DNA from: Fulvivirga sp.
GTDB taxonomy: Bacteria; Bacteroidota; Bacteroidia; Cytophagales; Cyclobacteriaceae
Reading direction: 5' to 3'
Assembly (NCBI GenBank): GCA_028280565.1
Contig: JANQLQ010000212.1
Span: forward strand, 1-63,078
DNA: 63,078 bases
The notes under the pieces are model-generated. The model ran no database searches. It was not told the DNA's origin and saw only the letters and a program-made list of their open reading frames with translations. A program made the position numbers and the translations under genes. Shown in pieces: positions 1 to 63,078 of this stretch (positions are counted from its first letter, which is position 1; each line of letters begins with the position of its first letter).

Positions 1-260
1 TTCTTAGGTATAGGTTTTGGATGGATTTAGAACAGGATGTGGATCACCCATCCTTTACAACTCGCTGGCACTAAGCTTGAAAATAAAAACCTCATTATCA
101 ATCACTTAAATATGAAAAAGTAGTCCAAATCGTAGGTTAAGCACAGCGGTCCTACAACTAACATAGAGGCACAATCGGTAAAATGCAGGAAGCTACCGTA
201 CCCTCTCAAGGTTTAGATCCAAAGTTCCCGCTACTGGACTTACGCCACAGGCAGTGATTT
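1..260. other. Non-coding left edge of window
   Basis: I see no convincing gene, RNA or repeat here. It lies just downstream of the stop codon of the minus-strand transporter gene. There is no clear terminator hairpin followed by a T-run on either strand. Confidence 0.5.
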
Positions 261-2843
261 TTATGAATTATACCTCCCGGTAAGCAAGCTCAAAAAAGAG
301 CCCACTACATAACAGGTGATCACACCCATAAAAGTGTAAAGCAAAAAACTAATGGAGGTGTAGGCGCTTACCCACCAAATGGTCACAGCACTGGCGGCCA
401 GCCCACCTAGAGCCCCATTTGCGTGGCATCTCTTATTCAGCAGGCCCAAAAGAAATATACCGCCAAGCCCCCCGGTGAAAAAACCCAAAAAACGGTAGAA
501 CTGGTCCCAGAGCGATTTGATCCCCGAATTGGCCATCCATAGTGCCAATATTACCCCGATGACCCCCACGATAACAGTAGCCAAGCGCCCGATCTTCAGT
601 AGCTCCCGGTCAGCTGTGCCCGCTTTCCATTTCATATAAAAATCATTGCAAAAAGCCGTGGATATAGAGTTAAGACTACTGCTTAAGCTGGACATAGCCG
701 CGGAAAAGATCCCTGCGATCAAAAGACCGGCCACCCCTGCCGGAAGCTCGTGGACAATGTACCACGGCAAAATAGAATCATTATTGTTCAAATAAGGTGA
801 TAACCTGCCCGGGTAGGTGGAATAAAAGACAAATAACAAGGTGCCCAGCCCAAAAAATATGAAAGTCGCCGGTAAGGTAAGCACTGCATTCGTGTAAGCT
901 GTTTTTTTGGCATTGGTTACGTCGGTACTCGTAAGATAGCGTTGCACAATGGTTTGGTCCGTGCCTTGATTCACTAAAGCTGAAGCCAAGCCGCCCAAGA
1001 AAACTACCCAAAAGGTGGCATAGCTAAAATCAGTCTCCATATTGAAAACATTGAATTTATCTTGCTGCAAAGCCAACCGGTAGATTTCCAGCGGCGTTTT
1101 ATCCATACTATCCCAAATCCAAAACGTGGCCAAAACACTTCCCCCTAAAAGGACTACTACCTGCATCACATCCGTCCATATGACCGCCTCGATGCCCCCA
1201 AAAGTGGTGTAAACAATACACAATAGCCCCATGGCCAATACACACACCTCTACCGAAACCCCGGTCACTAAAGATATGGCCAGGGAGGGCAATAACAAGA
1301 TAATACCGATCCGCCCCAGCTGGAATAGGACAAATGAAAGGCTGCCCAAAACCCTGACCGTGTAATTGAAGCGCTGCTCTAAAAATTGGTACGCCGTAGA
1401 AAGGTTCAGTTGGTTGAAATAAGGGATAAAAACCAGCGTGATCAACGGAACGATCAAGATGGCGGCAATATTGATGAAGAAATAGGACCAATCGGTAATG
1501 AATGCCTTAGACGGGATAGCCATAAAAGTAATGGCGCTCAGCAACGTGCCAAATACGCTCAAGCCAGAGGCCCACCATGGGATACGACCTCCCCCTTTAA
1601 AATAGTCTGCCGTAGAGCGCTGTCGTTTTGAAAAGTAAAGCCCGATGAACAATGACAATAATAAGTAGGCCACCAATACCGAGTAGTTCAGGATACCAAA
1701 CGCGTTGTTACCCGGCCCTGCCCGCGTTCCGTGTGGGTGGGTTGTTAAAGTATCCTGAGGCCCATCTGCATCGGAAATATAAAACACCTTCTCATCTGCG
1801 AAGGCGAAAGTAGAAGATGACAAGGCAAAAGGCAGGTGATCATAAAGAAACCATTTTTTGGTTACGGTGTTGTAGGCTAAAACATGGCTACCCGGTCTCT
1901 GGGACGATCCTAAGATTTTTTGGTTTTTTGTGCTCGTAGTAGGTGGCGACTCGCCTGTAAATCCGTCCCGGCTTGGCACACCACAAACAAGAATATGCAT
2001 GGATCCCGCGGCTGTGGTTACTGCCCCATACACTGCTTGCGGCTGTCCTTCGATCTCCACATTTTTTTCCTCTTCCCAAACCCCGGTCAAAAGGTTATAA
2101 GAAAAGTGGTCATGCAAAGGCGTGCCTCGTGCGCTTACGCCTCCTGCTACGAACAACTTTTTAGCGTCCGAAGCTTCTTGTGCCGTAATGCTGGCCAAGT
2201 ACCTTGGCGGCCCCGGCAACGGGGACAATTTTTCCCATGCCTTACCCTGTTTCAAGTCCAGCCGATACAATGTATTGAATGCATTTTGCCCGTCTTCACC
2301 CCCAATCACGTACAAATGATCATCCACTACAGTAGCAGCCACATGGGCCAGGGGTTGGGGCAGTGAAGGATATCTCTCTACCTGGACACCCCGGTCAACC
2401 CGGATCTTAAAAACATGGTCGAGGTAAGACTGTGCATTTTTACCGCCGATAACTAAAATGCCCCCAGGCGTGCTCACACTGGCGGCAAAAGCTAGCGGCG
2501 AGGGAGCTTTTGCTTTTGCTTCTTCCCATTTGCCGTTTTGGAAAAAATAGATCCTATCGCTATAATGTTCTTTTGCCTCGTGATGCGAGTCATCCTTTGA
2601 CGTCATGCCGCCAGCCGCTATGATCACACCGTTGTGGACTCCCGCCGCCATTCCGGGGAACTCCCAGGCACCAGGTTTCGATCCTTCAAAAGGCGGTGGT
2701 GGCAGGTAATGGATCTTCGCCTTACCAGGCTGCTGCTTCCCGGCAGGAAAGACATGCCTCACCGGGATACAGCTAATCACCAGCAGGAAAAGAACTACAC
2801 TTCCGCGGATTGGCCAAAACGACAGACCAAAAATCGAGATCAA
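261..2843 (-). CDS. Kelch beta-propeller fused to sodium/solute symporter (SSS)
   Basis: An 860-residue fusion. Residues 1-34 look like a signal peptide or first membrane segment. Residues about 45-375 carry kelch-type repeats with paired glycines (GG at 78-79, 133-134, 181-182, 234-235), as in NanM-type sialic acid mutarotases. Residues about 385-860 are a multi-helix SSS-family transporter, with a small-residue/Ser-rich helix (SSLSSSLNS) typical of this family. The layout suggests that the propeller captures or mutarotates a sugar acid outside the inner membrane and the symporter imports it with Na+. The start is TTG at 2843; no in-frame ATG lies just upstream and the next Met is residue 65. 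Start and upstream stop overlap as TTGA, which suggests translational coupling to the aldolase. The upstream aldolase makes sialic acid or a similar 2-keto sugar acid the likely cargo, but this is inference. Confidence 0.85.
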   Translation of the reverse strand: MISIFGLSFWPIRGSVVLFLLVISCIPVRHVFPAGKQQPGKAKIHYLPPPPFEGSKPGAWEFPGMAAGVHNGVIIAAGGMTSKDDSHHEAKEHYSDRIYFFQNGKWEEAKAKAPSPLAFAASVSTPGGILVIGGKNAQSYLDHVFKIRVDRGVQVERYPSLPQPLAHVAATVVDDHLYVIGGEDGQNAFNTLYRLDLKQGKAWEKLSPLPGPPRYLASITAQEASDAKKLFVAGGVSARGTPLHDHFSYNLLTGVWEEEKNVEIEGQPQAVYGAVTTAAGSMHILVCGVPSRDGFTGESPPTTSTKNQKILGSSQRPGSHVLAYNTVTKKWFLYDHLPFALSSSTFAFADEKVFYISDADGPQDTLTTHPHGTRAGPGNNAFGILNYSVLVAYLLLSLFIGLYFSKRQRSTADYFKGGGRIPWWASGLSVFGTLLSAITFMAIPSKAFITDWSYFFINIAAILIVPLITLVFIPYFNQLNLSTAYQFLEQRFNYTVRVLGSLSFVLFQLGRIGIILLLPSLAISLVTGVSVEVCVLAMGLLCIVYTTFGGIEAVIWTDVMQVVVLLGGSVLATFWIWDSMDKTPLEIYRLALQQDKFNVFNMETDFSYATFWVVFLGGLASALVNQGTDQTIVQRYLTSTDVTNAKKTAYTNAVLTLPATFIFFGLGTLLFVFYSTYPGRLSPYLNNNDSILPWYIVHELPAGVAGLLIAGIFSAAMSSLSSSLNSISTAFCNDFYMKWKAGTADRELLKIGRLATVIVGVIGVILALWMANSGIKSLWDQFYRFLGFFTGGLGGIFLLGLLNKRCHANGALGGLAASAVTIWWVSAYTSISFLLYTFMGVITCYVVGSFLSLLTGRYNS

Positions 2844-3760
2844 TATTCTTGTGGCTCTAAGAAATGGATTTCTTCTAACTTGCCTGATAAAAGCGTATAC
2901 TCTTGATCAGACAACGGCCGCACAGGAGATTTCGTGATGCCAAAGTCATGACCTATCATTTTCATTACTGCCTTTTGTGACGCCAGTGCATCAAACCCAA
3001 GGATGGTATCTATGACCTGCGTCACTTTAAAATAGGCTTGTATAGCCTTCCCTCTTTCTCCACCAGCGTAATGCTTGACAATGCTTTGATAAAGCGGCAG
3101 CATAAAGTTATAGGTACTACCGATAAAAGCATTGGCACCCATAGCTAACGCCGGAAGGAACAATTCATCTGCGCCAAAGAACATCTTGTACCGATCTCCA
3201 AAAAGTTGTGTGCACAGCATAAAGTCGTCAATAGCAGGCGAGGTATACTTTATGCCTCCCAGTTGCGGAAGCTTATGGTCTATTCCCTCGAGAAACTGGT
3301 GCATTTTAAAATTAAGATGTGTTTTGCCCGGGATGTGGTAATATAAAAAAGGCACCTGGTCTTGGCATTCCGCTATTTTTTGGACGCCATAAATAAGCTG
3401 ATCCAGACTGCTGATCTCATAATAGGAAGGTAAAGTGGCAGAAACAGCGTCCACACCCAAGCTTGTCGCATGGCGGGTGAGATGGGTAGCCGTTTCATAG
3501 CTGGTATGGCTCACATTTACGATGATCTTAGCCCTTTTGTCTACGGCTTCCATATAGGCTTCCGTCACCTGCTTGCGTTGTTCCAAGGTAATAGACAACC
3601 CCTCACCCGTACTACCCATCAGGTAAAACCCATGGATCCCTTGATGGATGAGCTGATCTACAAGCGGGGGTATCGGTTTTAAATTGACCTTGCCGGTACT
3701 ATCGAACGGGCTAAAGGCCGCAGCATAAAGCTCACATGTGTCTAGGTCGCTGTTGAACAT
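2840..3760 (-). CDS. N-acetylneuraminate lyase / DHDPS-family aldolase
   Basis: A 306-residue cytoplasmic protein of the normal length for class I pyruvate aldolases of the DapA/NanA family. Visible features are the substrate-carboxylate loop GSTGEG (49-54), the catalytic tyrosine in YYHIP (Tyr141), and the Schiff-base lysine in GGIKYTS (Lys171). YYHIP is closer to N-acetylneuraminate lyases than to dihydrodipicolinate synthases, so cleavage of a sialic acid or a related 2-keto-3-deoxy acid to pyruvate plus an aldehyde sugar is likely. It lies 107 nt after the GntR gene and overlaps the transporter gene by 4 nt, so the three probably form one operon. No sialidase, ManNAc epimerase or kinase is visible in the window, so the exact substrate is open. 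Confidence 0.85.
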   Translation of the reverse strand: MFNSDLDTCELYAAAFSPFDSTGKVNLKPIPPLVDQLIHQGIHGFYLMGSTGEGLSITLEQRKQVTEAYMEAVDKRAKIIVNVSHTSYETATHLTRHATSLGVDAVSATLPSYYEISSLDQLIYGVQKIAECQDQVPFLYYHIPGKTHLNFKMHQFLEGIDHKLPQLGGIKYTSPAIDDFMLCTQLFGDRYKMFFGADELFLPALAMGANAFIGSTYNFMLPLYQSIVKHYAGGERGKAIQAYFKVTQVIDTILGFDALASQKAVMKMIGHDFGITKSPVRPLSDQEYTLLSGKLEEIHFLEPQEY

Positions 3761-3867
3761 TTTGCTTTCATTCAGGATGTTGAAAATGATATTTTAGATT
3801 TTATCATGGCCCAGGTCTTGGAGTCCTGTTTAACCCTCTTTACAGGCCATTGCCCCATGCACCTGGT

Positions 3868-4560
3868 TCAGGTGAAGCTAATGCTGTAATAGGGCAAGAA
3901 GTGCTCTCTCATCAATTGCATAAATTCGTTGGGAGTGCCAGTTTCCAGGCATTTCACCAATGTCATATGATCCACCTTACTTTTAGGGAGTTGGGTCACG
4001 TCTACCGAAGCTTCTATCTCCAGCACATAATCAAAGACCGTTTTAAGATGCTTTTGAAAACCTAGGAGAGTCTGGTTATTCGTTACCTGGTAGAGAAAAG
4101 AATGAAACTCTATTTCGTGTTCAATATTGCCTTTGTACTTAACGGGCGATCCATGAGCATTCACAATCCTTTTTAACTCTTCGATATGCCCGGGGGTTTT
4201 ATTTTTAAAAAGTGCGTCGGCCATGCCTACTTCCAGCATGATCCTGAGCTGGAAAAGATCATGCAGGGTGGAATGATCCATGACATTGGGGTCCAGTACA
4301 CGTTCCAACGTGGGGAAAAGATTAAATTTTACCAGCTTTAGCCCGTTTTTCTTATTGGAAGAGACCAGGCCCAACATTTTAAACCTGCTCAGGGCCTCCC
4401 TGACCACGCTCCGGCTCACATTCATGTTCAAGGCTAATTCATTTTCCGTGGGGAGTGTATCACCGGGTTTGAACCCTTGCTTTTTAATAAAAACCCTGAG
4501 GTTGTTCTCCACTTGGTCCACCATGCTTTCTTTTTTTACAGGTTTAATGTCTAGGTTCAT
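3868..4560 (-). CDS. FadR-subfamily GntR transcriptional regulator
   Basis: A 230-residue regulator. Residues about 10-75 form the winged helix-turn-helix (LPTENELALNMNVSRSVVRE region), and residues about 95-225 form the all-helical FCD effector domain. Likely FCD metal ligands are His153, His198 and His220. Proteins of this group usually repress, and are released by a sugar acid or other carboxylate; here the product or substrate of the adjacent aldolase is the obvious candidate. It is divergent from the large SusC/SusD locus, and the shared intergenic region holds a palindrome of the FadR-subfamily type (4823-4839). It probably controls both its own operon and the locus; this is inference from position and motif. 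Confidence 0.9.
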   Translation of the reverse strand: MNLDIKPVKKESMVDQVENNLRVFIKKQGFKPGDTLPTENELALNMNVSRSVVREALSRFKMLGLVSSNKKNGLKLVKFNLFPTLERVLDPNVMDHSTLHDLFQLRIMLEVGMADALFKNKTPGHIEELKRIVNAHGSPVKYKGNIEHEIEFHSFLYQVTNNQTLLGFQKHLKTVFDYVLEIEASVDVTQLPKSKVDHMTLVKCLETGTPNEFMQLMREHFLPYYSISFT

Positions 4561-5272
4561 GTAATGTATTTTTTGTTAGCGTTTAATAGTAATTTAAATA
4601 GGTGCTGGATTTTAGCACACCCCAAATGGGCCGTAATACTCGCTTGCACCCGTGAATTCTTAATAGCCAAAGGCTAAAAAAATCATGCATTCCTTCTTCC
4701 GATTTGCGATGCAATGCTAGTACTCCCTTTGCAGGGATAACCTCTTTGTACTCAGTTGCTGGATAAACCAAAAATACAAAATTTTTTGTAAGGTTAAAAT
4801 AAATTATTAATTTACGTCAATATTATTGTCAGACAATAAAATTTGATTCTCAAGCACCTTATGCTTTCCAAGGGAAAAGTGGGATGCTAACGATATTATA
4901 TGCAGTTTATTTAAGATGATGGCCTACTCGAAGGGATGATTCATGGGGTATTGCACCTGCTTTCGCGCGTGTCATAGTGTAGCGTGTGCTTCCCAGTTTG
5001 CAGGTGGATAAATGCTAAATCTTAAGCACCGAAAATGATGTATTCTCCAAATCGCTAGCTTTTCCAATAAGGTATTGAATGGCAAAGGATCAGCATCATG
5101 ATCCTTTTTCAAACTGGAGTTATGTCAACTTCCGGGACGATGAAATGAGCATGATTCAAGAAACATCATTTAAAGATAAACCCTTGGTCATGCAAATTTT
5201 AAGACTGCATGCCGGCCAATGTCATTACCGCATACAGGCATGCAGCCACTGAAAAATCAAACGATATTGCAC
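4561..5272. promoter_or_regulatory. Divergent control region between GntR operon and SusC locus
   Basis: About 700 nt without a credible gene. The part near 4760-4850 is very A+T-rich and contains the palindromic operator listed separately. Just after it, TAAAATTTG (4837-4845) is one base longer than the Bacteroidota -7 consensus TAnnTTTG, so it is only a candidate promoter for the plus strand. On the minus strand, TATTTTTG (complement of 4769-4776) matches TAnnTTTG, but I see no clear -33 TTTG partner. If plus transcription starts near 4850, the SusC leader would be over 400 nt; I see no recognisable riboswitch in it. Confidence 0.45.
4823..4839. promoter_or_regulatory. Predicted FadR-type GntR operator
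   Basis: TTATTGTC-A-GACAATAA is a perfect 8-bp inverted repeat around a single A. Its core TTGTCAGACAA matches the FadR-subfamily consensus TNGTNNNACNA at every fixed position. It lies about 260 nt upstream of the FadR-type regulator gene and about 430 nt upstream of SusC, next to promoter-like A+T-rich sequence. The perfect symmetry is seen directly; binding by the neighbouring regulator is inferred. Confidence 0.6.
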
Positions 5273-8200
5273 ATGAAAGAACAGATCTACCTAATTAAAC
5301 TATTGAACCATACACCGCATGAACCCCCGTTAAAAGCAATACTTAGTGTCTTATTTTGCTTTTTAATCTTTATCGTGAGCTTAGGGGAAGGCACCGCCCA
5401 ACAGCAACCCTCCGCCAGGGGCACGGTGACCGATGCTGAAGGATTTCCCTTACCGGGAACAAATATCTTAGAAAAGGGCACCCTTAATGGCACCCAAACC
5501 GACGTGAATGGAAATTTTTCCCTTAATGTTTCCAGTAACGATGCCATTTTGGTGTTTTCATTCATCGGGTTTACCACCCAAGAGATCCCGGTAGGGAGCC
5601 GGTCCGTCATCGATGTCGCCTTAGAGGAAGACATTGCTTCACTAGCCGAGATCGTAGTGGTAGGCTATGGTACCAAATCCAAAAGGAACGTAACGGGATC
5701 GGTATCCAGTGTCGATCTTGAAGAAACCGAAGACTTGCCCACCACGAACATCGCCCAAGCGGTACGCGGCAGGGTAGCCGGGGTCCAGTTTTTAGACAAC
5801 GGGCGGCCGGGGCAAGGGGGAAATGTATTGATCCGGGGAAGAACATCCATCACCGGGGGAAATAGCCCGCTGATCATCGTAGACGGTATATTTTTTAACG
5901 GGAACTTGGCAGATATCAACCCCAACGATATTGAATCCATGGAGATCCTTAAAGATGCCAGTGCCTCGGCCATCTACGGATCACGTGCTGCCAATGGGGT
6001 TATTTTGATCACCTCTAAGAAAGGGACCTCGGAAAAGCCCACAATCAATTTCAACACCTTTTTTGGGATACAAGGCTGGAGTAATCGACTGGACCTGCTG
6101 TCCCCGGAGCGATACATTCAAAAAACATTGGACGTCAGGGAGCAAAATGGCGACCCGGCAGATCCTGAGAATATCACGGATTACCTCAATGCCCCCGAGG
6201 TGCCTAATTTCCTGGAGGGAAACACGATCGATCCGCAAGATCTTATCTCGCAAGATGCTTCCATCCAATCGTATGACCTAAGCATCAGCGGCGCCACGGA
6301 AAGATCCAGTTACTACCTCTCCGGGTCTTGGGTGGATGAAAAGGGATTGATCTTGAACGATAACTCCCGGCGCGTGACGTTAAGGGCCAACTTGGATACC
6401 AAGGCCACGGACTGGCTTAACATTGGGATGACTTCTCTTTTCAGCGAACGTGATAATTCAGGTTTTCCGGCCGACAGGGTGAACGCCACCCGTTTGAGCC
6501 CATTCAGCCAGGTCTACCTGGACGACGAACAGACCGAGCTTAACGTACTTCCTATGGAAGATGAATTGATCTTCAATCCCCTATTCACGACCAATACCCT
6601 TGAAAATGAAGAGAAAGACTACAATTTATTCGCGAATTTTTATGTAAACGTAGATGTACCCTTCGTAGAAGGCTTAAGCTATAGGCTCAATTATGCCCCG
6701 AATTTTCGCTGGCAGCACAATTACAACTTTATGCCCATATTCGAGGAGCAGGGGCTGACCGAAATAGATTCTGCCGGGAAGGCGCATACCCGGTTTTTTG
6801 ACCAAGTCGTTGAAAACATAGTCACCTACAACAAGGAAATAGGAGACCATTCATTTGATGTTACTTTATTATACGGTACCAATAGCTTCTTCCGGGAGCA
6901 GACCAGGGCCTCTGCCCGGGGGTTTTTCAATGATGCTAACGGCTGGGACAATTTGGAACTTGCCGAAATCCAGCAAAACTCCAGCGCAGCCCGGGAGGTA
7001 AACGGGGTTTCGCAGATGGCGCGGATCAATTACCAGTTTAAGAACCGGTACTTGCTCACCTTGACCGCGCGGCGTGACGGGGCCTCGGTATTTGGCGATG
7101 ATAATAAATATGGCACCTTCCCTTCAGCCGCCGTGGCCTGGATCGCTTCAGATGAAAGCTTCTTGTCAGGCCGTTCATGGATAGATATTTTGAAACTCAG
7201 GTTTTCTTATGGGCAGATCGGTAACCAAGCCATAAACCCCTATCAATCCTTAGACCGGTCAGGGAATGTACAATACGTGTTTGGCGATGGGAGCGAAACC
7301 TTTGTAGGCACCTTCCCTTCGGGCTTACGAAACCCCGCCCTTACTTGGGAAACCACCACCACGGCTAACTTGGCCATAGACTTCGGGTTTTTCACGAACC
7401 GTATCTCGGGATCACTGGAATTCTACAACATGGTGACCGAAGATTTATTAGTACGCAGGGCCATCCCCACGCTCACCGGCTTTGATAATGTGCTAACGAA
7501 CATTGGGGAAGTGAATAACCGGGGGATCGACCTGGCTCTGAATACGATCAACGTAACCACGCAAAAATTCGAATGGTCCTCCACCATCGCCTTTTCTACC
7601 AACCGGAACGAGATCGTGAGCTTATATGGTATTGATGCCGACGGGGATGGCGTAGAAGATGATGACATCAGTAACCGATGGTTCATCGGCCAGCCTATCC
7701 GGGTGGAATTCGACTATGTCTTTGACGGGATTTATCAAGAAGGTGATGAGGACATCCCTCCCGGCCAAGAACCTGGGTTTGTAAGGATCAGGGACATCAG
7801 CGGCCCGGACGGCGTTCCAGACGGGATCATCACCCCCGATGACCGAACAGTGGTCGGGGAAAGGGAGCCCAGGGTACGCTGGGGCTTTACCAATAACTTT
7901 AGATACGGCAATTGGACACTTTCTGTATTTGTCAATGCCATGCAACGATTTATGCGATCCAACCGCCTGGATTTTGCCTCGAATAATTCCATTTTCCCGG
8001 AACGGACCAATTTTGTGGACTTTGGGTGGTGGACCCGCGAAAACCAATCGCAGACCCGTCCTTCATTAGCTTACAATAACCCGTTTGGCATCCAGTTTTA
8101 CGAGGACCTCGATTTTGTAAGGATACAAGACGTATCGTTGTCATACCAGTTTCCCACGGAGCTGATCAGCAAATACAGCATGAACAGCCTGCGCCTGTAT

Positions 8201-8329
8201 GTGAGCGCGAGGAACTTAGCCACGTTCACCGATTGGTCCGGTTACGACCCTGAGAGTGGGTATAACAATCCTCGCGAGAGTTTCCCTACGCCAAGAACTT
8301 TTTCTGTGGGCTTGTCTGCATCCTTTTAA
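5273..8329 (+). CDS. SusC/RagA-type TonB-dependent outer-membrane transporter
   Basis: From the ATG at 5273 the protein has 1018 residues. A signal peptide ends near residue 43 (AQQQ), a carboxypeptidase-regulatory-like domain covers about 46-118, and the plug follows with the family signature EIVVVGYGTKSKRNVTGSVS (127-146) and the motif around ILKDASASAIYGSRAANGV. The rest is a 22-strand-type barrel ending in Phe, as is usual. It imports oligosaccharides across the outer membrane with the SusD partner encoded 11 nt downstream. An upstream in-frame ATG at 5219 exists, but it would put 18 polar residues before the signal peptide, so 5273 is preferred. First gene of the large PUL; probably controlled through the divergent FadR-type regulator. 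Confidence 0.93.
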   Translation: MKEQIYLIKLLNHTPHEPPLKAILSVLFCFLIFIVSLGEGTAQQQPSARGTVTDAEGFPLPGTNILEKGTLNGTQTDVNGNFSLNVSSNDAILVFSFIGFTTQEIPVGSRSVIDVALEEDIASLAEIVVVGYGTKSKRNVTGSVSSVDLEETEDLPTTNIAQAVRGRVAGVQFLDNGRPGQGGNVLIRGRTSITGGNSPLIIVDGIFFNGNLADINPNDIESMEILKDASASAIYGSRAANGVILITSKKGTSEKPTINFNTFFGIQGWSNRLDLLSPERYIQKTLDVREQNGDPADPENITDYLNAPEVPNFLEGNTIDPQDLISQDASIQSYDLSISGATERSSYYLSGSWVDEKGLILNDNSRRVTLRANLDTKATDWLNIGMTSLFSERDNSGFPADRVNATRLSPFSQVYLDDEQTELNVLPMEDELIFNPLFTTNTLENEEKDYNLFANFYVNVDVPFVEGLSYRLNYAPNFRWQHNYNFMPIFEEQGLTEIDSAGKAHTRFFDQVVENIVTYNKEIGDHSFDVTLLYGTNSFFREQTRASARGFFNDANGWDNLELAEIQQNSSAAREVNGVSQMARINYQFKNRYLLTLTARRDGASVFGDDNKYGTFPSAAVAWIASDESFLSGRSWIDILKLRFSYGQIGNQAINPYQSLDRSGNVQYVFGDGSETFVGTFPSGLRNPALTWETTTTANLAIDFGFFTNRISGSLEFYNMVTEDLLVRRAIPTLTGFDNVLTNIGEVNNRGIDLALNTINVTTQKFEWSSTIAFSTNRNEIVSLYGIDADGDGVEDDDISNRWFIGQPIRVEFDYVFDGIYQEGDEDIPPGQEPGFVRIRDISGPDGVPDGIITPDDRTVVGEREPRVRWGFTNNFRYGNWTLSVFVNAMQRFMRSNRLDFASNNSIFPERTNFVDFGWWTRENQSQTRPSLAYNNPFGIQFYEDLDFVRIQDVSLSYQFPTELISKYSMNSLRLYVSARNLATFTDWSGYDPESGYNNPRESFPTPRTFSVGLSASF

Positions 8330-8340
8330 CCCTGTAAATT

Positions 8341-9975
8341 ATGAAACGCATAACTATGAATCCTATAAAAGTTCCAAGACTCCTATGGATGCTAGGGCTT
8401 ACCATCTTGACGGCCATCTCCTGTGATGAAGATGACCTTTTATCCGAAGAGCCCCTCGACTTCCTGAACTCTGACGTCATTTTGGTGGACCGGGCAGGCT
8501 TTGAAACTACGATCACGAGCATTCATCAAGCCGTGCGGGACGAACCTAATTTTTATTCTACCCACATCGGGACCGATATAGCCACTACGGGTGTTCCTGG
8601 CGCCGCCCAATGGAGGAATTACAGCGCTACGCTAACCCCTGTCAATGGCGGTGTGGTCAATGTGTGGAATTGGGCTTATGAAGATGTCCTGCCCAGGGCT
8701 AACATTATCATCGAATTTGCCGAAAGGCCTGAAGCAGCGTGGGCCAGTGAAGAAGAGAAGAATGCCATTGTAGCAGAAGCAAGATTCTTCAGGGCCTATA
8801 TCTTTAATCTCCTCGCCAATACGTTTGGAGGGGTACCGATCGTGGAAGAAGTAGCTAAGGGACCGAAACTAGATTTTGTAAGATCTACCCGTCAACAAGT
8901 GCTGGAATTTGCCGTGGAAGACCTTCGTTTCGCTTCCCAATGGTTGCCTACCGAAGTGGCACTGGACGGCAGGATCGTCAAAGCCGCCGCCGACCACCTG
9001 CTTACGGAGGTCTATATCAGCCTAGGAAATTATGACGACGCTATTGCCAGCGCCACGGCAGTTATTGAGTCGGGACTTTATAACTTAATGACAGGGCGTT
9101 TTGGCAGTGTGGCCGATGAGCCGGGCGACCCATATTCTGACATGTTCAGGGACGGCAACCAAAACCGCTCGGCTGGCAACCGGGAGATGATCTGGGCCAT
9201 CCAGGTGGAATTCGAAACCCCCGGGGGTACGGGAAGAGCGCGGGGGAACGACTGGGTGAGGAGATGGGGACCCCGTTACTGGGCTTTAAGGGCGCCAGAT
9301 GGAGTGCAAAACATCCTACAAGAGCCTTTTGGCCGGGGAATAGCCACCGTAAGACCTAACACCTACACACTGTTCGATATCTGGAATGGCGATTGGGATA
9401 ACGATATCAGGAATTCCGAGAATAACATCCGCAGGCGATGGTTTTGGAACAACCCGGAGTCGGAATTTTTTGGCGAAGAGATCACCGACCTTACCGACAT
9501 AGATACAATGATCTTCTTCCCCGCATTCAGGAAGATAGAAGGACTGGCTTTGCAGGGCGTGAACTTTGGCAGGACCTTCACCGACATCCCTAAAATGCGC
9601 CTCGCAGAGACCTATCTACTCCGGGCCGAGGCTCATTTCTTAAAGGGTAGTCCCGACCAGGCCGCAGCCGATATTAACGTGGTTCGCGGCCGGGCCAATG
9701 CCACACCGGTGGCCCCCGGGGAGGTGGACCTGGATTACATCCTGGACGAACGCGCCCGCGAGCTGATCATTGAAGAAACCCGGAGAAGGACCTTAGTGCG
9801 CATGGGAAAATTAGTGGAAAGGGTACGTATCTATAATATCAGGGAGGACACGAGGGAGTCTATTGAGGAGCACCATCGCTGGTACCCTATACCACAACGC
9901 GCGATCGATTCCAACCTGGAGGCGGTTTTAGAACAGAATGTAGGATATGATAACGGCACTTTTGTAAATGAATAA
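8341..9975 (+). CDS. SusD/RagB-type surface glycan-binding lipoprotein
   Basis: A 544-residue lipoprotein. The lipobox TAIS-C puts the lipidated cysteine at residue 28, followed by DEDD, an acidic stretch of the kind that sends Bacteroidota lipoproteins to the cell surface. The body shows SusD features: an N-terminal region around NVWNWAYEDVLPRANIIIE, the AEARFFRAYIFNLLANTFGGVPIVEE segment, and a C-terminal ERARELIIEE stretch with the closing WYPIPQ motif. It acts as the lid and glycan-binding subunit of the SusC transporter encoded just upstream. A second possible start six codons in (Met6) would not change the mature protein. Confidence 0.93.
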   Translation: MKRITMNPIKVPRLLWMLGLTILTAISCDEDDLLSEEPLDFLNSDVILVDRAGFETTITSIHQAVRDEPNFYSTHIGTDIATTGVPGAAQWRNYSATLTPVNGGVVNVWNWAYEDVLPRANIIIEFAERPEAAWASEEEKNAIVAEARFFRAYIFNLLANTFGGVPIVEEVAKGPKLDFVRSTRQQVLEFAVEDLRFASQWLPTEVALDGRIVKAAADHLLTEVYISLGNYDDAIASATAVIESGLYNLMTGRFGSVADEPGDPYSDMFRDGNQNRSAGNREMIWAIQVEFETPGGTGRARGNDWVRRWGPRYWALRAPDGVQNILQEPFGRGIATVRPNTYTLFDIWNGDWDNDIRNSENNIRRRWFWNNPESEFFGEEITDLTDIDTMIFFPAFRKIEGLALQGVNFGRTFTDIPKMRLAETYLLRAEAHFLKGSPDQAAADINVVRGRANATPVAPGEVDLDYILDERARELIIEETRRRTLVRMGKLVERVRIYNIREDTRESIEEHHRWYPIPQRAIDSNLEAVLEQNVGYDNGTFVNE

Positions 9976-9988
9976 ATAACGGCGAGGA

Positions 9989-10024
9989 CAGGCGGCTTGG
10001 CGCTCCATGGCCCACAGCCGCCTG
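9989..10024 (+). terminator. Hairpin after susD (attenuator-like)
   Basis: CAGGCGGCT (9989-9997) pairs perfectly with AGCCGCCTG (10016-10024) around an 18-nt loop, 13 nt after the SusD stop codon. Only a short T-run follows, so full termination is doubtful. Partial termination or protection of the upstream mRNA would favour SusC/SusD over the enzymes; this is inference. Confidence 0.5.
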
Positions 10025-10065
10025 GTCTTTACCGAAAACCCATAGATCAAATTTCAATACACCCA

Positions 10066-11631
10066 ATGAAGATCCATAAGGTACTACTGACAAGCTTTTT
10101 ATTGTTAACCTACTTTTTAACCTATGCACAATCCAACATCGACGTAAGAGCATGGCAGTTGCACCACCTGGATGTGGAGTATTGTAAAAAGGTGATCGAC
10201 AGATCTAAAGATTATAACATCAATACCATCATTCTCTCCCACGGTATTATCTGGACCACCATGCAGCTCTATGATAAAAGCAGCCATGGAAAGCCGGACG
10301 CCACACGCCCCGGGAAAATACGTGAGCTAGCGCAATACATAAAATCAAAGGGACTTAAAACTTGGATCTGGACGCATGAATTCGCAGACGTGCCCGGCAA
10401 GTACTTGGAAAACGACGTAGTGCAGATGGATCGAAGGGGATTTTGGAAGTGGCTGGAGAGCAGGTATGACCAGGTATTGAAAGAGTTCCCCGAATTCGAC
10501 GGTTTCCTTATCACCTTTCATGAAGCACAATACAGGATATTTAATAACGCCCAAGTGAATTCCAAATTGCCAATGCCGGAACGCTTCCAGAAGCTGATCA
10601 ATGTCATGCATAAAGCGTGTAAAAAGTATAGCAAGGACCTGGTGGTACGGACATTCGTCTATGAACCCGAGCAGCTGAAATGGCTGGGAGAGGGGCTCCA
10701 AAAAGTTGATGACGATATCATTGTCCAATCGAAATGCGTTCCCCACGACTGGCAGCCCTTTTACCCACACAACCCCGTGATCGGTAAGTTTAAAGGCAAA
10801 AAGCAGATCGTAGAGTTTGATGGCTCTTCAGAATATACCGGGAGAAACCACATCCCATACACCTCCCCGGAATACTTTTCTTACCGGTGGAAGTACAGCA
10901 TGCAATTTCCCCAAGTGGTAGGCTACAATGCCCGGATCGATCATGGTGGGTACGATGCCCTCTTCACACCCAACGAGATCAATATCTACACCTTACACCG
11001 GGTAACGGAAACCCCGAACATAACGGCAGATGAAATATGGAGTGAATGGGCAACAGGAAGATATGGAGCAGCAGCGGCAGGGGAGATCATTTCGATCTTA
11101 AAGCCGAGTTTTGAGATTGTCAATAAGTTGTTTTTCCCTTATGGCGTATGGTTTACCGACCATACCAAGCTCCCCCACTTCGAGTATGCCAACAGCCACA
11201 TCACCTACATCAACAAATGGGATGCTGCCAACTACGCTACCACTACCCAAAAATTACTGGAACCCGGCATGGAGACTTTCCGGGGGCTACTCGCTGAAAA
11301 AGATAACGCCATTGCACTGGTCCAAAGATCACTGTGGAGGCTTCACCAAGCAAGACCCAAGCTCCGGGAACAGGACTATGACGATCTGAACGAGAGACTT
11401 TTGTTGATGATGCAAACCGCTATGATTTGGCGATACCACGCCGAGGCATTTTTCGGGTACAAACTTTTGGAGGATCACCCCGAACTCAAACCCGTGATCT
11501 TAAACGCAATAAACAATTTAAAAACAATGGCAAAAAACATTCCCGAAGACCAATTAAGAAAACCAGTGGCCCGACGGGATAATATTTTGGAGATAGCTCT
11601 AGAGCTCGAAGAGATGATCAATCATAAATGA
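10066..11631 (+). CDS. Secreted TIM-barrel protein, GH67 (alpha-glucuronidase)-like
   Basis: A 521-residue protein from the ATG at 10066, with a clear signal peptide (MKIHKVLLTSFLLLTYFLTYAQ). The upstream in-frame ATG at 9997 would prepend 23 polar residues and falls inside the post-susD hairpin, so it is rejected. The middle looks like a beta/alpha barrel (repeated strand-helix units such as INTIILSHG, LKTWIWTHE, FDGFLITFHEAQ, LVVRTFVYEPEQ), and the segment WSEWATGRYG followed by a helical C-terminus resembles GH67 alpha-glucuronidases. Carboxylates that could be catalytic include E185-H-style and D/E residues at barrel strand ends, but I cannot assign them with confidence. Probably periplasmic or surface, acting on a uronic-acid-containing or other oligosaccharide. 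It could also be an unclassified GH family. Confidence 0.7.
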   Translation: MKIHKVLLTSFLLLTYFLTYAQSNIDVRAWQLHHLDVEYCKKVIDRSKDYNINTIILSHGIIWTTMQLYDKSSHGKPDATRPGKIRELAQYIKSKGLKTWIWTHEFADVPGKYLENDVVQMDRRGFWKWLESRYDQVLKEFPEFDGFLITFHEAQYRIFNNAQVNSKLPMPERFQKLINVMHKACKKYSKDLVVRTFVYEPEQLKWLGEGLQKVDDDIIVQSKCVPHDWQPFYPHNPVIGKFKGKKQIVEFDGSSEYTGRNHIPYTSPEYFSYRWKYSMQFPQVVGYNARIDHGGYDALFTPNEINIYTLHRVTETPNITADEIWSEWATGRYGAAAAGEIISILKPSFEIVNKLFFPYGVWFTDHTKLPHFEYANSHITYINKWDAANYATTTQKLLEPGMETFRGLLAEKDNAIALVQRSLWRLHQARPKLREQDYDDLNERLLLMMQTAMIWRYHAEAFFGYKLLEDHPELKPVILNAINNLKTMAKNIPEDQLRKPVARRDNILEIALELEEMINHK

Positions 11632-11652
11632 TTAGGCAATTATTGGAATCCA

Positions 11653-13224
11653 ATGAAAGATATAAAACATAAAATCCTCTTGTCAATATCTTATCTTATG
11701 CTCTTTTGTGGTGTTTTCATAACACTCCTTTCCTGTACCAAAAGCCTGGCAGAAGATATTCGCCCCAATGTACTCATGATCTCTGCCGATGACCTGAAAG
11801 ACTGGGTAGGATATTTAGACGGATACGAAGGTAAAGTTCATACCCCAAACATTGACAAATTAGCTTCTATGGGCGTAGCATTTACCAATGCACATACCGC
11901 GGCCACGGTCTGTAGCCCATCCAGGAATGCCTTGCTATTGGGCAAACGACCCTCCACCACCGGGCTGTATAATAACCAGCAATGGTGGAAGGCTGCTCAT
12001 CCGCAAGAGGTGTCCCTTCCCGGGCATTTTAAAAAAAATGGCTATTTTACGGCCGGCGCCGGGAAAGTCTTCCATCACACCCCTGGCAACAATCCTCCTT
12101 GTAGTTGGGACGATTTCCAAGACCAGGTCTTTGACGACACCTGGCGGCATGCCTTTTGGGGTACCAGGCGCTATTTCGAGGTTTACGGGTATAGGGGTCC
12201 GATAGAGCCCTTTCCCGGATGGAAACCCGCAAACGGGATGCAATGGCCCGGGCGCGGTATGGACTGGGGAGCCATACCCGGGAAGCCGGAAGAGGACTAC
12301 GGCGATGTAAAAGTTGTGGAATATGCCGCAGATTTCCTCGGCAAAGCCCATAAAAAGCCCTTTTTCCTGGCACTTGGGATCTACCGGCCTCACTTGCCAT
12401 GGCATGTACCGCAAAAGTACTATGATATGTATCCCATTGACGAGATCGTAGTTCCTACACTTCATGAAGATGATCTCGACGATATTCCTATCGAAGGTCA
12501 AAAACTGGCAAAAGCTTCTTTGGAAGATTTTGAAACTATACGGGAACAGGGAAAATGGAAGGAAGCCATTCAGGCCTACCTGGCAAGCATCACGTTCGCG
12601 GATGACCAGGTAGGGAAGATCTTAGACCTGCTGGAGCAAAGCGACTACAAGGACAATACTATCATTGTATCTTGGTCTGACCACGGCTGGCATTTAGGCA
12701 CTAAGCAGCACTGGCATAAAAAAACGCTGTGGGAGGAATGTACCCGCATTCCTTTGACTTTTTATGTGCCGGGTATAACCCGGGAGAATTCCGTTTGTAA
12801 CAGGCCCGTAGACCTGGTGAATATCTTTCCTACCCTGCTCTCTCTTTGTAACTTACCAGGAAAACCCGTGCTGGACGGCCATGATATTACCCCGCTTTTA
12901 AAAGACCCTAATTTCGAATGGCGTTATCCCGCTTTAACCGAGATCAAAACAGGGAATATGGCGGTGAGGAGCCAGACCTGGCGTTATATACGATACCACG
13001 ACGGTACGGAAGAATTGTATAACCTTGAAAAGGATCCTTTCGAACATGAAAACCTTGCCGGTCAGCAAGTTTACCAAGCGGTCATTGAACAACATGCACA
13101 ATGGATACCGAAAACTTTTGCTCCACCGGCGCCGAGGAAGACGGACTTTTATTTTGATCCTCACGATTATACCTTCCTGAATAGAAAGACAAAAGCATTT
13201 ATAGATGGCAAGAAGCTACAGTAG
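11653..13224 (+). CDS. Sulfatase, iduronate-2-sulfatase-like
   Basis: A 523-residue formylglycine-dependent sulfatase. The motif CSPSRNALLLGKRP begins at Cys87, the residue converted to formylglycine. Calcium-site aspartates lie in SADDLKDW (DD at 46-47), and a late SDHGWHLGTKQHWHKK segment matches the iduronate-2-sulfatase-like group, as does IYRPHLPWHVPQKYYDMYP. The N-terminus has a lipobox-like TLLSC (Cys28), so it is probably a lipoprotein. It would remove a sulfate ester from a glycan during stepwise breakdown. It lies 21 nt after the GH67-like gene and directly before the GHL10-like gene. The family assignment is firm; the sugar and carbon position of the sulfate are not known. Confidence 0.92.
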   Translation: MKDIKHKILLSISYLMLFCGVFITLLSCTKSLAEDIRPNVLMISADDLKDWVGYLDGYEGKVHTPNIDKLASMGVAFTNAHTAATVCSPSRNALLLGKRPSTTGLYNNQQWWKAAHPQEVSLPGHFKKNGYFTAGAGKVFHHTPGNNPPCSWDDFQDQVFDDTWRHAFWGTRRYFEVYGYRGPIEPFPGWKPANGMQWPGRGMDWGAIPGKPEEDYGDVKVVEYAADFLGKAHKKPFFLALGIYRPHLPWHVPQKYYDMYPIDEIVVPTLHEDDLDDIPIEGQKLAKASLEDFETIREQGKWKEAIQAYLASITFADDQVGKILDLLEQSDYKDNTIIVSWSDHGWHLGTKQHWHKKTLWEECTRIPLTFYVPGITRENSVCNRPVDLVNIFPTLLSLCNLPGKPVLDGHDITPLLKDPNFEWRYPALTEIKTGNMAVRSQTWRYIRYHDGTEELYNLEKDPFEHENLAGQQVYQAVIEQHAQWIPKTFAPPAPRKTDFYFDPHDYTFLNRKTKAFIDGKKLQ

Positions 13225-13228
13225 ATCC

Positions 13229-15889
13229 ATGTTTGCCCATTTCAATTTCCAGTCTCTTGGAAAGCTCAACGACCGCCGAGTGCCGGTGCTAATAGTCGCA
13301 TGGATATCAATTCTATTCCTCGTTTCCATCCCAATGTTCCATTTTGAACAGGGTGAGGCAAGCCTCCCTCAAAAGAGCTTAGCGGCTAGTGAAGATTACA
13401 TCCTCACATGGAATGACCTTACACTTGGTAAAAATACTTCCTTAGTTTTAAGCCCGGGAAGTATGCATGAACTAACGATAGCTTCCAAAAATGCTCTTCC
13501 ATTTAAGGGACGATTGTTAAAAACATTGCCTAATGGGTCTTCAACCGAACTTCACTCCAAGCAAGGAGCTAAAAATAAGGTCAAATTCGAAGTAGGCCCT
13601 TTCACGGCGCCTGCCGAATATACCTACGGATCCGGTGTTGTCTACAGGAAGGGATATCAACTTCAATTAACACTTACCTCCGAAAGTGGCGAAACCGCCC
13701 AGTACAATTGGTGCCAGCCATTGGCAACGGATAAGAGCGAGCGATTGATCCTAGGTACCGAAAAAGATTTTGTATTCACTCCCGGTTGGGGAGCAAAAAG
13801 GCTTACCCAAGTAGAACGTTCCCTAGTGATGCGTCCGGTGATCTCCATACGCTTACATGAAAAGATACTAATGGAACCCGGTCAACTGGAGGTTCTCATG
13901 AGTTCCCATCTACAAGACCAGCTTATCGCCCAAGTTAAAGTCACTAATAAAAAAGGACGGCTAGTATATGAACAAGAAGTGACTTTCAAAGGGGATCATT
14001 CCCTCGTCATTGATTCGGAAAACTGGGAAGAAGGCACATATACTATTGCCCTTCACCCCTATCTCGCCGGTACCTACTGGGAAGAGGGCCCGGCTTTAAA
14101 GTACCATCATACGCGGCTTGAAAAAAACGAGATCGTCATCTCCCCTTTGGCGCATTGGTCCTTACAAATGGACCCGGTCCGCACTGCCCTCACATTGAAC
14201 ACTATGGAAGACGCTGTAGATCAATATGCCAAAGGAAAATACGATAAGAGCTGCTGGCAAGTTGATAGGTCGGGGAGTCTTCTGAGCAAAGATTCACGGG
14301 TCAACCAAACTCCCATACCACTGGACTTGGGGCTGAAAGGACACTATGCATTGTTTGTAGAGCCTATCCAAGAGGCCCTGGTACAAGTGGGGGACGCAGG
14401 GCTGATCCGCCCGGTGAGTACTCCCCTAGTAGAAGATAAAAGGGGCACCTACGTGGTGGCAAAAGACTTTACAAACGTCACACTCAACCTTTTTCCACCC
14501 TCGCAGGATGGGTACGGTATCAAAGCGCTCCATCTTATCCCGGTGACAGGCAAGTCAGTAAAAAAGCTTTACCAGCAAGTAGGCAGTCCCGAGATGCCGG
14601 TGGTAGGCGTTAATGATTGGAAAGTCTATTTCAAACCGCAAAGCAGGGTGGAAGAAGATCAAATTGAAAATATCATTGCTGCACAGAAAGAGATAGGGCT
14701 CCATAATTTAGCGTGGAGTGTAGGCCGGTCCGTGATCGAATATAAAAGCCAGTTGGAGGAGGTCACCCTGTTCCCCGCACCACCCCCTTTAAGTACCTCG
14801 GAAAGTGAAAATAAGATCATTTGGGACAAGTGGAATAAATTGGTAAACAGCGACTATTATACCAAGGCCGAGATCATTAAAAAGATCGATGCTTACGAAA
14901 CTGCCCTCGCCAATGCTTCGAAACACCAGGTCGGCCTGTCTGCTTGGCTGGCCATGAACCGGCACTACCATGGTGACGTGGAAAGGGACCTGCGCTGGTC
15001 GCTCAACAGCTCAATCTTCTATCGCAGAAACCCACAGTGGCACCAGGCCTACAAAGACGGGTCGCCGATCCAAGGGAACGGCCGGATGAGCTACTATTTC
15101 CCGGGAGTGAGAAAAGAAAGGGTCGATATCTTGCTGGAAGTAGCCTCCAAAGGGCCGGGTGGATTGCTCATAGGCGGCTGCCGGCAAGTTCCTATGCTAG
15201 CGTACAACCCCGAAATGGTAAGGGAATACAAAAAACTCACTGGTGTAGATCCTACCAAGATCGACGCGACTGATTCTCTTCGATACACCCAATGGATACA
15301 ATGGCGGGCAAATTTCTTCACGGAGCTTTTGAGGGAGCTTAAGGTCGGGCTCCGTCCTGTAGAAAATGACCTTGGCAGAGAAATACCGGTGACCGTGAGA
15401 ATTCCCAGCGCGGGCATCTATTGGAATTTAGCCCAAGGCTTGGACGTGACCACTTGGTTACAGGAAAAATTGGTCGACAAACTACAGCTAGACCCGCTCG
15501 AAGACCGGGATGGAAGAGGAAGGCATGATGTAAGCCCTTATGTACAGCTAGGAAGAAAACACAACGTAGAGATCTACGGAGGCGTAGGATCATCCTGGTT
15601 CCTTAACAACAGTAACGGGTTAGTGCCGGGTCTCATGCGCCTTCATGGTTTACAAACTTCTGGAATAGACGGCATAGAAATTTACGAAACCGAGCTTACC
15701 GCGGTGGCCACCCAAGAGCGATGGCTCATCCCCTATGCCGGGAAACCAGGAGTCCTGGAATCTTTTTTGGAAAACTCCAACCTATTGTCTTGCTTCCCTA
15801 TAAGCTCCACCACGGCAGCCTACGGGCATGACAACCACAGCTTTAGGGAGGCTTACGATATCGTTGGATTTGGACATGAGTCATTATGA
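13229..15889 (+). CDS. Family 10-like glycosyl hydrolase (GHL10-like), membrane-anchored or secreted
   Basis: About 886 residues from the ATG at 13229; an ATG at 13205 is also possible and would overlap the sulfatase stop by 20 nt. A hydrophobic stretch (VPVLIVAWISILFLVSIPMF, from about residue 19) serves as signal or anchor. The N-terminal half is beta-rich and not recognised. The C-terminal half shows GHL10/DUF187-like features: a segment beginning RMSYYFPGVRKERVDILLEV, a region PGGLLIGGCRQVPMLAYNP, and WRANFFTELLRELK, as in large Bacteroidota and Planctomycetota proteins. The enzymatic activity is unproven. No clear catalytic pair can be named. It is part of the PUL by position. Confidence 0.75.
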   Translation: MFAHFNFQSLGKLNDRRVPVLIVAWISILFLVSIPMFHFEQGEASLPQKSLAASEDYILTWNDLTLGKNTSLVLSPGSMHELTIASKNALPFKGRLLKTLPNGSSTELHSKQGAKNKVKFEVGPFTAPAEYTYGSGVVYRKGYQLQLTLTSESGETAQYNWCQPLATDKSERLILGTEKDFVFTPGWGAKRLTQVERSLVMRPVISIRLHEKILMEPGQLEVLMSSHLQDQLIAQVKVTNKKGRLVYEQEVTFKGDHSLVIDSENWEEGTYTIALHPYLAGTYWEEGPALKYHHTRLEKNEIVISPLAHWSLQMDPVRTALTLNTMEDAVDQYAKGKYDKSCWQVDRSGSLLSKDSRVNQTPIPLDLGLKGHYALFVEPIQEALVQVGDAGLIRPVSTPLVEDKRGTYVVAKDFTNVTLNLFPPSQDGYGIKALHLIPVTGKSVKKLYQQVGSPEMPVVGVNDWKVYFKPQSRVEEDQIENIIAAQKEIGLHNLAWSVGRSVIEYKSQLEEVTLFPAPPPLSTSESENKIIWDKWNKLVNSDYYTKAEIIKKIDAYETALANASKHQVGLSAWLAMNRHYHGDVERDLRWSLNSSIFYRRNPQWHQAYKDGSPIQGNGRMSYYFPGVRKERVDILLEVASKGPGGLLIGGCRQVPMLAYNPEMVREYKKLTGVDPTKIDATDSLRYTQWIQWRANFFTELLRELKVGLRPVENDLGREIPVTVRIPSAGIYWNLAQGLDVTTWLQEKLVDKLQLDPLEDRDGRGRHDVSPYVQLGRKHNVEIYGGVGSSWFLNNSNGLVPGLMRLHGLQTSGIDGIEIYETELTAVATQERWLIPYAGKPGVLESFLENSNLLSCFPISSTTAAYGHDNHSFREAYDIVGFGHESL

Positions 15890-16032
15890 AAAATTGAGTA
15901 CACCACATACAGGATAAAAGACTTTCGCATATGCTTCAAATCATAAAAACAGCATCACTCAAGCCCCTATCGTCATTCAGGCCGACGGACGTGTGGGGGC
16001 ACTTTTGTCGCCACACTTTTCCCCAAATCAAT

Positions 16033-16091
16033 CGTCATTGCGAACCCCAGGGATGGGATGGCGCGCCGGGAGGTGAAGCAATCCCCCTCTT
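16033..16091 (+). repeat. Interspersed intergenic repeat (CGTCATTGCGAAC...GTGAAGCAATCCCC)
   Basis: The sequence from CGTCATTGCGAAC to GTGAAGCAATCCCC recurs on the opposite strand at 31508-31648 and 31670-31808 in the forms CGTCATCGCGAACCC...GCGTGAAGCGATC and CGTCATTGCGAACTT...GCGTGAAGTGATC. A further CGTCATTCAGG lies just upstream near 15971. It fills the otherwise empty gap between the GHL10-like gene and the PhoD-like gene, and its translation as the N-terminus of a longer PhoD ORF is an artefact. Confidence 0.75.
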
Positions 16092-16167
16092 AAGAAACGA
16101 AAATGAAATCGATTCGACCCGCTATCAGGAAAGATTTACCGCGTTGTTCACTCACCGACTCGTGTCC

Positions 16168-17670
16168 ATGACTTACTTTCCTAGAGTCGTAGCAAATCTT
16201 TGGGATAGGCTAGTTAAGAGATTTTTGAAAGAGAAGTACCTTGTCGATAAACAATGCATCTTCAGCAATACATGGTCTATATTTATTGTGGCCTTCACCT
16301 TTTTAACATTGTCCTGCGAAACCCCAAAAAAAGAAAATGAAATACACCTCGGATCAGGCGCCAAAGTAGGCGAGATCACCAGCAACTCGGCAATTGTTCA
16401 CGTGCGCACCACCTCGCTGCCCGGGCAGGACCTGGCAGGACTCATACCCGGCACACCCGGTGAAGTAAGGATACGCTACGCCAACAACCCGGAATTGAGC
16501 GATGCTACTGTGGGGGACTGGCGTATGGTAAATAACAACGTCGATCATTCCATTCAAATCAAGCTCCAAGGCTTGACCCCAGGCACTCGCTACTACTACC
16601 AAGTCGATTATCGAGTGGACGCAAGCTCCGAACAAAAAACATCAGCCACCTGGTCATTCCCCACGGCTCCCGGCGCACAGGAGCGGCAGCCCGTGCGCTT
16701 CCAAGTCACCACCTGCCAGGATTTATATGCCGACTCCACTTACTACTACATGGCCAAGCAAGAGCCTTCCTTCCTGGTCTCGGCGGGCGATAATGTGTAC
16801 TATGATGAGCAGTGCCTGGCGCGAAACGTCGAAGAAGCGTACCAGGCCTATCAAAAAATGTTTGGCTTGCCTTACATGAAAAAATACTTCGAGCATATCG
16901 GGGGATACTTCCAAAAAGATGATCACGACTACCGTTTCAACGATGCCGATCCCACCCAAGACCAAATGGCCGGCGACGGGGGCAAGCCCACGAAACATTC
17001 GGATAGCATTGCCCAGGAATGGCTGTCACATGAAGAGGGCATCAAGGTTTTCAAAGAAGTTTTCCCAATGGGTGACCTTACCTATCGCTCTTTCCGGTGG
17101 GGAAAAGGGGTCCAAATTATCCTTTTAGAAGGGCGGGATTATCGTTCGCCTAACCGGATGGAAGATGGGCCAGGTAAGTCTATTTGGGGAAATGAACAAA
17201 AGGAGTGGTTGCAAAAGACCTTGTTAGAAAGCGATGCCGACTGGCGTATCGTTGTTTCCCCCACCCCTATCATAGGCCCTGACAGACCATCTAAAAATGA
17301 CAACCACGCCAATAAGAACGGTTTCTGGACTGAGGGGCAATGGTTTTTGGATTGGATCCAGGGAAAAGATCTTCAAAATAACGTAGTCCTGGTCTGCGGT
17401 GACCGCCACTGGCAATACCATTCGGTAGATTCTCGCAACGACAGGAATATCCACGAGTTTAGCTGCGGCCCCACACACGATTCCCACACGCAAAAAGTGG
17501 TGTCTCCTTCTGTAAGCCCCTATTTCGACGGGGTAGTGCAGCCCTATGCGGCTTCGAAGGGTGGGTTTTTGGGGGTTGAATACCGGCCCGATCGTTCCAT
17601 AGCATTTACCCATTACGATACAAAGGGTGTACAGTTATACAGCACGGTGCTAAAAACAACTACACCATGA
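16168..17670 (+). CDS. PhoD-like phosphatase/phosphodiesterase lipoprotein
   Basis: A PhoD-family metallo-phosphoesterase of about 500 residues. Visible features are an N-terminal fibronectin-like domain (GAKVGEITSNSAIVHVRTT onward) and metal-binding motifs SAGDNVYYD, KDDHDYRFND, LLEGRDYRSPN and CGDRHWQYH. The reading frame runs open back to 15931, but that part is repeat DNA. ATG at 16168 gives a long positive n-region; TTG at 16225 gives a neater lipoprotein signal starting MKEKYLVDK and ending TLSC. The cysteine in LTLSC is the likely lipidation site. PhoD-like proteins hydrolyse phosphodiesters or phosphomonoesters with Ca/Fe; its role in a PUL may be removing phosphate from a glycan. The stop overlaps the next start by 4 nt (ATGA). 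Confidence 0.85.
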   Translation: MTYFPRVVANLWDRLVKRFLKEKYLVDKQCIFSNTWSIFIVAFTFLTLSCETPKKENEIHLGSGAKVGEITSNSAIVHVRTTSLPGQDLAGLIPGTPGEVRIRYANNPELSDATVGDWRMVNNNVDHSIQIKLQGLTPGTRYYYQVDYRVDASSEQKTSATWSFPTAPGAQERQPVRFQVTTCQDLYADSTYYYMAKQEPSFLVSAGDNVYYDEQCLARNVEEAYQAYQKMFGLPYMKKYFEHIGGYFQKDDHDYRFNDADPTQDQMAGDGGKPTKHSDSIAQEWLSHEEGIKVFKEVFPMGDLTYRSFRWGKGVQIILLEGRDYRSPNRMEDGPGKSIWGNEQKEWLQKTLLESDADWRIVVSPTPIIGPDRPSKNDNHANKNGFWTEGQWFLDWIQGKDLQNNVVLVCGDRHWQYHSVDSRNDRNIHEFSCGPTHDSHTQKVVSPSVSPYFDGVVQPYAASKGGFLGVEYRPDRSIAFTHYDTKGVQLYSTVLKTTTP

Positions 17671-19127
17671 GGACATTCGTATTTTTCGTCACTTTTTTCG
17701 CCGTTATCCTGCTGACCGGCTGCAAGGCCAAAGATCAGCCCGAAACAAGAAATACCCAGCCGAATGTGCTTTTCATCGCCATGGACGATATGAACGATTG
17801 GACCCAATTGTTCGATGAAAAACACCCTATAAAAACCCCCAACATGATCCGTTTAGCAAAAAACGGGGTCTTTTTCAGGCAGGCTTATGCCAATGCCGCG
17901 TCGTGCAATCCTTCCCGGTTCTCCCTGCTTAGCGGCAAAATACCTTCCAATACGGGGGTATACGGGAATTCTTCCGACTGGAAATCAGCCCATGACCACC
18001 TGGAACTCCTGCCGGAATATTTTAAAAACCAAGGCTATAAAACATACGGTTCAGGTAAAATATTCCACCACCATGCCGCGCGTTACACGAAATACGAGGT
18101 ATTTGACGAATCCCTGGCATTTCCCCTATCCCGACCGGACGCCCCCATGCCGGCAGACAACTTGAACGGGATCACGCATTGGTACAATAAAGACTTGCAA
18201 CAAGCGAAGAAAGTAAGCCCGAACTTCGACTGGGGCGTATGGCCGCCCGACCCGGGAGAACATGTGGACCATAGAACGGTCAACTGGGCGATCGAAAAAC
18301 TAAAAAACCACACGGATAAGCCCTTTTTCATGGCGGTCGGGATCTTTCGCCCGCATATGCCCTTTTTTGCGCCTAGTGAGTTCTTTGATCAGTATCCGGT
18401 AAAGTCATCGGCCCTGCCGGAGATCAATCCTAACGATTTCGACGATCTCGAAGATGAGTCTGTCCGCTTTGTCAAAAGACATGCCAGGTTCATGAATACC
18501 TTCGAAGGCGAAAAGCAACGCGATCCCAGTATTTTCAAAAAAGCGGTGAGAGCCTACCAAGTAGCGGCTACCTATGCCGATCATCAATTGGGCCGGATGC
18601 TAGATGCCCTGCAGCAAAGCCCTTATGCCGAAAATACCATTGTCGTTTTATGGTCAGACCATGGCTATCACCTAGGGGAGAAGGACCACTGGGAAAAATT
18701 TGTATTGTATGAAAAAGCGTGCCATGTACCGTTCATCTGGGCAGGCCCGGGGATCACTGACAATAAGGTTTCCAACGCTACGGTATCGTTAGTAGATATG
18801 TATCCTACGCTGGTGGAATTATGTGGCCTTCCTTCCAAAGAAGGGCTCGACGGGCGTTCTATCACGTCTTTGTTAGCCGATCCCAGCACGAGGTGGGCGT
18901 TCCCTGCCGTGACCACCTATGGGCATAATAACCATGCTATCCGTTCAGATCAATTCAGGTATATACGCCTCCAGGGCGGTGCCAAGGAGCTATACAATAC
19001 CTCGGAAGATCCCAATGAATGGGAAAACCTTGTCAAGGATCCCAGCTATCAAAAATGGATCGACAGCCTGGATACCTGGATCCCCGCCCAAAATGTAGAA
19101 CCCGTACCCAACTGGAAAGGCAAATGA
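17667..19127 (+). CDS. Sulfatase, iduronate-2-sulfatase-like
   Basis: A 486-residue sulfatase with a lipoprotein signal (LLTGC, Cys19). The formylglycine motif is CNPSRFSLLSGK starting at Cys80. Other family segments are AMDDMNDW (metal site), FRPHMPFFAPSEFFDQYP and SDHGYHLGEKDHWEK, which again place it in the iduronate-2-sulfatase-like group together with the gene at 11653. The two are clearly related but not near-identical, suggesting different sulfate positions or sugars. The gene starts within the PhoD stop codon (ATGA) and ends in an ATGA overlap with the next sulfatase, so three genes are translationally coupled. Confidence 0.93.
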   Translation: MRTFVFFVTFFAVILLTGCKAKDQPETRNTQPNVLFIAMDDMNDWTQLFDEKHPIKTPNMIRLAKNGVFFRQAYANAASCNPSRFSLLSGKIPSNTGVYGNSSDWKSAHDHLELLPEYFKNQGYKTYGSGKIFHHHAARYTKYEVFDESLAFPLSRPDAPMPADNLNGITHWYNKDLQQAKKVSPNFDWGVWPPDPGEHVDHRTVNWAIEKLKNHTDKPFFMAVGIFRPHMPFFAPSEFFDQYPVKSSALPEINPNDFDDLEDESVRFVKRHARFMNTFEGEKQRDPSIFKKAVRAYQVAATYADHQLGRMLDALQQSPYAENTIVVLWSDHGYHLGEKDHWEKFVLYEKACHVPFIWAGPGITDNKVSNATVSLVDMYPTLVELCGLPSKEGLDGRSITSLLADPSTRWAFPAVTTYGHNNHAIRSDQFRYIRLQGGAKELYNTSEDPNEWENLVKDPSYQKWIDSLDTWIPAQNVEPVPNWKGK

Positions 19128-20530
19128 AAAGCTATATCCCATTCTTCACCGTGCTGCTCATGATTTCGGCATCTTGTTCCGACACTGAACCTCCCAATAT
19201 TGTCATCATTTATACCGATGATTTGGGATGGTCAGACTTGGGCTGTTACGGGAATGCCTATCATGATACCCCCCACATTGACAACTTGGCCCAGGAAGGC
19301 CTGCGTTTTACTAGCGCCTATGCCCCGGCCCCGATATGCTCGGCCTCTAGGGCTTCCATCATGACCGGCAAAAGCCCGGCCCGGCTCCAGTTTGAGTTCG
19401 TGGCTACCAACAGGAGGATCAAAGACAAGCCCCTACTCCCGCCGAAAAGGACGCTGGAGCTGCCACTGAAAGAGATCACCCTGGGTGAAATTGCCCAAAA
19501 TGCAGGGTACACCACGGCCTTTTTTGGGAAGTGGCACATTGCCAAACACAACGGGGGATATTTAAAATGGAGCGACACGCACGGCCCATTCCAGCAGGGA
19601 TTCGCGGTAGGCAGCGATCACTATGGGTCCCATCCTTATGATAAAAGAAATAAACCCATGGTCCGTCTCAGTCCCGGGGAGTTCCCAAGCGATTCGTTAG
19701 TAGAGAGATCCATACAATTCCTTCGAGATCAAGAGAATAAAAAACAGCCTTTCTTAATGGTATTCTCAAGTTATTACGTTCATACGCCCGTAGCGCCCAA
19801 TAACGATTGGCTGGTAAAAAAATACCGTGACAAAATGCCGGCAGCAACTGAAAACGAGGTGCTGTACGCAGCATTTGTACAAACTATGGATCATTACACC
19901 GGCCAGGTCCTACAAGCCCTGGATGACTACGGTTTTCGCGAAAACACCGTAGTCATTTTTACCTCGGATAACGGGGGCCACCCCGGCTACACCGCTAACA
20001 AGCCTCTGCGGGGCAATAAATGGAATTTATACGAAGGCGGGATCCGGGAACCCTTTATTATCCGGTGGCCCGGCCAGGTGGAAGGAGGAAAAAGCATTGA
20101 TGATGTAGTCATTCAATGGGATATTCTGCCTACTCTCTGCGAAATATTGGGCCAGCCGGTTCCCGGGGATGTAGACGGGGTGAGCCTTTTACCCTCGGTA
20201 AAATACCAAAAGAACCTTACCGATCGTGAATTTGTATATTGGCACTTCCCGTACTACCACCCTCCAAAGTCCTATGAAGGCACTAAACCCTGCTCCGCCA
20301 TACGCGAAGGGGACTATAAGCTGCTCTACTTTTACGAAGACCAGCGCCTGGAGCTATACAACCTTGCCCAGGATATCAAGGAATCAGTCGACTTAAGCCG
20401 GCAGCTCCCGGGGCTTACCGATCGATTGAAAACAAAACTATTTGAAGAGCTGTCCGCGGTAGACGCAAGGTTTGCCGAACCCAATCCAAATTTTAACGCC
20501 ACACCCAATAAAGATGAAACGTCACGTTAG
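19124..20530 (+). CDS. Arylsulfatase-type sulfatase
   Basis: A 468-residue sulfatase from the ATG at 19124, which overlaps the upstream stop as ATGA. The ORF stays open to 19019 but the extension only runs inside the preceding gene. It has a lipoprotein signal (ISASC, Cys18), the metal-site segment YTDDLGWSDLGCYG, the formylglycine motif CSASRASIMTGK (Cys72), FFGKWHIAKH and FTSDNGGHPGY. The CSASR form and overall layout are those of arylsulfatase A-like enzymes, a different subgroup from the other two sulfatases here. It would take a different sulfate from the same polysaccharide. Confidence 0.93.
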   Translation: MKSYIPFFTVLLMISASCSDTEPPNIVIIYTDDLGWSDLGCYGNAYHDTPHIDNLAQEGLRFTSAYAPAPICSASRASIMTGKSPARLQFEFVATNRRIKDKPLLPPKRTLELPLKEITLGEIAQNAGYTTAFFGKWHIAKHNGGYLKWSDTHGPFQQGFAVGSDHYGSHPYDKRNKPMVRLSPGEFPSDSLVERSIQFLRDQENKKQPFLMVFSSYYVHTPVAPNNDWLVKKYRDKMPAATENEVLYAAFVQTMDHYTGQVLQALDDYGFRENTVVIFTSDNGGHPGYTANKPLRGNKWNLYEGGIREPFIIRWPGQVEGGKSIDDVVIQWDILPTLCEILGQPVPGDVDGVSLLPSVKYQKNLTDREFVYWHFPYYHPPKSYEGTKPCSAIREGDYKLLYFYEDQRLELYNLAQDIKESVDLSRQLPGLTDRLKTKLFEELSAVDARFAEPNPNFNATPNKDETSR

Positions 20531-20588
20531 TACTGCTCCCTATTCACGCCTTCTTTGCAAGAAAATTAATGGCTGCCAAGTGTTGAGC

Positions 20589-22040
20589 ATGGCCATAGAA
20601 AAGCTTTACCTGCCCAAAAAGCAGTTTATCGTCGTTTTTTTAACCTTATGTTTTAGCGTCACGATACACCTGGGGATATGCCAGGTCAACGCTTCAGAAT
20701 TTGGCTTTTCTCCCCAAGCTACGGGGATTGAAAACACCCGTGCGTTGCAAAAGGCCGTGGACCAGGGCGGGAGCATCATCATAAGCCTACCCGGTACCTA
20801 TAAAATGGCGGGTACCGTTTACGTAGGAAGCCATACTACCCTTCAATTTTCCAATAATGTTTTCCTGCAAAAAGTGAACGAACAAGGCAGCTTCACCCAT
20901 GTATTCCTGAACAAAGGCGCATTGACCAAAACCTACAATGAGAACATCACCATTTCCGGCTTGAGTCTAAAGGTGAACAAGATGGATAAGCGGTTCTCAG
21001 AAGTGTATGGCCTACGGGGCCAAATCGCATTTTTCTATGTAAAAAACCTCCGGGTTAGCGGGTTCAGGTGCCTCGACTTAGAGAAGAACCAGTTCGGCAT
21101 CCATGTGTGTACGTTCGAGGATGTGATCATCGAGGATGTAACCATCAAAGGCAAAAAAGACGGGATACACCTAGGTCGTGGAAAAAGGTTTACCATTCGT
21201 GATGCAGTATTCCAAACCTTTGATGACGCCATTGCCTTAAACGCCCACGACTATGCCACCTCGAACCCCGAGTTAGGCTGGATCGAAGACGGCGTGATTG
21301 AAAACTGCCATGACCTGGACCAGGAAAATACAGTAGGCTACTTCTGCCGTATTTTAGCAGGAGGCTGGATAGACTGGCAGCAGGGTATGGAAGTACAGCA
21401 GTCCGACGTAGTGGTCTCCAACGGCAAATTATACCGCGTGCAGGCCCAACCGGACGGTAAAACATACAAATCCACCAGCCGCCCGGTCCATGAAAAAGGA
21501 AGTAAGGTGTACGACGGTATCAACTGGGGCGTAGTACAGGAAGATGTCACTTACACGGCCGGGGTCAGAAATGTTGTGTTTCGCGATATCTTTTTAAGAA
21601 AGCCTAGGACAGGGTTTTCCGTGCATTTTGATAATGACCGGTACAGCCGCTCTTACTACCCGGGGGCCGATATCCCCAGGCAAGAGCAACTCCTGTTTGA
21701 CAATATCCGCGTACTCCATGATAAGACCGACCCCCTGTTTTCCATTGCTACGCCTGTAGACGTGATCTCCATTTCTAATTCGGTATTCAATGCCCCGGGG
21801 ATACGGTTCATTGAAAATAGTGCCATGCCCGACTATTTCAAGACACTTATCAACATCCACGGGTGTGTCTTCAAGAGCCCGGGTGAATTTGTGTTGCTTA
21901 CCAATACCGTGGATAACAAAGAGATTGGCCTTAAAACGACCGCCAACACGGTACTGCATGAGAAGTTTCGCGCCGTGGTAAAGCCCGGCAAAGGTGCAGT
22001 GAAAATAAGCTCGGATCTGCCTGGGCTACAGGATCATTAA
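20589..22040 (+). CDS. Right-handed beta-helix protein, GH28-like, with insertion resembling CBM5/12
   Basis: About 483 residues from the ATG at 20589, which begins a good signal peptide (MAIEKLYLPKKQFIVVFLTL, cleaved near ICQ). ATGs at 20472 and 20514 overlap the sulfatase gene and add a polar tail, so they are less likely. The body has beta-helix character with GH28-like segments KKDGIHLG and TFDDAIALNAHDY, the latter resembling the paired catalytic aspartates of polygalacturonases. Roughly in the middle, residues from WIDWQQGMEV to INWGVVQED look like an inserted small binding module (NGKLYRVQ...TSRPVH...GINW), similar in style to CBM5/12. Probably a secreted hydrolase or lyase in the PUL; substrate unknown. 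Confidence 0.78.
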   Translation: MAIEKLYLPKKQFIVVFLTLCFSVTIHLGICQVNASEFGFSPQATGIENTRALQKAVDQGGSIIISLPGTYKMAGTVYVGSHTTLQFSNNVFLQKVNEQGSFTHVFLNKGALTKTYNENITISGLSLKVNKMDKRFSEVYGLRGQIAFFYVKNLRVSGFRCLDLEKNQFGIHVCTFEDVIIEDVTIKGKKDGIHLGRGKRFTIRDAVFQTFDDAIALNAHDYATSNPELGWIEDGVIENCHDLDQENTVGYFCRILAGGWIDWQQGMEVQQSDVVVSNGKLYRVQAQPDGKTYKSTSRPVHEKGSKVYDGINWGVVQEDVTYTAGVRNVVFRDIFLRKPRTGFSVHFDNDRYSRSYYPGADIPRQEQLLFDNIRVLHDKTDPLFSIATPVDVISISNSVFNAPGIRFIENSAMPDYFKTLINIHGCVFKSPGEFVLLTNTVDNKEIGLKTTANTVLHEKFRAVVKPGKGAVKISSDLPGLQDH

Positions 22041-22056
22041 TGAAGTTAACTAGCTG

Positions 22057-23910
22057 ATGTCTAAAATGAATATAAAAACGATTACCTGGATGGTGGCAAG
22101 CAGTTTATTTGTCCCATTGCTGGTCCTGGCAAACGCCCAGGAAATAATTAAGATAGGTGATGAAGAATTCACATTAAAAGGAGACCTGGTTAATCTATCC
22201 TACGAGGTAGAACACCAAGTGCTGGAGAAAGGACTAACCTACTACATCTTTCGTTTCGTTTCCGATGGAAAAAGCGCTCCCAAGCCACTGGAGATACTAT
22301 GGAAGCACCCGTTACACCACGTGGTAGCCTTGTGGACCCCGGAACGGGAATCTTTTGAAAAACCCGGGCTATGGAGAAACCGGTTCCGCTCCAGGGCGCC
22401 TACGAATGCCCCGGTAGTGGCTTTATTCGGCCACGACAATGAAAATCGATACACTTACGCCTGTTCCGATGCATTGAACGCCGTAGAAATGTCTGCCTAT
22501 GTGGATGAATACAGTGGCAGTATGAAGTGTGGTGTTGGGCTGTTTATGGAGCCCCAGCCTCTCATCGAAGAGTACACCCTCACTCTCCGCATCGATAAGC
22601 GAAACCATAAGTTAGTGAAAACCTTGTCAGAAGTAGCGCAGTGGTGGGAGTCGCTGCCGGGGTACCGGCCCAGCGAGGTACCGGGGCATGCTAGGTTGCC
22701 CATGTATTCTACCTGGTATGCCTTCCACCAGGACCTGCCGGTGGATGAGGTAGTGAAACAGTGCGAAATGGCCAAGCAGCTCGGTATGGAGTCGATCATC
22801 GTGGACGACGGCTGGCAAACCATAGATAGTTTAAGCTACTGGTATGTATACACCGGCGACTGGAAACCCGTTTCTATCCCCGATATGAAGGGGTTTGTAG
22901 ACCGTGTTCACGGGACGGGGCTAAAATTTTTGCTGTGGTACTCGATCCCCTTCATGGGACTCAAGGCCGAAAACTTTGATCGTTTCAAGGGAAAATACCT
23001 TTACCATTCAGATCGTCACCATGCTTCTGTGCTGGACCCGCGTTTTCCCGAAGTGAGGGATTACTTGATCACCACTTTTAAAAACGCCATCATCGATTGG
23101 GACGTTGACGGCTTCAAATTGGATTTCATTGACCGTATGTATCCCACGGAAGAAACCGTGCAAGAAGCCATAAGCGGCCGGGACTACGCCTCTGTGAACG
23201 AGGCCATAGATCGCCTGATGACGGACATTATGGAAGAGCTCAAGAGGGTTAAGCCCAATGTAATGATCGAGTTCAGGCAGGCCTACATTGGCCCGTTAAT
23301 GCGTAAATATGGCAATATGTTCCGGGCCGGGGACTGTCCTAACGGCGCCATCGAGAACAAAGTCAAGGTGCTGGACCTGCGGATGATCTCCGGGAATACC
23401 GCCGTACACTCCGATATGATCATGTGGCATAGGGACGAACCGGTAGAAGCCGCGGCGCTCCAGCTGCTGAACGTACTGTATTCCGTGCCGCAGGTATCCG
23501 TCAAACTCGACGAGATCCATGAGCCGCATAAAAAAATGCTGGCGTTTTGGTTGAGCTTCTGGCGGGATCACCAACGAACACTCCTCGATGGGGAGCTGAT
23601 GCCCTATAACCCCGAGATGAACTACCCCATGGTTAGCGCTGAAACGGAAGAAAAGAAGATCACTACGGTCTATGCGGGTGAAAAGATCATCCCGGGTCCA
23701 ACGCCCGGCCAGGCCATGTTCGTGGTCAACGCCACCCCGGGTGACAAGGTACTTTTGAAGGTTGAACAAAAGGAAAAAAGGGCGAGAAAAGCCTTGATCT
23801 ATACTGTCACCGGTGAGCTGATCAAAGAAGAAAAAGTAGCGCTGGATAAGGAGTTTCAAGAGTTCCGGGTCCCTCCTTCCGGCTTATTGCATCTTACCAA
23901 GCTTAATTGA
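22057..23910 (+). CDS. GH36-type alpha-galactosidase-like glycoside hydrolase
   Basis: A 617-residue secreted protein; the signal peptide ends near residue 28 (ANAQ). A beta-sandwich N-terminal domain precedes a TIM barrel. Key motifs are IIVDDGWQ (247-254), the nucleophile motif DGFKLDFID with Asp356, and the probable acid/base Asp426 in MFRAGDCPNG. These match clan GH-D (GH27/31/36) chemistry, most like GH36. It would release terminal alpha-galactose or a related alpha-sugar. It sits 16 nt after the beta-helix gene and 57 nt before the GH3 gene. An exact GH family number needs a profile search. Confidence 0.82.
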   Translation: MSKMNIKTITWMVASSLFVPLLVLANAQEIIKIGDEEFTLKGDLVNLSYEVEHQVLEKGLTYYIFRFVSDGKSAPKPLEILWKHPLHHVVALWTPERESFEKPGLWRNRFRSRAPTNAPVVALFGHDNENRYTYACSDALNAVEMSAYVDEYSGSMKCGVGLFMEPQPLIEEYTLTLRIDKRNHKLVKTLSEVAQWWESLPGYRPSEVPGHARLPMYSTWYAFHQDLPVDEVVKQCEMAKQLGMESIIVDDGWQTIDSLSYWYVYTGDWKPVSIPDMKGFVDRVHGTGLKFLLWYSIPFMGLKAENFDRFKGKYLYHSDRHHASVLDPRFPEVRDYLITTFKNAIIDWDVDGFKLDFIDRMYPTEETVQEAISGRDYASVNEAIDRLMTDIMEELKRVKPNVMIEFRQAYIGPLMRKYGNMFRAGDCPNGAIENKVKVLDLRMISGNTAVHSDMIMWHRDEPVEAAALQLLNVLYSVPQVSVKLDEIHEPHKKMLAFWLSFWRDHQRTLLDGELMPYNPEMNYPMVSAETEEKKITTVYAGEKIIPGPTPGQAMFVVNATPGDKVLLKVEQKEKRARKALIYTVTGELIKEEKVALDKEFQEFRVPPSGLLHLTKLN

Positions 23911-23967
23911 ATAGTAATGAATGAAAGTAATAATTTGAACCATCACCCCACAACGACCTAACTACCG

Positions 23968-26112
23968 ATGAAATCAAAAATCCATACCTGTTTGATCCTG
24001 CTTTTGGCCGTGGGGTTAAAAGTATATGCCCAAGACCTGTACAAAGATCCACAAGCCCCGGTAGCAAAAAGAGTAGAAGACCTTTTACGCCAAATGACCT
24101 GGGAGGAAAAGATAAATGAAATGATCCAGGATGCGCCGGCCAATAGCAGGCTGGGCATTCCCACGATGTATCACGGGGAGTGCCTGCATGGCCTGCGGTT
24201 AAAAGGCGCCACCTCTTTCCCACAAGCCATTGCGCTGGGCAGCACGTGGAACCCGGAGCTTATCCGCCAGGTTGCCTCGGGTATTGCCCAAGAGGCCCGG
24301 GATGCCGGCATTTCACATTGCTACTCCCCGGTGCTGGACGTGGCGCGAGACCCCAGGTACGGAAGGGTAGAAGAATGTTACGGCGAAGACCCTTACCTGG
24401 TAGGCAAAATGGGAACAGCCTTTATCCAAGGGCTGCAAGGAACAGGTGAGGAAAGATTTGATAAAAATCACATCATGGCTACAGCCAAACACTTTGCCGG
24501 GTATTCAGAACCGCAGCAGGGCCTTAACGGCGCTTACGTGGACATTTCCAAGCGCACACTTTACGAGATCTTTCTTCCTCCTTTTGAAGAAGCAGTAAAA
24601 CTCGCACAGGTAGGAAGTATCATGCCCGGGCACCAAGACTTAGAAGGGGTGCCCTGCCACATGAACAAGTGGCTCCTCAACGATATTTCCAGGGAAGAAT
24701 GGGGGTTTGATGGCTTTGTCATCTCCGACCATACGGATGTTTATCGCCTGCATGCCATGCATCGCATCGCGGAAAACAAAGTAGAGGCTGCCATCCTGGG
24801 CCTGGAAGCCGGCGTTGACATGGACCTAGTGCTTAACATGAGTGCAAAGGCCACTTCGTACAGCCCCGAAGTATTGCTCAAGGCCATGGAAAAACACCCC
24901 AGCCTAAAAGAGGATATCGATAGAAGCGTGAGCAGGATCCTAAAAGCAAAATTCGAGCTGGGACTTTTTGAAGGACAGGAAGATCGTAAAAAAGAGGCAA
25001 CGTCCTTAAAGAAAAACCAGCAACTGGCGCTGGAAGCCGCCCGGCAATCCGTGGTGTTGTTAAAAAACGAAAACCAGCTTTTGCCTCTCAAAAGAGATGA
25101 TCCCCGGTCTATCGCTGTGATCGGCCCTAATGCACATGCTGATGATCTCGAGGAGGCGGTAACCTTATTGGGAGGTTACACCAAGGCCCCTCCCTTTTAT
25201 GTATCCATCCGTGACGGGCTGCAAAAAAAAGTGGGAAAGAGCATCGATATCCATTATGCCGAAGGGTGCAGCCTTTTAGATACGGTGAAAACCGGCTTTA
25301 ACGCAGCCCTGGAAGCGGCAAAAAGATCAGACCTTGTGGTGATGGCCCTAGGCGGCTCGCTCGCTACATGTGGCGAAGGCAAAGACCGTGATGATCTCGG
25401 GCTGGTCGGCCTGCAGGAGGACTTACTCAAAGAGGTCATGGCGCTTGGGAAACCCGTAGTGCTGGTATTGATCAACGGGCGACCACTCACCATTAACTGG
25501 GCGGCTGAAAATGTCCCTGTCATCTTAGAGGCTTGGTATCCCGGGATGCTGGGAGGGGAAGCCATAGCCGACATCCTTTTTGGAGATTACAATCCCGGCG
25601 GTAAGCTCACCGTCTCTTTTCCAAGGAACCTGGGGCAAATACCTGTGACTTACCTGCAAAAACCTAGCTTTATCGGCAAAGGAAAAGGGCGATACTTCGG
25701 TAAGCCGGACCAAACCCCGCTGTTCCCTTTCGGCTATGGCCTAAGCTACACCACTTTTCAATACAGCGATATGGACATAAATAAAACGGTCATTTCAAAA
25801 AATGGAACTGCTACGGTAAAGGTAAAAGTGACCAACACGGGCAAGATGGAAGGGGATGAGATCGTCCAAATGTATGTACAGGATGATTATGCGTCGGTTG
25901 GAAGGTATATCATGAAACTCAAGGGATTTAAGCGAATACATTTAAAGCCGGGTGAATCCCAGGAGGTAGAATTCCCCGTCGGTTTCAACGAGCTGTCTTT
26001 GCGAGACGTAAACCTGGATAAGGTAATAGAACCCGGGGACTTCACAATTTTTATCGGCCCGTCTTCCAAAGAGAATGACCTGGCCAGCGTGAAACTGGAG
26101 GTGAGAGATTAA
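23968..26112 (+). CDS. GH3 beta-glycosidase
   Basis: A 714-residue secreted GH3 enzyme with a signal peptide ending at VYAQ. It has the usual order: an N-terminal barrel with LHGLR (substrate pocket), YSPVLDVARDPRYGRVEECYGEDP, AKHFAGY (173-179), and the nucleophile Asp254 in GFDGFVISDHTDV; then the alpha/beta sandwich, then a fibronectin-like C-terminal domain (from about 610). Such enzymes remove beta-linked glucose, xylose or related sugars from non-reducing ends; this one's specificity cannot be told. The segment SIMPGHQDLEGVPCHMN stands in for the more common MxxYN..NG.P..xN motif, a mild departure near the active site. Confidence 0.92.
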   Translation: MKSKIHTCLILLLAVGLKVYAQDLYKDPQAPVAKRVEDLLRQMTWEEKINEMIQDAPANSRLGIPTMYHGECLHGLRLKGATSFPQAIALGSTWNPELIRQVASGIAQEARDAGISHCYSPVLDVARDPRYGRVEECYGEDPYLVGKMGTAFIQGLQGTGEERFDKNHIMATAKHFAGYSEPQQGLNGAYVDISKRTLYEIFLPPFEEAVKLAQVGSIMPGHQDLEGVPCHMNKWLLNDISREEWGFDGFVISDHTDVYRLHAMHRIAENKVEAAILGLEAGVDMDLVLNMSAKATSYSPEVLLKAMEKHPSLKEDIDRSVSRILKAKFELGLFEGQEDRKKEATSLKKNQQLALEAARQSVVLLKNENQLLPLKRDDPRSIAVIGPNAHADDLEEAVTLLGGYTKAPPFYVSIRDGLQKKVGKSIDIHYAEGCSLLDTVKTGFNAALEAAKRSDLVVMALGGSLATCGEGKDRDDLGLVGLQEDLLKEVMALGKPVVLVLINGRPLTINWAAENVPVILEAWYPGMLGGEAIADILFGDYNPGGKLTVSFPRNLGQIPVTYLQKPSFIGKGKGRYFGKPDQTPLFPFGYGLSYTTFQYSDMDINKTVISKNGTATVKVKVTNTGKMEGDEIVQMYVQDDYASVGRYIMKLKGFKRIHLKPGESQEVEFPVGFNELSLRDVNLDKVIEPGDFTIFIGPSSKENDLASVKLEVRD

Positions 26113-26143
26113 CCATTAAAAAGTGACCGTTACTATGAACTGT

Positions 26144-28303
26144 ATGTCAAAATTCAAGACAACCCTTGCCATCTTATGTTTCGCACTGGCCATTTCCCTT
26201 TCTTCCTATGGCCAGGTAGCCCGCTCACTTTACGTGTCGCCAAAAGGCGCTGATACAAATAGTGGGACGCTAGACCAACCCTTCGCTACGGTAGAAAGGG
26301 CATTGCAAGCCATTGCCGAACAAAGGAAGAAAGGAGATAACGATCCCGTGGTGATCCATTTAAAGGAAGGGACATACTATCGCACTGCGTCCATCCAGAT
26401 CCCTGGAAAAACGTTGAGTGGCGCTAATGGAGGAAAGATCACGATAAGAGCCTACCGTGATGAGAACGTGGTCTTCCATGGCGGCACGAAAATAAAAGGG
26501 GAGAACTTCAAAAAGACTAAGAATAGGACGGTATTGGAAAGGCTTCCGCGGGAAAGCCGTGATAAGGTATGGGAAATAAGCCTCAAAAAAGAGAAAGTAA
26601 CGAATTACGGCCAAATGAAACAACATGGTTTCGGTACCCCGCCTTCTCCTGCTCCCTTAGAGCTTTTTATCAATGGGGAGCCCCAATACCTGGCCCGGTA
26701 TCCGAATGAAGGTAAATTGGCCATAGGTAAGATATACGATGCCGGCTCCATCCCCAGGGATGGGGACTTTTCCAATAGGGGCGGCGAATTCGGTTTTGAA
26801 TACGAGCGTGCAGAACGTTGGAAAAAGGCAGATAACATTTGGCTGCATGGCAAATTTTCTTTTGGCTACAATGATGATCACCTGGCCGTAGCTCGTATCG
26901 ATTACACCCAAAGATCGATCCAATTAAAGCAACCCCATCTTTATGGCCTTAGGACCAGCACCCCTGCGTACATTGACTCTACCCAGAGAAAAGAGCTGGC
27001 GGGGCTGAGCGTTCGCGGGTATTATGCGTACAACCTGTTGGAAGAGATCGACCGGCCGGGAGAATACTTCCTGGACCGGAACACGGGTAAGCTTTACGTC
27101 TACCCGGGGAGTGCGCTGGAAAAAGCCGAGGTCGAGGTTTCTCTTACGCCATCTCCTTTTTTCGAGATCAAAAATACAGCAAATGTATCCTTGGAAAACA
27201 TCAAGTTTACCTGTGCCAGGGGTATGGCCATCTATTTGGAAAATAGCCATGATATCACGATAAGCGATTGCGAATTCTCAAACCTCGGCACAGTGGCCAT
27301 AAGCATGGGGCGCCCCCTTGCCGATGACCGGCGTAGCTACAACCCGGATGGCTCACCAAAACAAATGGCGCCCAGGCCCGGGGATTTTAAGAACATTACC
27401 ATCCGCAATTGCAAGATCTACCAAACCGGCACCGGGGGAGTGATCATGGTGGGGGGAGATCGAAAAAACTTGATCCCCGGGAACAACCAAGTGGTCAATT
27501 CAGAGTTTTATCGTAACGACAGGATCAACCAAACCTACTCTCCATCCATACGAATGAACGGGGTAGGCAATGCCATCAAAAACTGCTATTTCCATGACCT
27601 CTACCACCAGGCCATACAGTTTGGTGGCAATGACCATACCATCGAATACAATCATTTTGACCGGGTCTGCAAAGAAGCCGATGACATGGGGCCGATCTAT
27701 ACCGGTCGTAATCCCTCTGCCCGTGGCACCGTGATCCAGTACAACTATTTTTCGAACATTACTCCCCCTAATCCCGAAACCAGCATGTGTGGTGTTTACA
27801 TCGACGACGGTTCCGGCGGTATTACCGTAAGAAAGAACTTCTTTTACAAAGTCGGTAATCCTGGGCACAACCAAAATTTCGGGGCGGTGTTCATCCATGG
27901 GGGCCATGATAATTTAATTGAAGGGAACATATTCATGGATTGTCCCGTGGCCGTAGGAAACGGGCACTGGAGCGATGAAAAGTTCATGCGGTACATGAAC
28001 GAAAACCCCATTATCAAAGAACGGCTGAAGAAGCATGTGGACATCGACAGCCGACTGTACCAAGAAAGATACCCTGACCTCAAGGACTTTTTTACTACTA
28101 CCACCGACCGGTTCAATACCGTAATGCACAACGCATTCATCCGCTCACAGACCAGCCAGCATGGATTCTTTAAGCTGATCAAAAATGCTACGCTGGACGA
28201 TGCCGGGACTAGCCCTGATGAGATAGATTGGAAGAAGATAACGGATTATAATAAAAACATAGAGCCTTTTCCTTTTGATAAGGTAGGGGTTATGGAGCGT
28301 TGA
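26144..28303 (+). CDS. Secreted right-handed parallel beta-helix protein (GH141-like)
   Basis: About 719 residues from the ATG at 26144, which opens a clean signal peptide (MSKFKTTLAILCFALAISL, ending YGQ). The frame is open to a GTG at 26123. The first mature segment SLYVSPKGADTNSGTLDQPFATVERAL is the typical opening of secreted beta-helix enzymes, including GH141 proteins. Later come repeated NxxIxxCxF-type coils (NITIRNCKI, AIKNCYFHDL, NLIEGNIFMD). Possible activities include fucosidase or xylanase (known in GH141) or a lyase-like role; none is proven. It ends 43 nt before a repeat element that replaces the start of the next gene. Confidence 0.8.
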   Translation: MSKFKTTLAILCFALAISLSSYGQVARSLYVSPKGADTNSGTLDQPFATVERALQAIAEQRKKGDNDPVVIHLKEGTYYRTASIQIPGKTLSGANGGKITIRAYRDENVVFHGGTKIKGENFKKTKNRTVLERLPRESRDKVWEISLKKEKVTNYGQMKQHGFGTPPSPAPLELFINGEPQYLARYPNEGKLAIGKIYDAGSIPRDGDFSNRGGEFGFEYERAERWKKADNIWLHGKFSFGYNDDHLAVARIDYTQRSIQLKQPHLYGLRTSTPAYIDSTQRKELAGLSVRGYYAYNLLEEIDRPGEYFLDRNTGKLYVYPGSALEKAEVEVSLTPSPFFEIKNTANVSLENIKFTCARGMAIYLENSHDITISDCEFSNLGTVAISMGRPLADDRRSYNPDGSPKQMAPRPGDFKNITIRNCKIYQTGTGGVIMVGGDRKNLIPGNNQVVNSEFYRNDRINQTYSPSIRMNGVGNAIKNCYFHDLYHQAIQFGGNDHTIEYNHFDRVCKEADDMGPIYTGRNPSARGTVIQYNYFSNITPPNPETSMCGVYIDDGSGGITVRKNFFYKVGNPGHNQNFGAVFIHGGHDNLIEGNIFMDCPVAVGNGHWSDEKFMRYMNENPIIKERLKKHVDIDSRLYQERYPDLKDFFTTTTDRFNTVMHNAFIRSQTSQHGFFKLIKNATLDDAGTSPDEIDWKKITDYNKNIEPFPFDKVGVMER

Positions 28304-28346
28304 CAATTATGCGCTGTTACTATCCCTTTTTAAACAAACACAAACC

Positions 28347-28510
28347 GTGCATCATTCCAGCCCATAGCAGAAGCTTAGGCGTATGCGAGAGCTGGAATCT
28401 GTTAGGTCGAGAAACGAAAACCAGCATTTACCGGCGAGGTGATCTTCGTTCAGCGAGTCAGCAGATCCCGGATATTTTCATCACTGCGTTAAGAAAATTC
28501 CGGGATGACG
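28347..28510 (+). repeat. Palindromic interspersed element at the broken 5' end of the GH2 gene
   Basis: Contains two inverted pairs: ATTCCAGC near 28354 with GCTGGAAT near 28391, and ATCCCGGA near 28465 with TTCCGGGAT near 28499. It ends in GGGATGACG, and begins with a CATCATTCC form of the same end, so its edges resemble the CGTCATT-type ends of the other repeats in this window. It lies between the stop of the beta-helix gene and the truncated GH2, and supplies the ATG that opens the GH2 frame. Confidence 0.65.
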
Positions 28511-31132
28511 TTGGGAGTGGATTACAAAGCCTCGGTGTTTGTAAATGGCACCTACGTAGGTGCCCATGAAGGCTTTTTTGCTCCTTTTGAATTTGATATC
28601 ATCGCTTATGTCCACCAAGGGGAAAATACGATCCTGGTAAAAGTAGAGAACGACTATCCCACTACACAAGTACGCGACAATTTAGGGAATAAAGTCATTG
28701 GCGACAAGATCTATGCCGCCACCGGCCCAGGGTATGATGATCCTAAGCTGGGCTGGCATCATGGCCCCGCTGGCATGGGGATCTACCAAGACTGCTACCT
28801 GGAAGCTCGTTCGCCATTACATATCCACGATATTTTCGTGAGGCCTATGCCGCAAGATTCCGTGGCAGAAGTGTGGGTAGAAGTCAATAATTTCGAGCCC
28901 TACGCTTCCACGGCCAAGCTCAAGTTATCGGTGTATGGCCAAAACTTTGATGAGACCGTCATCGAAAACTTGGAGTACGTCCCCTCTTTTACCTATGTGC
29001 CCGGGGTAGGCGACCTTGCCAAACCCACCGATCACACCAGCGAGGTACTGACCATGGGATACGGGGTGAATTATTTGAAGATCCCCCTGCATATGAAAGG
29101 TTTCCGCCTTTGGGACGGAGATAACCCCTGGTTATACCAAGTACAAATAAAGCTCTATGACGATGAAGGCAAGCATACCGACACCCAAGTGCAACCGTTT
29201 GGCATGCGTAGCTTCACCATGGATACGGTAAACCTACCCAAGGGCAAGATGTACCTGAACGGTAAAATGATCCGGCTTCGAGGCGCCAATACCATGGGCA
29301 ATTTCCAGCAATGCGTAATGAAAAAAGACTGGGACCAGCTAATCGATGACATCCTTTTGGCAAAGCTGGCCAACATGAATTTCATTCGCTTCACACAGCG
29401 CCCGGTGCAGCAGGAGGTCTATGACTACTGCGATCAACTGGGGATGATGCACCAGGTAGATCTCCCCTTCTTCGGCACAGTAAGAAGGAACAAGTTTGCC
29501 GAGGCCGTCAAGCAGGCCGAGGAGATGGAACGGCTCGTGCGTAGCCACCCTTCCGCCATTATAGCCACATACATTAATGAGCGATTCCCCAACGGGGAAG
29601 GCAACCCACACCGCAGCTTAAACACCGCGAAAGACTACCATCACCTCTTTAAGGCGCTCGACCAAGCCATCCTATTATCCAACCCGGATAGGATCATTAA
29701 AGCGGGAGACGGGGACTATGATCCGCCCTCACCGGGCCTCCCGGATAATCACTACTACAACATTTGGTACAATGGCCATGGGCTAGGGCTGGGTGAAATG
29801 TACAAAGGCCAGTGGCAGCCGGTAAAGCCGGGCTGGCTTTATGCCTGTGGAGAATTCGGTGCCGAGGGCCTAGACCCTGTGAACACTATGAAAAAATACT
29901 ACCCGGAAAGCTGGCTACCCCAAAACCCAGGGGAAGAAAAAAAGTGGAATGCCAACCGCATAGCCATGGCGCAGACCAACAAGTTCCACTACATGTGGTA
30001 CAACACCCAATACTCGTTAGCCGATTGGGTGAACGCCAGCCAAGACTACCAGGCTTGGGGCATTCAATTCGTAACTGAGACCTTCCGCAGAGATCCCCGT
30101 ATGGTCTCTTTTGCCGTGCACCTTTTTATCGACGCATGGCCCGCAGGATGGATGAAATCCATTATGGATGTAGACCGCCAGCCTAAAAAAGCTTATTTCG
30201 CCTATCGCAATGCCTTAGAGCCGTTAATGGTATCATTGCGTAGCGATAGAAGGCATTTTTTTGAAAATGAAGAAACCGAATTCGAACTTTGGATCGCCAA
30301 CGATTTGAACGAGATCCCCGGGGGATACATCCTAAAATACCAAGTGGAGGGCAAAGGGAAAGTAGTACTCGCCAATGAGATAGCGGCTGATATCCCTTCA
30401 AACAGTGCACAGTTCCAAGGGTTTTTAAAGTATAACACGCCCAACGTCAAAAAGCGAACAAAATTCCTGTTACGGGCAGGGCTTTTTGACACACAAGGAA
30501 AAAGTGTATACCAAAACACCTTTGATTTCGAGGTATTTCCTCGAATACTACCGGGCGACAAACGGGTATACGTGCTAGGCCAGGAGAAAGGTAATGCAGC
30601 CCGCATCATAACGCAAGCGAACTTGACCGAAGCCTCCTCTATGGAAGATGCCGATGTGATCCTCGTGGATAATTTTAGTCATTACAAAGAAGTGCAAAAA
30701 CAAGTGGATGCTTGGGTCAGCAGGGGTAAACTCCTTTTGTTTTTAGGCCTTACAGCAGGTGATTATACGGTAGCAAATACCCAACTCAAGGTAGAAAAGA
30801 CCAATATGGGCGATTACTATTTCGCATCACCGTTCACTGGTCACCAAGCAGTATATGATGTGGAACCGTTCGACTTCAGGTTTTGGTACCATGGTGAAAA
30901 AAAACTTATATCTCCGATCCTGGCCCACACCGTACAAGCTTCGCGCTGGTCACCCATTCTTTTAAGCGGTCTAAGCAACTGGGGTATGGACAAAGGCCAT
31001 GTGCAAGCAGCAGGCGAATTACGTTATGGCGAAGGCGCTATCCGGTTTTCCCAAGTCCAGCTGGTAGACCGATTGGAGCATAATCCTACTGCTTTACGGT
31101 TTTTGTATCATTTGTTGGCGATTGATCGATGA
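28505..31132 (+). CDS. 5'-truncated GH2 glycoside hydrolase (possible pseudogene)
   Basis: An 875-residue frame that begins inside the N-terminal sugar-binding sandwich of a GH2 enzyme: YKASVFVNGTYVGAHEGFFA and GWHHGPAGMGIYQ are internal motifs of that domain. The signal peptide and roughly the first 100 residues of a normal GH2 are missing. The ATG comes from the end of the upstream repeat, and the frame is closed at a TAA (28490) inside it. The catalytic barrel is intact: probable acid/base Glu359 in ATYINE, and nucleophile Glu450 or Glu454 in ACGEFGAEG. It once removed a beta-linked sugar such as galactose or glucuronic acid; without a signal it would stay in the cytoplasm or fail to fold. 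Confidence 0.8.
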   Translation: MTLGVDYKASVFVNGTYVGAHEGFFAPFEFDIIAYVHQGENTILVKVENDYPTTQVRDNLGNKVIGDKIYAATGPGYDDPKLGWHHGPAGMGIYQDCYLEARSPLHIHDIFVRPMPQDSVAEVWVEVNNFEPYASTAKLKLSVYGQNFDETVIENLEYVPSFTYVPGVGDLAKPTDHTSEVLTMGYGVNYLKIPLHMKGFRLWDGDNPWLYQVQIKLYDDEGKHTDTQVQPFGMRSFTMDTVNLPKGKMYLNGKMIRLRGANTMGNFQQCVMKKDWDQLIDDILLAKLANMNFIRFTQRPVQQEVYDYCDQLGMMHQVDLPFFGTVRRNKFAEAVKQAEEMERLVRSHPSAIIATYINERFPNGEGNPHRSLNTAKDYHHLFKALDQAILLSNPDRIIKAGDGDYDPPSPGLPDNHYYNIWYNGHGLGLGEMYKGQWQPVKPGWLYACGEFGAEGLDPVNTMKKYYPESWLPQNPGEEKKWNANRIAMAQTNKFHYMWYNTQYSLADWVNASQDYQAWGIQFVTETFRRDPRMVSFAVHLFIDAWPAGWMKSIMDVDRQPKKAYFAYRNALEPLMVSLRSDRRHFFENEETEFELWIANDLNEIPGGYILKYQVEGKGKVVLANEIAADIPSNSAQFQGFLKYNTPNVKKRTKFLLRAGLFDTQGKSVYQNTFDFEVFPRILPGDKRVYVLGQEKGNAARIITQANLTEASSMEDADVILVDNFSHYKEVQKQVDAWVSRGKLLLFLGLTAGDYTVANTQLKVEKTNMGDYYFASPFTGHQAVYDVEPFDFRFWYHGEKKLISPILAHTVQASRWSPILLSGLSNWGMDKGHVQAAGELRYGEGAIRFSQVQLVDRLEHNPTALRFLYHLLAIDR

Positions 31133-31264
31133 GGCGTATTTTCGATGGTTTAATCACCTTAGCCAATCTCAGCAGGCCTGTCCTCTTTTCCTGTTGTTTA
31201 AGAGGAAGATCATTATTTATTAACCTGGACTCGATCATTGTTTATCAGTTGATGTTATCCAGGG

Positions 31265-31346
31265 CTTGGTGCCCCTTGGTGCATTTGCGTCTTAGTGGCC
31301 GGGGAAGCTTCGCCACCAAGGCACCAAAGCGCAAAGAATCACAAAG
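31265..31346. repeat. Inverted-repeat element (CCTTGGTG...CACAAAGG type)
   Basis: A left arm starting with CTTGGTGCCCCTTGGTGCAT and a right arm containing CACCAAGGCACCAAAGCGCA are imperfect inverted repeats about 35 nt long around a short GC-rich centre. Such 'caccaaggcaccaaag' elements are common non-coding repeats in bacterial genomes. No gene is inside. Confidence 0.55.
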
Positions 31347-31507
31347 GGATCTTCTTTACGATTTAATTATTTTTATATCGTACTCACGTTATTACCTAAG
31401 TTGGGGATAAGAAGGAATTAAAAGATCGCTATCTATCTTCCTTGTGAATAAGCACATTTTACAAAATGCTTGAAGTTGGGATGACATAACGGGAAAATTA
31501 ATCGTCA

Positions 31508-31648
31508 CAGCAAGGCTGGCGTAGCCGGTGGGCAGGTTACGAAGCTGCCCCCTTCTTGTGTGTGATCGAATGGACCTTGTTCTCGTTCCCCGACTGGGAG
31601 ATCGCTTCACGCATCACTAAGGCCAGCCCGCTGGGTTCGCGATGACGA
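31508..31648 (-). repeat. Interspersed repeat, copy A
   Basis: Shares with copy B (31670-31808) the stretches GTTACGAAG, GTGTGTGATCGAATGGACC and TTGTTCTCGTTCC, in the same order and spacing, then a GATCGCTTCACGC...GTTCGCGATGACG end that is the reverse complement form of the repeat at 16033. Copies A and B lie in direct tandem. Confidence 0.75.
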
Positions 31649-31669
31649 AAAAACAAAAGTAGGTCATAG

Positions 31670-31808
31670 GTGGGCCAGCGTGGCTAATGGGTAGGTTACG
31701 AAGCGGCCTCCCCCTCGTGTGTGATCGAATGGACCTTGTTCTCGTTCCACGACTGGGGGATCACTTCACGCCCAACGGAAGCCAACACACGAAGTTCGCA
31801 ATGACGGG
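31670..31808 (-). repeat. Interspersed repeat, copy B
   Basis: Tandem direct partner of copy A with scattered substitutions, ending in GATCACTTCACGC...GTTCGCAATGACG. The differences from copy A show that the duplication is not recent or that each was inserted separately. Confidence 0.75.
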
Positions 31809-31887
31809 AAAAATGTATTGTTTTGGTTTATTTGAGCATTCTTATCCCGAGTCCAGGTTCATTGCAAATGCTTCTTTCACTTACCCA

Positions 31888-31915
31888 AAAAGGGATGCCT
31901 TTCGACATCCCTTTT
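31888..31915 (-). terminator. Rho-independent terminator of the giant-protein operon
   Basis: AAAAGGGATG (31888-31897) and CATCCCTTTT (31906-31915) form a perfect 10-bp stem with an 8-nt loop, 27 nt past the stop codon of the giant gene. On the minus strand the stem runs into a T-rich end. It can work in both directions and separates the convergent GH2 and giant-protein transcripts. Confidence 0.8.
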
Positions 31916-31942
31916 CAAGTGAGTGACAGATGATACGACCAG

Positions 31943-34900
31943 TTACTCGATAATAAAACGTATCGAATTGTTAAACCCGGGGTGCTCTACATTGAGCATA
32001 TAAACGCCGGGAGACATAGACTTGTCCAGTTGGACTTGGTGGTATACTTTATCCATCGTCTCAATCTCTTCTTCCATAAGCACTACCCCTGACAGGTCCA
32101 TGATCATTACTTTTGAGACAGCGCCAGGGCTTGTATTAATGACGGCAAACCTAAGTATCCTGTCGTCATTCACTGGGTTAGGGTATACCTCCAGTAATTG
32201 CGGTATCTCTATGCCAGTATCCGTGATCATCACCACCTTGGACCGGGTATGGGTCCCTTGCTGGTCATAGAGCTTCAAGCGGTAGTAGATGGCCTCTTCG
32301 AAGTTCACCAGGTCCTCGTAGGTATAGCGCTCCACCGCCTGGGAAGTGACCGTGGCTATAGGAGTGAATTTCTGCCCATTAGATGAGCGCTCCAGCTCGT
32401 AATGGACAATATCCTCACTCACATTATTCCAGTCCAGTTGGATCGGGCCGCTAGCCAGCTGCTCACCTTCGAAATCAAGGGCCCGGATAGCCGCTTCGGT
32501 CCCATCCGCATTGAGATTGAGTACGGTGAAGAACTCCTCCACATCCTCAGCCAGCGCATTGCCGTTCAGATCACGAAGTTCGGCTACCTTCAGTTCCAGC
32601 TGTTCACCTGCGTATTGCGAGGTAAAGTGGTCATCAAAAAGGATTTCCAGTGTATTTCCATCAAGAAATGTGGTATACATAGCGGGATCCACCTCATAAG
32701 TCGACGCCATACGTGAAGCGCTTCCATCCCCCTCCATTACCTGGCCTACGGATACGGCTCCCGTATCCAGTGATCCCGTATCCATGTCCTCACTGAAGGA
32801 CAGCATCACCATAGTTCCCATATGGATAGTGCCATCCGAAGGCGACGAGGATTGTACCACCGGTGAAATCCTGTCTATCCTGCCCTCTGCCACGTCAGAG
32901 TACTTCGGAAATCCTTCTCCAAATACCTTCGCTCTTACCTCGAGGACGGTATCCTGGTAGGCTACAGGAGGTATCCAATTGATAGGGTATACAGGATAAT
33001 TGTTGGCTGTTGCTCCGCCGTTGTTCTCAAAATAAATGCGTAACTGGTCCCGCGTTACCGTCTCAATAGGATCCCAGGACTCCTTATCACCCGAGAATTG
33101 TAAAATCATACTATCCAGCGAATAATGTTGTTCGAACAAGTCGTATTCCGCTATTGTAAAGGTTACGGAAGGCTTTTCTACATTCACTACCCAATTCGTG
33201 CTGGCCTCCAGCAAACTGGCCGGGCTGGTAGATTTACCAAACTGTGCCACGGTAAATTCATGGTATAACGAGTCGGTCTTATTACCGGCTAAGTCACGTA
33301 CTTCTTTAATGCCCACTTTTAAAGTCCTACCCAACTTCTCATTGAATTGGCTTTCATCATAAAAAACGAGCAGTTGATCTCCCGCACAATGATAACGCAC
33401 AGGAACAAATGGTTCGGTAACCAAGCTTCCCGGCACGCTGATTTCGGAGAAGAAGTGTTCTTCGCTCACATAGCCGCAATCAACGGTCTCGTCAAAGCCC
33501 AATACCACTTCATCACCCGGATCATAAACGCCATCGGCCGGGGCAGGGATGCCTAACAGGGCAGGGGCCACCCGATCGATGGTAACAGAAGGCATGCTTT
33601 GCACATTTTGCAGGCCTGAATCCCCCGTCAACACCAACTGCACCTCGTACACGCCATCATCCAGCGCTATATCATTGGACAAAAACTGTCCTACATGCAA
33701 CCGGAGGGTATCCCTTGGCACCTGACTATTGTCTCCCAGTGCCTCATAGTTATTGGCAAGCTGTTCTTGTGTAAGTATGTACGCATCCGTCCAGTCTGTT
33801 GTATTCTCCCTGCGATACATTAAGCGAATATCCCGGATAGAGGCAGACTTTTCATACACATCATAGTTCAATACCTGGTACAGCAGTTCCGATGGTGATG
33901 ATGCATTGAAAACCGACGATGAAAGCGGCAACGCTTCAAAACCGGACGGCGTCTGCTTCTGATAATCCAACTGGAAGTCCCACACGTAGAATGAGTCTTT
34001 TGAAGGATTGTTGTTCAGATCGTAAATACCTGAAACCCGTACTTCCATGTTTTGACCATCATACGTAGTAATTACGGTTTCATCCAGCAGTATACTCACT
34101 GCGCTACCGTCACAGGTGATACTGTAGGGTACCTGCTCACCCTCTATTCGTACCTCTACCAATATATCGGATTCAGCCAGGAACTTGTCGCAGTCAATGG
34201 ACTCATCGAAAGCAATACTGATGTTATCTCCAAGTGAATACAATCCATCTACAGGCTCCGGAGGGCCGGCGAGGGTGGGCTGCCTGGTATCAATGACTCC
34301 GGCTACCTCGTTGGAGGTCCCGGTGGTTCCGTTGTCATGCACCACCACTGCACGGATGAGGTATTCACCATCAATAGCGCTGGCTTCTTCAGGATCCCAC
34401 AGGACCGGGAAAGTGGGGTCCTGGTATGTGTTGAGATTATCCTGGTAAAACTCCCACAGGAGATCTTTGCCCAGGGTAGAGTAACCGCCTTCACTGTCAC
34501 TCAAACGCGTCCAGTGTTGATCACTTCTGCGTTTATACTCCAGGTAGATTTCCTCAAAGGAGTGCATCTGCTGGCGTACATCATAGCCGGTCAGTTTCAG
34601 TGGCACTACATTTCTTCCCTCTTCGGTATTGACCAGCCATGTTCCGTTTTCAGTCGATAGCACGGCCGGGGAGATCGGCTTCTGGAAGTGGAACTCTAAT
34701 TTAAGGGTATCGTAGATCGCCTCATCTTCCCAATAGGTACCTTTCCCTCCATAGCAATTCGGTTTTACCACCAACTCAATATCGTCAAAGTTAAAGAACG
34801 GCAGACCACTCCGATCGGCTACCAGGTATGTATAGTAATTTCCATCAGCGGATACGGGAAAATCACCTTCTCCCGGGTTTGCAGGTTGAACCAACGCTAC

Positions 34901-37900
34901 TGACCCCCGGTAATTGTTGACTTTCACGTTTTCAATTTCCATGTTCAATCCCTTTTTATTCGTCCCCAAGGGCACGGTGACCTGCACCAAGCGGTGTTCG
35001 TTAAACAGGTTACCAGAACTAAACGCTATTGGAATAGCCAGCGCCTGGTCCGGGTGCAGGTCATAGTACTTGGTAGGCCACAGTTCCCCGGTCTCATCGG
35101 TGAGTTGGATACGTGGCATATCTCTTGGCACTGTACCCGGCTCATATGGGCAGGAGCTTCGTCCTCCCAGGATACTGAAGTACGGAGTAGTTTTAGTAGC
35201 GCCATCTGTCCACGAATGGAACGCATCTACACTGAAATGATCTCCATCATCATCATCTGCTAAAATGAAACCTGTTTTGAATTCAGTAGCATTCGACTCA
35301 CTGAATTCATAGGTTGACCTATGGAAGTATTTCGAAGTAGTTTTAACTTTAGACTTGAACTTACTGTTAAAGAACTCCATTTCGTTCGATACCCCAGCGC
35401 CTATCCCAGCCCAATGGAGTATTTGATTCTCAGTTTTATGCCCAATATCGACAACTAATTTTCCATCAAGGGAAAACTTGCGCTCGAAAACTTCTCCTTC
35501 ATAGGTTTCTTTCTCAATGGTGCGTGAAACACTTGCTCCCGCTCCAAAAGTAATATTCTCCAAGGGTTCAAACCCTTCAAACTCATCCAAGCGTTCAAGA
35601 AATACATCCTCTATATTTTCTGCCAATAGGCGATCTCTATTGGCCGCTTCATAAAACGCTACAATCTCTTTTGCAGCCAAATACTTCCTGTAGGCATTGT
35701 TATAGTTGTTCGCATCAAGGTCATTTTCTTCCTGCTCATCATTATTGTAACCTCGAATCTCATCATTCCAATATTTTACAATGTCAGGTAAGGGCACGCA
35801 CTCATCATTTTCCAGGACATACTCATTGCAGAATGACTTTACGTCCGCCACAAGATCATCAATATCACTCGAGATCTTTAACTTAATAAGTCTCTTACCC
35901 TCATATTCTTGCTTGTAATATTCAACGAACTCACACATCTCACAAGTAGGTGTAAACTTGGTATCCATCTGCTCAAGCAACTTCTCAAACATTTCTTTTC
36001 CAGCCCCTAAATCCGCTACAAACTGCTCCGGGTCAACGCCAGTACTATCTGAGAAAATGGTGCCTTCGGTAGGAACATACCCTCCATTTCCGTCGGGTTC
36101 AATGAGTGAATTGTAATAATTGATAGTATTCTTAATTTGGCTCCTGGTATATACCCAGGAAGACGTGATCTCATTGGGAATGACACTCATAACCTTCTCT
36201 TTGGTAATTTCGCAATCATTGATCAGGTCAAGATTTTCCACAATCCCATACGCCAATACTACACTTATCCCAACTACGATGTCTGCGTCAGGCCCGTCCA
36301 GGTAACCTTCCAGATTTTCACTGACGGTTGCCTTTTTCACAGTAGAAATCTGTTCCTTAAACTCTAATGAATAACTGTTTGAATACTGTCTTTCCGTGTG
36401 GCCTCCTATTTCTCCTGAAAGGTCGATTTCAAGCTCGTAACCCCCTAAACTTGTGCCTCCGCCTTTCGAAATATCAACACCTCCTCCATTATTGTGCCGT
36501 CGCTTAAATTGAAAATTAATGGATGACTTCTCCGATATAAAGGCTGTACTGTTATCACCGGGAGGATCACGTAACACATAGAGAGGAACCAGTTCCTGAT
36601 AGTTATCCCCATTCGACTCCGGTATAATAAATACATCTGAACCCGGGGCGTCTTGTGTCCCTAATACCAAAATCTCCATGGTCTCCATACCCTGGAAACT
36701 TCCATGATCATCATAATAATATAACTCCAGGAGTTGTGTATAAGGAGCATTCATATTTGGAGTGGTGGCCACAATATAAAGCTCGTCCCAACCTTCCTCA
36801 GGATCATAAGTAAGAGAATCCTTATTCTCAGGCTGGCCGTTGAACCATTCTCCACCGTTAAACTTAGGAATAATATAACCTGAGGTGACATCACATTCTT
36901 TTCCGTTTATGGTCTGTTGAGGTTTTACAGTAAAGGATAAGCTATTGTAAAAGCGTTCATTGCTATCGTCCGCTACCATAACCAGGTCAAAATCCCCACA
37001 ACTAAGTGATTTGTTACCTGGATTTTGAACTTCTACCAATATCTCTGAACGCTCGTTGTATCTCAAATAGTGAATTTCGTCCATGAGTGACCTCTTGTCA
37101 TTTTCATCAACATTAGGATCGACTGATTTTATAAAGTTTTCTACATTATTTGAAAGATAGAGATCGCGAGATCTAAAATAATCCAATAGCACTTCACTGA
37201 ATCGATCACTCTTATTGACGTCAATAACTTCTATATGATGATTGTACGGAGGGAGTAGCAATGAATCCAGGGACTGGTTTTGAGTCCAGACCTGCTCTTC
37301 CATTTGTTGATTATCGTCATAGATGCGTAGCAGAAATTCATAGTCCGTTAATACTTCACATATTCCCGGACCGGTTACTTCAAGATTAATCGGGAAGGCA
37401 TTGTTATCCAGTATTTCCAACTCGTAAAGCTCATTGCTCTGAAGTTCATCCAACAGCTCTACTTTGAGCTTTCTGAAATCGCCACCACGTTCATCCGGTA
37501 CCCAATCTGAGGTTTCTGATAACAGGTAGTCAAAATACACCGTGTCAATTTCGTCCTCTACCAATTCAGCACTTAATTCTTCAGTATTGTCTACCAATAT
37601 GTAAATGCTCTCGTAAAGCGATAAGTTGTAGGGGACGGATAGTGTAAACTGTCCATTTTTGTCGGTTAATGCATGACCATTACTTACATCATTAGTATCA
37701 TCAGAATCTTCACTTAGATATAGATGAACACGCACATTTTCATGACCGCATCCTGAAGAACAATTAGCATTCCTAATCGTCCCACTAATCGTTCGCTGAT
37801 GATCGTTTGTGAAAACCAAACTACTATTTTGTGGTAAGGTATGGCTTAACGTAGTTGTAAAACTACTAGGGTCATAGTGTTCCCTGTTTTCTAAGGGTTG

Positions 37901-40900
37901 CACAGTATATTCGATCCCACTTCCACTGTATGGTAACAGGTCGAACCTTACATTTCCTTCATTATCCGTAGCGTCAACTTTTTGATAGCTCAATCCATTG
38001 TAAGTAGCTGAAAGCCTGAATTTAGCACCTTGAATTGGTGAATTAAGCCTAGACAATGCCATTACACTGATCACTCCATCTCCCAACCTACTACCCCTAA
38101 CAGGAGACTTGTACTCTTCGCCATCCGCATATTCTGCCGACACTTCATACAAGTGCGATACACCTGGATCTGCATTTGCGTCAGTGAAACTGTAGACATC
38201 ACCCGACAATCGATGTATAACAAAACCATCCCGATAAACAATGTATCGAACAGGTAATGGATCGACGATATTTCCACCATCATCCATGGGGTAGTCCCAG
38301 TTAAGTATTACATTATTCGGTTGATTGCCAGTAGCCTCTACGTGTGAAGGATATTTGTCGGATGCCGTCAACTCAACAATAAATGGCAGGGTGTTAATTG
38401 CAGACAGAAGTTTATCTTCTCCCTTGCGTTGATAAGCCTGTATGCTGGCTCTGAATTCATTGGTACCTGACTGGTCCTCATTCATGAGTAATTCATAAAG
38501 CTGTTGACCTGGCGCCAAATCAAGCTTATCAAAATTAATCTGATGGATCTGGCCCAGTGAAGTATAGGTGTAGGTATAAGGAACAAACGAGTTACCTTCC
38601 CTCTTTTCTACGGTTAAAAATAACCCATCATATTTGAGATTTTCAGGATTGTCCAGCGCCCAATTCAGAGGCACACGCTTACTATCGATCGTAGGACTGT
38701 TCAGCAGTGTTGTAAATACTTCATTAGTTTTGAAAAACGGAGCATATAATTTATCATACGTGACCGACTGACTGACTTCTTTGGAGAGGTAGGTGTAATC
38801 TTCGCGAATACTCCTTGTTTTCAATATGAATTCATACGCTACTTCAGAAAAGCCTTCACTAAATATGTATTCATAATCATTTTGATCCGCGACAGATTCA
38901 ATATATTCATTCACTACTTCTTTTCCGGACTCCACTTCCTTGATCAATAACTCAAAACCATCGATGGCTGAAGCATAATACTCCCATGAAACCTTCAAAC
39001 TGTCATAGACCTGGTCATCCGGGTTGATCTCACCCTGGTAACCGGTAACTGCAAAGTCTACCGGTTGCTGTAATCGGGGATAATTGAATGCCAGCTCTGC
39101 CTTTTCTCCGAAGTGGAACTCTCCCTCCCGGTAATCGTATGATTGAATAGCGTACGGGGTATACGTTTCCGGCACACCTTGCTCGTCTATAAAGACCGAA
39201 TCCGGTGCATCAAGCGTCGCTATCTGCTTCGCATCCCTGAAGATCCGCACCCCTTTAATAGCCACTTCATCATCCGGGTATCGCCAGCTTAAGGTCACGC
39301 TATTGTCAACAATATCATTCCCATCCGCATCCTGTATAGGATCATCTTGTTCATCACGTATTATCGTCTCTTTCGCTGAAAAGTTGAGAACACTTCCGGG
39401 AGCAGGGTATTCCGCACTGACGGTAGCCGAGCTTTGCATAGACGGTATAACTTGTCCTTCCCGGACGATATAGCTGTAAATGATGTAAGGATAGATCTGA
39501 CCGGGGATACCTGTCACGTCGCGGAAATAGGTTGCATCTGCGGCTACTTCCCCGATGACTTCTTCGCCCCGCACAATAATGAACCCGTCTATGTTCCTCT
39601 TCCTATGCGCAAAGTGCAGCTCTACCCATCCATTTTTCTGATCGGCAAAGGCGGCTACATAATGTGGCGCATCAAAAACTTCCCATTGGATGAATGACTG
39701 GCCTAGGGCTCCTGTTAAATGATCCTCTTCCACAGCATCACGCAGGTAGGTCTCTACCACGTAATCCGCACTGGAGGGATTATTAGAAACCAGCGAATCT
39801 ACATAAAGTAACATTTGTCCGTTTTTGACATTCGATTTTACCAATTCCGCTTGCAGGTTATTGTAAACTTTTGACCCTGAATAACGTTTTCCGTTGACCA
39901 TCCATCTTACTTTATTGGTCAGCGTGACCGGGTCACTTTCAGTAGCGAGGCCGACAATTTGTGAAGCAGACGCCACATCGGATTCCCAAAATTCATTGTT
40001 GCCTGACAGCTCAATATCGTAGGTATGTACCTGCCGGGAGGGATCGATGTTAAGGTTTGCCAAATGAGAGATCTCGGTAGTTCCAGGCTTTACATAATCC
40101 ACCCCAATAGATGCTCCGAAGAGCTCCAGGTCGTTGAGGGTATAATGGCCCGCAGCATCCGAGAGGGTCCATTGATCGCCAATACCTACCCAAACGTGAG
40201 GCTGTGGTGAGCCGTTTGCATTGAATACATAGCCACCCACCTGGTGGTACTGCCTCGCCACACCATGGTCAGCGACCCAATCACTGTAAAGCGTCTCCGT
40301 GACCGTGCCTTCTTCGTCTATTTTGTAAAATTCGGCCATGATCCGGTAGATCATCGTATCTCCTGCAATGGAAGTCCCTGCATGTGTGGTATCGACCAGG
40401 GAACGCCGGTTACCCGGTAAGGTAAATCGTTCCACCGGGTAGTTCGGGTTATTTCCGTTCCAGTCCTCCGGGGTCCAGCCTTCTTTCCACCGGGTTTTTT
40501 CTACGTTGAACGTCACATCCGTGTAGTCCGGGTAGGTCCAATGGAGAAATACCTGGTTACGCGCGTCTTTTGAGGCGTATAGCACAGGGACCTGTAATTC
40601 GTTCGTCGCAGTGGGATCAGGTGTAAGCTGATCCGGCAGTTGACTGTCCTTCGCAGCACGCGTGGCCTTAAATGATTCACTTTTTGCCGTATTTACATAA
40701 ACTTCCCGCTTAAACGGCTGAAACTCCAGACTTGTACCTGGCCAAGCTGCATCTTCCGGGTGGTAATACAGGATTTCATTGCCATTGACAATCAATTCCT
40801 TGGAAAGCCTCACCTCCTGTATGGCTTGATTGGTAGCCTCATCGATCACCCGGACGGAGATCCCTTGCCAGCTACGGTCTTGAATCCGATCTTCCTCCAG

Positions 40901-43900
40901 TTTGATCTTGTAACGATTGTGGTTTTGAGCATTTATCGTATGGATTATCTGACCGGGAGATGGATAGGTATACTCCAGCGTATCCACCGGAAGCAGCTCC
41001 TTGGAGCGCGTCATCATCTTGAGGACATAGTGGTAGGTAGTATCCGGATGCCCACTGATATCAAGCATCTGATACAAGGAATTGGCGGGTACCTGGGATA
41101 ACTTGCCTAACGTATACAATGTGTTATCCACTATGTTGCCTGCGCTTAGCTGCATCCTTTCTACCACAAAATGATCGATCGTATCCAGAGCAGGGTAACT
41201 CCAATCCAATGAAAGCAACCGTTCCCCGGTGACCATAGCCGAAAGAGTAACGTCTGCATGGACCTGGTTTATAACAGTAGTATCATACTCCTGCTTCACC
41301 AGGCTGATTCCATCTGGTTGAAAGTAGTAAGCAACGAACATGACCTCCTGATTTCCGCTATCATAGAGACGGAGGCGATTTTCACTTCCCGGTGGAATGA
41401 CATGGATCAGTTGCAATTGCCGTTGCTCATTCTTTTGGTAAACATTCATATATATCTCATGAGTATCATTAACTGTTGCCCATTCATAGGTCACAGCATT
41501 GTTTTCAACGACCGGTTTCCGGAAGGTGACAAAATCGGTATCACTGTCTATGGGCTGATAAGGTGTGACCGAGGTGTTGACCAATGCCTGGCGTATAGAT
41601 GGCCTGCCATGGCTCAATTCAAAATCGTAGTCCAACGTATCACCCGCTATGGTAGCCTTAAAGTTGGATTTTTTGCCGTAAAACAGCTCGCTCACTATGA
41701 AGGCCCCATTAGCACTGGTGAGCGTCTCCCTGTTCACTTCTACACCAATCACCTTAAAAGCCTGGTTTGGCAACACATAATCGTCCTCCGTCAGCAAGTA
41801 CCCTTCAAACATTCCATTGGGTGCTATGGAAGAGTTTGTACGCTGCTCAAAAGCCGGCAGGCCGTCTTTTAATGCGACGATCTTGTATTCATACGGTTGA
41901 CCATGCAAAACCAATGAATCTTCGACAAAGTCTTTGCCGGAGATGTTGCTTAGGATCTCATTGTCTCGCTCCAATAATAACTGATCGTATTGCCAGCTTT
42001 CCGGTTGCCATGAGACCAGGATCCGGTCGGTCCCAGAGGCGTGCAGCTGAATGTCCGGTACTTTTTCCGGGCCTGTAGTGAGCGCATTGGCCGTATCACG
42101 CTTAGTGATAATAGTATTATTATAGCGAGGTATTACCGTATATTGATACTGGTTACCTCCTCTCAAGGTATTTGGATCATCGTAAGCATAGGCATCGACT
42201 ACTTCTATTGGTGAAGGAGTATCTGAAGACCTGTCCACCGGATATGTACCCAAAAGGATCTCATCCATGGCTTCGTTGTCCTCCAGCCTGGCCCGTCGCA
42301 CTTCGTATTGATCTGCATTAAGTGTCCCGGTAGGCGTTTCCGGGTCTATTGTGATCTTTACCTGGAAAGGGCCGGACTGCTCCGGATCAAGGGTTACGAT
42401 GGGTGGCTCCGGCTGCGGAAACTGCGCAGTATCGCTTTCCGCCGAAAGCTTGCGCCCCGTACCTTCTTCAAAAACCTTTAGCAGGTAGTCTTTTGCAGGG
42501 TTGCTACCCGCAGTGGTGGGATGTTCTAGCCATACCTCAGGATCATACGTTTCAATACCACCATTGAAGTTACTGGCTTCAATGCGTAACGGATAGGTGT
42601 CCGCATCAGTGGAACGAATGTTCAGTTTTGCTTCTTTGATATCGTTCTTTGAACTGGTGGTACTATTCTCATCTTCGAAGCGCCATTGACCGTACAAATC
42701 GGGGAACTGCTGTGCTTCGCCAATAAAAATATCCATGTAATCAGCATCGATCTGCTCATCAGAACGGACTTTGGACCACAACCTGACCAACCCAATTTGC
42801 CCGTTAAATTTTCCAATGCTCATATTTGTCTCAAGCGGCCCGGCATAAAAATCATTGTCTTGAGCGACCTTATTTCCATTAACGTAAAAAGACAATTGAC
42901 CGCCTTGTGATGAAAAGGCCAGGTGGCTCCATTGATCGTTAACAGCAACGGGAGAGGTAAGTGATCTTTGTCCGTTTTCAGCCATGAGGTGACCTGAGGC
43001 ATCCAGCCCGACGGACAACCCTCCACCGGACTTAAAAAGGGACATTTCACGGTCCGCCTCTCTTTCCGGATTAAGCCAGAGCTCTAACGTCCAATCGGCC
43101 ATATTGCCCGTGAGCTCAGGGGTAAGATAGACTCCTTGAGTACCGTCGCCGGATAGGGTTACTGCGCGATCAAACAAAAGTTCTTTCTGCGTGATATGGG
43201 ATAGGGAAAGTAGTTCTTCATGCATGATCCGGCCACTTTCCTTGTCTTGAATGATCACATACAAAGCCTCGTTGACCTGTTGCAGAAAGGTGTAGTTATC
43301 TATTTCGAAACTGAACCGGACGCGGGCCTCCGTCAATGCATTCGCGGTGAAATTCATGTTCAGCGTATTCCCTGTCACACCTACTGCCGGGGAGAGAAAT
43401 CTATTCTCCTTACTTACTCCGTAAGCCATGATGTAGTAGGTGAAACTGCCGTTGAAGGGCGTTTCGTCTACATATTGTGTTACTTGCCTGCCTTCCAGCA
43501 CCTGGTACGGAGTAGAAAAACCCTGGTCTTCTCTAAACAAGAGGTAACCCTCCGCATTATCCACACTTTGCCATGAGACCGTAATGCTGCTAAGACTGGC
43601 TTGTGAATGAATTCCATCCTCTCTCCGTGTGGCAGAAACACTCTGCGGGTTAATGCTATGGGCGTCATCGTCCAGGAAACCTCCCAAAACCAATTCGGGT
43701 GCGGATATTTTGCCGGTAAAAGCGGTTTTGAATGCCTGAGAGAAAAGATAGAACTTAGTTTCTCCATCGCTACCCTGGCTTCTTGTGTCAAGGTAGGCCA
43801 AATTTAACTGTTCCTGTGAATCACTTCGGATATGTACAGAATCTTTTTGACTAGTGTCGTTGACCAAATAACTCGTGTTGGAGCCCCCTACAATAAATAT

Positions 43901-44053
43901 CGAATCTCCCAGGTCTATTACGTGCCCTGGTTGATTCAGCGGGACCTGGTCCCCGGTCAGCGGGGGGCTGCTTACATTAGCTCCTTGAGCGTAGGTGAAT
44001 AGGGGCATCAAGGCATAGAGTCCCCCTATAAGCAATAATTTTAATGCTTTCAT
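31943..44053 (-). CDS. Giant modular surface protein with T9SS sorting domain
   Basis: A 4036-residue secreted protein. Signal peptide MKALKLLLIGGLYALMPLFT ends at YAQ (about 23). Residues about 145-230 resemble a fibronectin III domain; about 295-460 form a LamG/concanavalin-like domain (DWTLELWLNP...WSHLAFSSQGG...LYGQWRF). Many fibronectin-like and carboxypeptidase-regulatory-like units follow. Residues about 2510-2970 are a distinct non-repeat region ending in DDDDGDHFSVDAF and GGRSSCPYEPGT. Near the end are at least three SbsA/Big_5-like units (DGLYSLGD, DGVYDPGD, DGTIHMGT) and a type A T9SS C-terminal domain (about 3955-4036, VYPNPVNDD...). It should be exported by the T9SS and tethered to or released from the cell. 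Last gene of an operon with two collar/fibre-type proteins. A role in adhesion or surface structure is inference. Confidence 0.9.
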   Translation of the reverse strand: MKALKLLLIGGLYALMPLFTYAQGANVSSPPLTGDQVPLNQPGHVIDLGDSIFIVGGSNTSYLVNDTSQKDSVHIRSDSQEQLNLAYLDTRSQGSDGETKFYLFSQAFKTAFTGKISAPELVLGGFLDDDAHSINPQSVSATRREDGIHSQASLSSITVSWQSVDNAEGYLLFREDQGFSTPYQVLEGRQVTQYVDETPFNGSFTYYIMAYGVSKENRFLSPAVGVTGNTLNMNFTANALTEARVRFSFEIDNYTFLQQVNEALYVIIQDKESGRIMHEELLSLSHITQKELLFDRAVTLSGDGTQGVYLTPELTGNMADWTLELWLNPEREADREMSLFKSGGGLSVGLDASGHLMAENGQRSLTSPVAVNDQWSHLAFSSQGGQLSFYVNGNKVAQDNDFYAGPLETNMSIGKFNGQIGLVRLWSKVRSDEQIDADYMDIFIGEAQQFPDLYGQWRFEDENSTTSSKNDIKEAKLNIRSTDADTYPLRIEASNFNGGIETYDPEVWLEHPTTAGSNPAKDYLLKVFEEGTGRKLSAESDTAQFPQPEPPIVTLDPEQSGPFQVKITIDPETPTGTLNADQYEVRRARLEDNEAMDEILLGTYPVDRSSDTPSPIEVVDAYAYDDPNTLRGGNQYQYTVIPRYNNTIITKRDTANALTTGPEKVPDIQLHASGTDRILVSWQPESWQYDQLLLERDNEILSNISGKDFVEDSLVLHGQPYEYKIVALKDGLPAFEQRTNSSIAPNGMFEGYLLTEDDYVLPNQAFKVIGVEVNRETLTSANGAFIVSELFYGKKSNFKATIAGDTLDYDFELSHGRPSIRQALVNTSVTPYQPIDSDTDFVTFRKPVVENNAVTYEWATVNDTHEIYMNVYQKNEQRQLQLIHVIPPGSENRLRLYDSGNQEVMFVAYYFQPDGISLVKQEYDTTVINQVHADVTLSAMVTGERLLSLDWSYPALDTIDHFVVERMQLSAGNIVDNTLYTLGKLSQVPANSLYQMLDISGHPDTTYHYVLKMMTRSKELLPVDTLEYTYPSPGQIIHTINAQNHNRYKIKLEEDRIQDRSWQGISVRVIDEATNQAIQEVRLSKELIVNGNEILYYHPEDAAWPGTSLEFQPFKREVYVNTAKSESFKATRAAKDSQLPDQLTPDPTATNELQVPVLYASKDARNQVFLHWTYPDYTDVTFNVEKTRWKEGWTPEDWNGNNPNYPVERFTLPGNRRSLVDTTHAGTSIAGDTMIYRIMAEFYKIDEEGTVTETLYSDWVADHGVARQYHQVGGYVFNANGSPQPHVWVGIGDQWTLSDAAGHYTLNDLELFGASIGVDYVKPGTTEISHLANLNIDPSRQVHTYDIELSGNNEFWESDVASASQIVGLATESDPVTLTNKVRWMVNGKRYSGSKVYNNLQAELVKSNVKNGQMLLYVDSLVSNNPSSADYVVETYLRDAVEEDHLTGALGQSFIQWEVFDAPHYVAAFADQKNGWVELHFAHRKRNIDGFIIVRGEEVIGEVAADATYFRDVTGIPGQIYPYIIYSYIVREGQVIPSMQSSATVSAEYPAPGSVLNFSAKETIIRDEQDDPIQDADGNDIVDNSVTLSWRYPDDEVAIKGVRIFRDAKQIATLDAPDSVFIDEQGVPETYTPYAIQSYDYREGEFHFGEKAELAFNYPRLQQPVDFAVTGYQGEINPDDQVYDSLKVSWEYYASAIDGFELLIKEVESGKEVVNEYIESVADQNDYEYIFSEGFSEVAYEFILKTRSIREDYTYLSKEVSQSVTYDKLYAPFFKTNEVFTTLLNSPTIDSKRVPLNWALDNPENLKYDGLFLTVEKREGNSFVPYTYTYTSLGQIHQINFDKLDLAPGQQLYELLMNEDQSGTNEFRASIQAYQRKGEDKLLSAINTLPFIVELTASDKYPSHVEATGNQPNNVILNWDYPMDDGGNIVDPLPVRYIVYRDGFVIHRLSGDVYSFTDANADPGVSHLYEVSAEYADGEEYKSPVRGSRLGDGVISVMALSRLNSPIQGAKFRLSATYNGLSYQKVDATDNEGNVRFDLLPYSGSGIEYTVQPLENREHYDPSSFTTTLSHTLPQNSSLVFTNDHQRTISGTIRNANCSSGCGHENVRVHLYLSEDSDDTNDVSNGHALTDKNGQFTLSVPYNLSLYESIYILVDNTEELSAELVEDEIDTVYFDYLLSETSDWVPDERGGDFRKLKVELLDELQSNELYELEILDNNAFPINLEVTGPGICEVLTDYEFLLRIYDDNQQMEEQVWTQNQSLDSLLLPPYNHHIEVIDVNKSDRFSEVLLDYFRSRDLYLSNNVENFIKSVDPNVDENDKRSLMDEIHYLRYNERSEILVEVQNPGNKSLSCGDFDLVMVADDSNERFYNSLSFTVKPQQTINGKECDVTSGYIIPKFNGGEWFNGQPENKDSLTYDPEEGWDELYIVATTPNMNAPYTQLLELYYYDDHGSFQGMETMEILVLGTQDAPGSDVFIIPESNGDNYQELVPLYVLRDPPGDNSTAFISEKSSINFQFKRRHNNGGGVDISKGGGTSLGGYELEIDLSGEIGGHTERQYSNSYSLEFKEQISTVKKATVSENLEGYLDGPDADIVVGISVVLAYGIVENLDLINDCEITKEKVMSVIPNEITSSWVYTRSQIKNTINYYNSLIEPDGNGGYVPTEGTIFSDSTGVDPEQFVADLGAGKEMFEKLLEQMDTKFTPTCEMCEFVEYYKQEYEGKRLIKLKISSDIDDLVADVKSFCNEYVLENDECVPLPDIVKYWNDEIRGYNNDEQEENDLDANNYNNAYRKYLAAKEIVAFYEAANRDRLLAENIEDVFLERLDEFEGFEPLENITFGAGASVSRTIEKETYEGEVFERKFSLDGKLVVDIGHKTENQILHWAGIGAGVSNEMEFFNSKFKSKVKTTSKYFHRSTYEFSESNATEFKTGFILADDDDGDHFSVDAFHSWTDGATKTTPYFSILGGRSSCPYEPGTVPRDMPRIQLTDETGELWPTKYYDLHPDQALAIPIAFSSGNLFNEHRLVQVTVPLGTNKKGLNMEIENVKVNNYRGSVALVQPANPGEGDFPVSADGNYYTYLVADRSGLPFFNFDDIELVVKPNCYGGKGTYWEDEAIYDTLKLEFHFQKPISPAVLSTENGTWLVNTEEGRNVVPLKLTGYDVRQQMHSFEEIYLEYKRRSDQHWTRLSDSEGGYSTLGKDLLWEFYQDNLNTYQDPTFPVLWDPEEASAIDGEYLIRAVVVHDNGTTGTSNEVAGVIDTRQPTLAGPPEPVDGLYSLGDNISIAFDESIDCDKFLAESDILVEVRIEGEQVPYSITCDGSAVSILLDETVITTYDGQNMEVRVSGIYDLNNNPSKDSFYVWDFQLDYQKQTPSGFEALPLSSSVFNASSPSELLYQVLNYDVYEKSASIRDIRLMYRRENTTDWTDAYILTQEQLANNYEALGDNSQVPRDTLRLHVGQFLSNDIALDDGVYEVQLVLTGDSGLQNVQSMPSVTIDRVAPALLGIPAPADGVYDPGDEVVLGFDETVDCGYVSEEHFFSEISVPGSLVTEPFVPVRYHCAGDQLLVFYDESQFNEKLGRTLKVGIKEVRDLAGNKTDSLYHEFTVAQFGKSTSPASLLEASTNWVVNVEKPSVTFTIAEYDLFEQHYSLDSMILQFSGDKESWDPIETVTRDQLRIYFENNGGATANNYPVYPINWIPPVAYQDTVLEVRAKVFGEGFPKYSDVAEGRIDRISPVVQSSSPSDGTIHMGTMVMLSFSEDMDTGSLDTGAVSVGQVMEGDGSASRMASTYEVDPAMYTTFLDGNTLEILFDDHFTSQYAGEQLELKVAELRDLNGNALAEDVEEFFTVLNLNADGTEAAIRALDFEGEQLASGPIQLDWNNVSEDIVHYELERSSNGQKFTPIATVTSQAVERYTYEDLVNFEEAIYYRLKLYDQQGTHTRSKVVMITDTGIEIPQLLEVYPNPVNDDRILRFAVINTSPGAVSKVMIMDLSGVVLMEEEIETMDKVYHQVQLDKSMSPGVYMLNVEHPGFNNSIRFIIE

Positions 44054-44110
44054 TGTACTATCTTCCTGTTAAGGTGAATGATATAAAGCCGTTGAGTACC
44101 GGGAGTAACT

Positions 44111-45454
44111 CTATCGTGTAGCCCCTGTTTTAATTTTGTTAAGTTCCTGTTTGAGTGAGCTGTTCTCCTTTTTCAGATCGATCACATAAAGAGTCAACTC
44201 TTCGATCTTCTGAAGCAGGATTGCATTGATCTCGGACTGGTTATAGCCTTCTTCGCTGACTTGCTTCGCCGAAGGCACACCGGGTAGGTGCTTGTTGGCT
44301 ATGATGTATGCCTCTACCTCTGGGAGCTGCCTTAGTTCATACCCTTCCTCAAATACAAAATCAGACCAGGTAGCTGTCGGATCCATGTGTAGCTCTTTTA
44401 CCTGCGCAGTTCCATAAATTCTTAAGTTAGCGGCTTCATTCGATGCACCAACAGTCAAGCCCTGGTCAAACTTCCCGTTACCGGCCACGTGTAGCTTTTC
44501 CTGCGGATTTTCAACACCAATACCCAGGTTGCTCTTGAAGTAATTATCATTGTTTCCTGCAAACCAGGCTGAATTATCAATACTTCCCGTCCAACCATCG
44601 TGCTCTACAAACAATCTTATCGCTTGGCCTGAACTTCTTATTTGAAAAATTGGATCTCCACTACCGGGGTTTGCCTCTACCCTGTATGCCAATCCCGAGG
44701 TAGAACGAAGGTCTCCTTTAATGGAGTAACCACTATAATCGGAGGGTGATTCCATCAAGACCAGGCGTTCCCCCGAGGCATTACCGCTTACCACTTCGTG
44801 ACTGGTGGCTTTGATGTAATAAGCAACAGCTATGTTCATTGGTCTTGTTTCAGTGCCACCCTTATGGTCAATTGTGTGCTTATGGCTTCCTGCATACTCC
44901 GTATGCTTATTGTGCGAAACAGCATCATTCACACCACTACCAGAGGTGCCTGCATTCGATCCCCCTTCCCTGGCAAGACCTTTGATCTCATGCCTGTGAT
45001 TACCGGCATTTTGCATCCCGTGATTATGTGATTTAAATTGATCCCCCTGGCTGGTTCCAATCCCTTTATTTTCATTTTTCCTGTCAGCGTCCACGTTACT
45101 GGACCCATTGAAGCCCCGTAGAAATTGTCCGCGGAGGTCGGGAAGGTTGAAGTTATTGCCTGATTCACCATAGGTATCTTTTATTGCCTCGTATAATTCC
45201 GGGTAGTCCGTCTTACTCAGTGACCTACCATCACAAAAAAGGTACCCGATAGGTCTGCTGCTTCCCGCTATGGCTATGATTGTTCCAACAGGGTTGGTTT
45301 GATTAACTTGGTTAAAACCCGATACTTCGGGATCATCATCATAGGTAGGAACTGACTGTGCAAAGGCTGAAAACGCTAAAAAATTGGCCATAAAGACCAG
45401 TCCAATTTTTATGGACAAAAATTCTTTGGCCAAGTGTGTGTAACTATTTTTCAT
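44111..45454 (-). CDS. Secreted phage tail-collar domain protein with coiled-coil C-terminus
   Basis: A 447-residue protein with a signal peptide ending near residue 33 (AFAQ). Residues about 55-225 match the phage tail-collar fold: IGYLFCDGRSLSKTDYPELY, FNLPDLRGQFLRGF, HNHG, HKHTIDH and RPMNIAVAYYIKA, with His-rich loops. A single beta unit LGIGVENPQEKLHVAG follows. The last 100 residues are the Bacteroidota fibre tail (HLPGVPSAKQVSEEGYNQSE) and a Leu/Lys/Glu coiled coil. It is probably an extracellular trimer. It lies 57 nt upstream of the giant gene and is surely co-transcribed. No phage genes are near, so it is a host surface protein, not a prophage remnant. Confidence 0.85.
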   Translation of the reverse strand: MKNSYTHLAKEFLSIKIGLVFMANFLAFSAFAQSVPTYDDDPEVSGFNQVNQTNPVGTIIAIAGSSRPIGYLFCDGRSLSKTDYPELYEAIKDTYGESGNNFNLPDLRGQFLRGFNGSSNVDADRKNENKGIGTSQGDQFKSHNHGMQNAGNHRHEIKGLAREGGSNAGTSGSGVNDAVSHNKHTEYAGSHKHTIDHKGGTETRPMNIAVAYYIKATSHEVVSGNASGERLVLMESPSDYSGYSIKGDLRSTSGLAYRVEANPGSGDPIFQIRSSGQAIRLFVEHDGWTGSIDNSAWFAGNNDNYFKSNLGIGVENPQEKLHVAGNGKFDQGLTVGASNEAANLRIYGTAQVKELHMDPTATWSDFVFEEGYELRQLPEVEAYIIANKHLPGVPSAKQVSEEGYNQSEINAILLQKIEELTLYVIDLKKENSSLKQELNKIKTGATR

Positions 45455-45541
45455 CGGGATGAATAGGTTAAGGTGGTTTCTAGAAGATTTTTGTAATCTT
45501 TGAATTGTTTTATAGGAATATGCCGTTAAGCAATCATCACA

Positions 45542-46945
45542 TTAGTTGTCAACTGATTGAGTACAGCGGTGCGTTTCGGCAAGTCGCTGGTTCTCCTGCT
45601 TCAGTTCAATCAGGTACAGTGTCAACTCCTCGATCTTTTGCAGCAATAGTGCATTGACCTCTGACTGGTTGTACCCTTCTTCGCTTACTTGTTTTGCGGA
45701 GGGTATACCGGGCAAGTGCTTGTTTTCTTGTATGAAGGTATTTACTTCTTCAAGTGTAGGCAGATCATAATCTTCATCAAATACAAAATCGGACCAGGTA
45801 GCCGTAGGGTCCATGTGCAATTCTTTGACCTCTGCTGTGCCGTAAAGCCGCAGGTTTTTATTGCTGGATGATGACCCAACGGAAAGGTCACCGGTAAAAT
45901 TTCCATTGCCTGAAACATTGATATTCGTAGCGGATAATTTCCCAATGGAAAGGTCTCCTGAGAATATACCATTACCAGCGACATGTAATTTTTCTGCTGG
46001 AGAGGAAACACCTACCCCGATACGTCCATCATTGGCAATAAACATTTTTCCATTTTTATCACCATCCATTGCTGTGCTAAACACCAGCTTTGAGCCATCT
46101 GCACCCTGTTTTTCAGCGCTAATACCGGCTAAGGATATATCTTGATTAGTTCCACTCTTATCGTAATTAAAGAATGAAATTTGGCCAAAAGTCATACCAT
46201 CATTGTTTCGCGCACCGTACAAAAGCAAATTTGCACCTGTATTTGATGTGGCACCATCTCTACCGTTAATGGACAGGTTTCCGCGCACATCTAGTTTTTC
46301 CGACGGAGTACTGGTACCAATGCCAAGGTCCCCGGCATCGGTCAAGATCATATTCAGATCATTCCCGGTATTAAACTTAAAACTTCCGTCACCGGAGTCA
46401 TCATGATCTGCCTTGAAGCCCATGGGACCGCTGGTTTTAAATGTCCGGTTGAATCCCATGAAAATATCTCCTTCAACATGCAGCTTTTCAAATGGATTAC
46501 TGGTACCTATCCCAACTTTACCGTCGCTTTTTACTACCAACCCACTTTCTTTTGAAAAACCTTTGGAAATGAACATTACCCAAGCTGTATATTTGGGACT
46601 GCTACTATGTGTTCTCATATCGGCTTTAATATGCCATTCACCACCTTGATCTATCATCCTTACATATAGTAACTTCCCTTCGGTACCACCTTCATAGATA
46701 TCTCCCGTTCCTAAATCAAAGCTAACTACTGCCGCATCCCAGGTATTGACATCATAGCCTGTTTCAACTAATTGTTCGTGAGGAATGTTTTTAAAACTTT
46801 TAAATTCAATAGACCTGTCTTGACTAAAGGATCGTACTAATCCTAGGCAGCATAATACGAACAAAAGCAATACTGACCTGTTAATGGAACCGAATAAGTC
46901 TTTCCTGGCTGGTGGATCTGTTTTGGAATTGTAAACTTTTTTCAT
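45542..46945 (-). CDS. Secreted fibre protein with GIGT beta repeats and coiled-coil C-terminus
   Basis: A 467-residue protein with an N-terminal hydrophobic segment (SVLLLFVLCCLGLVRSFSQ) acting as a signal. After a beta-rich head come three copies of a tail-fibre repeat: VGIGTSNPFEKLHVEGD, LGIGTSTPSEKLDVRGN and IGVGVSSPAEKLHVAGN. The last 100 residues closely resemble those of the collar protein downstream (KELHMDPTATWSDFVF, HLPGIPSAKQVSEEGYNQSE) and finish in a coiled coil. First gene of the operon. A trimeric extracellular fibre is likely from the repeat style; binding target unknown. Confidence 0.82.
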   Translation of the reverse strand: MKKVYNSKTDPPARKDLFGSINRSVLLLFVLCCLGLVRSFSQDRSIEFKSFKNIPHEQLVETGYDVNTWDAAVVSFDLGTGDIYEGGTEGKLLYVRMIDQGGEWHIKADMRTHSSSPKYTAWVMFISKGFSKESGLVVKSDGKVGIGTSNPFEKLHVEGDIFMGFNRTFKTSGPMGFKADHDDSGDGSFKFNTGNDLNMILTDAGDLGIGTSTPSEKLDVRGNLSINGRDGATSNTGANLLLYGARNNDGMTFGQISFFNYDKSGTNQDISLAGISAEKQGADGSKLVFSTAMDGDKNGKMFIANDGRIGVGVSSPAEKLHVAGNGIFSGDLSIGKLSATNINVSGNGNFTGDLSVGSSSSNKNLRLYGTAEVKELHMDPTATWSDFVFDEDYDLPTLEEVNTFIQENKHLPGIPSAKQVSEEGYNQSEVNALLLQKIEELTLYLIELKQENQRLAETHRCTQSVDN

Positions 46946-47289
46946 GACTGTTAATTACGTTTATAGGATTTAAAAGGAGAATACGCTTCAAAACTCTACA
47001 TTTATCCCAGCCCCATAGCTTTGATGAAGGATAGCATTTAGATAGGAATAGGGATATAAAAAGGTTGTAATGGCTCGGAAGATTTTTTCTTAATCTCCGA
47101 TCAACAAACTATTAACCAATGATTTACAGCATTAATCTGCCTGTATCTTCACTATATTAATTCATCATTAACTTTTTGTTTCCCTTACGCTAGGTCCTTG
47201 TTTTTGCTTAGGCCATAGTCTTTTTTTTACCAGATTTACATCTTGATCATTTAATTGTTTTGGACCACGTTAAGTGAAACCCTGATCTT
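46946..47289. promoter_or_regulatory. Divergent intergenic region, A+T-rich
   Basis: About 340 nt between the fibre operon (minus) and the sensor-kinase gene (plus), so promoters for both must lie here. It is A+T-rich, especially 47080-47180. I find no exact TAnnTTTG box with a matching TTTG upstream, no palindrome and no repeat. Confidence 0.4.
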
Positions 47290-49479
47290 ATGTTTTCCCT
47301 TTGTTATCATGCTGATCGTCTGCTGATCATCCCATTTTTTTACCATACAAAAACCCGGCTCACTGTGTATACCTTTTTGTTCGTTTGCGGGTCGCTGTTG
47401 CCTATCTCTATTTATGCGCAAGGAACGGAGGAAGAAGAAGGTGCGCTGCAATATAATTTGTTAAGCTGGAGCCTAAGAAATAAGGACCCGGAGCAGGCGA
47501 AGGCCTATGGATTATTGGCTGTAGAAGCGGCCACCAATACCGGGAATACCACGGAGCTGATCAGGGCTTACAGTTTTACGGGTGTGGCTTATCGCAACCT
47601 GGGCTATTACGAGGAGGCTCTCCGGTACTATTCACTTGGGCTGGACCTGGCGCTGGAAACCCATGACAAAAAGCAACAGTGTTACGCCTATATTAACCTG
47701 GCCAACCTTCACCTCTACCTAAAAAAACCCGCGGAAGCCGTGGAGCAATTAAAAAAAATAACGCGGCTGGTAACGGAATTAAATAACCCGAATATCAGTG
47801 GGTATTACCACCTCAACCTAGGGCGGGCTTATACCGGGCTCCACCTGTATGAAAAGGCGACCAAAGAGTTGGAAGCCTCTTTGTCTATCCGGGTAAAGAA
47901 CGGAGAAAAAAATGGGCAAAGCGTGTGTAAAAAATACCTGGGAGACCTCTATCTACAAATGGATGATGCCCCCCGAGCCGTGAGCAATTACCAGCAGTCT
48001 TTGGAGTTAATGGACAAGGAGTGGGACAAAGACCTGTTGTCTGCTAACCTGAACGGGCTGGCGCTGGCCAAACTGGCAAACCAACGTCCCGAGGAAGCAA
48101 AAAATCATGCATTAAACGCACTGGCAACCGCTAAAGAGATCAACTCGTTATTCCGCATGAAAGAAGCTTCGCATACCCTAGCAGAGGTACACCGAAAAAT
48201 AGGCGACTCCCGAGAGGTGGAGCACTACTTGAAAGACGTCATTCATTATGCACGTCAATTGTATACCGAGAGCCTCCAAAAACAGGCGGAGCAATTCGCT
48301 ATCCTATTGAAGAATAAGGAGCTGGAGTACGAAAAAGCCCGGCTAGTGATGCTTCACAAAGAGCAGATCAGGGCCGTTACTACCATGGGTTGTGCAGGAG
48401 TCGCCTTGGTGCTGATAGGTGGCCTGGCATGGTTCCATCGGAAAAAAATCACCTTGAAAAACCAACATTTACAAGCCATCCGTGAGCAAAACCAATGGCT
48501 AGAAGAAAAAGTAAACCAACGAACCATAGAAATCGAGGGGAAAAACAAAAAGCTGGAAGAGCTCTCAAAATTTAAGGAATCGCTTACGCAAATGATTGCC
48601 CATGACTTGGTGAACCAGCTCAGCATGGTACTCCATGCTAGTGAAGCGCCTATCGACATGCCCAACTTGTACATCAGGAAAGCTGCGATGGGCATGCTCC
48701 ATATGGTCAATAATATGGTAGATATCCAGAAGTTCGAAGATGCCACCGTATCCCTCAGCATCAAACCGCTATCCTTGCCGGGGTTGATCAATAACGCCAG
48801 GGACCAGGTCCAGTTGCTACTGACCACCCGGCGCATCACCATAAACACGCAAGGAGACTGTAATGTAATGATCGCGGCTGATGAAAACATGCTACTGCGG
48901 GTATTGATCAACCTATTGACCAACGGCATCAGGCACTCTGGCCCGGGGTCTAGCATAGAAATTACCTGTGAAAGTAATCCTTTAACGAACCGGGCCAAGA
49001 TAGGGATACATGATCATGGCTCGGGGATCCCCGAAGACCAATTGCCCTTTATCTTTGAAAAATACTGGCATGGAAAAAACAATGAGACAGAAGGGCCTAC
49101 CTGTTCATCAGGTATTGGGCTTACATTTTGCAAGCTGGCGATAGAAGCGCACCAAGGTCATATCTGGGTAGAGTCAAACCATGGCCATGGTACTTCCTTC
49201 TTTTTTGACCTGGCATTGAGCCCCGCTCATGCTAACGGCCAGGAAACAACTCCGAATGCCAGCCAAACTTTTGCCTTCACCGAGGAAGAAAAGGCTTTAG
49301 TCCAAACACTGGCCAATGAGCTCCGCACCCTCCCCATCTACGAGGTAAGTACCATCCGGCAACTCCTCGCCGAGGCTTCTATAGCATCAGAAAATTATCG
49401 CCTATGGTCCGATGAAGTGATCAAAGCCTGCTATGCCTGGGACGAAAAATACTTTTACGAACTGCTTTCAAACCTATAA
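47290..49479 (+). CDS. TPR-domain sensor histidine kinase
   Basis: A 729-residue kinase. A signal/anchor segment (about 24-43, ending YAQ) sends a TPR domain (about 60-340) to the periplasm. Residues about 363-383 cross the membrane, then a coiled coil leads to the kinase core: phospho-acceptor His438 in MIAHDLVNQ, N-box INLLTNGIRHS (540-550), G1 HDHGSGIPEDQLPFIFEKYW and G2 SSGIGLTFCKLA. A C-terminal tail of about 90 residues (641-729) beyond the ATPase domain is unusual and not recognised. It probably passes phosphate to the response regulator 2 nt downstream. Its divergence from the fibre operon suggests, but does not prove, control of that operon. Confidence 0.9.
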   Translation: MFSLCYHADRLLIIPFFYHTKTRLTVYTFLFVCGSLLPISIYAQGTEEEEGALQYNLLSWSLRNKDPEQAKAYGLLAVEAATNTGNTTELIRAYSFTGVAYRNLGYYEEALRYYSLGLDLALETHDKKQQCYAYINLANLHLYLKKPAEAVEQLKKITRLVTELNNPNISGYYHLNLGRAYTGLHLYEKATKELEASLSIRVKNGEKNGQSVCKKYLGDLYLQMDDAPRAVSNYQQSLELMDKEWDKDLLSANLNGLALAKLANQRPEEAKNHALNALATAKEINSLFRMKEASHTLAEVHRKIGDSREVEHYLKDVIHYARQLYTESLQKQAEQFAILLKNKELEYEKARLVMLHKEQIRAVTTMGCAGVALVLIGGLAWFHRKKITLKNQHLQAIREQNQWLEEKVNQRTIEIEGKNKKLEELSKFKESLTQMIAHDLVNQLSMVLHASEAPIDMPNLYIRKAAMGMLHMVNNMVDIQKFEDATVSLSIKPLSLPGLINNARDQVQLLLTTRRITINTQGDCNVMIAADENMLLRVLINLLTNGIRHSGPGSSIEITCESNPLTNRAKIGIHDHGSGIPEDQLPFIFEKYWHGKNNETEGPTCSSGIGLTFCKLAIEAHQGHIWVESNHGHGTSFFFDLALSPAHANGQETTPNASQTFAFTEEEKALVQTLANELRTLPIYEVSTIRQLLAEASIASENYRLWSDEVIKACYAWDEKYFYELLSNL

Positions 49480-49481
49480 CA

Positions 49482-50372
49482 TTGGAAGGGAAACAAATAA
49501 AGCTTTTAGTGGTAGATGATGACAGTCACAACCTGGAAGTGGTGCTAGACTGTTTTACTAACGATCCGGTCCAGGTCCTGTATGCGCCTAATGGCAAACT
49601 TGGCTATGAACTATCGGTAAAAGAACAGCCCGACCTCATCATCATGGACTGGGCCATGCCCATCCTAAATGGAATAGACTGCACGCTCAAACTAAAAGCC
49701 AATGAGCATACCCGGGACATCCCTGTGATCATCGCCACCGGCGTGATGACCGAAACGGAGAACCTGATGAAAGCCCTGGAAAGCGATGCACTCGATTATA
49801 TCCGGAAACCGATTAACAAGGGGGAGCTCCGCGCACGTGTAAAATCAGCGCTCCAAACGGCCAGCCATATCCATGAGATAAAGACAAAAAATGAAGAAAT
49901 ACAGCGGCTGCTGGACAAAGAAAAAGCGCTCCTGAACGAGCAACTGGACTTTAAAGAAAGGGAGCTCAGCAAACAAGCTATTTTGAGAAAGGAACACTTT
50001 AACCTGCTCCAAACCATACGTGATGACCTCAACTGGCTGGCCGACAAATTCCATATGAAAAAGTCCAGGACTTATGTAGAATTGAGAGATAAGATCTCCA
50101 AAACGTTGGAGATGGATGAAGACCATAGTTTTTTGATCCACTTCGAAAAGGTCCATACCTCCTTTTTCCACGGTTTAAAAAAGTATTCCACAGATCTTAC
50201 GCCTAACGAGGTAAAGCTCTGTGCTTACATCAAGCTAGGCATGAAAAACAAGGAAATGGCAGACCTGATGAGCATCGAGCTGGGAACGGTAAAGAGCAAC
50301 CTCAACCGGTTGAAGAAAAAGATCGGCCTGGCGCCAGAACAAAGTCTCCGGAAACTGCTCCTCGCGATCTAG
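49482..50372 (+). CDS. Response regulator with C-terminal LuxR-type HTH
   Basis: A 296-residue regulator starting at TTG 49482, two bases after the kinase stop; there is no in-frame ATG before the conserved VVDDD motif, so TTG is the only sensible start. The receiver domain has acidic pocket DDD (12-14), phospho-acceptor Asp56 (IIMDWAMP), the switch Thr in IIATGV and Lys109 in YIRKP. A charged coiled coil spans about 120-165. The C-terminal 65 residues hold a LuxR/GerE-like HTH (TPNEVKLCAYIKLGMKNKEM, GTVKSNLNRLKKKIG). Acts as the DNA-binding partner of the kinase. Confidence 0.9.
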   Translation: MEGKQIKLLVVDDDSHNLEVVLDCFTNDPVQVLYAPNGKLGYELSVKEQPDLIIMDWAMPILNGIDCTLKLKANEHTRDIPVIIATGVMTETENLMKALESDALDYIRKPINKGELRARVKSALQTASHIHEIKTKNEEIQRLLDKEKALLNEQLDFKERELSKQAILRKEHFNLLQTIRDDLNWLADKFHMKKSRTYVELRDKISKTLEMDEDHSFLIHFEKVHTSFFHGLKKYSTDLTPNEVKLCAYIKLGMKNKEMADLMSIELGTVKSNLNRLKKKIGLAPEQSLRKLLLAI

Positions 50373-50480
50373 GTCCATAGATTGACTCGCCCAGGTCACA
50401 CGAATCCATAGAGACGATGAGAAAGTAGGACCTGGCTTATTTCTTTTTGAAACGGATTTTTCAATTTTTAACTTGGCCAT

Positions 50481-50710
50481 CATTGAAAATTCAAGTGCGT
50501 ATGGAGGGGAGACATCCGGGAACAGCGCAACCCATTTAGGGGCCGTGGGCAAGCGGCCTATATGGGCTGGACAGTGCGTTTAGCGCGGAAAATGGGCTTG
50601 TTTGCTGCCACCCTTTTCTTTTGTTCCGTTTTCTTTGCCCGAAGGGATGCCGATGGCATGGGCACGCAAAAGAAAATGAAAACTGGACTTAAAACCACAT
50701 AATACCGCTT
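50481..50710 (+). repeat. Module A of a two-module repeat, left copy
   Basis: Begins with the palindromic CATTGAAAATTCAA and continues through GCGTATGGAGGGGAGACATC, ...GGAAAATGGGCTT, CCCTTTTCTTTTG and CAAAAGAAAATGAAAACTGG. TTTTCTTTTG and CAAAAGAAAA form a perfect 10-bp inverted repeat. The same module, in the same direction, is at 62871-63078; the left copy has extra bases in the hairpin loop. Confidence 0.8.
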
Positions 50711-50775
50711 AAACTGCTCATTGAGAGGCTGGCATTACCCAAAACATCTTAAAAATATAGCTTAACTTGCCAAAG

Positions 50776-50910
50776 TTAAACGTCCTACGATCAAAGCTAA
50801 TTTTAAAGAACGCACTTATATGATCATGGGGTACAAACGAGAATGCCCGGATTACAAATCCTATGCCTCGATAAGTACGCATTACGCTGCGCTAAATGCG
50901 CAATAGGTGA
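50776..50910 (+). repeat. Module B of a two-module repeat, left copy
   Basis: Contains TCAAAGCTAATTTTAAAGAA, GGATTACAAATCCT and TAAGTACGCATTACGCTGCG followed by CTAAATGCGCAATAGGT. The last part folds as an imperfect palindrome (GCATTACGC/GCGCTAAATGC). The right copy is at 62723-62857, in the same direction. The order here is A then B; on the right it is B then A. Confidence 0.8.
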
Positions 50911-50986
50911 GTTATCTTAGGGAAACGGATACCAAGTATGCTTACCGAGCTTACCTGGACGTTGAGATTAATTAAGCTATTAGGAA

Positions 50987-51619
50987 ATGGCAGAAACACA
51001 AATCTTTCAAACTAGAAAAGACTTCAAAAATCTTGTGGAATTTTTATTTGATGAATTCAATGCCACATTAGTAAGTGCTAAAAGTTTTACTCATCCCAAG
51101 GGAGAGTACTTTACTACCTATGAGCAAGTTGAAACTTTCATTGATAAAACAAAAGATACTATTATAGCTTCAAGCGCATACTATATTGTTTCAGATCAAT
51201 GGAGTGTTGAACCTATATACTTTAGCTTGGTAAAATCAAAAAACAATGAACAATTCTATGCCGCCCGTCAAAAATACGGGGGTCCAAGTATTGAATTAAG
51301 ACCTAGTTATCATGGGGTAATTCATGATCCGATAGATAAAATCATCTCGGGTTCTATCAGTGACTATCCATATTACATCTCTGGATCTTTTTTAAGAGAT
51401 CACGAAAATGGATACAGGACCATTGACAGGCCAAAAGAAATGAATAATGCCATGAAGAAAATTAAAGCATTTGTTAAAAGAAATGGAAAAATGGTAGCTT
51501 ATCGAAAATCAAATTTCGTCCGGACAGGATTGGCAATGACCGAGAGTCTAATTTTACACCAAAAAGGAGTGAAACTTCTAATGGGAGGAATGGAATTTGA
51601 AATCGAAAAGAAAAACTAA
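50987..51619 (+). CDS. Hypothetical protein, A+T-rich
   Basis: A 210-residue soluble protein with no signal peptide or membrane segment. I do not recognise the family. It is mixed alpha/beta with many charged and aromatic residues (KYGGPSIELRPSYHGVIHDP, SGSISDYPYYISGSFLRDHE). Its base composition is clearly richer in A+T than the flanking genes, and it sits just inside the left copy of the two-module repeat. It may be a recent arrival. Function unknown; no neighbour gives a hint. Confidence 0.7.
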   Translation: MAETQIFQTRKDFKNLVEFLFDEFNATLVSAKSFTHPKGEYFTTYEQVETFIDKTKDTIIASSAYYIVSDQWSVEPIYFSLVKSKNNEQFYAARQKYGGPSIELRPSYHGVIHDPIDKIISGSISDYPYYISGSFLRDHENGYRTIDRPKEMNNAMKKIKAFVKRNGKMVAYRKSNFVRTGLAMTESLILHQKGVKLLMGGMEFEIEKKN

Positions 51620-52061
51620 TCTCAATACCCGCTAGCAGCAACTACAATTATTAATTGAAATCATAGTTACAAAATTAGCCTTACAAGCATTCAATAGGTA
51701 CAAATTTTAATCTCCAAGTAAAACTCAGGTCATAACTCCCTCAATATCAAACACTAACAAACTCGCCTAAGATCATAATGGGTTGAGGTTAACTCAACTT
51801 TTCCTATTTGAAAAAGTGTTAATGTTGACTCCCTAAGGTAAAGTTGTGATATTCAGCCTTGGTGTTTCTTCACTATAAAATTTTCGGTCTTACCCCGGGC
51901 CCCTCTCATCACTGCGGACAAAAAAGACCGGCTGGCCTGGCCTTTTGTTAACGATTACTTAAATCTCCCTTCGATTTGGGGTTACCTCGAACCGTTATGT
52001 TTAAGCTTTGAAATTAACTGAGCTATTTCACTGACCTTAACCCTATCAAATCATTTTAACC
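51620..52061. promoter_or_regulatory. Leader region of the second SusC gene
   Basis: About 440 nt without a gene. It has a small palindrome GTTGAG-gttaa-CTCAAC (51782-51798), and a hairpin AAAAGACC (51922-51929)/GGCCTTTT (51939-51946) with one mismatch that resembles a terminator or attenuator. TAAGCTTTG near 52000 is one base longer than the Bacteroidota -7 box. All are candidates only. Confidence 0.4.
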
Positions 52062-55000
52062 ATGAACCCAATTCTCACGAAGCTAGGTAAAATGGCGTTC
52101 TTTTTAGTTTTTACGTCATTTTCTGTGAGCTTGTTAGCCCAGCAGGTACCGATATCCGGTACCGTGAGCGATCAAGCAGGTAACCCGCTGCCCGGTGTTA
52201 ACATCGTTGTAGAAGGCGACAACGTAGGCACTATTACCGAGGTGGATGGAAAGTTTAGCCTGGCCGTTCCTTCCACGGATGCTATATTGGTTTTTACCTA
52301 CATAGGTTATCAAACGCAACGCATCCCTGTAGCTAACCAGTCTACGCTAGCCGTTGTAATGGAGGAAAGTATCTTTGAACTAGAAGACCTCGTGGTGGTA
52401 GGCTATGGTGTGCAGAAAAAAGGAGATGTAACGGGTACCATTTCATCGGTAGATGGAGAGGATATCCAAAACCTTCCCGTACCCGGTAGCTCCCAAGCCC
52501 TGCAAGGTCGCGTAGCAGGTGTACAGGTAGTACGTAACGGGGGCGCACCCGGCGAACGTGGCCGAATACGTATAAGAGGCACCGGTACAATTAATAATGC
52601 AGACCCACTCGTCGTTATTGACGGCTTCCCGACCTCGGCAGAGACCATGGATGATATCAACCCCAATGATATCGAATCCATTGAAGTGTTAAAAGATGCT
52701 TCGGCTTCAGCTATTTATGGCACACGGGCCGCTAATGGTGTGATCATCATCACCACGAAGAAGGGTGAGCTTAACCAAGGCATGAAGTTCAGGGTCAATG
52801 CCTACACGGGCATCTCTGATGCTGTAAAAACCGTGGATGTGCTGGATGCTCCCACACTCGCTGCCTTAAAACGTGAAGCTTATACCAATAGCGGTCGAGA
52901 TATCCCGGAAATCTGGGAAGACCCACAGTTCCAGGTACAACGTACTGACTGGCAAGATGAGCTATTGGACCAAGGGATCACCCAAAATTTGGACATATCC
53001 CTGCGAGGAGGCAGTAAAACCTCTTCTTATGCTATTTCCGCTGCCTATTATAACGAGGAAGGGATGATCAAAAATTCGTTTTTCGAACGATTCAGCTTTC
53101 GCATCAATTCGGACCACCAGGCCGGTGAGCGATTGAAAATTGGTGAAAACCTGCAATTGACCCGTACGAATGGCAATTTCCTAAATACACGTTCCGCCCA
53201 GACCGGTGTATACTGGAGCTCCATCCGTTTTCATCCCGGGCTGCCCGTGATCGATGAGAACGGCAACTACGGCACTTCTCAAGTAAGTGGTGAATTTGGG
53301 GATATCAACAACCCCATCTTTACGGTAGATACGGAAGACGACCAAACTACCGCCACCCGGCTCTTGGCCTCGGTATACGGGGAGCTGGAGATCGCGAAAG
53401 GCCTGAAATTCAGGGCCAATTTTGGGGTAGATGGAACGATCACAGACCGGGACGAGTTTCTTATCATCATTGATGACCAGATCCGTGCCCGGGATCAAAA
53501 TGAACTTAACCGGAGATACACGGAAGAATATTCACTGCTGGCTGAGTATTTCCTGACGTACAACCAATTATTTGGAGATAAACATGTGCTCAACCTGGTA
53601 GCAGGATACACTACCCAGCAATTCCAGCACGAATTTGTTGCCACCCAGCGTCGTGATTTTCCAAACGAATCTCCCGATCAGCGGTTCTTGGACGCTGGCA
53701 ATACCATCACCGATTCAGAAGGAAACCGCACCGAAGATGGATTGGTTTCAGTGTTTGCCCGGGCGAACTACTCTTATGCTAACCGGTATTTGCTGACCGC
53801 GACTTTCCGGGCCGACGGATCTTCCCGCTTTGCAGAAGGTAATCGTTGGGGATATTTCCCCGCGTTTTCCGCTGGCTGGAGGGTGTCAGAAGAGCGTTTT
53901 TGGAATATTCCTTTCATCAGCAACCTGAAGTTTACCGTAGGTTGGGGGCAGCTTGGGAACCAGGACGTAGCGCGTAACCAATTCCTGGCCTTAATCGGTA
54001 GTGGCCGTCGATACTCCTTTGGGGGAGAAGAGGCAATTGGGGCTGCCCAATCTCGTATACCCAACGAAGACATTACTTGGGAGACCTCGGAGATCTTGGA
54101 TATTGGGGCGGAGGTCAGCCTGTGGGACAACCGGGTTTTGGCCAATATCAATTACTTCATTAAAGACACCGAGGACATGCTCTTGCCTGTGCCCGTGGTG
54201 GGAAGTATAGGGCGTGCATTAGTGCCAGACCGTAACATCGGGGAATTGCGGAACCAGGGATTAGAGATCGAATTAGGCTACAAAAATACGATAGGAGAAT
54301 TTTCATACCATGTATCTGCTAACGCGGCATTTATTGAAAATGAAGCCAGGAGTCTCAACGCTCCTTTCCTGGAGTCACCCCGGTATGGCCGGCCTAACCA
54401 GGAAATTGCTCGTACGCTAGAAGGCCATCCCATTGCTGTTTTTTGGGGATGGAGAGCGGAAGGCATATACCAAAACGAAGCCGAAATCGCCAACGATCCC
54501 GGCATTGCCAACGACCCGCGCAGGGAAAACGGCCTCATTCAACCCGGTGATGTACGATTCCAAGACTTGGACGGCAACGGTATTATTAATGACCAAGACC
54601 GGACCGTGATCGGCGATCCTCACCCGGATGTGACTTACGGCTTGCAGGCTTCCGCAAGTTACAAGGGCTTCGACCTCACTCTTTTCTTCATGGGTGAAGC
54701 GGGTAAAGATATATACAATGCCGACCGTATGCAGGGATTAGATGCCTCCTACCCCTTTAATCTTTATGAGGACGTAACAGGACGATGGAACGGCGAAGGT
54801 ACTAGCAATTCAATACCCAGGCTTACCGTGGACCGGAACAATCTCAACCATCGTACTTCTGACCTTTTCATTGAAAACGGGGGCTTCATGCGGTTGAAAA
54901 ACCTCACCGTCGGCTATACTTTACCCGGTCAGTACAGCTCACGCGTAGGGATTTCCAGGGCCAGGTTCTATGTTACCGGCCAAAACATATTTACCATAAC

Positions 55001-55127
55001 AGATTATTCGGGAATAGACCCTGAGCTAGGGTACATCACCCAAGAAAATAACCTTCAACTCGGGGTGGATTACGCCCAATATCCGCAGGCGCGCACCTGG
55101 ATATTCGGTCTTACCCTGGATTTTTAA
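52062..55127 (+). CDS. SusC/RagA-type TonB-dependent outer-membrane transporter
   Basis: A 1021-residue transporter with a signal peptide ending at LLAQ (26-27), a carboxypeptidase-regulatory-like domain (about 29-101), plug signature LVVVGYGVQKKGDVTGTISS (110-129), VLKDASASAIYGTRAANGV and a barrel ending in LDF. It is a paralogue of the first SusC of the window, with the same domain order but different extracellular loops. It pairs with the SusD encoded 48 nt downstream. No local sigma/anti-sigma pair or GntR regulator lies beside it, so its inducer cannot be guessed. Confidence 0.93.
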   Translation: MNPILTKLGKMAFFLVFTSFSVSLLAQQVPISGTVSDQAGNPLPGVNIVVEGDNVGTITEVDGKFSLAVPSTDAILVFTYIGYQTQRIPVANQSTLAVVMEESIFELEDLVVVGYGVQKKGDVTGTISSVDGEDIQNLPVPGSSQALQGRVAGVQVVRNGGAPGERGRIRIRGTGTINNADPLVVIDGFPTSAETMDDINPNDIESIEVLKDASASAIYGTRAANGVIIITTKKGELNQGMKFRVNAYTGISDAVKTVDVLDAPTLAALKREAYTNSGRDIPEIWEDPQFQVQRTDWQDELLDQGITQNLDISLRGGSKTSSYAISAAYYNEEGMIKNSFFERFSFRINSDHQAGERLKIGENLQLTRTNGNFLNTRSAQTGVYWSSIRFHPGLPVIDENGNYGTSQVSGEFGDINNPIFTVDTEDDQTTATRLLASVYGELEIAKGLKFRANFGVDGTITDRDEFLIIIDDQIRARDQNELNRRYTEEYSLLAEYFLTYNQLFGDKHVLNLVAGYTTQQFQHEFVATQRRDFPNESPDQRFLDAGNTITDSEGNRTEDGLVSVFARANYSYANRYLLTATFRADGSSRFAEGNRWGYFPAFSAGWRVSEERFWNIPFISNLKFTVGWGQLGNQDVARNQFLALIGSGRRYSFGGEEAIGAAQSRIPNEDITWETSEILDIGAEVSLWDNRVLANINYFIKDTEDMLLPVPVVGSIGRALVPDRNIGELRNQGLEIELGYKNTIGEFSYHVSANAAFIENEARSLNAPFLESPRYGRPNQEIARTLEGHPIAVFWGWRAEGIYQNEAEIANDPGIANDPRRENGLIQPGDVRFQDLDGNGIINDQDRTVIGDPHPDVTYGLQASASYKGFDLTLFFMGEAGKDIYNADRMQGLDASYPFNLYEDVTGRWNGEGTSNSIPRLTVDRNNLNHRTSDLFIENGGFMRLKNLTVGYTLPGQYSSRVGISRARFYVTGQNIFTITDYSGIDPELGYITQENNLQLGVDYAQYPQARTWIFGLTLDF

Positions 55128-55175
55128 TTCGATAAAATACTGTAAAGATTTAGAAAGGAATACAATACCAAGAAA

Positions 55176-56615
55176 ATGAGAAAATTAGTCGTTTTACTAT
55201 CGATGTTCGCAGTGGGTTTGAATATCGGCTGCCGGGAGGACCTGCTGGAGTCTACGCCCTATGGGTTGTCTACTTCCGCTGATTTCTGGAGAAATGGTGA
55301 AGATGTAGTAGCTGCAGTGAACGCAATTTATGAACCGTTACGTGATCATGACTTCTATGGACACTCAGAGCATACCTTTTCTATCGTAGAAGATGACCAA
55401 TGGAGAGCTGGTGACCACAGTGAAGACCAGTCCATCGAAGAACTTACCTATGACCCTAGCAATCCCCAGCTTGCAGCGGGCTGGCGTTCTAAGTACGAGA
55501 TGATCTCACGCGCCAACGCTGTCCTGGTCAATGCACCCGGTGTTGAAATGGACGAGGACTTAAGAAACCGGTCATTGGGTGAAGCTCATTTCCTTCGAGG
55601 GTTTTCTTATTGGCGTCTTCATGTGATCTATGGAGGTACACCCATCATTTTGGAAGAAGATGTACTGGCGGGTAATTTTAACAAACCCAAAGCCAGTATT
55701 GATGAAATGCGTTCGCAAATCGAATCCGATCTATTACGCGCTATTGAATTACTGCCCGTGAACCATGGAGCATCTGAAGCAGGGCGGGTCCATCGTGGCA
55801 CAGCCTATGGTCTTTTGACTAAGCTTTACGTGTACCAGGAACGGTGGCAAGATGCCATTGATTCCGGCGAAGAGGTGATCAATGGTCCCTATCCTCTTGC
55901 TCCTTCTTTTTTGGATAACTTTCGCATTGAAACAGAAAACAATCCCGAAATGCTTTTCTCCGTACAGGCGTTGGATGTTTTTGCCTCCACTGCGCATAGG
56001 ATATACACTACACCAAGGCCTTGGGGGGGCTGGGACTTCCATGCTCCCACACAAGAGCTTGTAGACGAGTTTGAACCTGCCGATCCACGCCTTGATGCTT
56101 CTTTATTTCTTCCGGGTGAAATGGTGGATCTTGGTGGCGACGCAGGCATGCAAGAATATACCACGGACCTTTCTCAAACAGGATACCATTTTCAAAAATT
56201 TGCCTCTTGGCGTACTTCTGGCGGTTTGGATGGGGGCCAGAATGTCCCAATTTTACGTTCGGCAGATGTCTATTTGTTAGTGGCTGAAGCCAAGATCCGT
56301 TCTGGCCAAAATGGCGACACGGAACTTAACGCCGTAAGGGCCAGGGTAGGGCTGGACCCCAAAACCAATGCCACGATGGAAGATATTATCCACGAACGTC
56401 GCGTAGAGCTTGCCGGCGAAAATCAGCGTTATTTTGACTTGCTCCGCTGGGATAAGGCGAATATTGTCGATATCGTTGCATTGCTGGCGGAAGATAGGGG
56501 TAACTTTAATCCTCCCATTACATTTGATCGCAATAAGCACTATTATTTTGCCATTCCTCAACGGGAAATTGATGTAAGCAATGGCATACTGGAACAGAAT
56601 GATGGTTTCTTGTAA
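55176..56615 (+). CDS. SusD/RagB-type surface glycan-binding lipoprotein
   Basis: A 479-residue lipoprotein; the signal ends in LNIG-C (Cys19) followed by REDL. SusD features include ISRANAVLVNAPGVE, LGEAHFLRGFSYWRLHVIYGGTP, and the C-terminal HERRVELAGENQRYFDLLRW and YYFAIPQREIDVS. Shorter than the first SusD of the window. It forms the lid on the SusC encoded upstream. A strong hairpin follows its stop codon. Confidence 0.93.
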   Translation: MRKLVVLLSMFAVGLNIGCREDLLESTPYGLSTSADFWRNGEDVVAAVNAIYEPLRDHDFYGHSEHTFSIVEDDQWRAGDHSEDQSIEELTYDPSNPQLAAGWRSKYEMISRANAVLVNAPGVEMDEDLRNRSLGEAHFLRGFSYWRLHVIYGGTPIILEEDVLAGNFNKPKASIDEMRSQIESDLLRAIELLPVNHGASEAGRVHRGTAYGLLTKLYVYQERWQDAIDSGEEVINGPYPLAPSFLDNFRIETENNPEMLFSVQALDVFASTAHRIYTTPRPWGGWDFHAPTQELVDEFEPADPRLDASLFLPGEMVDLGGDAGMQEYTTDLSQTGYHFQKFASWRTSGGLDGGQNVPILRSADVYLLVAEAKIRSGQNGDTELNAVRARVGLDPKTNATMEDIIHERRVELAGENQRYFDLLRWDKANIVDIVALLAEDRGNFNPPITFDRNKHYYFAIPQREIDVSNGILEQNDGFL

Positions 56616-56624
56616 AAACTTATA

Positions 56625-56675
56625 TTACGGCTGCCGGGCTCTCTAAAGTTACGTGTAGTGCCTGGCAGGCCGTAA
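56625..56675 (+). terminator. Hairpin and T-run after the second susD
   Basis: TTACGGCTGCC (56625-56635) pairs with GGCAGGCCGTAA (56664-56675) with one bulged G, and the stem continues inward (GGGC with GCCT). ATTATATTTTT follows directly. This looks like a leaky terminator placed right before the ATG of the next gene (56687), which would favour SusC/SusD over the genes behind them. Confidence 0.65.
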
Positions 56676-56686
56676 ATTATATTTTT

Positions 56687-57109
56687 ATGGATCATAGACC
56701 CGTTGTATTATTCTTATTTTTAATAGGCTGTCAAAACACAGGTACGGTTAAATTAGAAGTTGCTGATGTTGTAGGGGTATGGCACGCTGATTCCTTGTAT
56801 AGTTATGAAAATGGTTTTGAACTCACGCGTCCCTATGTAGACACAGGTCCTACCTATACCTACACGGAGAGTGGAAAAGTAAGCGAGGAAAAAAACCGAC
56901 TCAAAAGAGAGTTCCTGTACGAGATCCAAGGGCTCGATTCATTGGTGTTGAAAACTCCTTATGGTGATACCGCGGCCCTATACCAAGTCCTGCAAATCTC
57001 TCAAACTAATATGGCGCTCAAAAAAAGTAAAAAACCCTGGATGCGTGGGAAAAATCAAGAGATGTATACCATCCTGTATCTCTCCAAACGGGAGGAAGAC
57101 CTAAAATAA
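56687..57109 (+). CDS. Small lipoprotein, lipocalin-like
   Basis: A 140-residue lipoprotein with a short signal (VVLFLFLIGC, Cys15). The mature part is beta-rich with VVGVWHADSL, TYTYTESGKV and REFLYEIQGLDSLVLKT, a strand pattern like that of lipocalin-like or Bacteroidota 'lipocalin family' lipoproteins. It starts just after the post-susD hairpin and 28 nt before the phosphoesterase gene, so it belongs to the locus. Its role is unknown. Confidence 0.7.
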   Translation: MDHRPVVLFLFLIGCQNTGTVKLEVADVVGVWHADSLYSYENGFELTRPYVDTGPTYTYTESGKVSEEKNRLKREFLYEIQGLDSLVLKTPYGDTAALYQVLQISQTNMALKKSKKPWMRGKNQEMYTILYLSKREEDLK

Positions 57110-57137
57110 TACCTGCCCACCATATACTGTCCTGTCT

Positions 57138-59087
57138 ATGACCATGAAAAAAATACTCTCTCGTTTCGTTTTCTTATTGTTACTCCACCCGGCACTGGCG
57201 CAAGACGCACCGCATTTTAAATCGGAAGTTTTTGAAAAAGCTACCCCTTGGTCGCACTTGGATTTCTACAATAAACCGGAAAATTTTCAATTTGCCATTG
57301 TAAGTGATCGTACCGGTGGGCATCGTGCCGGCGTTTTCGAAAAAGCAGTGGGCAAGTTAAATCTCTTAATGCCTGAATTTGTGGTAAGTGTAGGGGATCT
57401 TATCGAGGGATATACCAAGGACTCCCTAGAAGTAAACCGGCAATGGGATGAGTTCAATGGTTTTATTGACCAGCTCCAGCCTCCATTCTTCTATTTACCC
57501 GGCAATCATGACTTTTCAAATGCCATGATGAAAAACCAATGGCTGGCTCGCTATGGGAGGGATTACTACTACTTTGTCTACAAAGAGGTACTTTTCATAT
57601 TGATGAATACCAATGACGGCGATGGGGTTACTTTTAGCAACGACCAAGTAGAATACGTAAAAAAGGTGTTAGAAACACACCCAGGTGTAAAATGGACGCT
57701 GTTTTTTATGCATCACCCCATTTGGGCCTATGAAGAGAATGATAAGTATGTGGAAATGGAAAAAATAGTAGGCGATCGCCCTTACACAGTTTTTGCCGGG
57801 CATACCCATCGGTATTTACATAGCATCCGTAATAATAGGAATCATTATGTGCTTGCTACTACCGGTGGAGGCAGTGATCTACTAGGTCCTAAATTTGGCG
57901 AATTTGACCACATCACCTGGGTGACTATGGCAGATGAAGGCCCCAAGATCGTTAACCTGGGCTTGGATGCCCTGTATGATCACGATGTGTCCAACCCACA
58001 AACCCGGGAGCTAGCCAAAAGCCTGGTGGAAAGCACCCACTTTGATCACTTGGTCTTAACCGGGGGATCGGCCGGGGAGATGAAACGTTCTGCCAATGGT
58101 GGGCTTTTGCAAGAAGCATCCGTAAAACTGCTGGTCAACAATACGTCCGAACGTCCTGTACGTTTGAAAGCCCGTTTTTTTCACCACCATACGCTTAGCC
58201 CTTCGTTAGATGAAGTGGATACCTTGATCTCCGCCGGTAGTACCTATCAAATGAATTTACACGTGGCAGCCACCCGCAAAGTAGCTTTGGCACAAGCAGC
58301 CCCATTAGAAATGATGTGGAGATTAGCATATGAAACCGGTAAAAATGAAATGCCCTTTTACCTGGAGGGCAGCTACCAAGTACATTTTCAAGAACTCTCC
58401 AAGAAAATACAATTTACCTCTATGCCTATTTTCTTGAAGGACACCAAAGTGGAAATCAAAAACCCATACGCGGGTGTTACCCTGAGGCACACATTAGACG
58501 GTTCCGAGCCTACTGTCAACTCCCCGGTGTATACCGGGCCCATCACGATAGGTCGTACCTCGCCATTGAAAGCCCGGGTTTTTGATAAAGATGGGGCGCA
58601 AAGCGAGGTATTTGAAAAAACATATACGAAAGTGGGCCTTAAGCCACCTGCCCGTGTCAAAAGAACGCAGCCTGGCTTGCAGTATGCCTACTACGAAGGC
58701 GAATTTAAGAAGCTGCCCAAGTTTGACCTATTAAAGCCTGTTTCCACCGGCCAAGCCTTGTCCTTCGACCTTGAAAACCTTCCCCAACGGGAAAATCATT
58801 TTGCTTTCCTTTTCCAAGGCTACTTAGAGGTACCCCGTGATGGTATCTATACCTTTTACTTACATTCCGATGACGGGGCCCAGTTTTTTATAGCCGATCA
58901 GCTCGTTGTGGACAATGACGGCTCGCACAGTGCCCGTACCCGCACCGGTGAGATCGCCTTAGCCAAAGGCAGGCACCTTATCCGCATTCCTTACTTTGAA
59001 GATTTTATGGGGCAAGTGCTTCGCTTAGGTTGGGAAGGTCCTGGCTTCGACCGGCAGGAGATCCCATTTGAAAGGTTCTCACACTAA
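57138..59087 (+). CDS. Metallophosphoesterase with chitobiase-C-like and PA14 domains
   Basis: A 649-residue secreted protein; start at 57138 or at the second Met (57144), both giving a signal peptide ending ALAQ. Residues about 50-260 form a calcineurin-like phosphoesterase: SDRTGG (56-61, in place of the usual DxH), GDLIEG (86-91), GNHD (122-125), MHHP (191-194) and GHTH (221-224). Residues about 435-495 match the chitobiase/hexosaminidase C-terminal fold (LRHTLDGSEPTVNSPVYTGP). Residues about 510-645 form a PA14 domain (GIYTFYLHSDDGAQFFIAD), usually carbohydrate-binding. It probably acts on a phosphorylated glycan or glycolipid at the cell surface; this is inference. Confidence 0.88.
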   Translation: MTMKKILSRFVFLLLLHPALAQDAPHFKSEVFEKATPWSHLDFYNKPENFQFAIVSDRTGGHRAGVFEKAVGKLNLLMPEFVVSVGDLIEGYTKDSLEVNRQWDEFNGFIDQLQPPFFYLPGNHDFSNAMMKNQWLARYGRDYYYFVYKEVLFILMNTNDGDGVTFSNDQVEYVKKVLETHPGVKWTLFFMHHPIWAYEENDKYVEMEKIVGDRPYTVFAGHTHRYLHSIRNNRNHYVLATTGGGSDLLGPKFGEFDHITWVTMADEGPKIVNLGLDALYDHDVSNPQTRELAKSLVESTHFDHLVLTGGSAGEMKRSANGGLLQEASVKLLVNNTSERPVRLKARFFHHHTLSPSLDEVDTLISAGSTYQMNLHVAATRKVALAQAAPLEMMWRLAYETGKNEMPFYLEGSYQVHFQELSKKIQFTSMPIFLKDTKVEIKNPYAGVTLRHTLDGSEPTVNSPVYTGPITIGRTSPLKARVFDKDGAQSEVFEKTYTKVGLKPPARVKRTQPGLQYAYYEGEFKKLPKFDLLKPVSTGQALSFDLENLPQRENHFAFLFQGYLEVPRDGIYTFYLHSDDGAQFFIADQLVVDNDGSHSARTRTGEIALAKGRHLIRIPYFEDFMGQVLRLGWEGPGFDRQEIPFERFSH

Positions 59088-59102
59088 GCCGGCTACAACA
59101 CA

Positions 59103-62100
59103 ATGTCTATTCGCCGTGGTCTTTCGTCAATTTTACTCATAACATTTTCGTATTGGGGGGCAAGTTGCTCCCAACCCGGCGAGACCTTCCAAGATCCGCT
59201 CTTCATCCCGGTTCCGGCTGACCATTCCGGTATTGATTTTGTCAACCTGCTTTTTGAGGATGAAGCGCTCAACATCATTACTTTCGAATATTTCTACAAT
59301 GGCGCCGGGGTTGGGGTGGGAGATATCAATAATGATGGCCTGCAAGACCTCTTTTTTTCAGCCAATATGGCCGGGAGTAAGCTCTACCTTAACCAAGGCA
59401 ATTTTGTTTTTGAAGACATTACCCAAGCTGCCGGGATCAATACGCAGGGCAAATGGGCCACCGGCGTATCGATGGTAGATATCAACCAGGACGGCTGGAT
59501 GGATATTTACGTGTGCTACGCCGGGCCTTATGCAGATCCTAGCCTCAGGGCGAATGAATTATATATCAACCAAGGAAATAATACATTTTTAGAACAAGCC
59601 CAAGCTTATGGACTGGCAGATACCGGTCATAGCACCCAAGCTGCATTTTTTGACTATGATCAAGATGATGACCTGGATATGTACCTGCTTACCAATATCA
59701 CGGATCGTACCGGTCCTAATGTCATTCGCCCTAAACGGCTGGAGGGGCAAATGCCAAATACCGATCGCTTGTATCGCAACGATGGGACAAACGCTTTTGG
59801 GCAAGTCACCTTTACCAATGTTTCCTCCGAAGCAGGCATCTTGGCAGAAGGCTATGGCCTGGGACTTTCCATTCGGGATATCAATAATGATGGGTGGCCG
59901 GATATTTATGTGTCCAACGATTACCTTTCTAATGACCTGCTCTACATCAACGGTGCAAATGGCGTTTTCACGGACCGGGCTGGGGAATACCTTCGCCACC
60001 AAAGCTACTCTGCCATGGGAAATGATATCGCAGATTACAATAACGATGGGCTCCTCGACATTATCACTTTGGATATGCTACCCTATGGGAACCGCCGTAA
60101 GAAACTTATGTTCGGGGCTATGAATTATGACCGCTACCACGCAGAAATACGCGCAGGGTATCAACCCCAGTTCATGCGCAACACCCTTCAGCTCAACACC
60201 GGGATGGACCTCGAAGGAAACCCCTCTTTCAGTGAAATTAGCCAGCTGGCTAACATCCATGAAACCGATTGGAGCTGGGCACCTTTATTCGCTGATTTTG
60301 ACCTGGATGGTTGGAAAGACCTAATGGTCACCAATGGCTATCCAAAAGACATCACTAACCGGGATTTTGCAGATTACAAAATGCAGGGACTGTTAAACGC
60401 CCAATATGACCGGGGCATGAACCGTTCCTTTTTACAGGCCATTAACAGCTTGGAAGGGGTCCATATCCCTAATTTTCTTTTCAAAAACCGGGGAGATCTT
60501 AGCTTCAGCGATGTATCAGCCCAATGGGGCTTCCAAGAACCTTCTTATTCTACAGGAGCTGCCTTTGCGGACCTGGACAATGACGGCGATCTTGACTTGG
60601 TGATCAACAATACAGAAAGTAAAGCCTTTCTTTTAAAGAACCAGGCAGAAAAAAAAGGGCATCATTATCTAAAGATCAAGCTCAAAGGTGCCATAGGAAA
60701 CCGGCAGGGCCTGGGCGCTAAGGTGAATATTTATTATGATGGTCAACGTCAATTTCATGAGCATTCGATTTATCGGGGTTATCAATCCAGCGTAGATCCC
60801 CACATTTTTTTCGGCCTGGGTCAAGCAACGGAAATTGATTCTCTTCGTATTGTATGGCCCGGTGGCAAAACGCAAGTTGTAAAGGAGGTCCGCGCGGATC
60901 AAACCATTACGCTGGAACACGATGCGACTTCCGCAACCACTTTCTTGCACAAGGATACTAGCCTGTTCCTTTTCCGGGAAATGACCGAAAAACTTGGCGT
61001 TGACTTTCACCACCAGGATATGGAATATCCCGATTTTCATACGGAGCCTTTGCTGCCCCATCAATTTTCAAAAAATGGCCCGGGGATCGCCATTGGAGAT
61101 GTAAATGGAGATCAAAGGGATGATTTTTACATCGGCGCGGCTTCCGGGCAAACAGGAGCTGTTTTCATACAGCAGCCAGGCGGTACTTTCCAGCCCAGGG
61201 TAGTTACCCAAGTTAACAAACTGGAAGAAGACCTGGGAGCGCTATTCTTTGATGCGGACCAGGACGGGGACAACGACCTTTACGTGGTAAGCGGCAGTAA
61301 CGAATTCCCGGGAGATAGCCCCCATTACCAAGATCGCTTATACATGAACGATGGACTAGGCCATTTTAGCCTTGCGGAGGATGCTCTCCCTCCTCTTCGC
61401 TCAAGTGGTTCTTGTGTATTAGCGGCTGACTATGACCGGGACGGTGACCTGGACCTGTTCATTGGGGGCAGGGTAAGCCCACAGCGCTACCCGGAAGCCC
61501 CAAGGAGCTATTTGTTGCGGAACGACCAGGGGAAATTTACAGACGTCACCCTCGACGTTTGCCCGGCATTAGAACATATAGGACTGGTTAGCGCTGCATT
61601 ATGGACGGATTTTGATGGCGACACGCAAGTTGACCTCATCGTAGTAGGTGAATGGATGCCCATTTCTTTTTTCAGGAACGTAAAAGGTAAATTCGAAAAT
61701 GTTAGTGATCAAACCGGGCTCAGCTACACGGAAGGCTGGTGGAATAGTCTTAATGGCGCCGATTTTGATCGTGACGGCGATATAGATTATTTGGTAGGCA
61801 ACTTAGGGCTTAATAGCGCTTACAAAGCTTCCGTTCAAGAACCCGTGACACTGTATGCCTATGATTTTAATAATGATGAGCGGGTAGATCCCATATTGTG
61901 TCGCTACATCCAAGGGGAAAAATATCCCGTACACCCGCTGGATGATATGATAGGGCAAATCAATTCGTTAAAAAAGACTTTCACCACTTACCGTGCCTAT
62001 GCCGATAGCCATTTGGAAGATGTATTCCCCAGCGAGCAGTTGGAAAAAGCCCGCTTACTGGAAGCATTCAAATTGGAAAGTGCATACCTTGAAAATTTGG

Positions 62101-62645
62101 GGCAGGGTAAGTTCCGGCTGCACACATTACCTATAGAAACACAATTTGCCCCGATCTATGGCATCCAAATATCCGACTACGATGCTGATGGTCACCTGGA
62201 TGCTTTGTTAACCGGTAATTCCTACGCCCCGGAAGTATTAGGCGGCAGGTACGATGCGTTTAATGGGCTTATGTTGAAAGGCAATGGAAACGGAACTTTT
62301 CAAGCTATGAGAAATAGTGTTGGCTTTACAGTAAAAGAAGATGGGAAAAGCCTGTCCACTCTCATCGATACTAATGGGCGGAAGCTTGTACTTGCGGCTC
62401 GTAATAACCAACTTTTGAAAATTTTTGAATGGCAAGCCGGGGTTGGCACACGTACCCTGCCCTTGCAACCAAACGATGCCTGGGTCGAGCTTTACCATGT
62501 CAACGGCCAGGTGACTGTGAAAGAAGCATATTATGGTGAAGGTTATCTTTCACAATCATCTCGTCGCATATCTATCCCACAGGATATAGCAAAACTTTTG
62601 ATCCGGGATTACCAGGGACAAAAGCGCGAGGTGCAGGATTGGTGA
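59103..62645 (+). CDS. FG-GAP/VCBS repeat lipoprotein with ASPIC/UnbV domain
   Basis: A 1180-residue lipoprotein (signal ending GASC, Cys22). I count about 13 calcium-binding FG-GAP-type motifs such as DINNDGLQDLFF, DINQDGWMDIYV, DYDQDDDLDMYL and DLDNDGDLDLVI, which build beta-propeller blades. An ASPIC/UnbV domain (CRTAC1-like) lies about 525-600, around GARVNIYYDGQ-like LGAKVNIYYDGQ and IVWPGGKTQ. Such proteins often stand right behind SusC/SusD pairs in Cytophagales and relatives and are presumed to be surface binding proteins. Last gene of the locus, 15 nt after the phosphoesterase. Confidence 0.9.
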   Translation: MSIRRGLSSILLITFSYWGASCSQPGETFQDPLFIPVPADHSGIDFVNLLFEDEALNIITFEYFYNGAGVGVGDINNDGLQDLFFSANMAGSKLYLNQGNFVFEDITQAAGINTQGKWATGVSMVDINQDGWMDIYVCYAGPYADPSLRANELYINQGNNTFLEQAQAYGLADTGHSTQAAFFDYDQDDDLDMYLLTNITDRTGPNVIRPKRLEGQMPNTDRLYRNDGTNAFGQVTFTNVSSEAGILAEGYGLGLSIRDINNDGWPDIYVSNDYLSNDLLYINGANGVFTDRAGEYLRHQSYSAMGNDIADYNNDGLLDIITLDMLPYGNRRKKLMFGAMNYDRYHAEIRAGYQPQFMRNTLQLNTGMDLEGNPSFSEISQLANIHETDWSWAPLFADFDLDGWKDLMVTNGYPKDITNRDFADYKMQGLLNAQYDRGMNRSFLQAINSLEGVHIPNFLFKNRGDLSFSDVSAQWGFQEPSYSTGAAFADLDNDGDLDLVINNTESKAFLLKNQAEKKGHHYLKIKLKGAIGNRQGLGAKVNIYYDGQRQFHEHSIYRGYQSSVDPHIFFGLGQATEIDSLRIVWPGGKTQVVKEVRADQTITLEHDATSATTFLHKDTSLFLFREMTEKLGVDFHHQDMEYPDFHTEPLLPHQFSKNGPGIAIGDVNGDQRDDFYIGAASGQTGAVFIQQPGGTFQPRVVTQVNKLEEDLGALFFDADQDGDNDLYVVSGSNEFPGDSPHYQDRLYMNDGLGHFSLAEDALPPLRSSGSCVLAADYDRDGDLDLFIGGRVSPQRYPEAPRSYLLRNDQGKFTDVTLDVCPALEHIGLVSAALWTDFDGDTQVDLIVVGEWMPISFFRNVKGKFENVSDQTGLSYTEGWWNSLNGADFDRDGDIDYLVGNLGLNSAYKASVQEPVTLYAYDFNNDERVDPILCRYIQGEKYPVHPLDDMIGQINSLKKTFTTYRAYADSHLEDVFPSEQLEKARLLEAFKLESAYLENLGQGKFRLHTLPIETQFAPIYGIQISDYDADGHLDALLTGNSYAPEVLGGRYDAFNGLMLKGNGNGTFQAMRNSVGFTVKEDGKSLSTLIDTNGRKLVLAARNNQLLKIFEWQAGVGTRTLPLQPNDAWVELYHVNGQVTVKEAYYGEGYLSQSSRRISIPQDIAKLLIRDYQGQKREVQDW

Positions 62646-62722
62646 ATTGAATATTTTTTTCCGTTGTTTAAAAAAAGGCTTGTACAACTCTTTTAAACAT
62701 CTACTTAAAGCAGCATTGAAAA
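62646..62722. other. Short spacer before the right repeat
   Basis: A+T-rich spacer with a run of seven T near 62651 and CATTGAAAATTCAA (62714-62727), the palindrome that also opens module A. No gene seen. Confidence 0.4.
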
Positions 62723-62857
62723 TTCAACGTTCTACTATCAAAGCTAATTTTAAAGAACGTACTTTTATAGGATCATGGGGCACTAACGACAACACCCGGA
62801 TTACAAATCCTATTGCTCGATAAGTACGCATTACGCTGCGCTAAATGCGCACTAGGT
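62723..62857 (+). repeat. Module B of a two-module repeat, right copy
   Basis: Right copy of module B: TCAAAGCTAATTTTAAAGAA, GGATTACAAATCCT and the GCATTACGC/GCGCTAAATGC palindrome are all kept, with scattered changes elsewhere. It directly precedes the right copy of module A. Confidence 0.8.
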
Positions 62858-62870
62858 AACTAGGTGAAAG

Positions 62871-63078
62871 CATTGAAAATTCAAATGGCGTATGGAGGGA
62901 AGACATCCAGGAACAGCGCGGCACATTTGAGGCCCGTGGGTAAGCGGGCCATAGGGGCTGGATAGCGCGTTTTGAGCGGAAAATGGGCTTTGTTGCTGGC
63001 GCCCTTTTCTTTTGTTTCGTTTTCTTTTGGGCGTGCAAAAGAAAATGAAAACTGGACTTAGAACCTCAAAATCCCGCG
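62871..63078 (+). repeat. Module A of a two-module repeat, right copy (runs off window)
   Basis: Opens with CATTGAAAATTCAA and continues as the left copy through GCGTATGGAGGGAAGACATC, CCCTTTTCTTTTG and CAAAAGAAAATGAAAACTGG. The window ends before the module does. A minus-strand ORF across it is not a gene. Confidence 0.8.

What the first reader, a model, noticed from the sequence alone, without database searches (positions are those of the whole stretch)
31943..46945. Possible new surface-fibre system: two collar/fibre proteins plus a 4036-residue T9SS substrate in one operon
Three minus-strand genes with short gaps (87 and 57 nt) encode two secreted tail-fibre-type proteins and one giant T9SS cargo. 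Tail-collar and GIGT-repeat folds usually form trimers at the tip of phage tails; here they have signal peptides and no other phage gene is near. A joint surface structure, such as an adhesive fibre with a collar-type tip, would explain the grouping. The structure and function are inference.
Basis: partly seen in the sequence, partly recalled or inferred. Interest (0 to 1): 0.8.

Follow-up and report, generated by a model that had tools for sequence, protein, structure and literature searches.

The report
Phage-fibre plus giant surface-protein operon
A gene for a giant secreted surface protein sits right behind two genes for phage-tail-fibre-like proteins, and the same kind of pairing recurs in many distantly related bacteria of this phylum, so the parts probably work together on the cell surface, although no one has tested this.

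Summary
Three minus-strand genes, gaps 87 and 57 nt, encode a GIGT-repeat fibre-type protein (A, 467 aa), a tail-collar plus GIGT protein (B, 447 aa) and a 4036-aa giant (C) with a T9SS type-A sorting domain. I defined a conserved core in the giant (motif VLRDPPGxxS). Of 172 distinct ORFs with this core, 143 have at least 400 nt held upstream; in 47 of those 143 the next gene upstream (same strand, gap -4 to 95 nt) is phage-fibre-type. Pfam finds Collar in 23 of these 47, S74 in 9, Gp10_C in 4; the rest rest on my own profiles. All 7 rows of the window's clade have it. Close downstream neighbours are fibre-type in 6 of 88. The exact A-B-C trio is local; the conserved unit is fibre gene(s), then giant. 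Best reading: a T9SS-displayed giant with exchangeable trimeric fibre-type heads. Assembly, surface location of the fibre proteins and adhesion are inferred. None of the 47 fibre proteins has a Pfam T9SS signal, so a periplasmic helper role remains a real rival. Ten literature searches listed no paper on the pairing.

The parts
45542..46945 (-). Gene A: 467-aa GIGT-repeat fibre-type protein; hydrophobic N-terminus, three GIGT-like repeats, C-terminal 'ct' module
   Evidence: (PHROG tail fibre 1.6e-15)
45575..45838 (-). ct module of A (DFVFxxxYxLxxLxEVxxFIxENKHLPGxPSAxxVxxxGxxxxEMNxLLLxKIEELTLYxIEL; coiled-coil-like end); no Pfam or NCBIfam model matched it above its cut-off
44111..45454 (-). 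Gene B: 447-aa tail-collar + GIGT + ct fibre-type protein
   Evidence: phrog_523 tail collar fibre 8.4e-36, aa 49-218
45119..45286 (-). Pfam Collar (PF07484) domain of B
44147..44410 (-). ct module of B
31943..44053 (-). Gene C: 4036-aa giant (LamG, fn3-type repeats, core, repeats that align with several places of its relatives, T9SS type-A sorting domain)
42749..43144 (-). Laminin_G_3 (ConA-like lectin fold) domain of C, aa 304-435
34685..36643 (-). Conserved core of C, aa 2471-3123 (VLRDPPGxxS ... GGRSSCPYExGT); used to find relatives; long beta-hairpins in the model
31949..32188 (-). T9SS type-A C-terminal sorting domain (TIGR04183) of C
44054..44110 (-). 57-nt gap B-C, no terminator-like site listed
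45455..45541 (-). 87-nt gap A-B, no terminator-like site listed
31880..31923 (-). Terminator-like hairpin behind the giant

Best explanation
The genes form a conserved cassette, 'fibre gene(s), then giant', for a cell-surface structure. The giant is exported by Sec, passed through the type IX secretion system and attached to the surface by its type-A sorting domain; its LamG, fn3-type and other repeats make a long stalk with a lectin-like part. The upstream proteins are Sec-exported, probably trimeric, phage-fibre-type proteins whose exchangeable C-terminal ends (collar, S74, ct, others) act as folding module and/or receptor-binding head. They probably assemble on the giant and ride with it to the surface, where the complex binds glycans or other cells. 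Shown: gene content, conserved adjacency, T9SS sorting domain, T9SS translocon gene in the genome. Inferred: signal peptides, trimers, docking, surface location of the fibre proteins, adhesion.
For: Adjacency: 47 of 143 assessable distinct core ORFs have a fibre-type gene directly upstream; 47 of 82 close same-strand upstream neighbours against 6 of 88 downstream (Fisher p 3e-13, no correction for relatedness). On a tree of 96 cores the label needs 5 changes (shuffled mean 26.5, 0 of 500 shuffles as low); all 7 rows of the window's clade carry the label, one of them (L091, a split giant) labelled by hand. In 17 genomes chosen because they hold cassettes, 31 Collar genes were found, 19 of them in cassettes: 17 directly before a giant and 2 in tandem behind those (compared with the fetched regions). 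Fibre and core distances correlate over 24 of the 25 collar+nt pairs (Spearman 0.68, 0 of 2000 permutations). The C-terminal ends are exchanged while the place in the operon stays. TIGR04183 in 35 of 36 cassette giants whose C-terminus was held. SprA in the window's genome, 2514 bits. Hydrophobic N-terminus in 44 of 47 fibre proteins, interior control 6 of 47. In the same genome ct genes also directly precede an fn3 protein (C259) and an fn3 + T9SS-tailed protein (C101).
Against: Of 143 assessable core ORFs, 57 have no same-strand upstream gene within 200 nt and 39 have one not called fibre-type (7 of these 39 rows are split giants or shifted cases with a fibre-type gene nearby). So the giant does not always need a linked fibre gene. 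None of the 47 fibre proteins matched a Pfam T9SS signal, nor A and B an NCBIfam one, so surface location is not supported directly. No collar, ct, S74 or nt module is fused to any of 183 core ORFs. At four other places of the same genome (C40, C124, C155, C263) the gene behind the ct gene is not a T9SS-tailed or fn3 protein as far as tested. The model of B was poor (pLDDT 45) and no multimer could be predicted. Related clades inflate the counts.
Confidence: 0.5

Rival explanations
1. The fibre-type proteins are dedicated periplasmic chaperones or assembly scaffolds for the giant and are not part of the final surface structure.
For: No Pfam T9SS signal in any of 47 fibre proteins; gene order puts them immediately before the giant; S74 is by name a chaperone of endosialidase.
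Against: Collar modules, mostly with 2-3 HxH motifs here, are, from recalled phage work, receptor-binding tips rather than general chaperones; the variety of C-terminal ends (collar, S74, ct, Gp10_C) fits swapped heads better than one chaperone function; giants of other clades do without a linked one.
Confidence: 0.2
2. The proteins are co-regulated surface adhesins that share an operon but do not touch each other.
For: Same data as for the operon; ct fibre genes also stand alone or before other proteins in the same genome.
Against: Strong, position-specific adjacency and co-inheritance, although co-regulation alone could also keep it.
Confidence: 0.2
3. A and B are leftovers of a prophage next to an unrelated giant gene.
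For: Collar and tail-fibre PHROG matches; tail fibres of two Thermus phages have GIGT repeats with an S74-type end.
Against: Pairing found in several clades of the phylum; no phage Pfam family in 15 other window genes tested; no phage record covers 80% of B (0 of 1398 matching records) or of A (0 of 8).
Confidence: 0.02
4. The cassette is an antagonistic or predatory device: fibre heads recognise another cell and the giant's core inserts amphipathic hairpins into its membrane.
For: The core model (pLDDT 72.9, pTM 0.71) holds long beta-hairpins; hairpins 1 and 3 alternate in hydrophobicity (mean z 1.65 and 2.01; z over 1.64 in 17 and 19 of 35 sequences).
Against: Hairpin 2 does not alternate (2 of 35) and the C-terminal part of the core does so weakly too (9 of 35, mean z 0.99), so the signal is partly what any beta structure gives. 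Foldseek gives no convincing match (4 of 687 at E up to 0.001; TM-scores at most 0.28 in the 50 rows shown). Much of the hairpins has low confidence. I did not search for toxin or immunity genes.
Confidence: 0.08

Closest known systems
Phage tail-collar fibre proteins (PF07484; PHROG tail collar fibre)
   Same: B has the Collar domain above the curated cut-off and an ETRPxNxAVxYxIK stretch as at the end of other collar proteins
   Different: Signal-peptide-like N-terminus by eye, GIGT and ct modules added, no virion genes among those tested nearby, placed before a T9SS giant
Phage tail fibres with GIGT repeats and an S74 end (Thermus phage phiFa phiFa_68, annotated distal tail fiber; YS40_Isch, annotated hypothetical)
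   Same: GIGTSSPSYKLDVNG-type repeats
   Different: They end in an S74-type module and the ct profile did not match them; ct against S74 profiles gave 24% probability
T9SS giant adhesins such as SprB of Flavobacterium johnsoniae
   Same: Very large T9SS cargo; SprB is called a large cell-surface adhesin in PMC11205867 (passages)
   Different: C matched the type-A domain only; partner genes are phage-fibre-type; no relation to gliding tested
Ixotrophy grappling hooks (heptamer of a T9SS substrate; Lien et al. 2024, seen only as cited in PMC11205867)
   Same: T9SS substrate on the surface used to catch prey; possible analogy only
   Different: No sequence relative of C in the PDB copy at E up to 1; the core profile gave two weak matches to unrelated entries, E 0.036 and 0.86; no fibre-type partner known to me
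Tailocins, extracellular contractile injection systems, T6SS
   Same: Reuse of phage tail parts by bacteria
   Different: No sheath, tube or baseplate family among the 15 other window genes tested; the partner is a T9SS cargo

Membership tests
T9SS type-A cargo | C-terminal sorting domain TIGR04183 above cut-off | tested here: met
   C: 31.6 bits, cut-off 23; at E up to 0.001 in 35 of 36 cassette giants with a held C-terminus
T9SS type-A cargo | T9SS translocon in the same genome | tested here: met
   SprA TIGR04189, 2514 bits, C15 of G000
T9SS type-A cargo | Sec signal peptide | tested here: inconclusive
   Hydrophobic N-terminus ending in AQ by eye; no predictor available
T9SS type-A cargo | Secretion and surface attachment | not testable with these tools
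   needs experiment
Phage tail-collar protein | Collar domain PF07484 | tested here: met
   B 68.6 bits, cut-off 24; A has none
Phage tail-collar protein | Encoded among virion genes | tested here: not met
   15 other window genes without a phage Pfam family
S74 (endosialidase chaperone) fibre | Peptidase_S74 PF13884 at the C-terminus | tested here: not met
   A and B no match; ct against S74 profiles 24%. Met in 9 of 47 cassette fibres elsewhere
SprB-type gliding adhesin | Type-B sorting domain (TIGR04131; assignment to SprB recalled) | tested here: not met
   only TIGR04183 matched C in NCBIfam at E up to 0.1
Ixotrophy grappling hook | Sequence or structural relation to the heptameric hook protein | tested here: inconclusive
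   no PDB sequence relative; whether that hook protein is in the PDB copy was not checked
Contractile tail-like device (tailocin, eCIS, T6SS) | Sheath, tube and baseplate genes | tested here: not met
   none among 15 other window genes tested; elsewhere in the genome not searched

The most novel reading that the evidence does not exclude
A hitherto undescribed class of bacterial surface device in the Bacteroidota and related phyla: a T9SS-displayed giant protein carrying exchangeable trimeric phage-type receptor-binding heads, which travel to the surface without their own T9SS signal, and whose conserved core can open amphipathic beta-hairpins to engage or pierce a target membrane.
Probability: 0.1. 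Interest if true: 0.92.

Novelty: new variant of a known kind. Interest (0 to 1): 0.62.

Why it matters
It would mean that phage tail-fibre heads have been taken over as the recognition part of T9SS surface proteins, outside any tail or injection device, in several lineages. It would also mean that proteins without a T9SS signal may reach the surface by partnering with a giant cargo. Both points can be tested: the cassette occurs in named organisms such as Flammeovirga aprica, Polaribacter filamentus, Leeuwenhoekiella nanhaiensis, Phaeodactylibacter xiamenensis and Flavobacterium sp. RSP15. The core and the ct module have no match above cut-off in Pfam or NCBIfam, and the fibre N-terminal domain (nt) none that I could see in Pfam (NCBIfam not run on it).

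Tried and rejected
Prophage remnant: rejected, see rivals. Chance neighbourhood: rejected. Conserved three-gene order A-B-C: rejected; a protein with both collar and ct was found only in the window (1 of 47 upstream fibres), and none of the other 14 genomes of the genus has a match to B at E 1e-30. Homology of ct and S74: not shown (24%). Identification of the core by fold: Foldseek against the PDB gave no usable match; the VIA library was not available. Structure of B: poor model, not searched. Promoters: no TTG-N17-23-TAnnTTTG site (recalled Bacteroidota consensus) in the upstream region or the two gaps; sigma-70-type hits as in shuffles, 27 against 28.3. Fusion of fibre and giant: none in 183 core ORFs. 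Literature: ten searches listed no paper that I could recognise as describing the pairing; I saw listings, and passages of three papers. The library lacks most subscription papers.
Full report
Observation. C is a 4036-aa protein with LamG, fn3 and a T9SS type-A sorting domain; B has a Pfam Collar domain; A has GIGT-like repeats and matches to phage tail-fibre families. A and B share a C-terminal module, here called ct, that no Pfam or NCBIfam model matched above its cut-off. Fifteen other window genes were tested in Pfam. On the high-coordinate side they include a histidine kinase, a response regulator and SusC/SusD-like genes; on the low-coordinate side sulfatase, GH2, GH3 and a TonB-receptor gene. 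None is a phage gene. A stable hairpin follows the giant.

The genome. The window is contig C191 of a 9.05-Mb draft genome. A contig of a same-genus genome (G007, 172914 bases) has the length of a Fulvivirga marina contig in another collection, and its giant is also 3333 aa, so the genus is inferred to be Fulvivirga (Cytophagales). Outside A and B the ct module matches at 11 further places on 7 contigs of this genome, and Collar at one other place. The giant has a paralogue of 5764 aa on C167 and a relative of 5653 aa in one other genome of the genus. Both have a ct-type fibre gene directly upstream, gaps 35 and 42 nt. Of 15 genomes of the genus, the window's own included, 5 have any match to the C-terminal 3000 aa of the giant at 1e-10, so the cassette is patchy. 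Behind the other ct genes of this genome stand an fn3 protein (C259), after five tandem ct genes an fn3 + T9SS protein (C101), an LRR protein (C124), a NAGPA-domain protein (C155), and no same-strand partner at C40 and C263.

A conserved core. The giants are colinear over long stretches but mostly only 25-33% identical. A core of about 650 aa (window aa 2471-3123) with the motif VLRDPPGxxS runs through them (the exact motif was missing in a number of rows). With it I searched 291 genomes of the order (31 with a match; 22 of 115 genera), 395 of the phylum (12; 11 of 171 genera) and 395 of the class (29; 23 of 197 genera); the sets overlap. A scan of named genomes gave 298 relatives, of which the best 80 were returned. 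I fetched 38, 17 and 33 regions round the best places of the genome searches; a few weak or contig-end places were left out.

Upstream neighbours. Gene tables were made with an ORF caller of my own (longest non-overlapping ORFs) and profiles for the core, collar, ct, S74, a fibre N-terminal domain (nt, 'QGxxRDxxGxAxxD') and a downstream domain. After removing 11 duplicate rows of 183, 172 core ORFs remain; 29 are cut off upstream. Of the other 143, 47 have a fibre-type gene directly upstream on the same strand, 39 another same-strand gene within 200 nt, 57 none. Seven of the 39 rows are split or shifted cases: L091, L178 and L194 (two rows) with a ct gene behind the broken giant, L180 with a GIGT-type protein by eye, L245 with a cut GIGT protein by eye, L182 with a ct gene one place further up. 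So 47 is a lower bound. By my profiles 26 of the 47 carry a collar, 9 S74-like ends, 6 ct (one of them the window's B, counted under collar too), and 7 the nt domain with or without GIGT repeats. Pfam alone finds Collar in 23, S74 in 9 and Gp10_C in 4 of the 47. The gaps are -4 to 95 nt. Close same-strand neighbours are fibre-type in 47 of 82 upstream and 6 of 88 downstream; 30 of 1148 other genes in the neighbourhoods are fibre-type, many of them tandem copies beside the counted ones or duplicate loci. Tandem fibre genes, as in the window, recur (for example L093, L107, L129, L215, L252). In the first set alone (genome searches and window) the count is 32 of 94.

History. On the tree of 96 cores of the first set the fibre label is clustered (5 changes; at least 3 forced by well-supported branches; shuffled mean 26.5, 0 of 500 as low; quick method with SH-aLRT support only, and a long-branch warning for L089 and two more with L092). 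The window sits with C167, the relative in G010 and four others, all 7 with a fibre gene (L091, split, labelled by hand), inside a set of 15 of which 8 have none. Other clades, about 3100-3400 aa, have no linked fibre gene but often a downstream gene sharing a domain with the giant's C-terminal part. In the relative UBA9432 the locus L178 keeps the window's order: divergent kinase gene (52% identity over 160 aa), one ct fibre gene (35% over 307 aligned columns to A; 55% over 118 aa of the ct end to B), then a giant in pieces with runs of N. B's collar part is 38% identical to the collar gene before the giant of L081. The simplest reading is that a collar was gained in front of an existing GIGT-ct fibre in the window's lineage (inference).

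Mechanism. T9SS cargo status of the giants is well supported: 35 of 36 held C-termini match TIGR04183 and SprA is present in the window's genome. The fibre proteins have hydrophobic N-termini (44 of 47, interior control 6 of 47) but no T9SS signal in Pfam (0 of 47). They should reach the periplasm; going further would need a partner. The fixed position with exchanged ends is what modular fibre heads would show. Phage collar and gp37-type tips bind receptors and hold metal through HxH motifs (recalled); collar-type cassette fibres mostly have 2-3 HxH motifs. I therefore prefer a joint surface structure at 0.5, with a periplasmic helper and mere co-regulation at 0.2 each.

The core. The model of the core is fair (pLDDT 72.9, pTM 0.71) and shows long hairpins round a helical part, with much of the hairpins at low confidence. 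Hairpins 1 and 3 are amphipathic in many homologues (17 and 19 of 35 with z over 1.64), hairpin 2 in 2 of 35, the C-terminal part in 9 of 35, the helical part in 0 of 34. Foldseek gives no convincing relative. This leaves room for a membrane-active or oligomeric barrel role, at low probability.

Known or new. None of ten searches of an open-access library listed a paper that I could recognise as being about collar or fibre proteins paired with T9SS cargo. I read passages of PMC11205867, PMC7468147 (a phage that carries T9SS-tailed enzymes) and PMC13288928; those passages do not describe it. The parts are of known kinds; the conserved combination appears undescribed as far as these searches reach.

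Noticed in passing
L081, L085, L043, L044, L233 and others, gene directly downstream of the giant: A further gene often follows the giants, starting PDWxVNPxxYxYSM...RGVA (51 of 88 close downstream neighbours). The same ~110-aa domain occurs, mostly twice, inside 128 of 183 core ORFs (E up to 0.01), near the C-terminus in those looked at, but not in the window's giant. L044's gene has Por_Secre_tail, L085's cadherin repeats plus CHU_C, L233's no Pfam match.
   Followed up: partly
L182:1665-2573: A 302-aa 'mini giant' resembling the N-terminus of the giants, with a T9SS-like C-terminal end by eye, stands between the ct fibre gene and the 4027-aa giant; no Pfam match.
   Followed up: partly
L037:7795-12787 (C101 of the same genome): Five ct-type fibre genes in tandem, then a 403-aa fn3 protein with a T9SS type-A domain.
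   Followed up: partly
L041:7261-17718 and L040:909-9436 (same genome): ct-type fibre genes of 773 and 918 aa stand before a 2685-aa LRR protein and near a 1440-aa Rhs-core protein.
   Followed up: partly
window 31504-31812: Two copies of a 150-nt direct repeat (77% identity, spacing 159) in the non-coding stretch behind the giant.
   Followed up: no
L199, L245, L252, L257, L216, L222, L243: Records titled KSB1, Neomarinimicrobiota, Verrucomicrobia and Thermoanaerobaculia also hold the core, two with S74- or GIGT-type genes upstream (L252; L245 by eye); misbinning of these MAG contigs was not excluded.
   Followed up: partly
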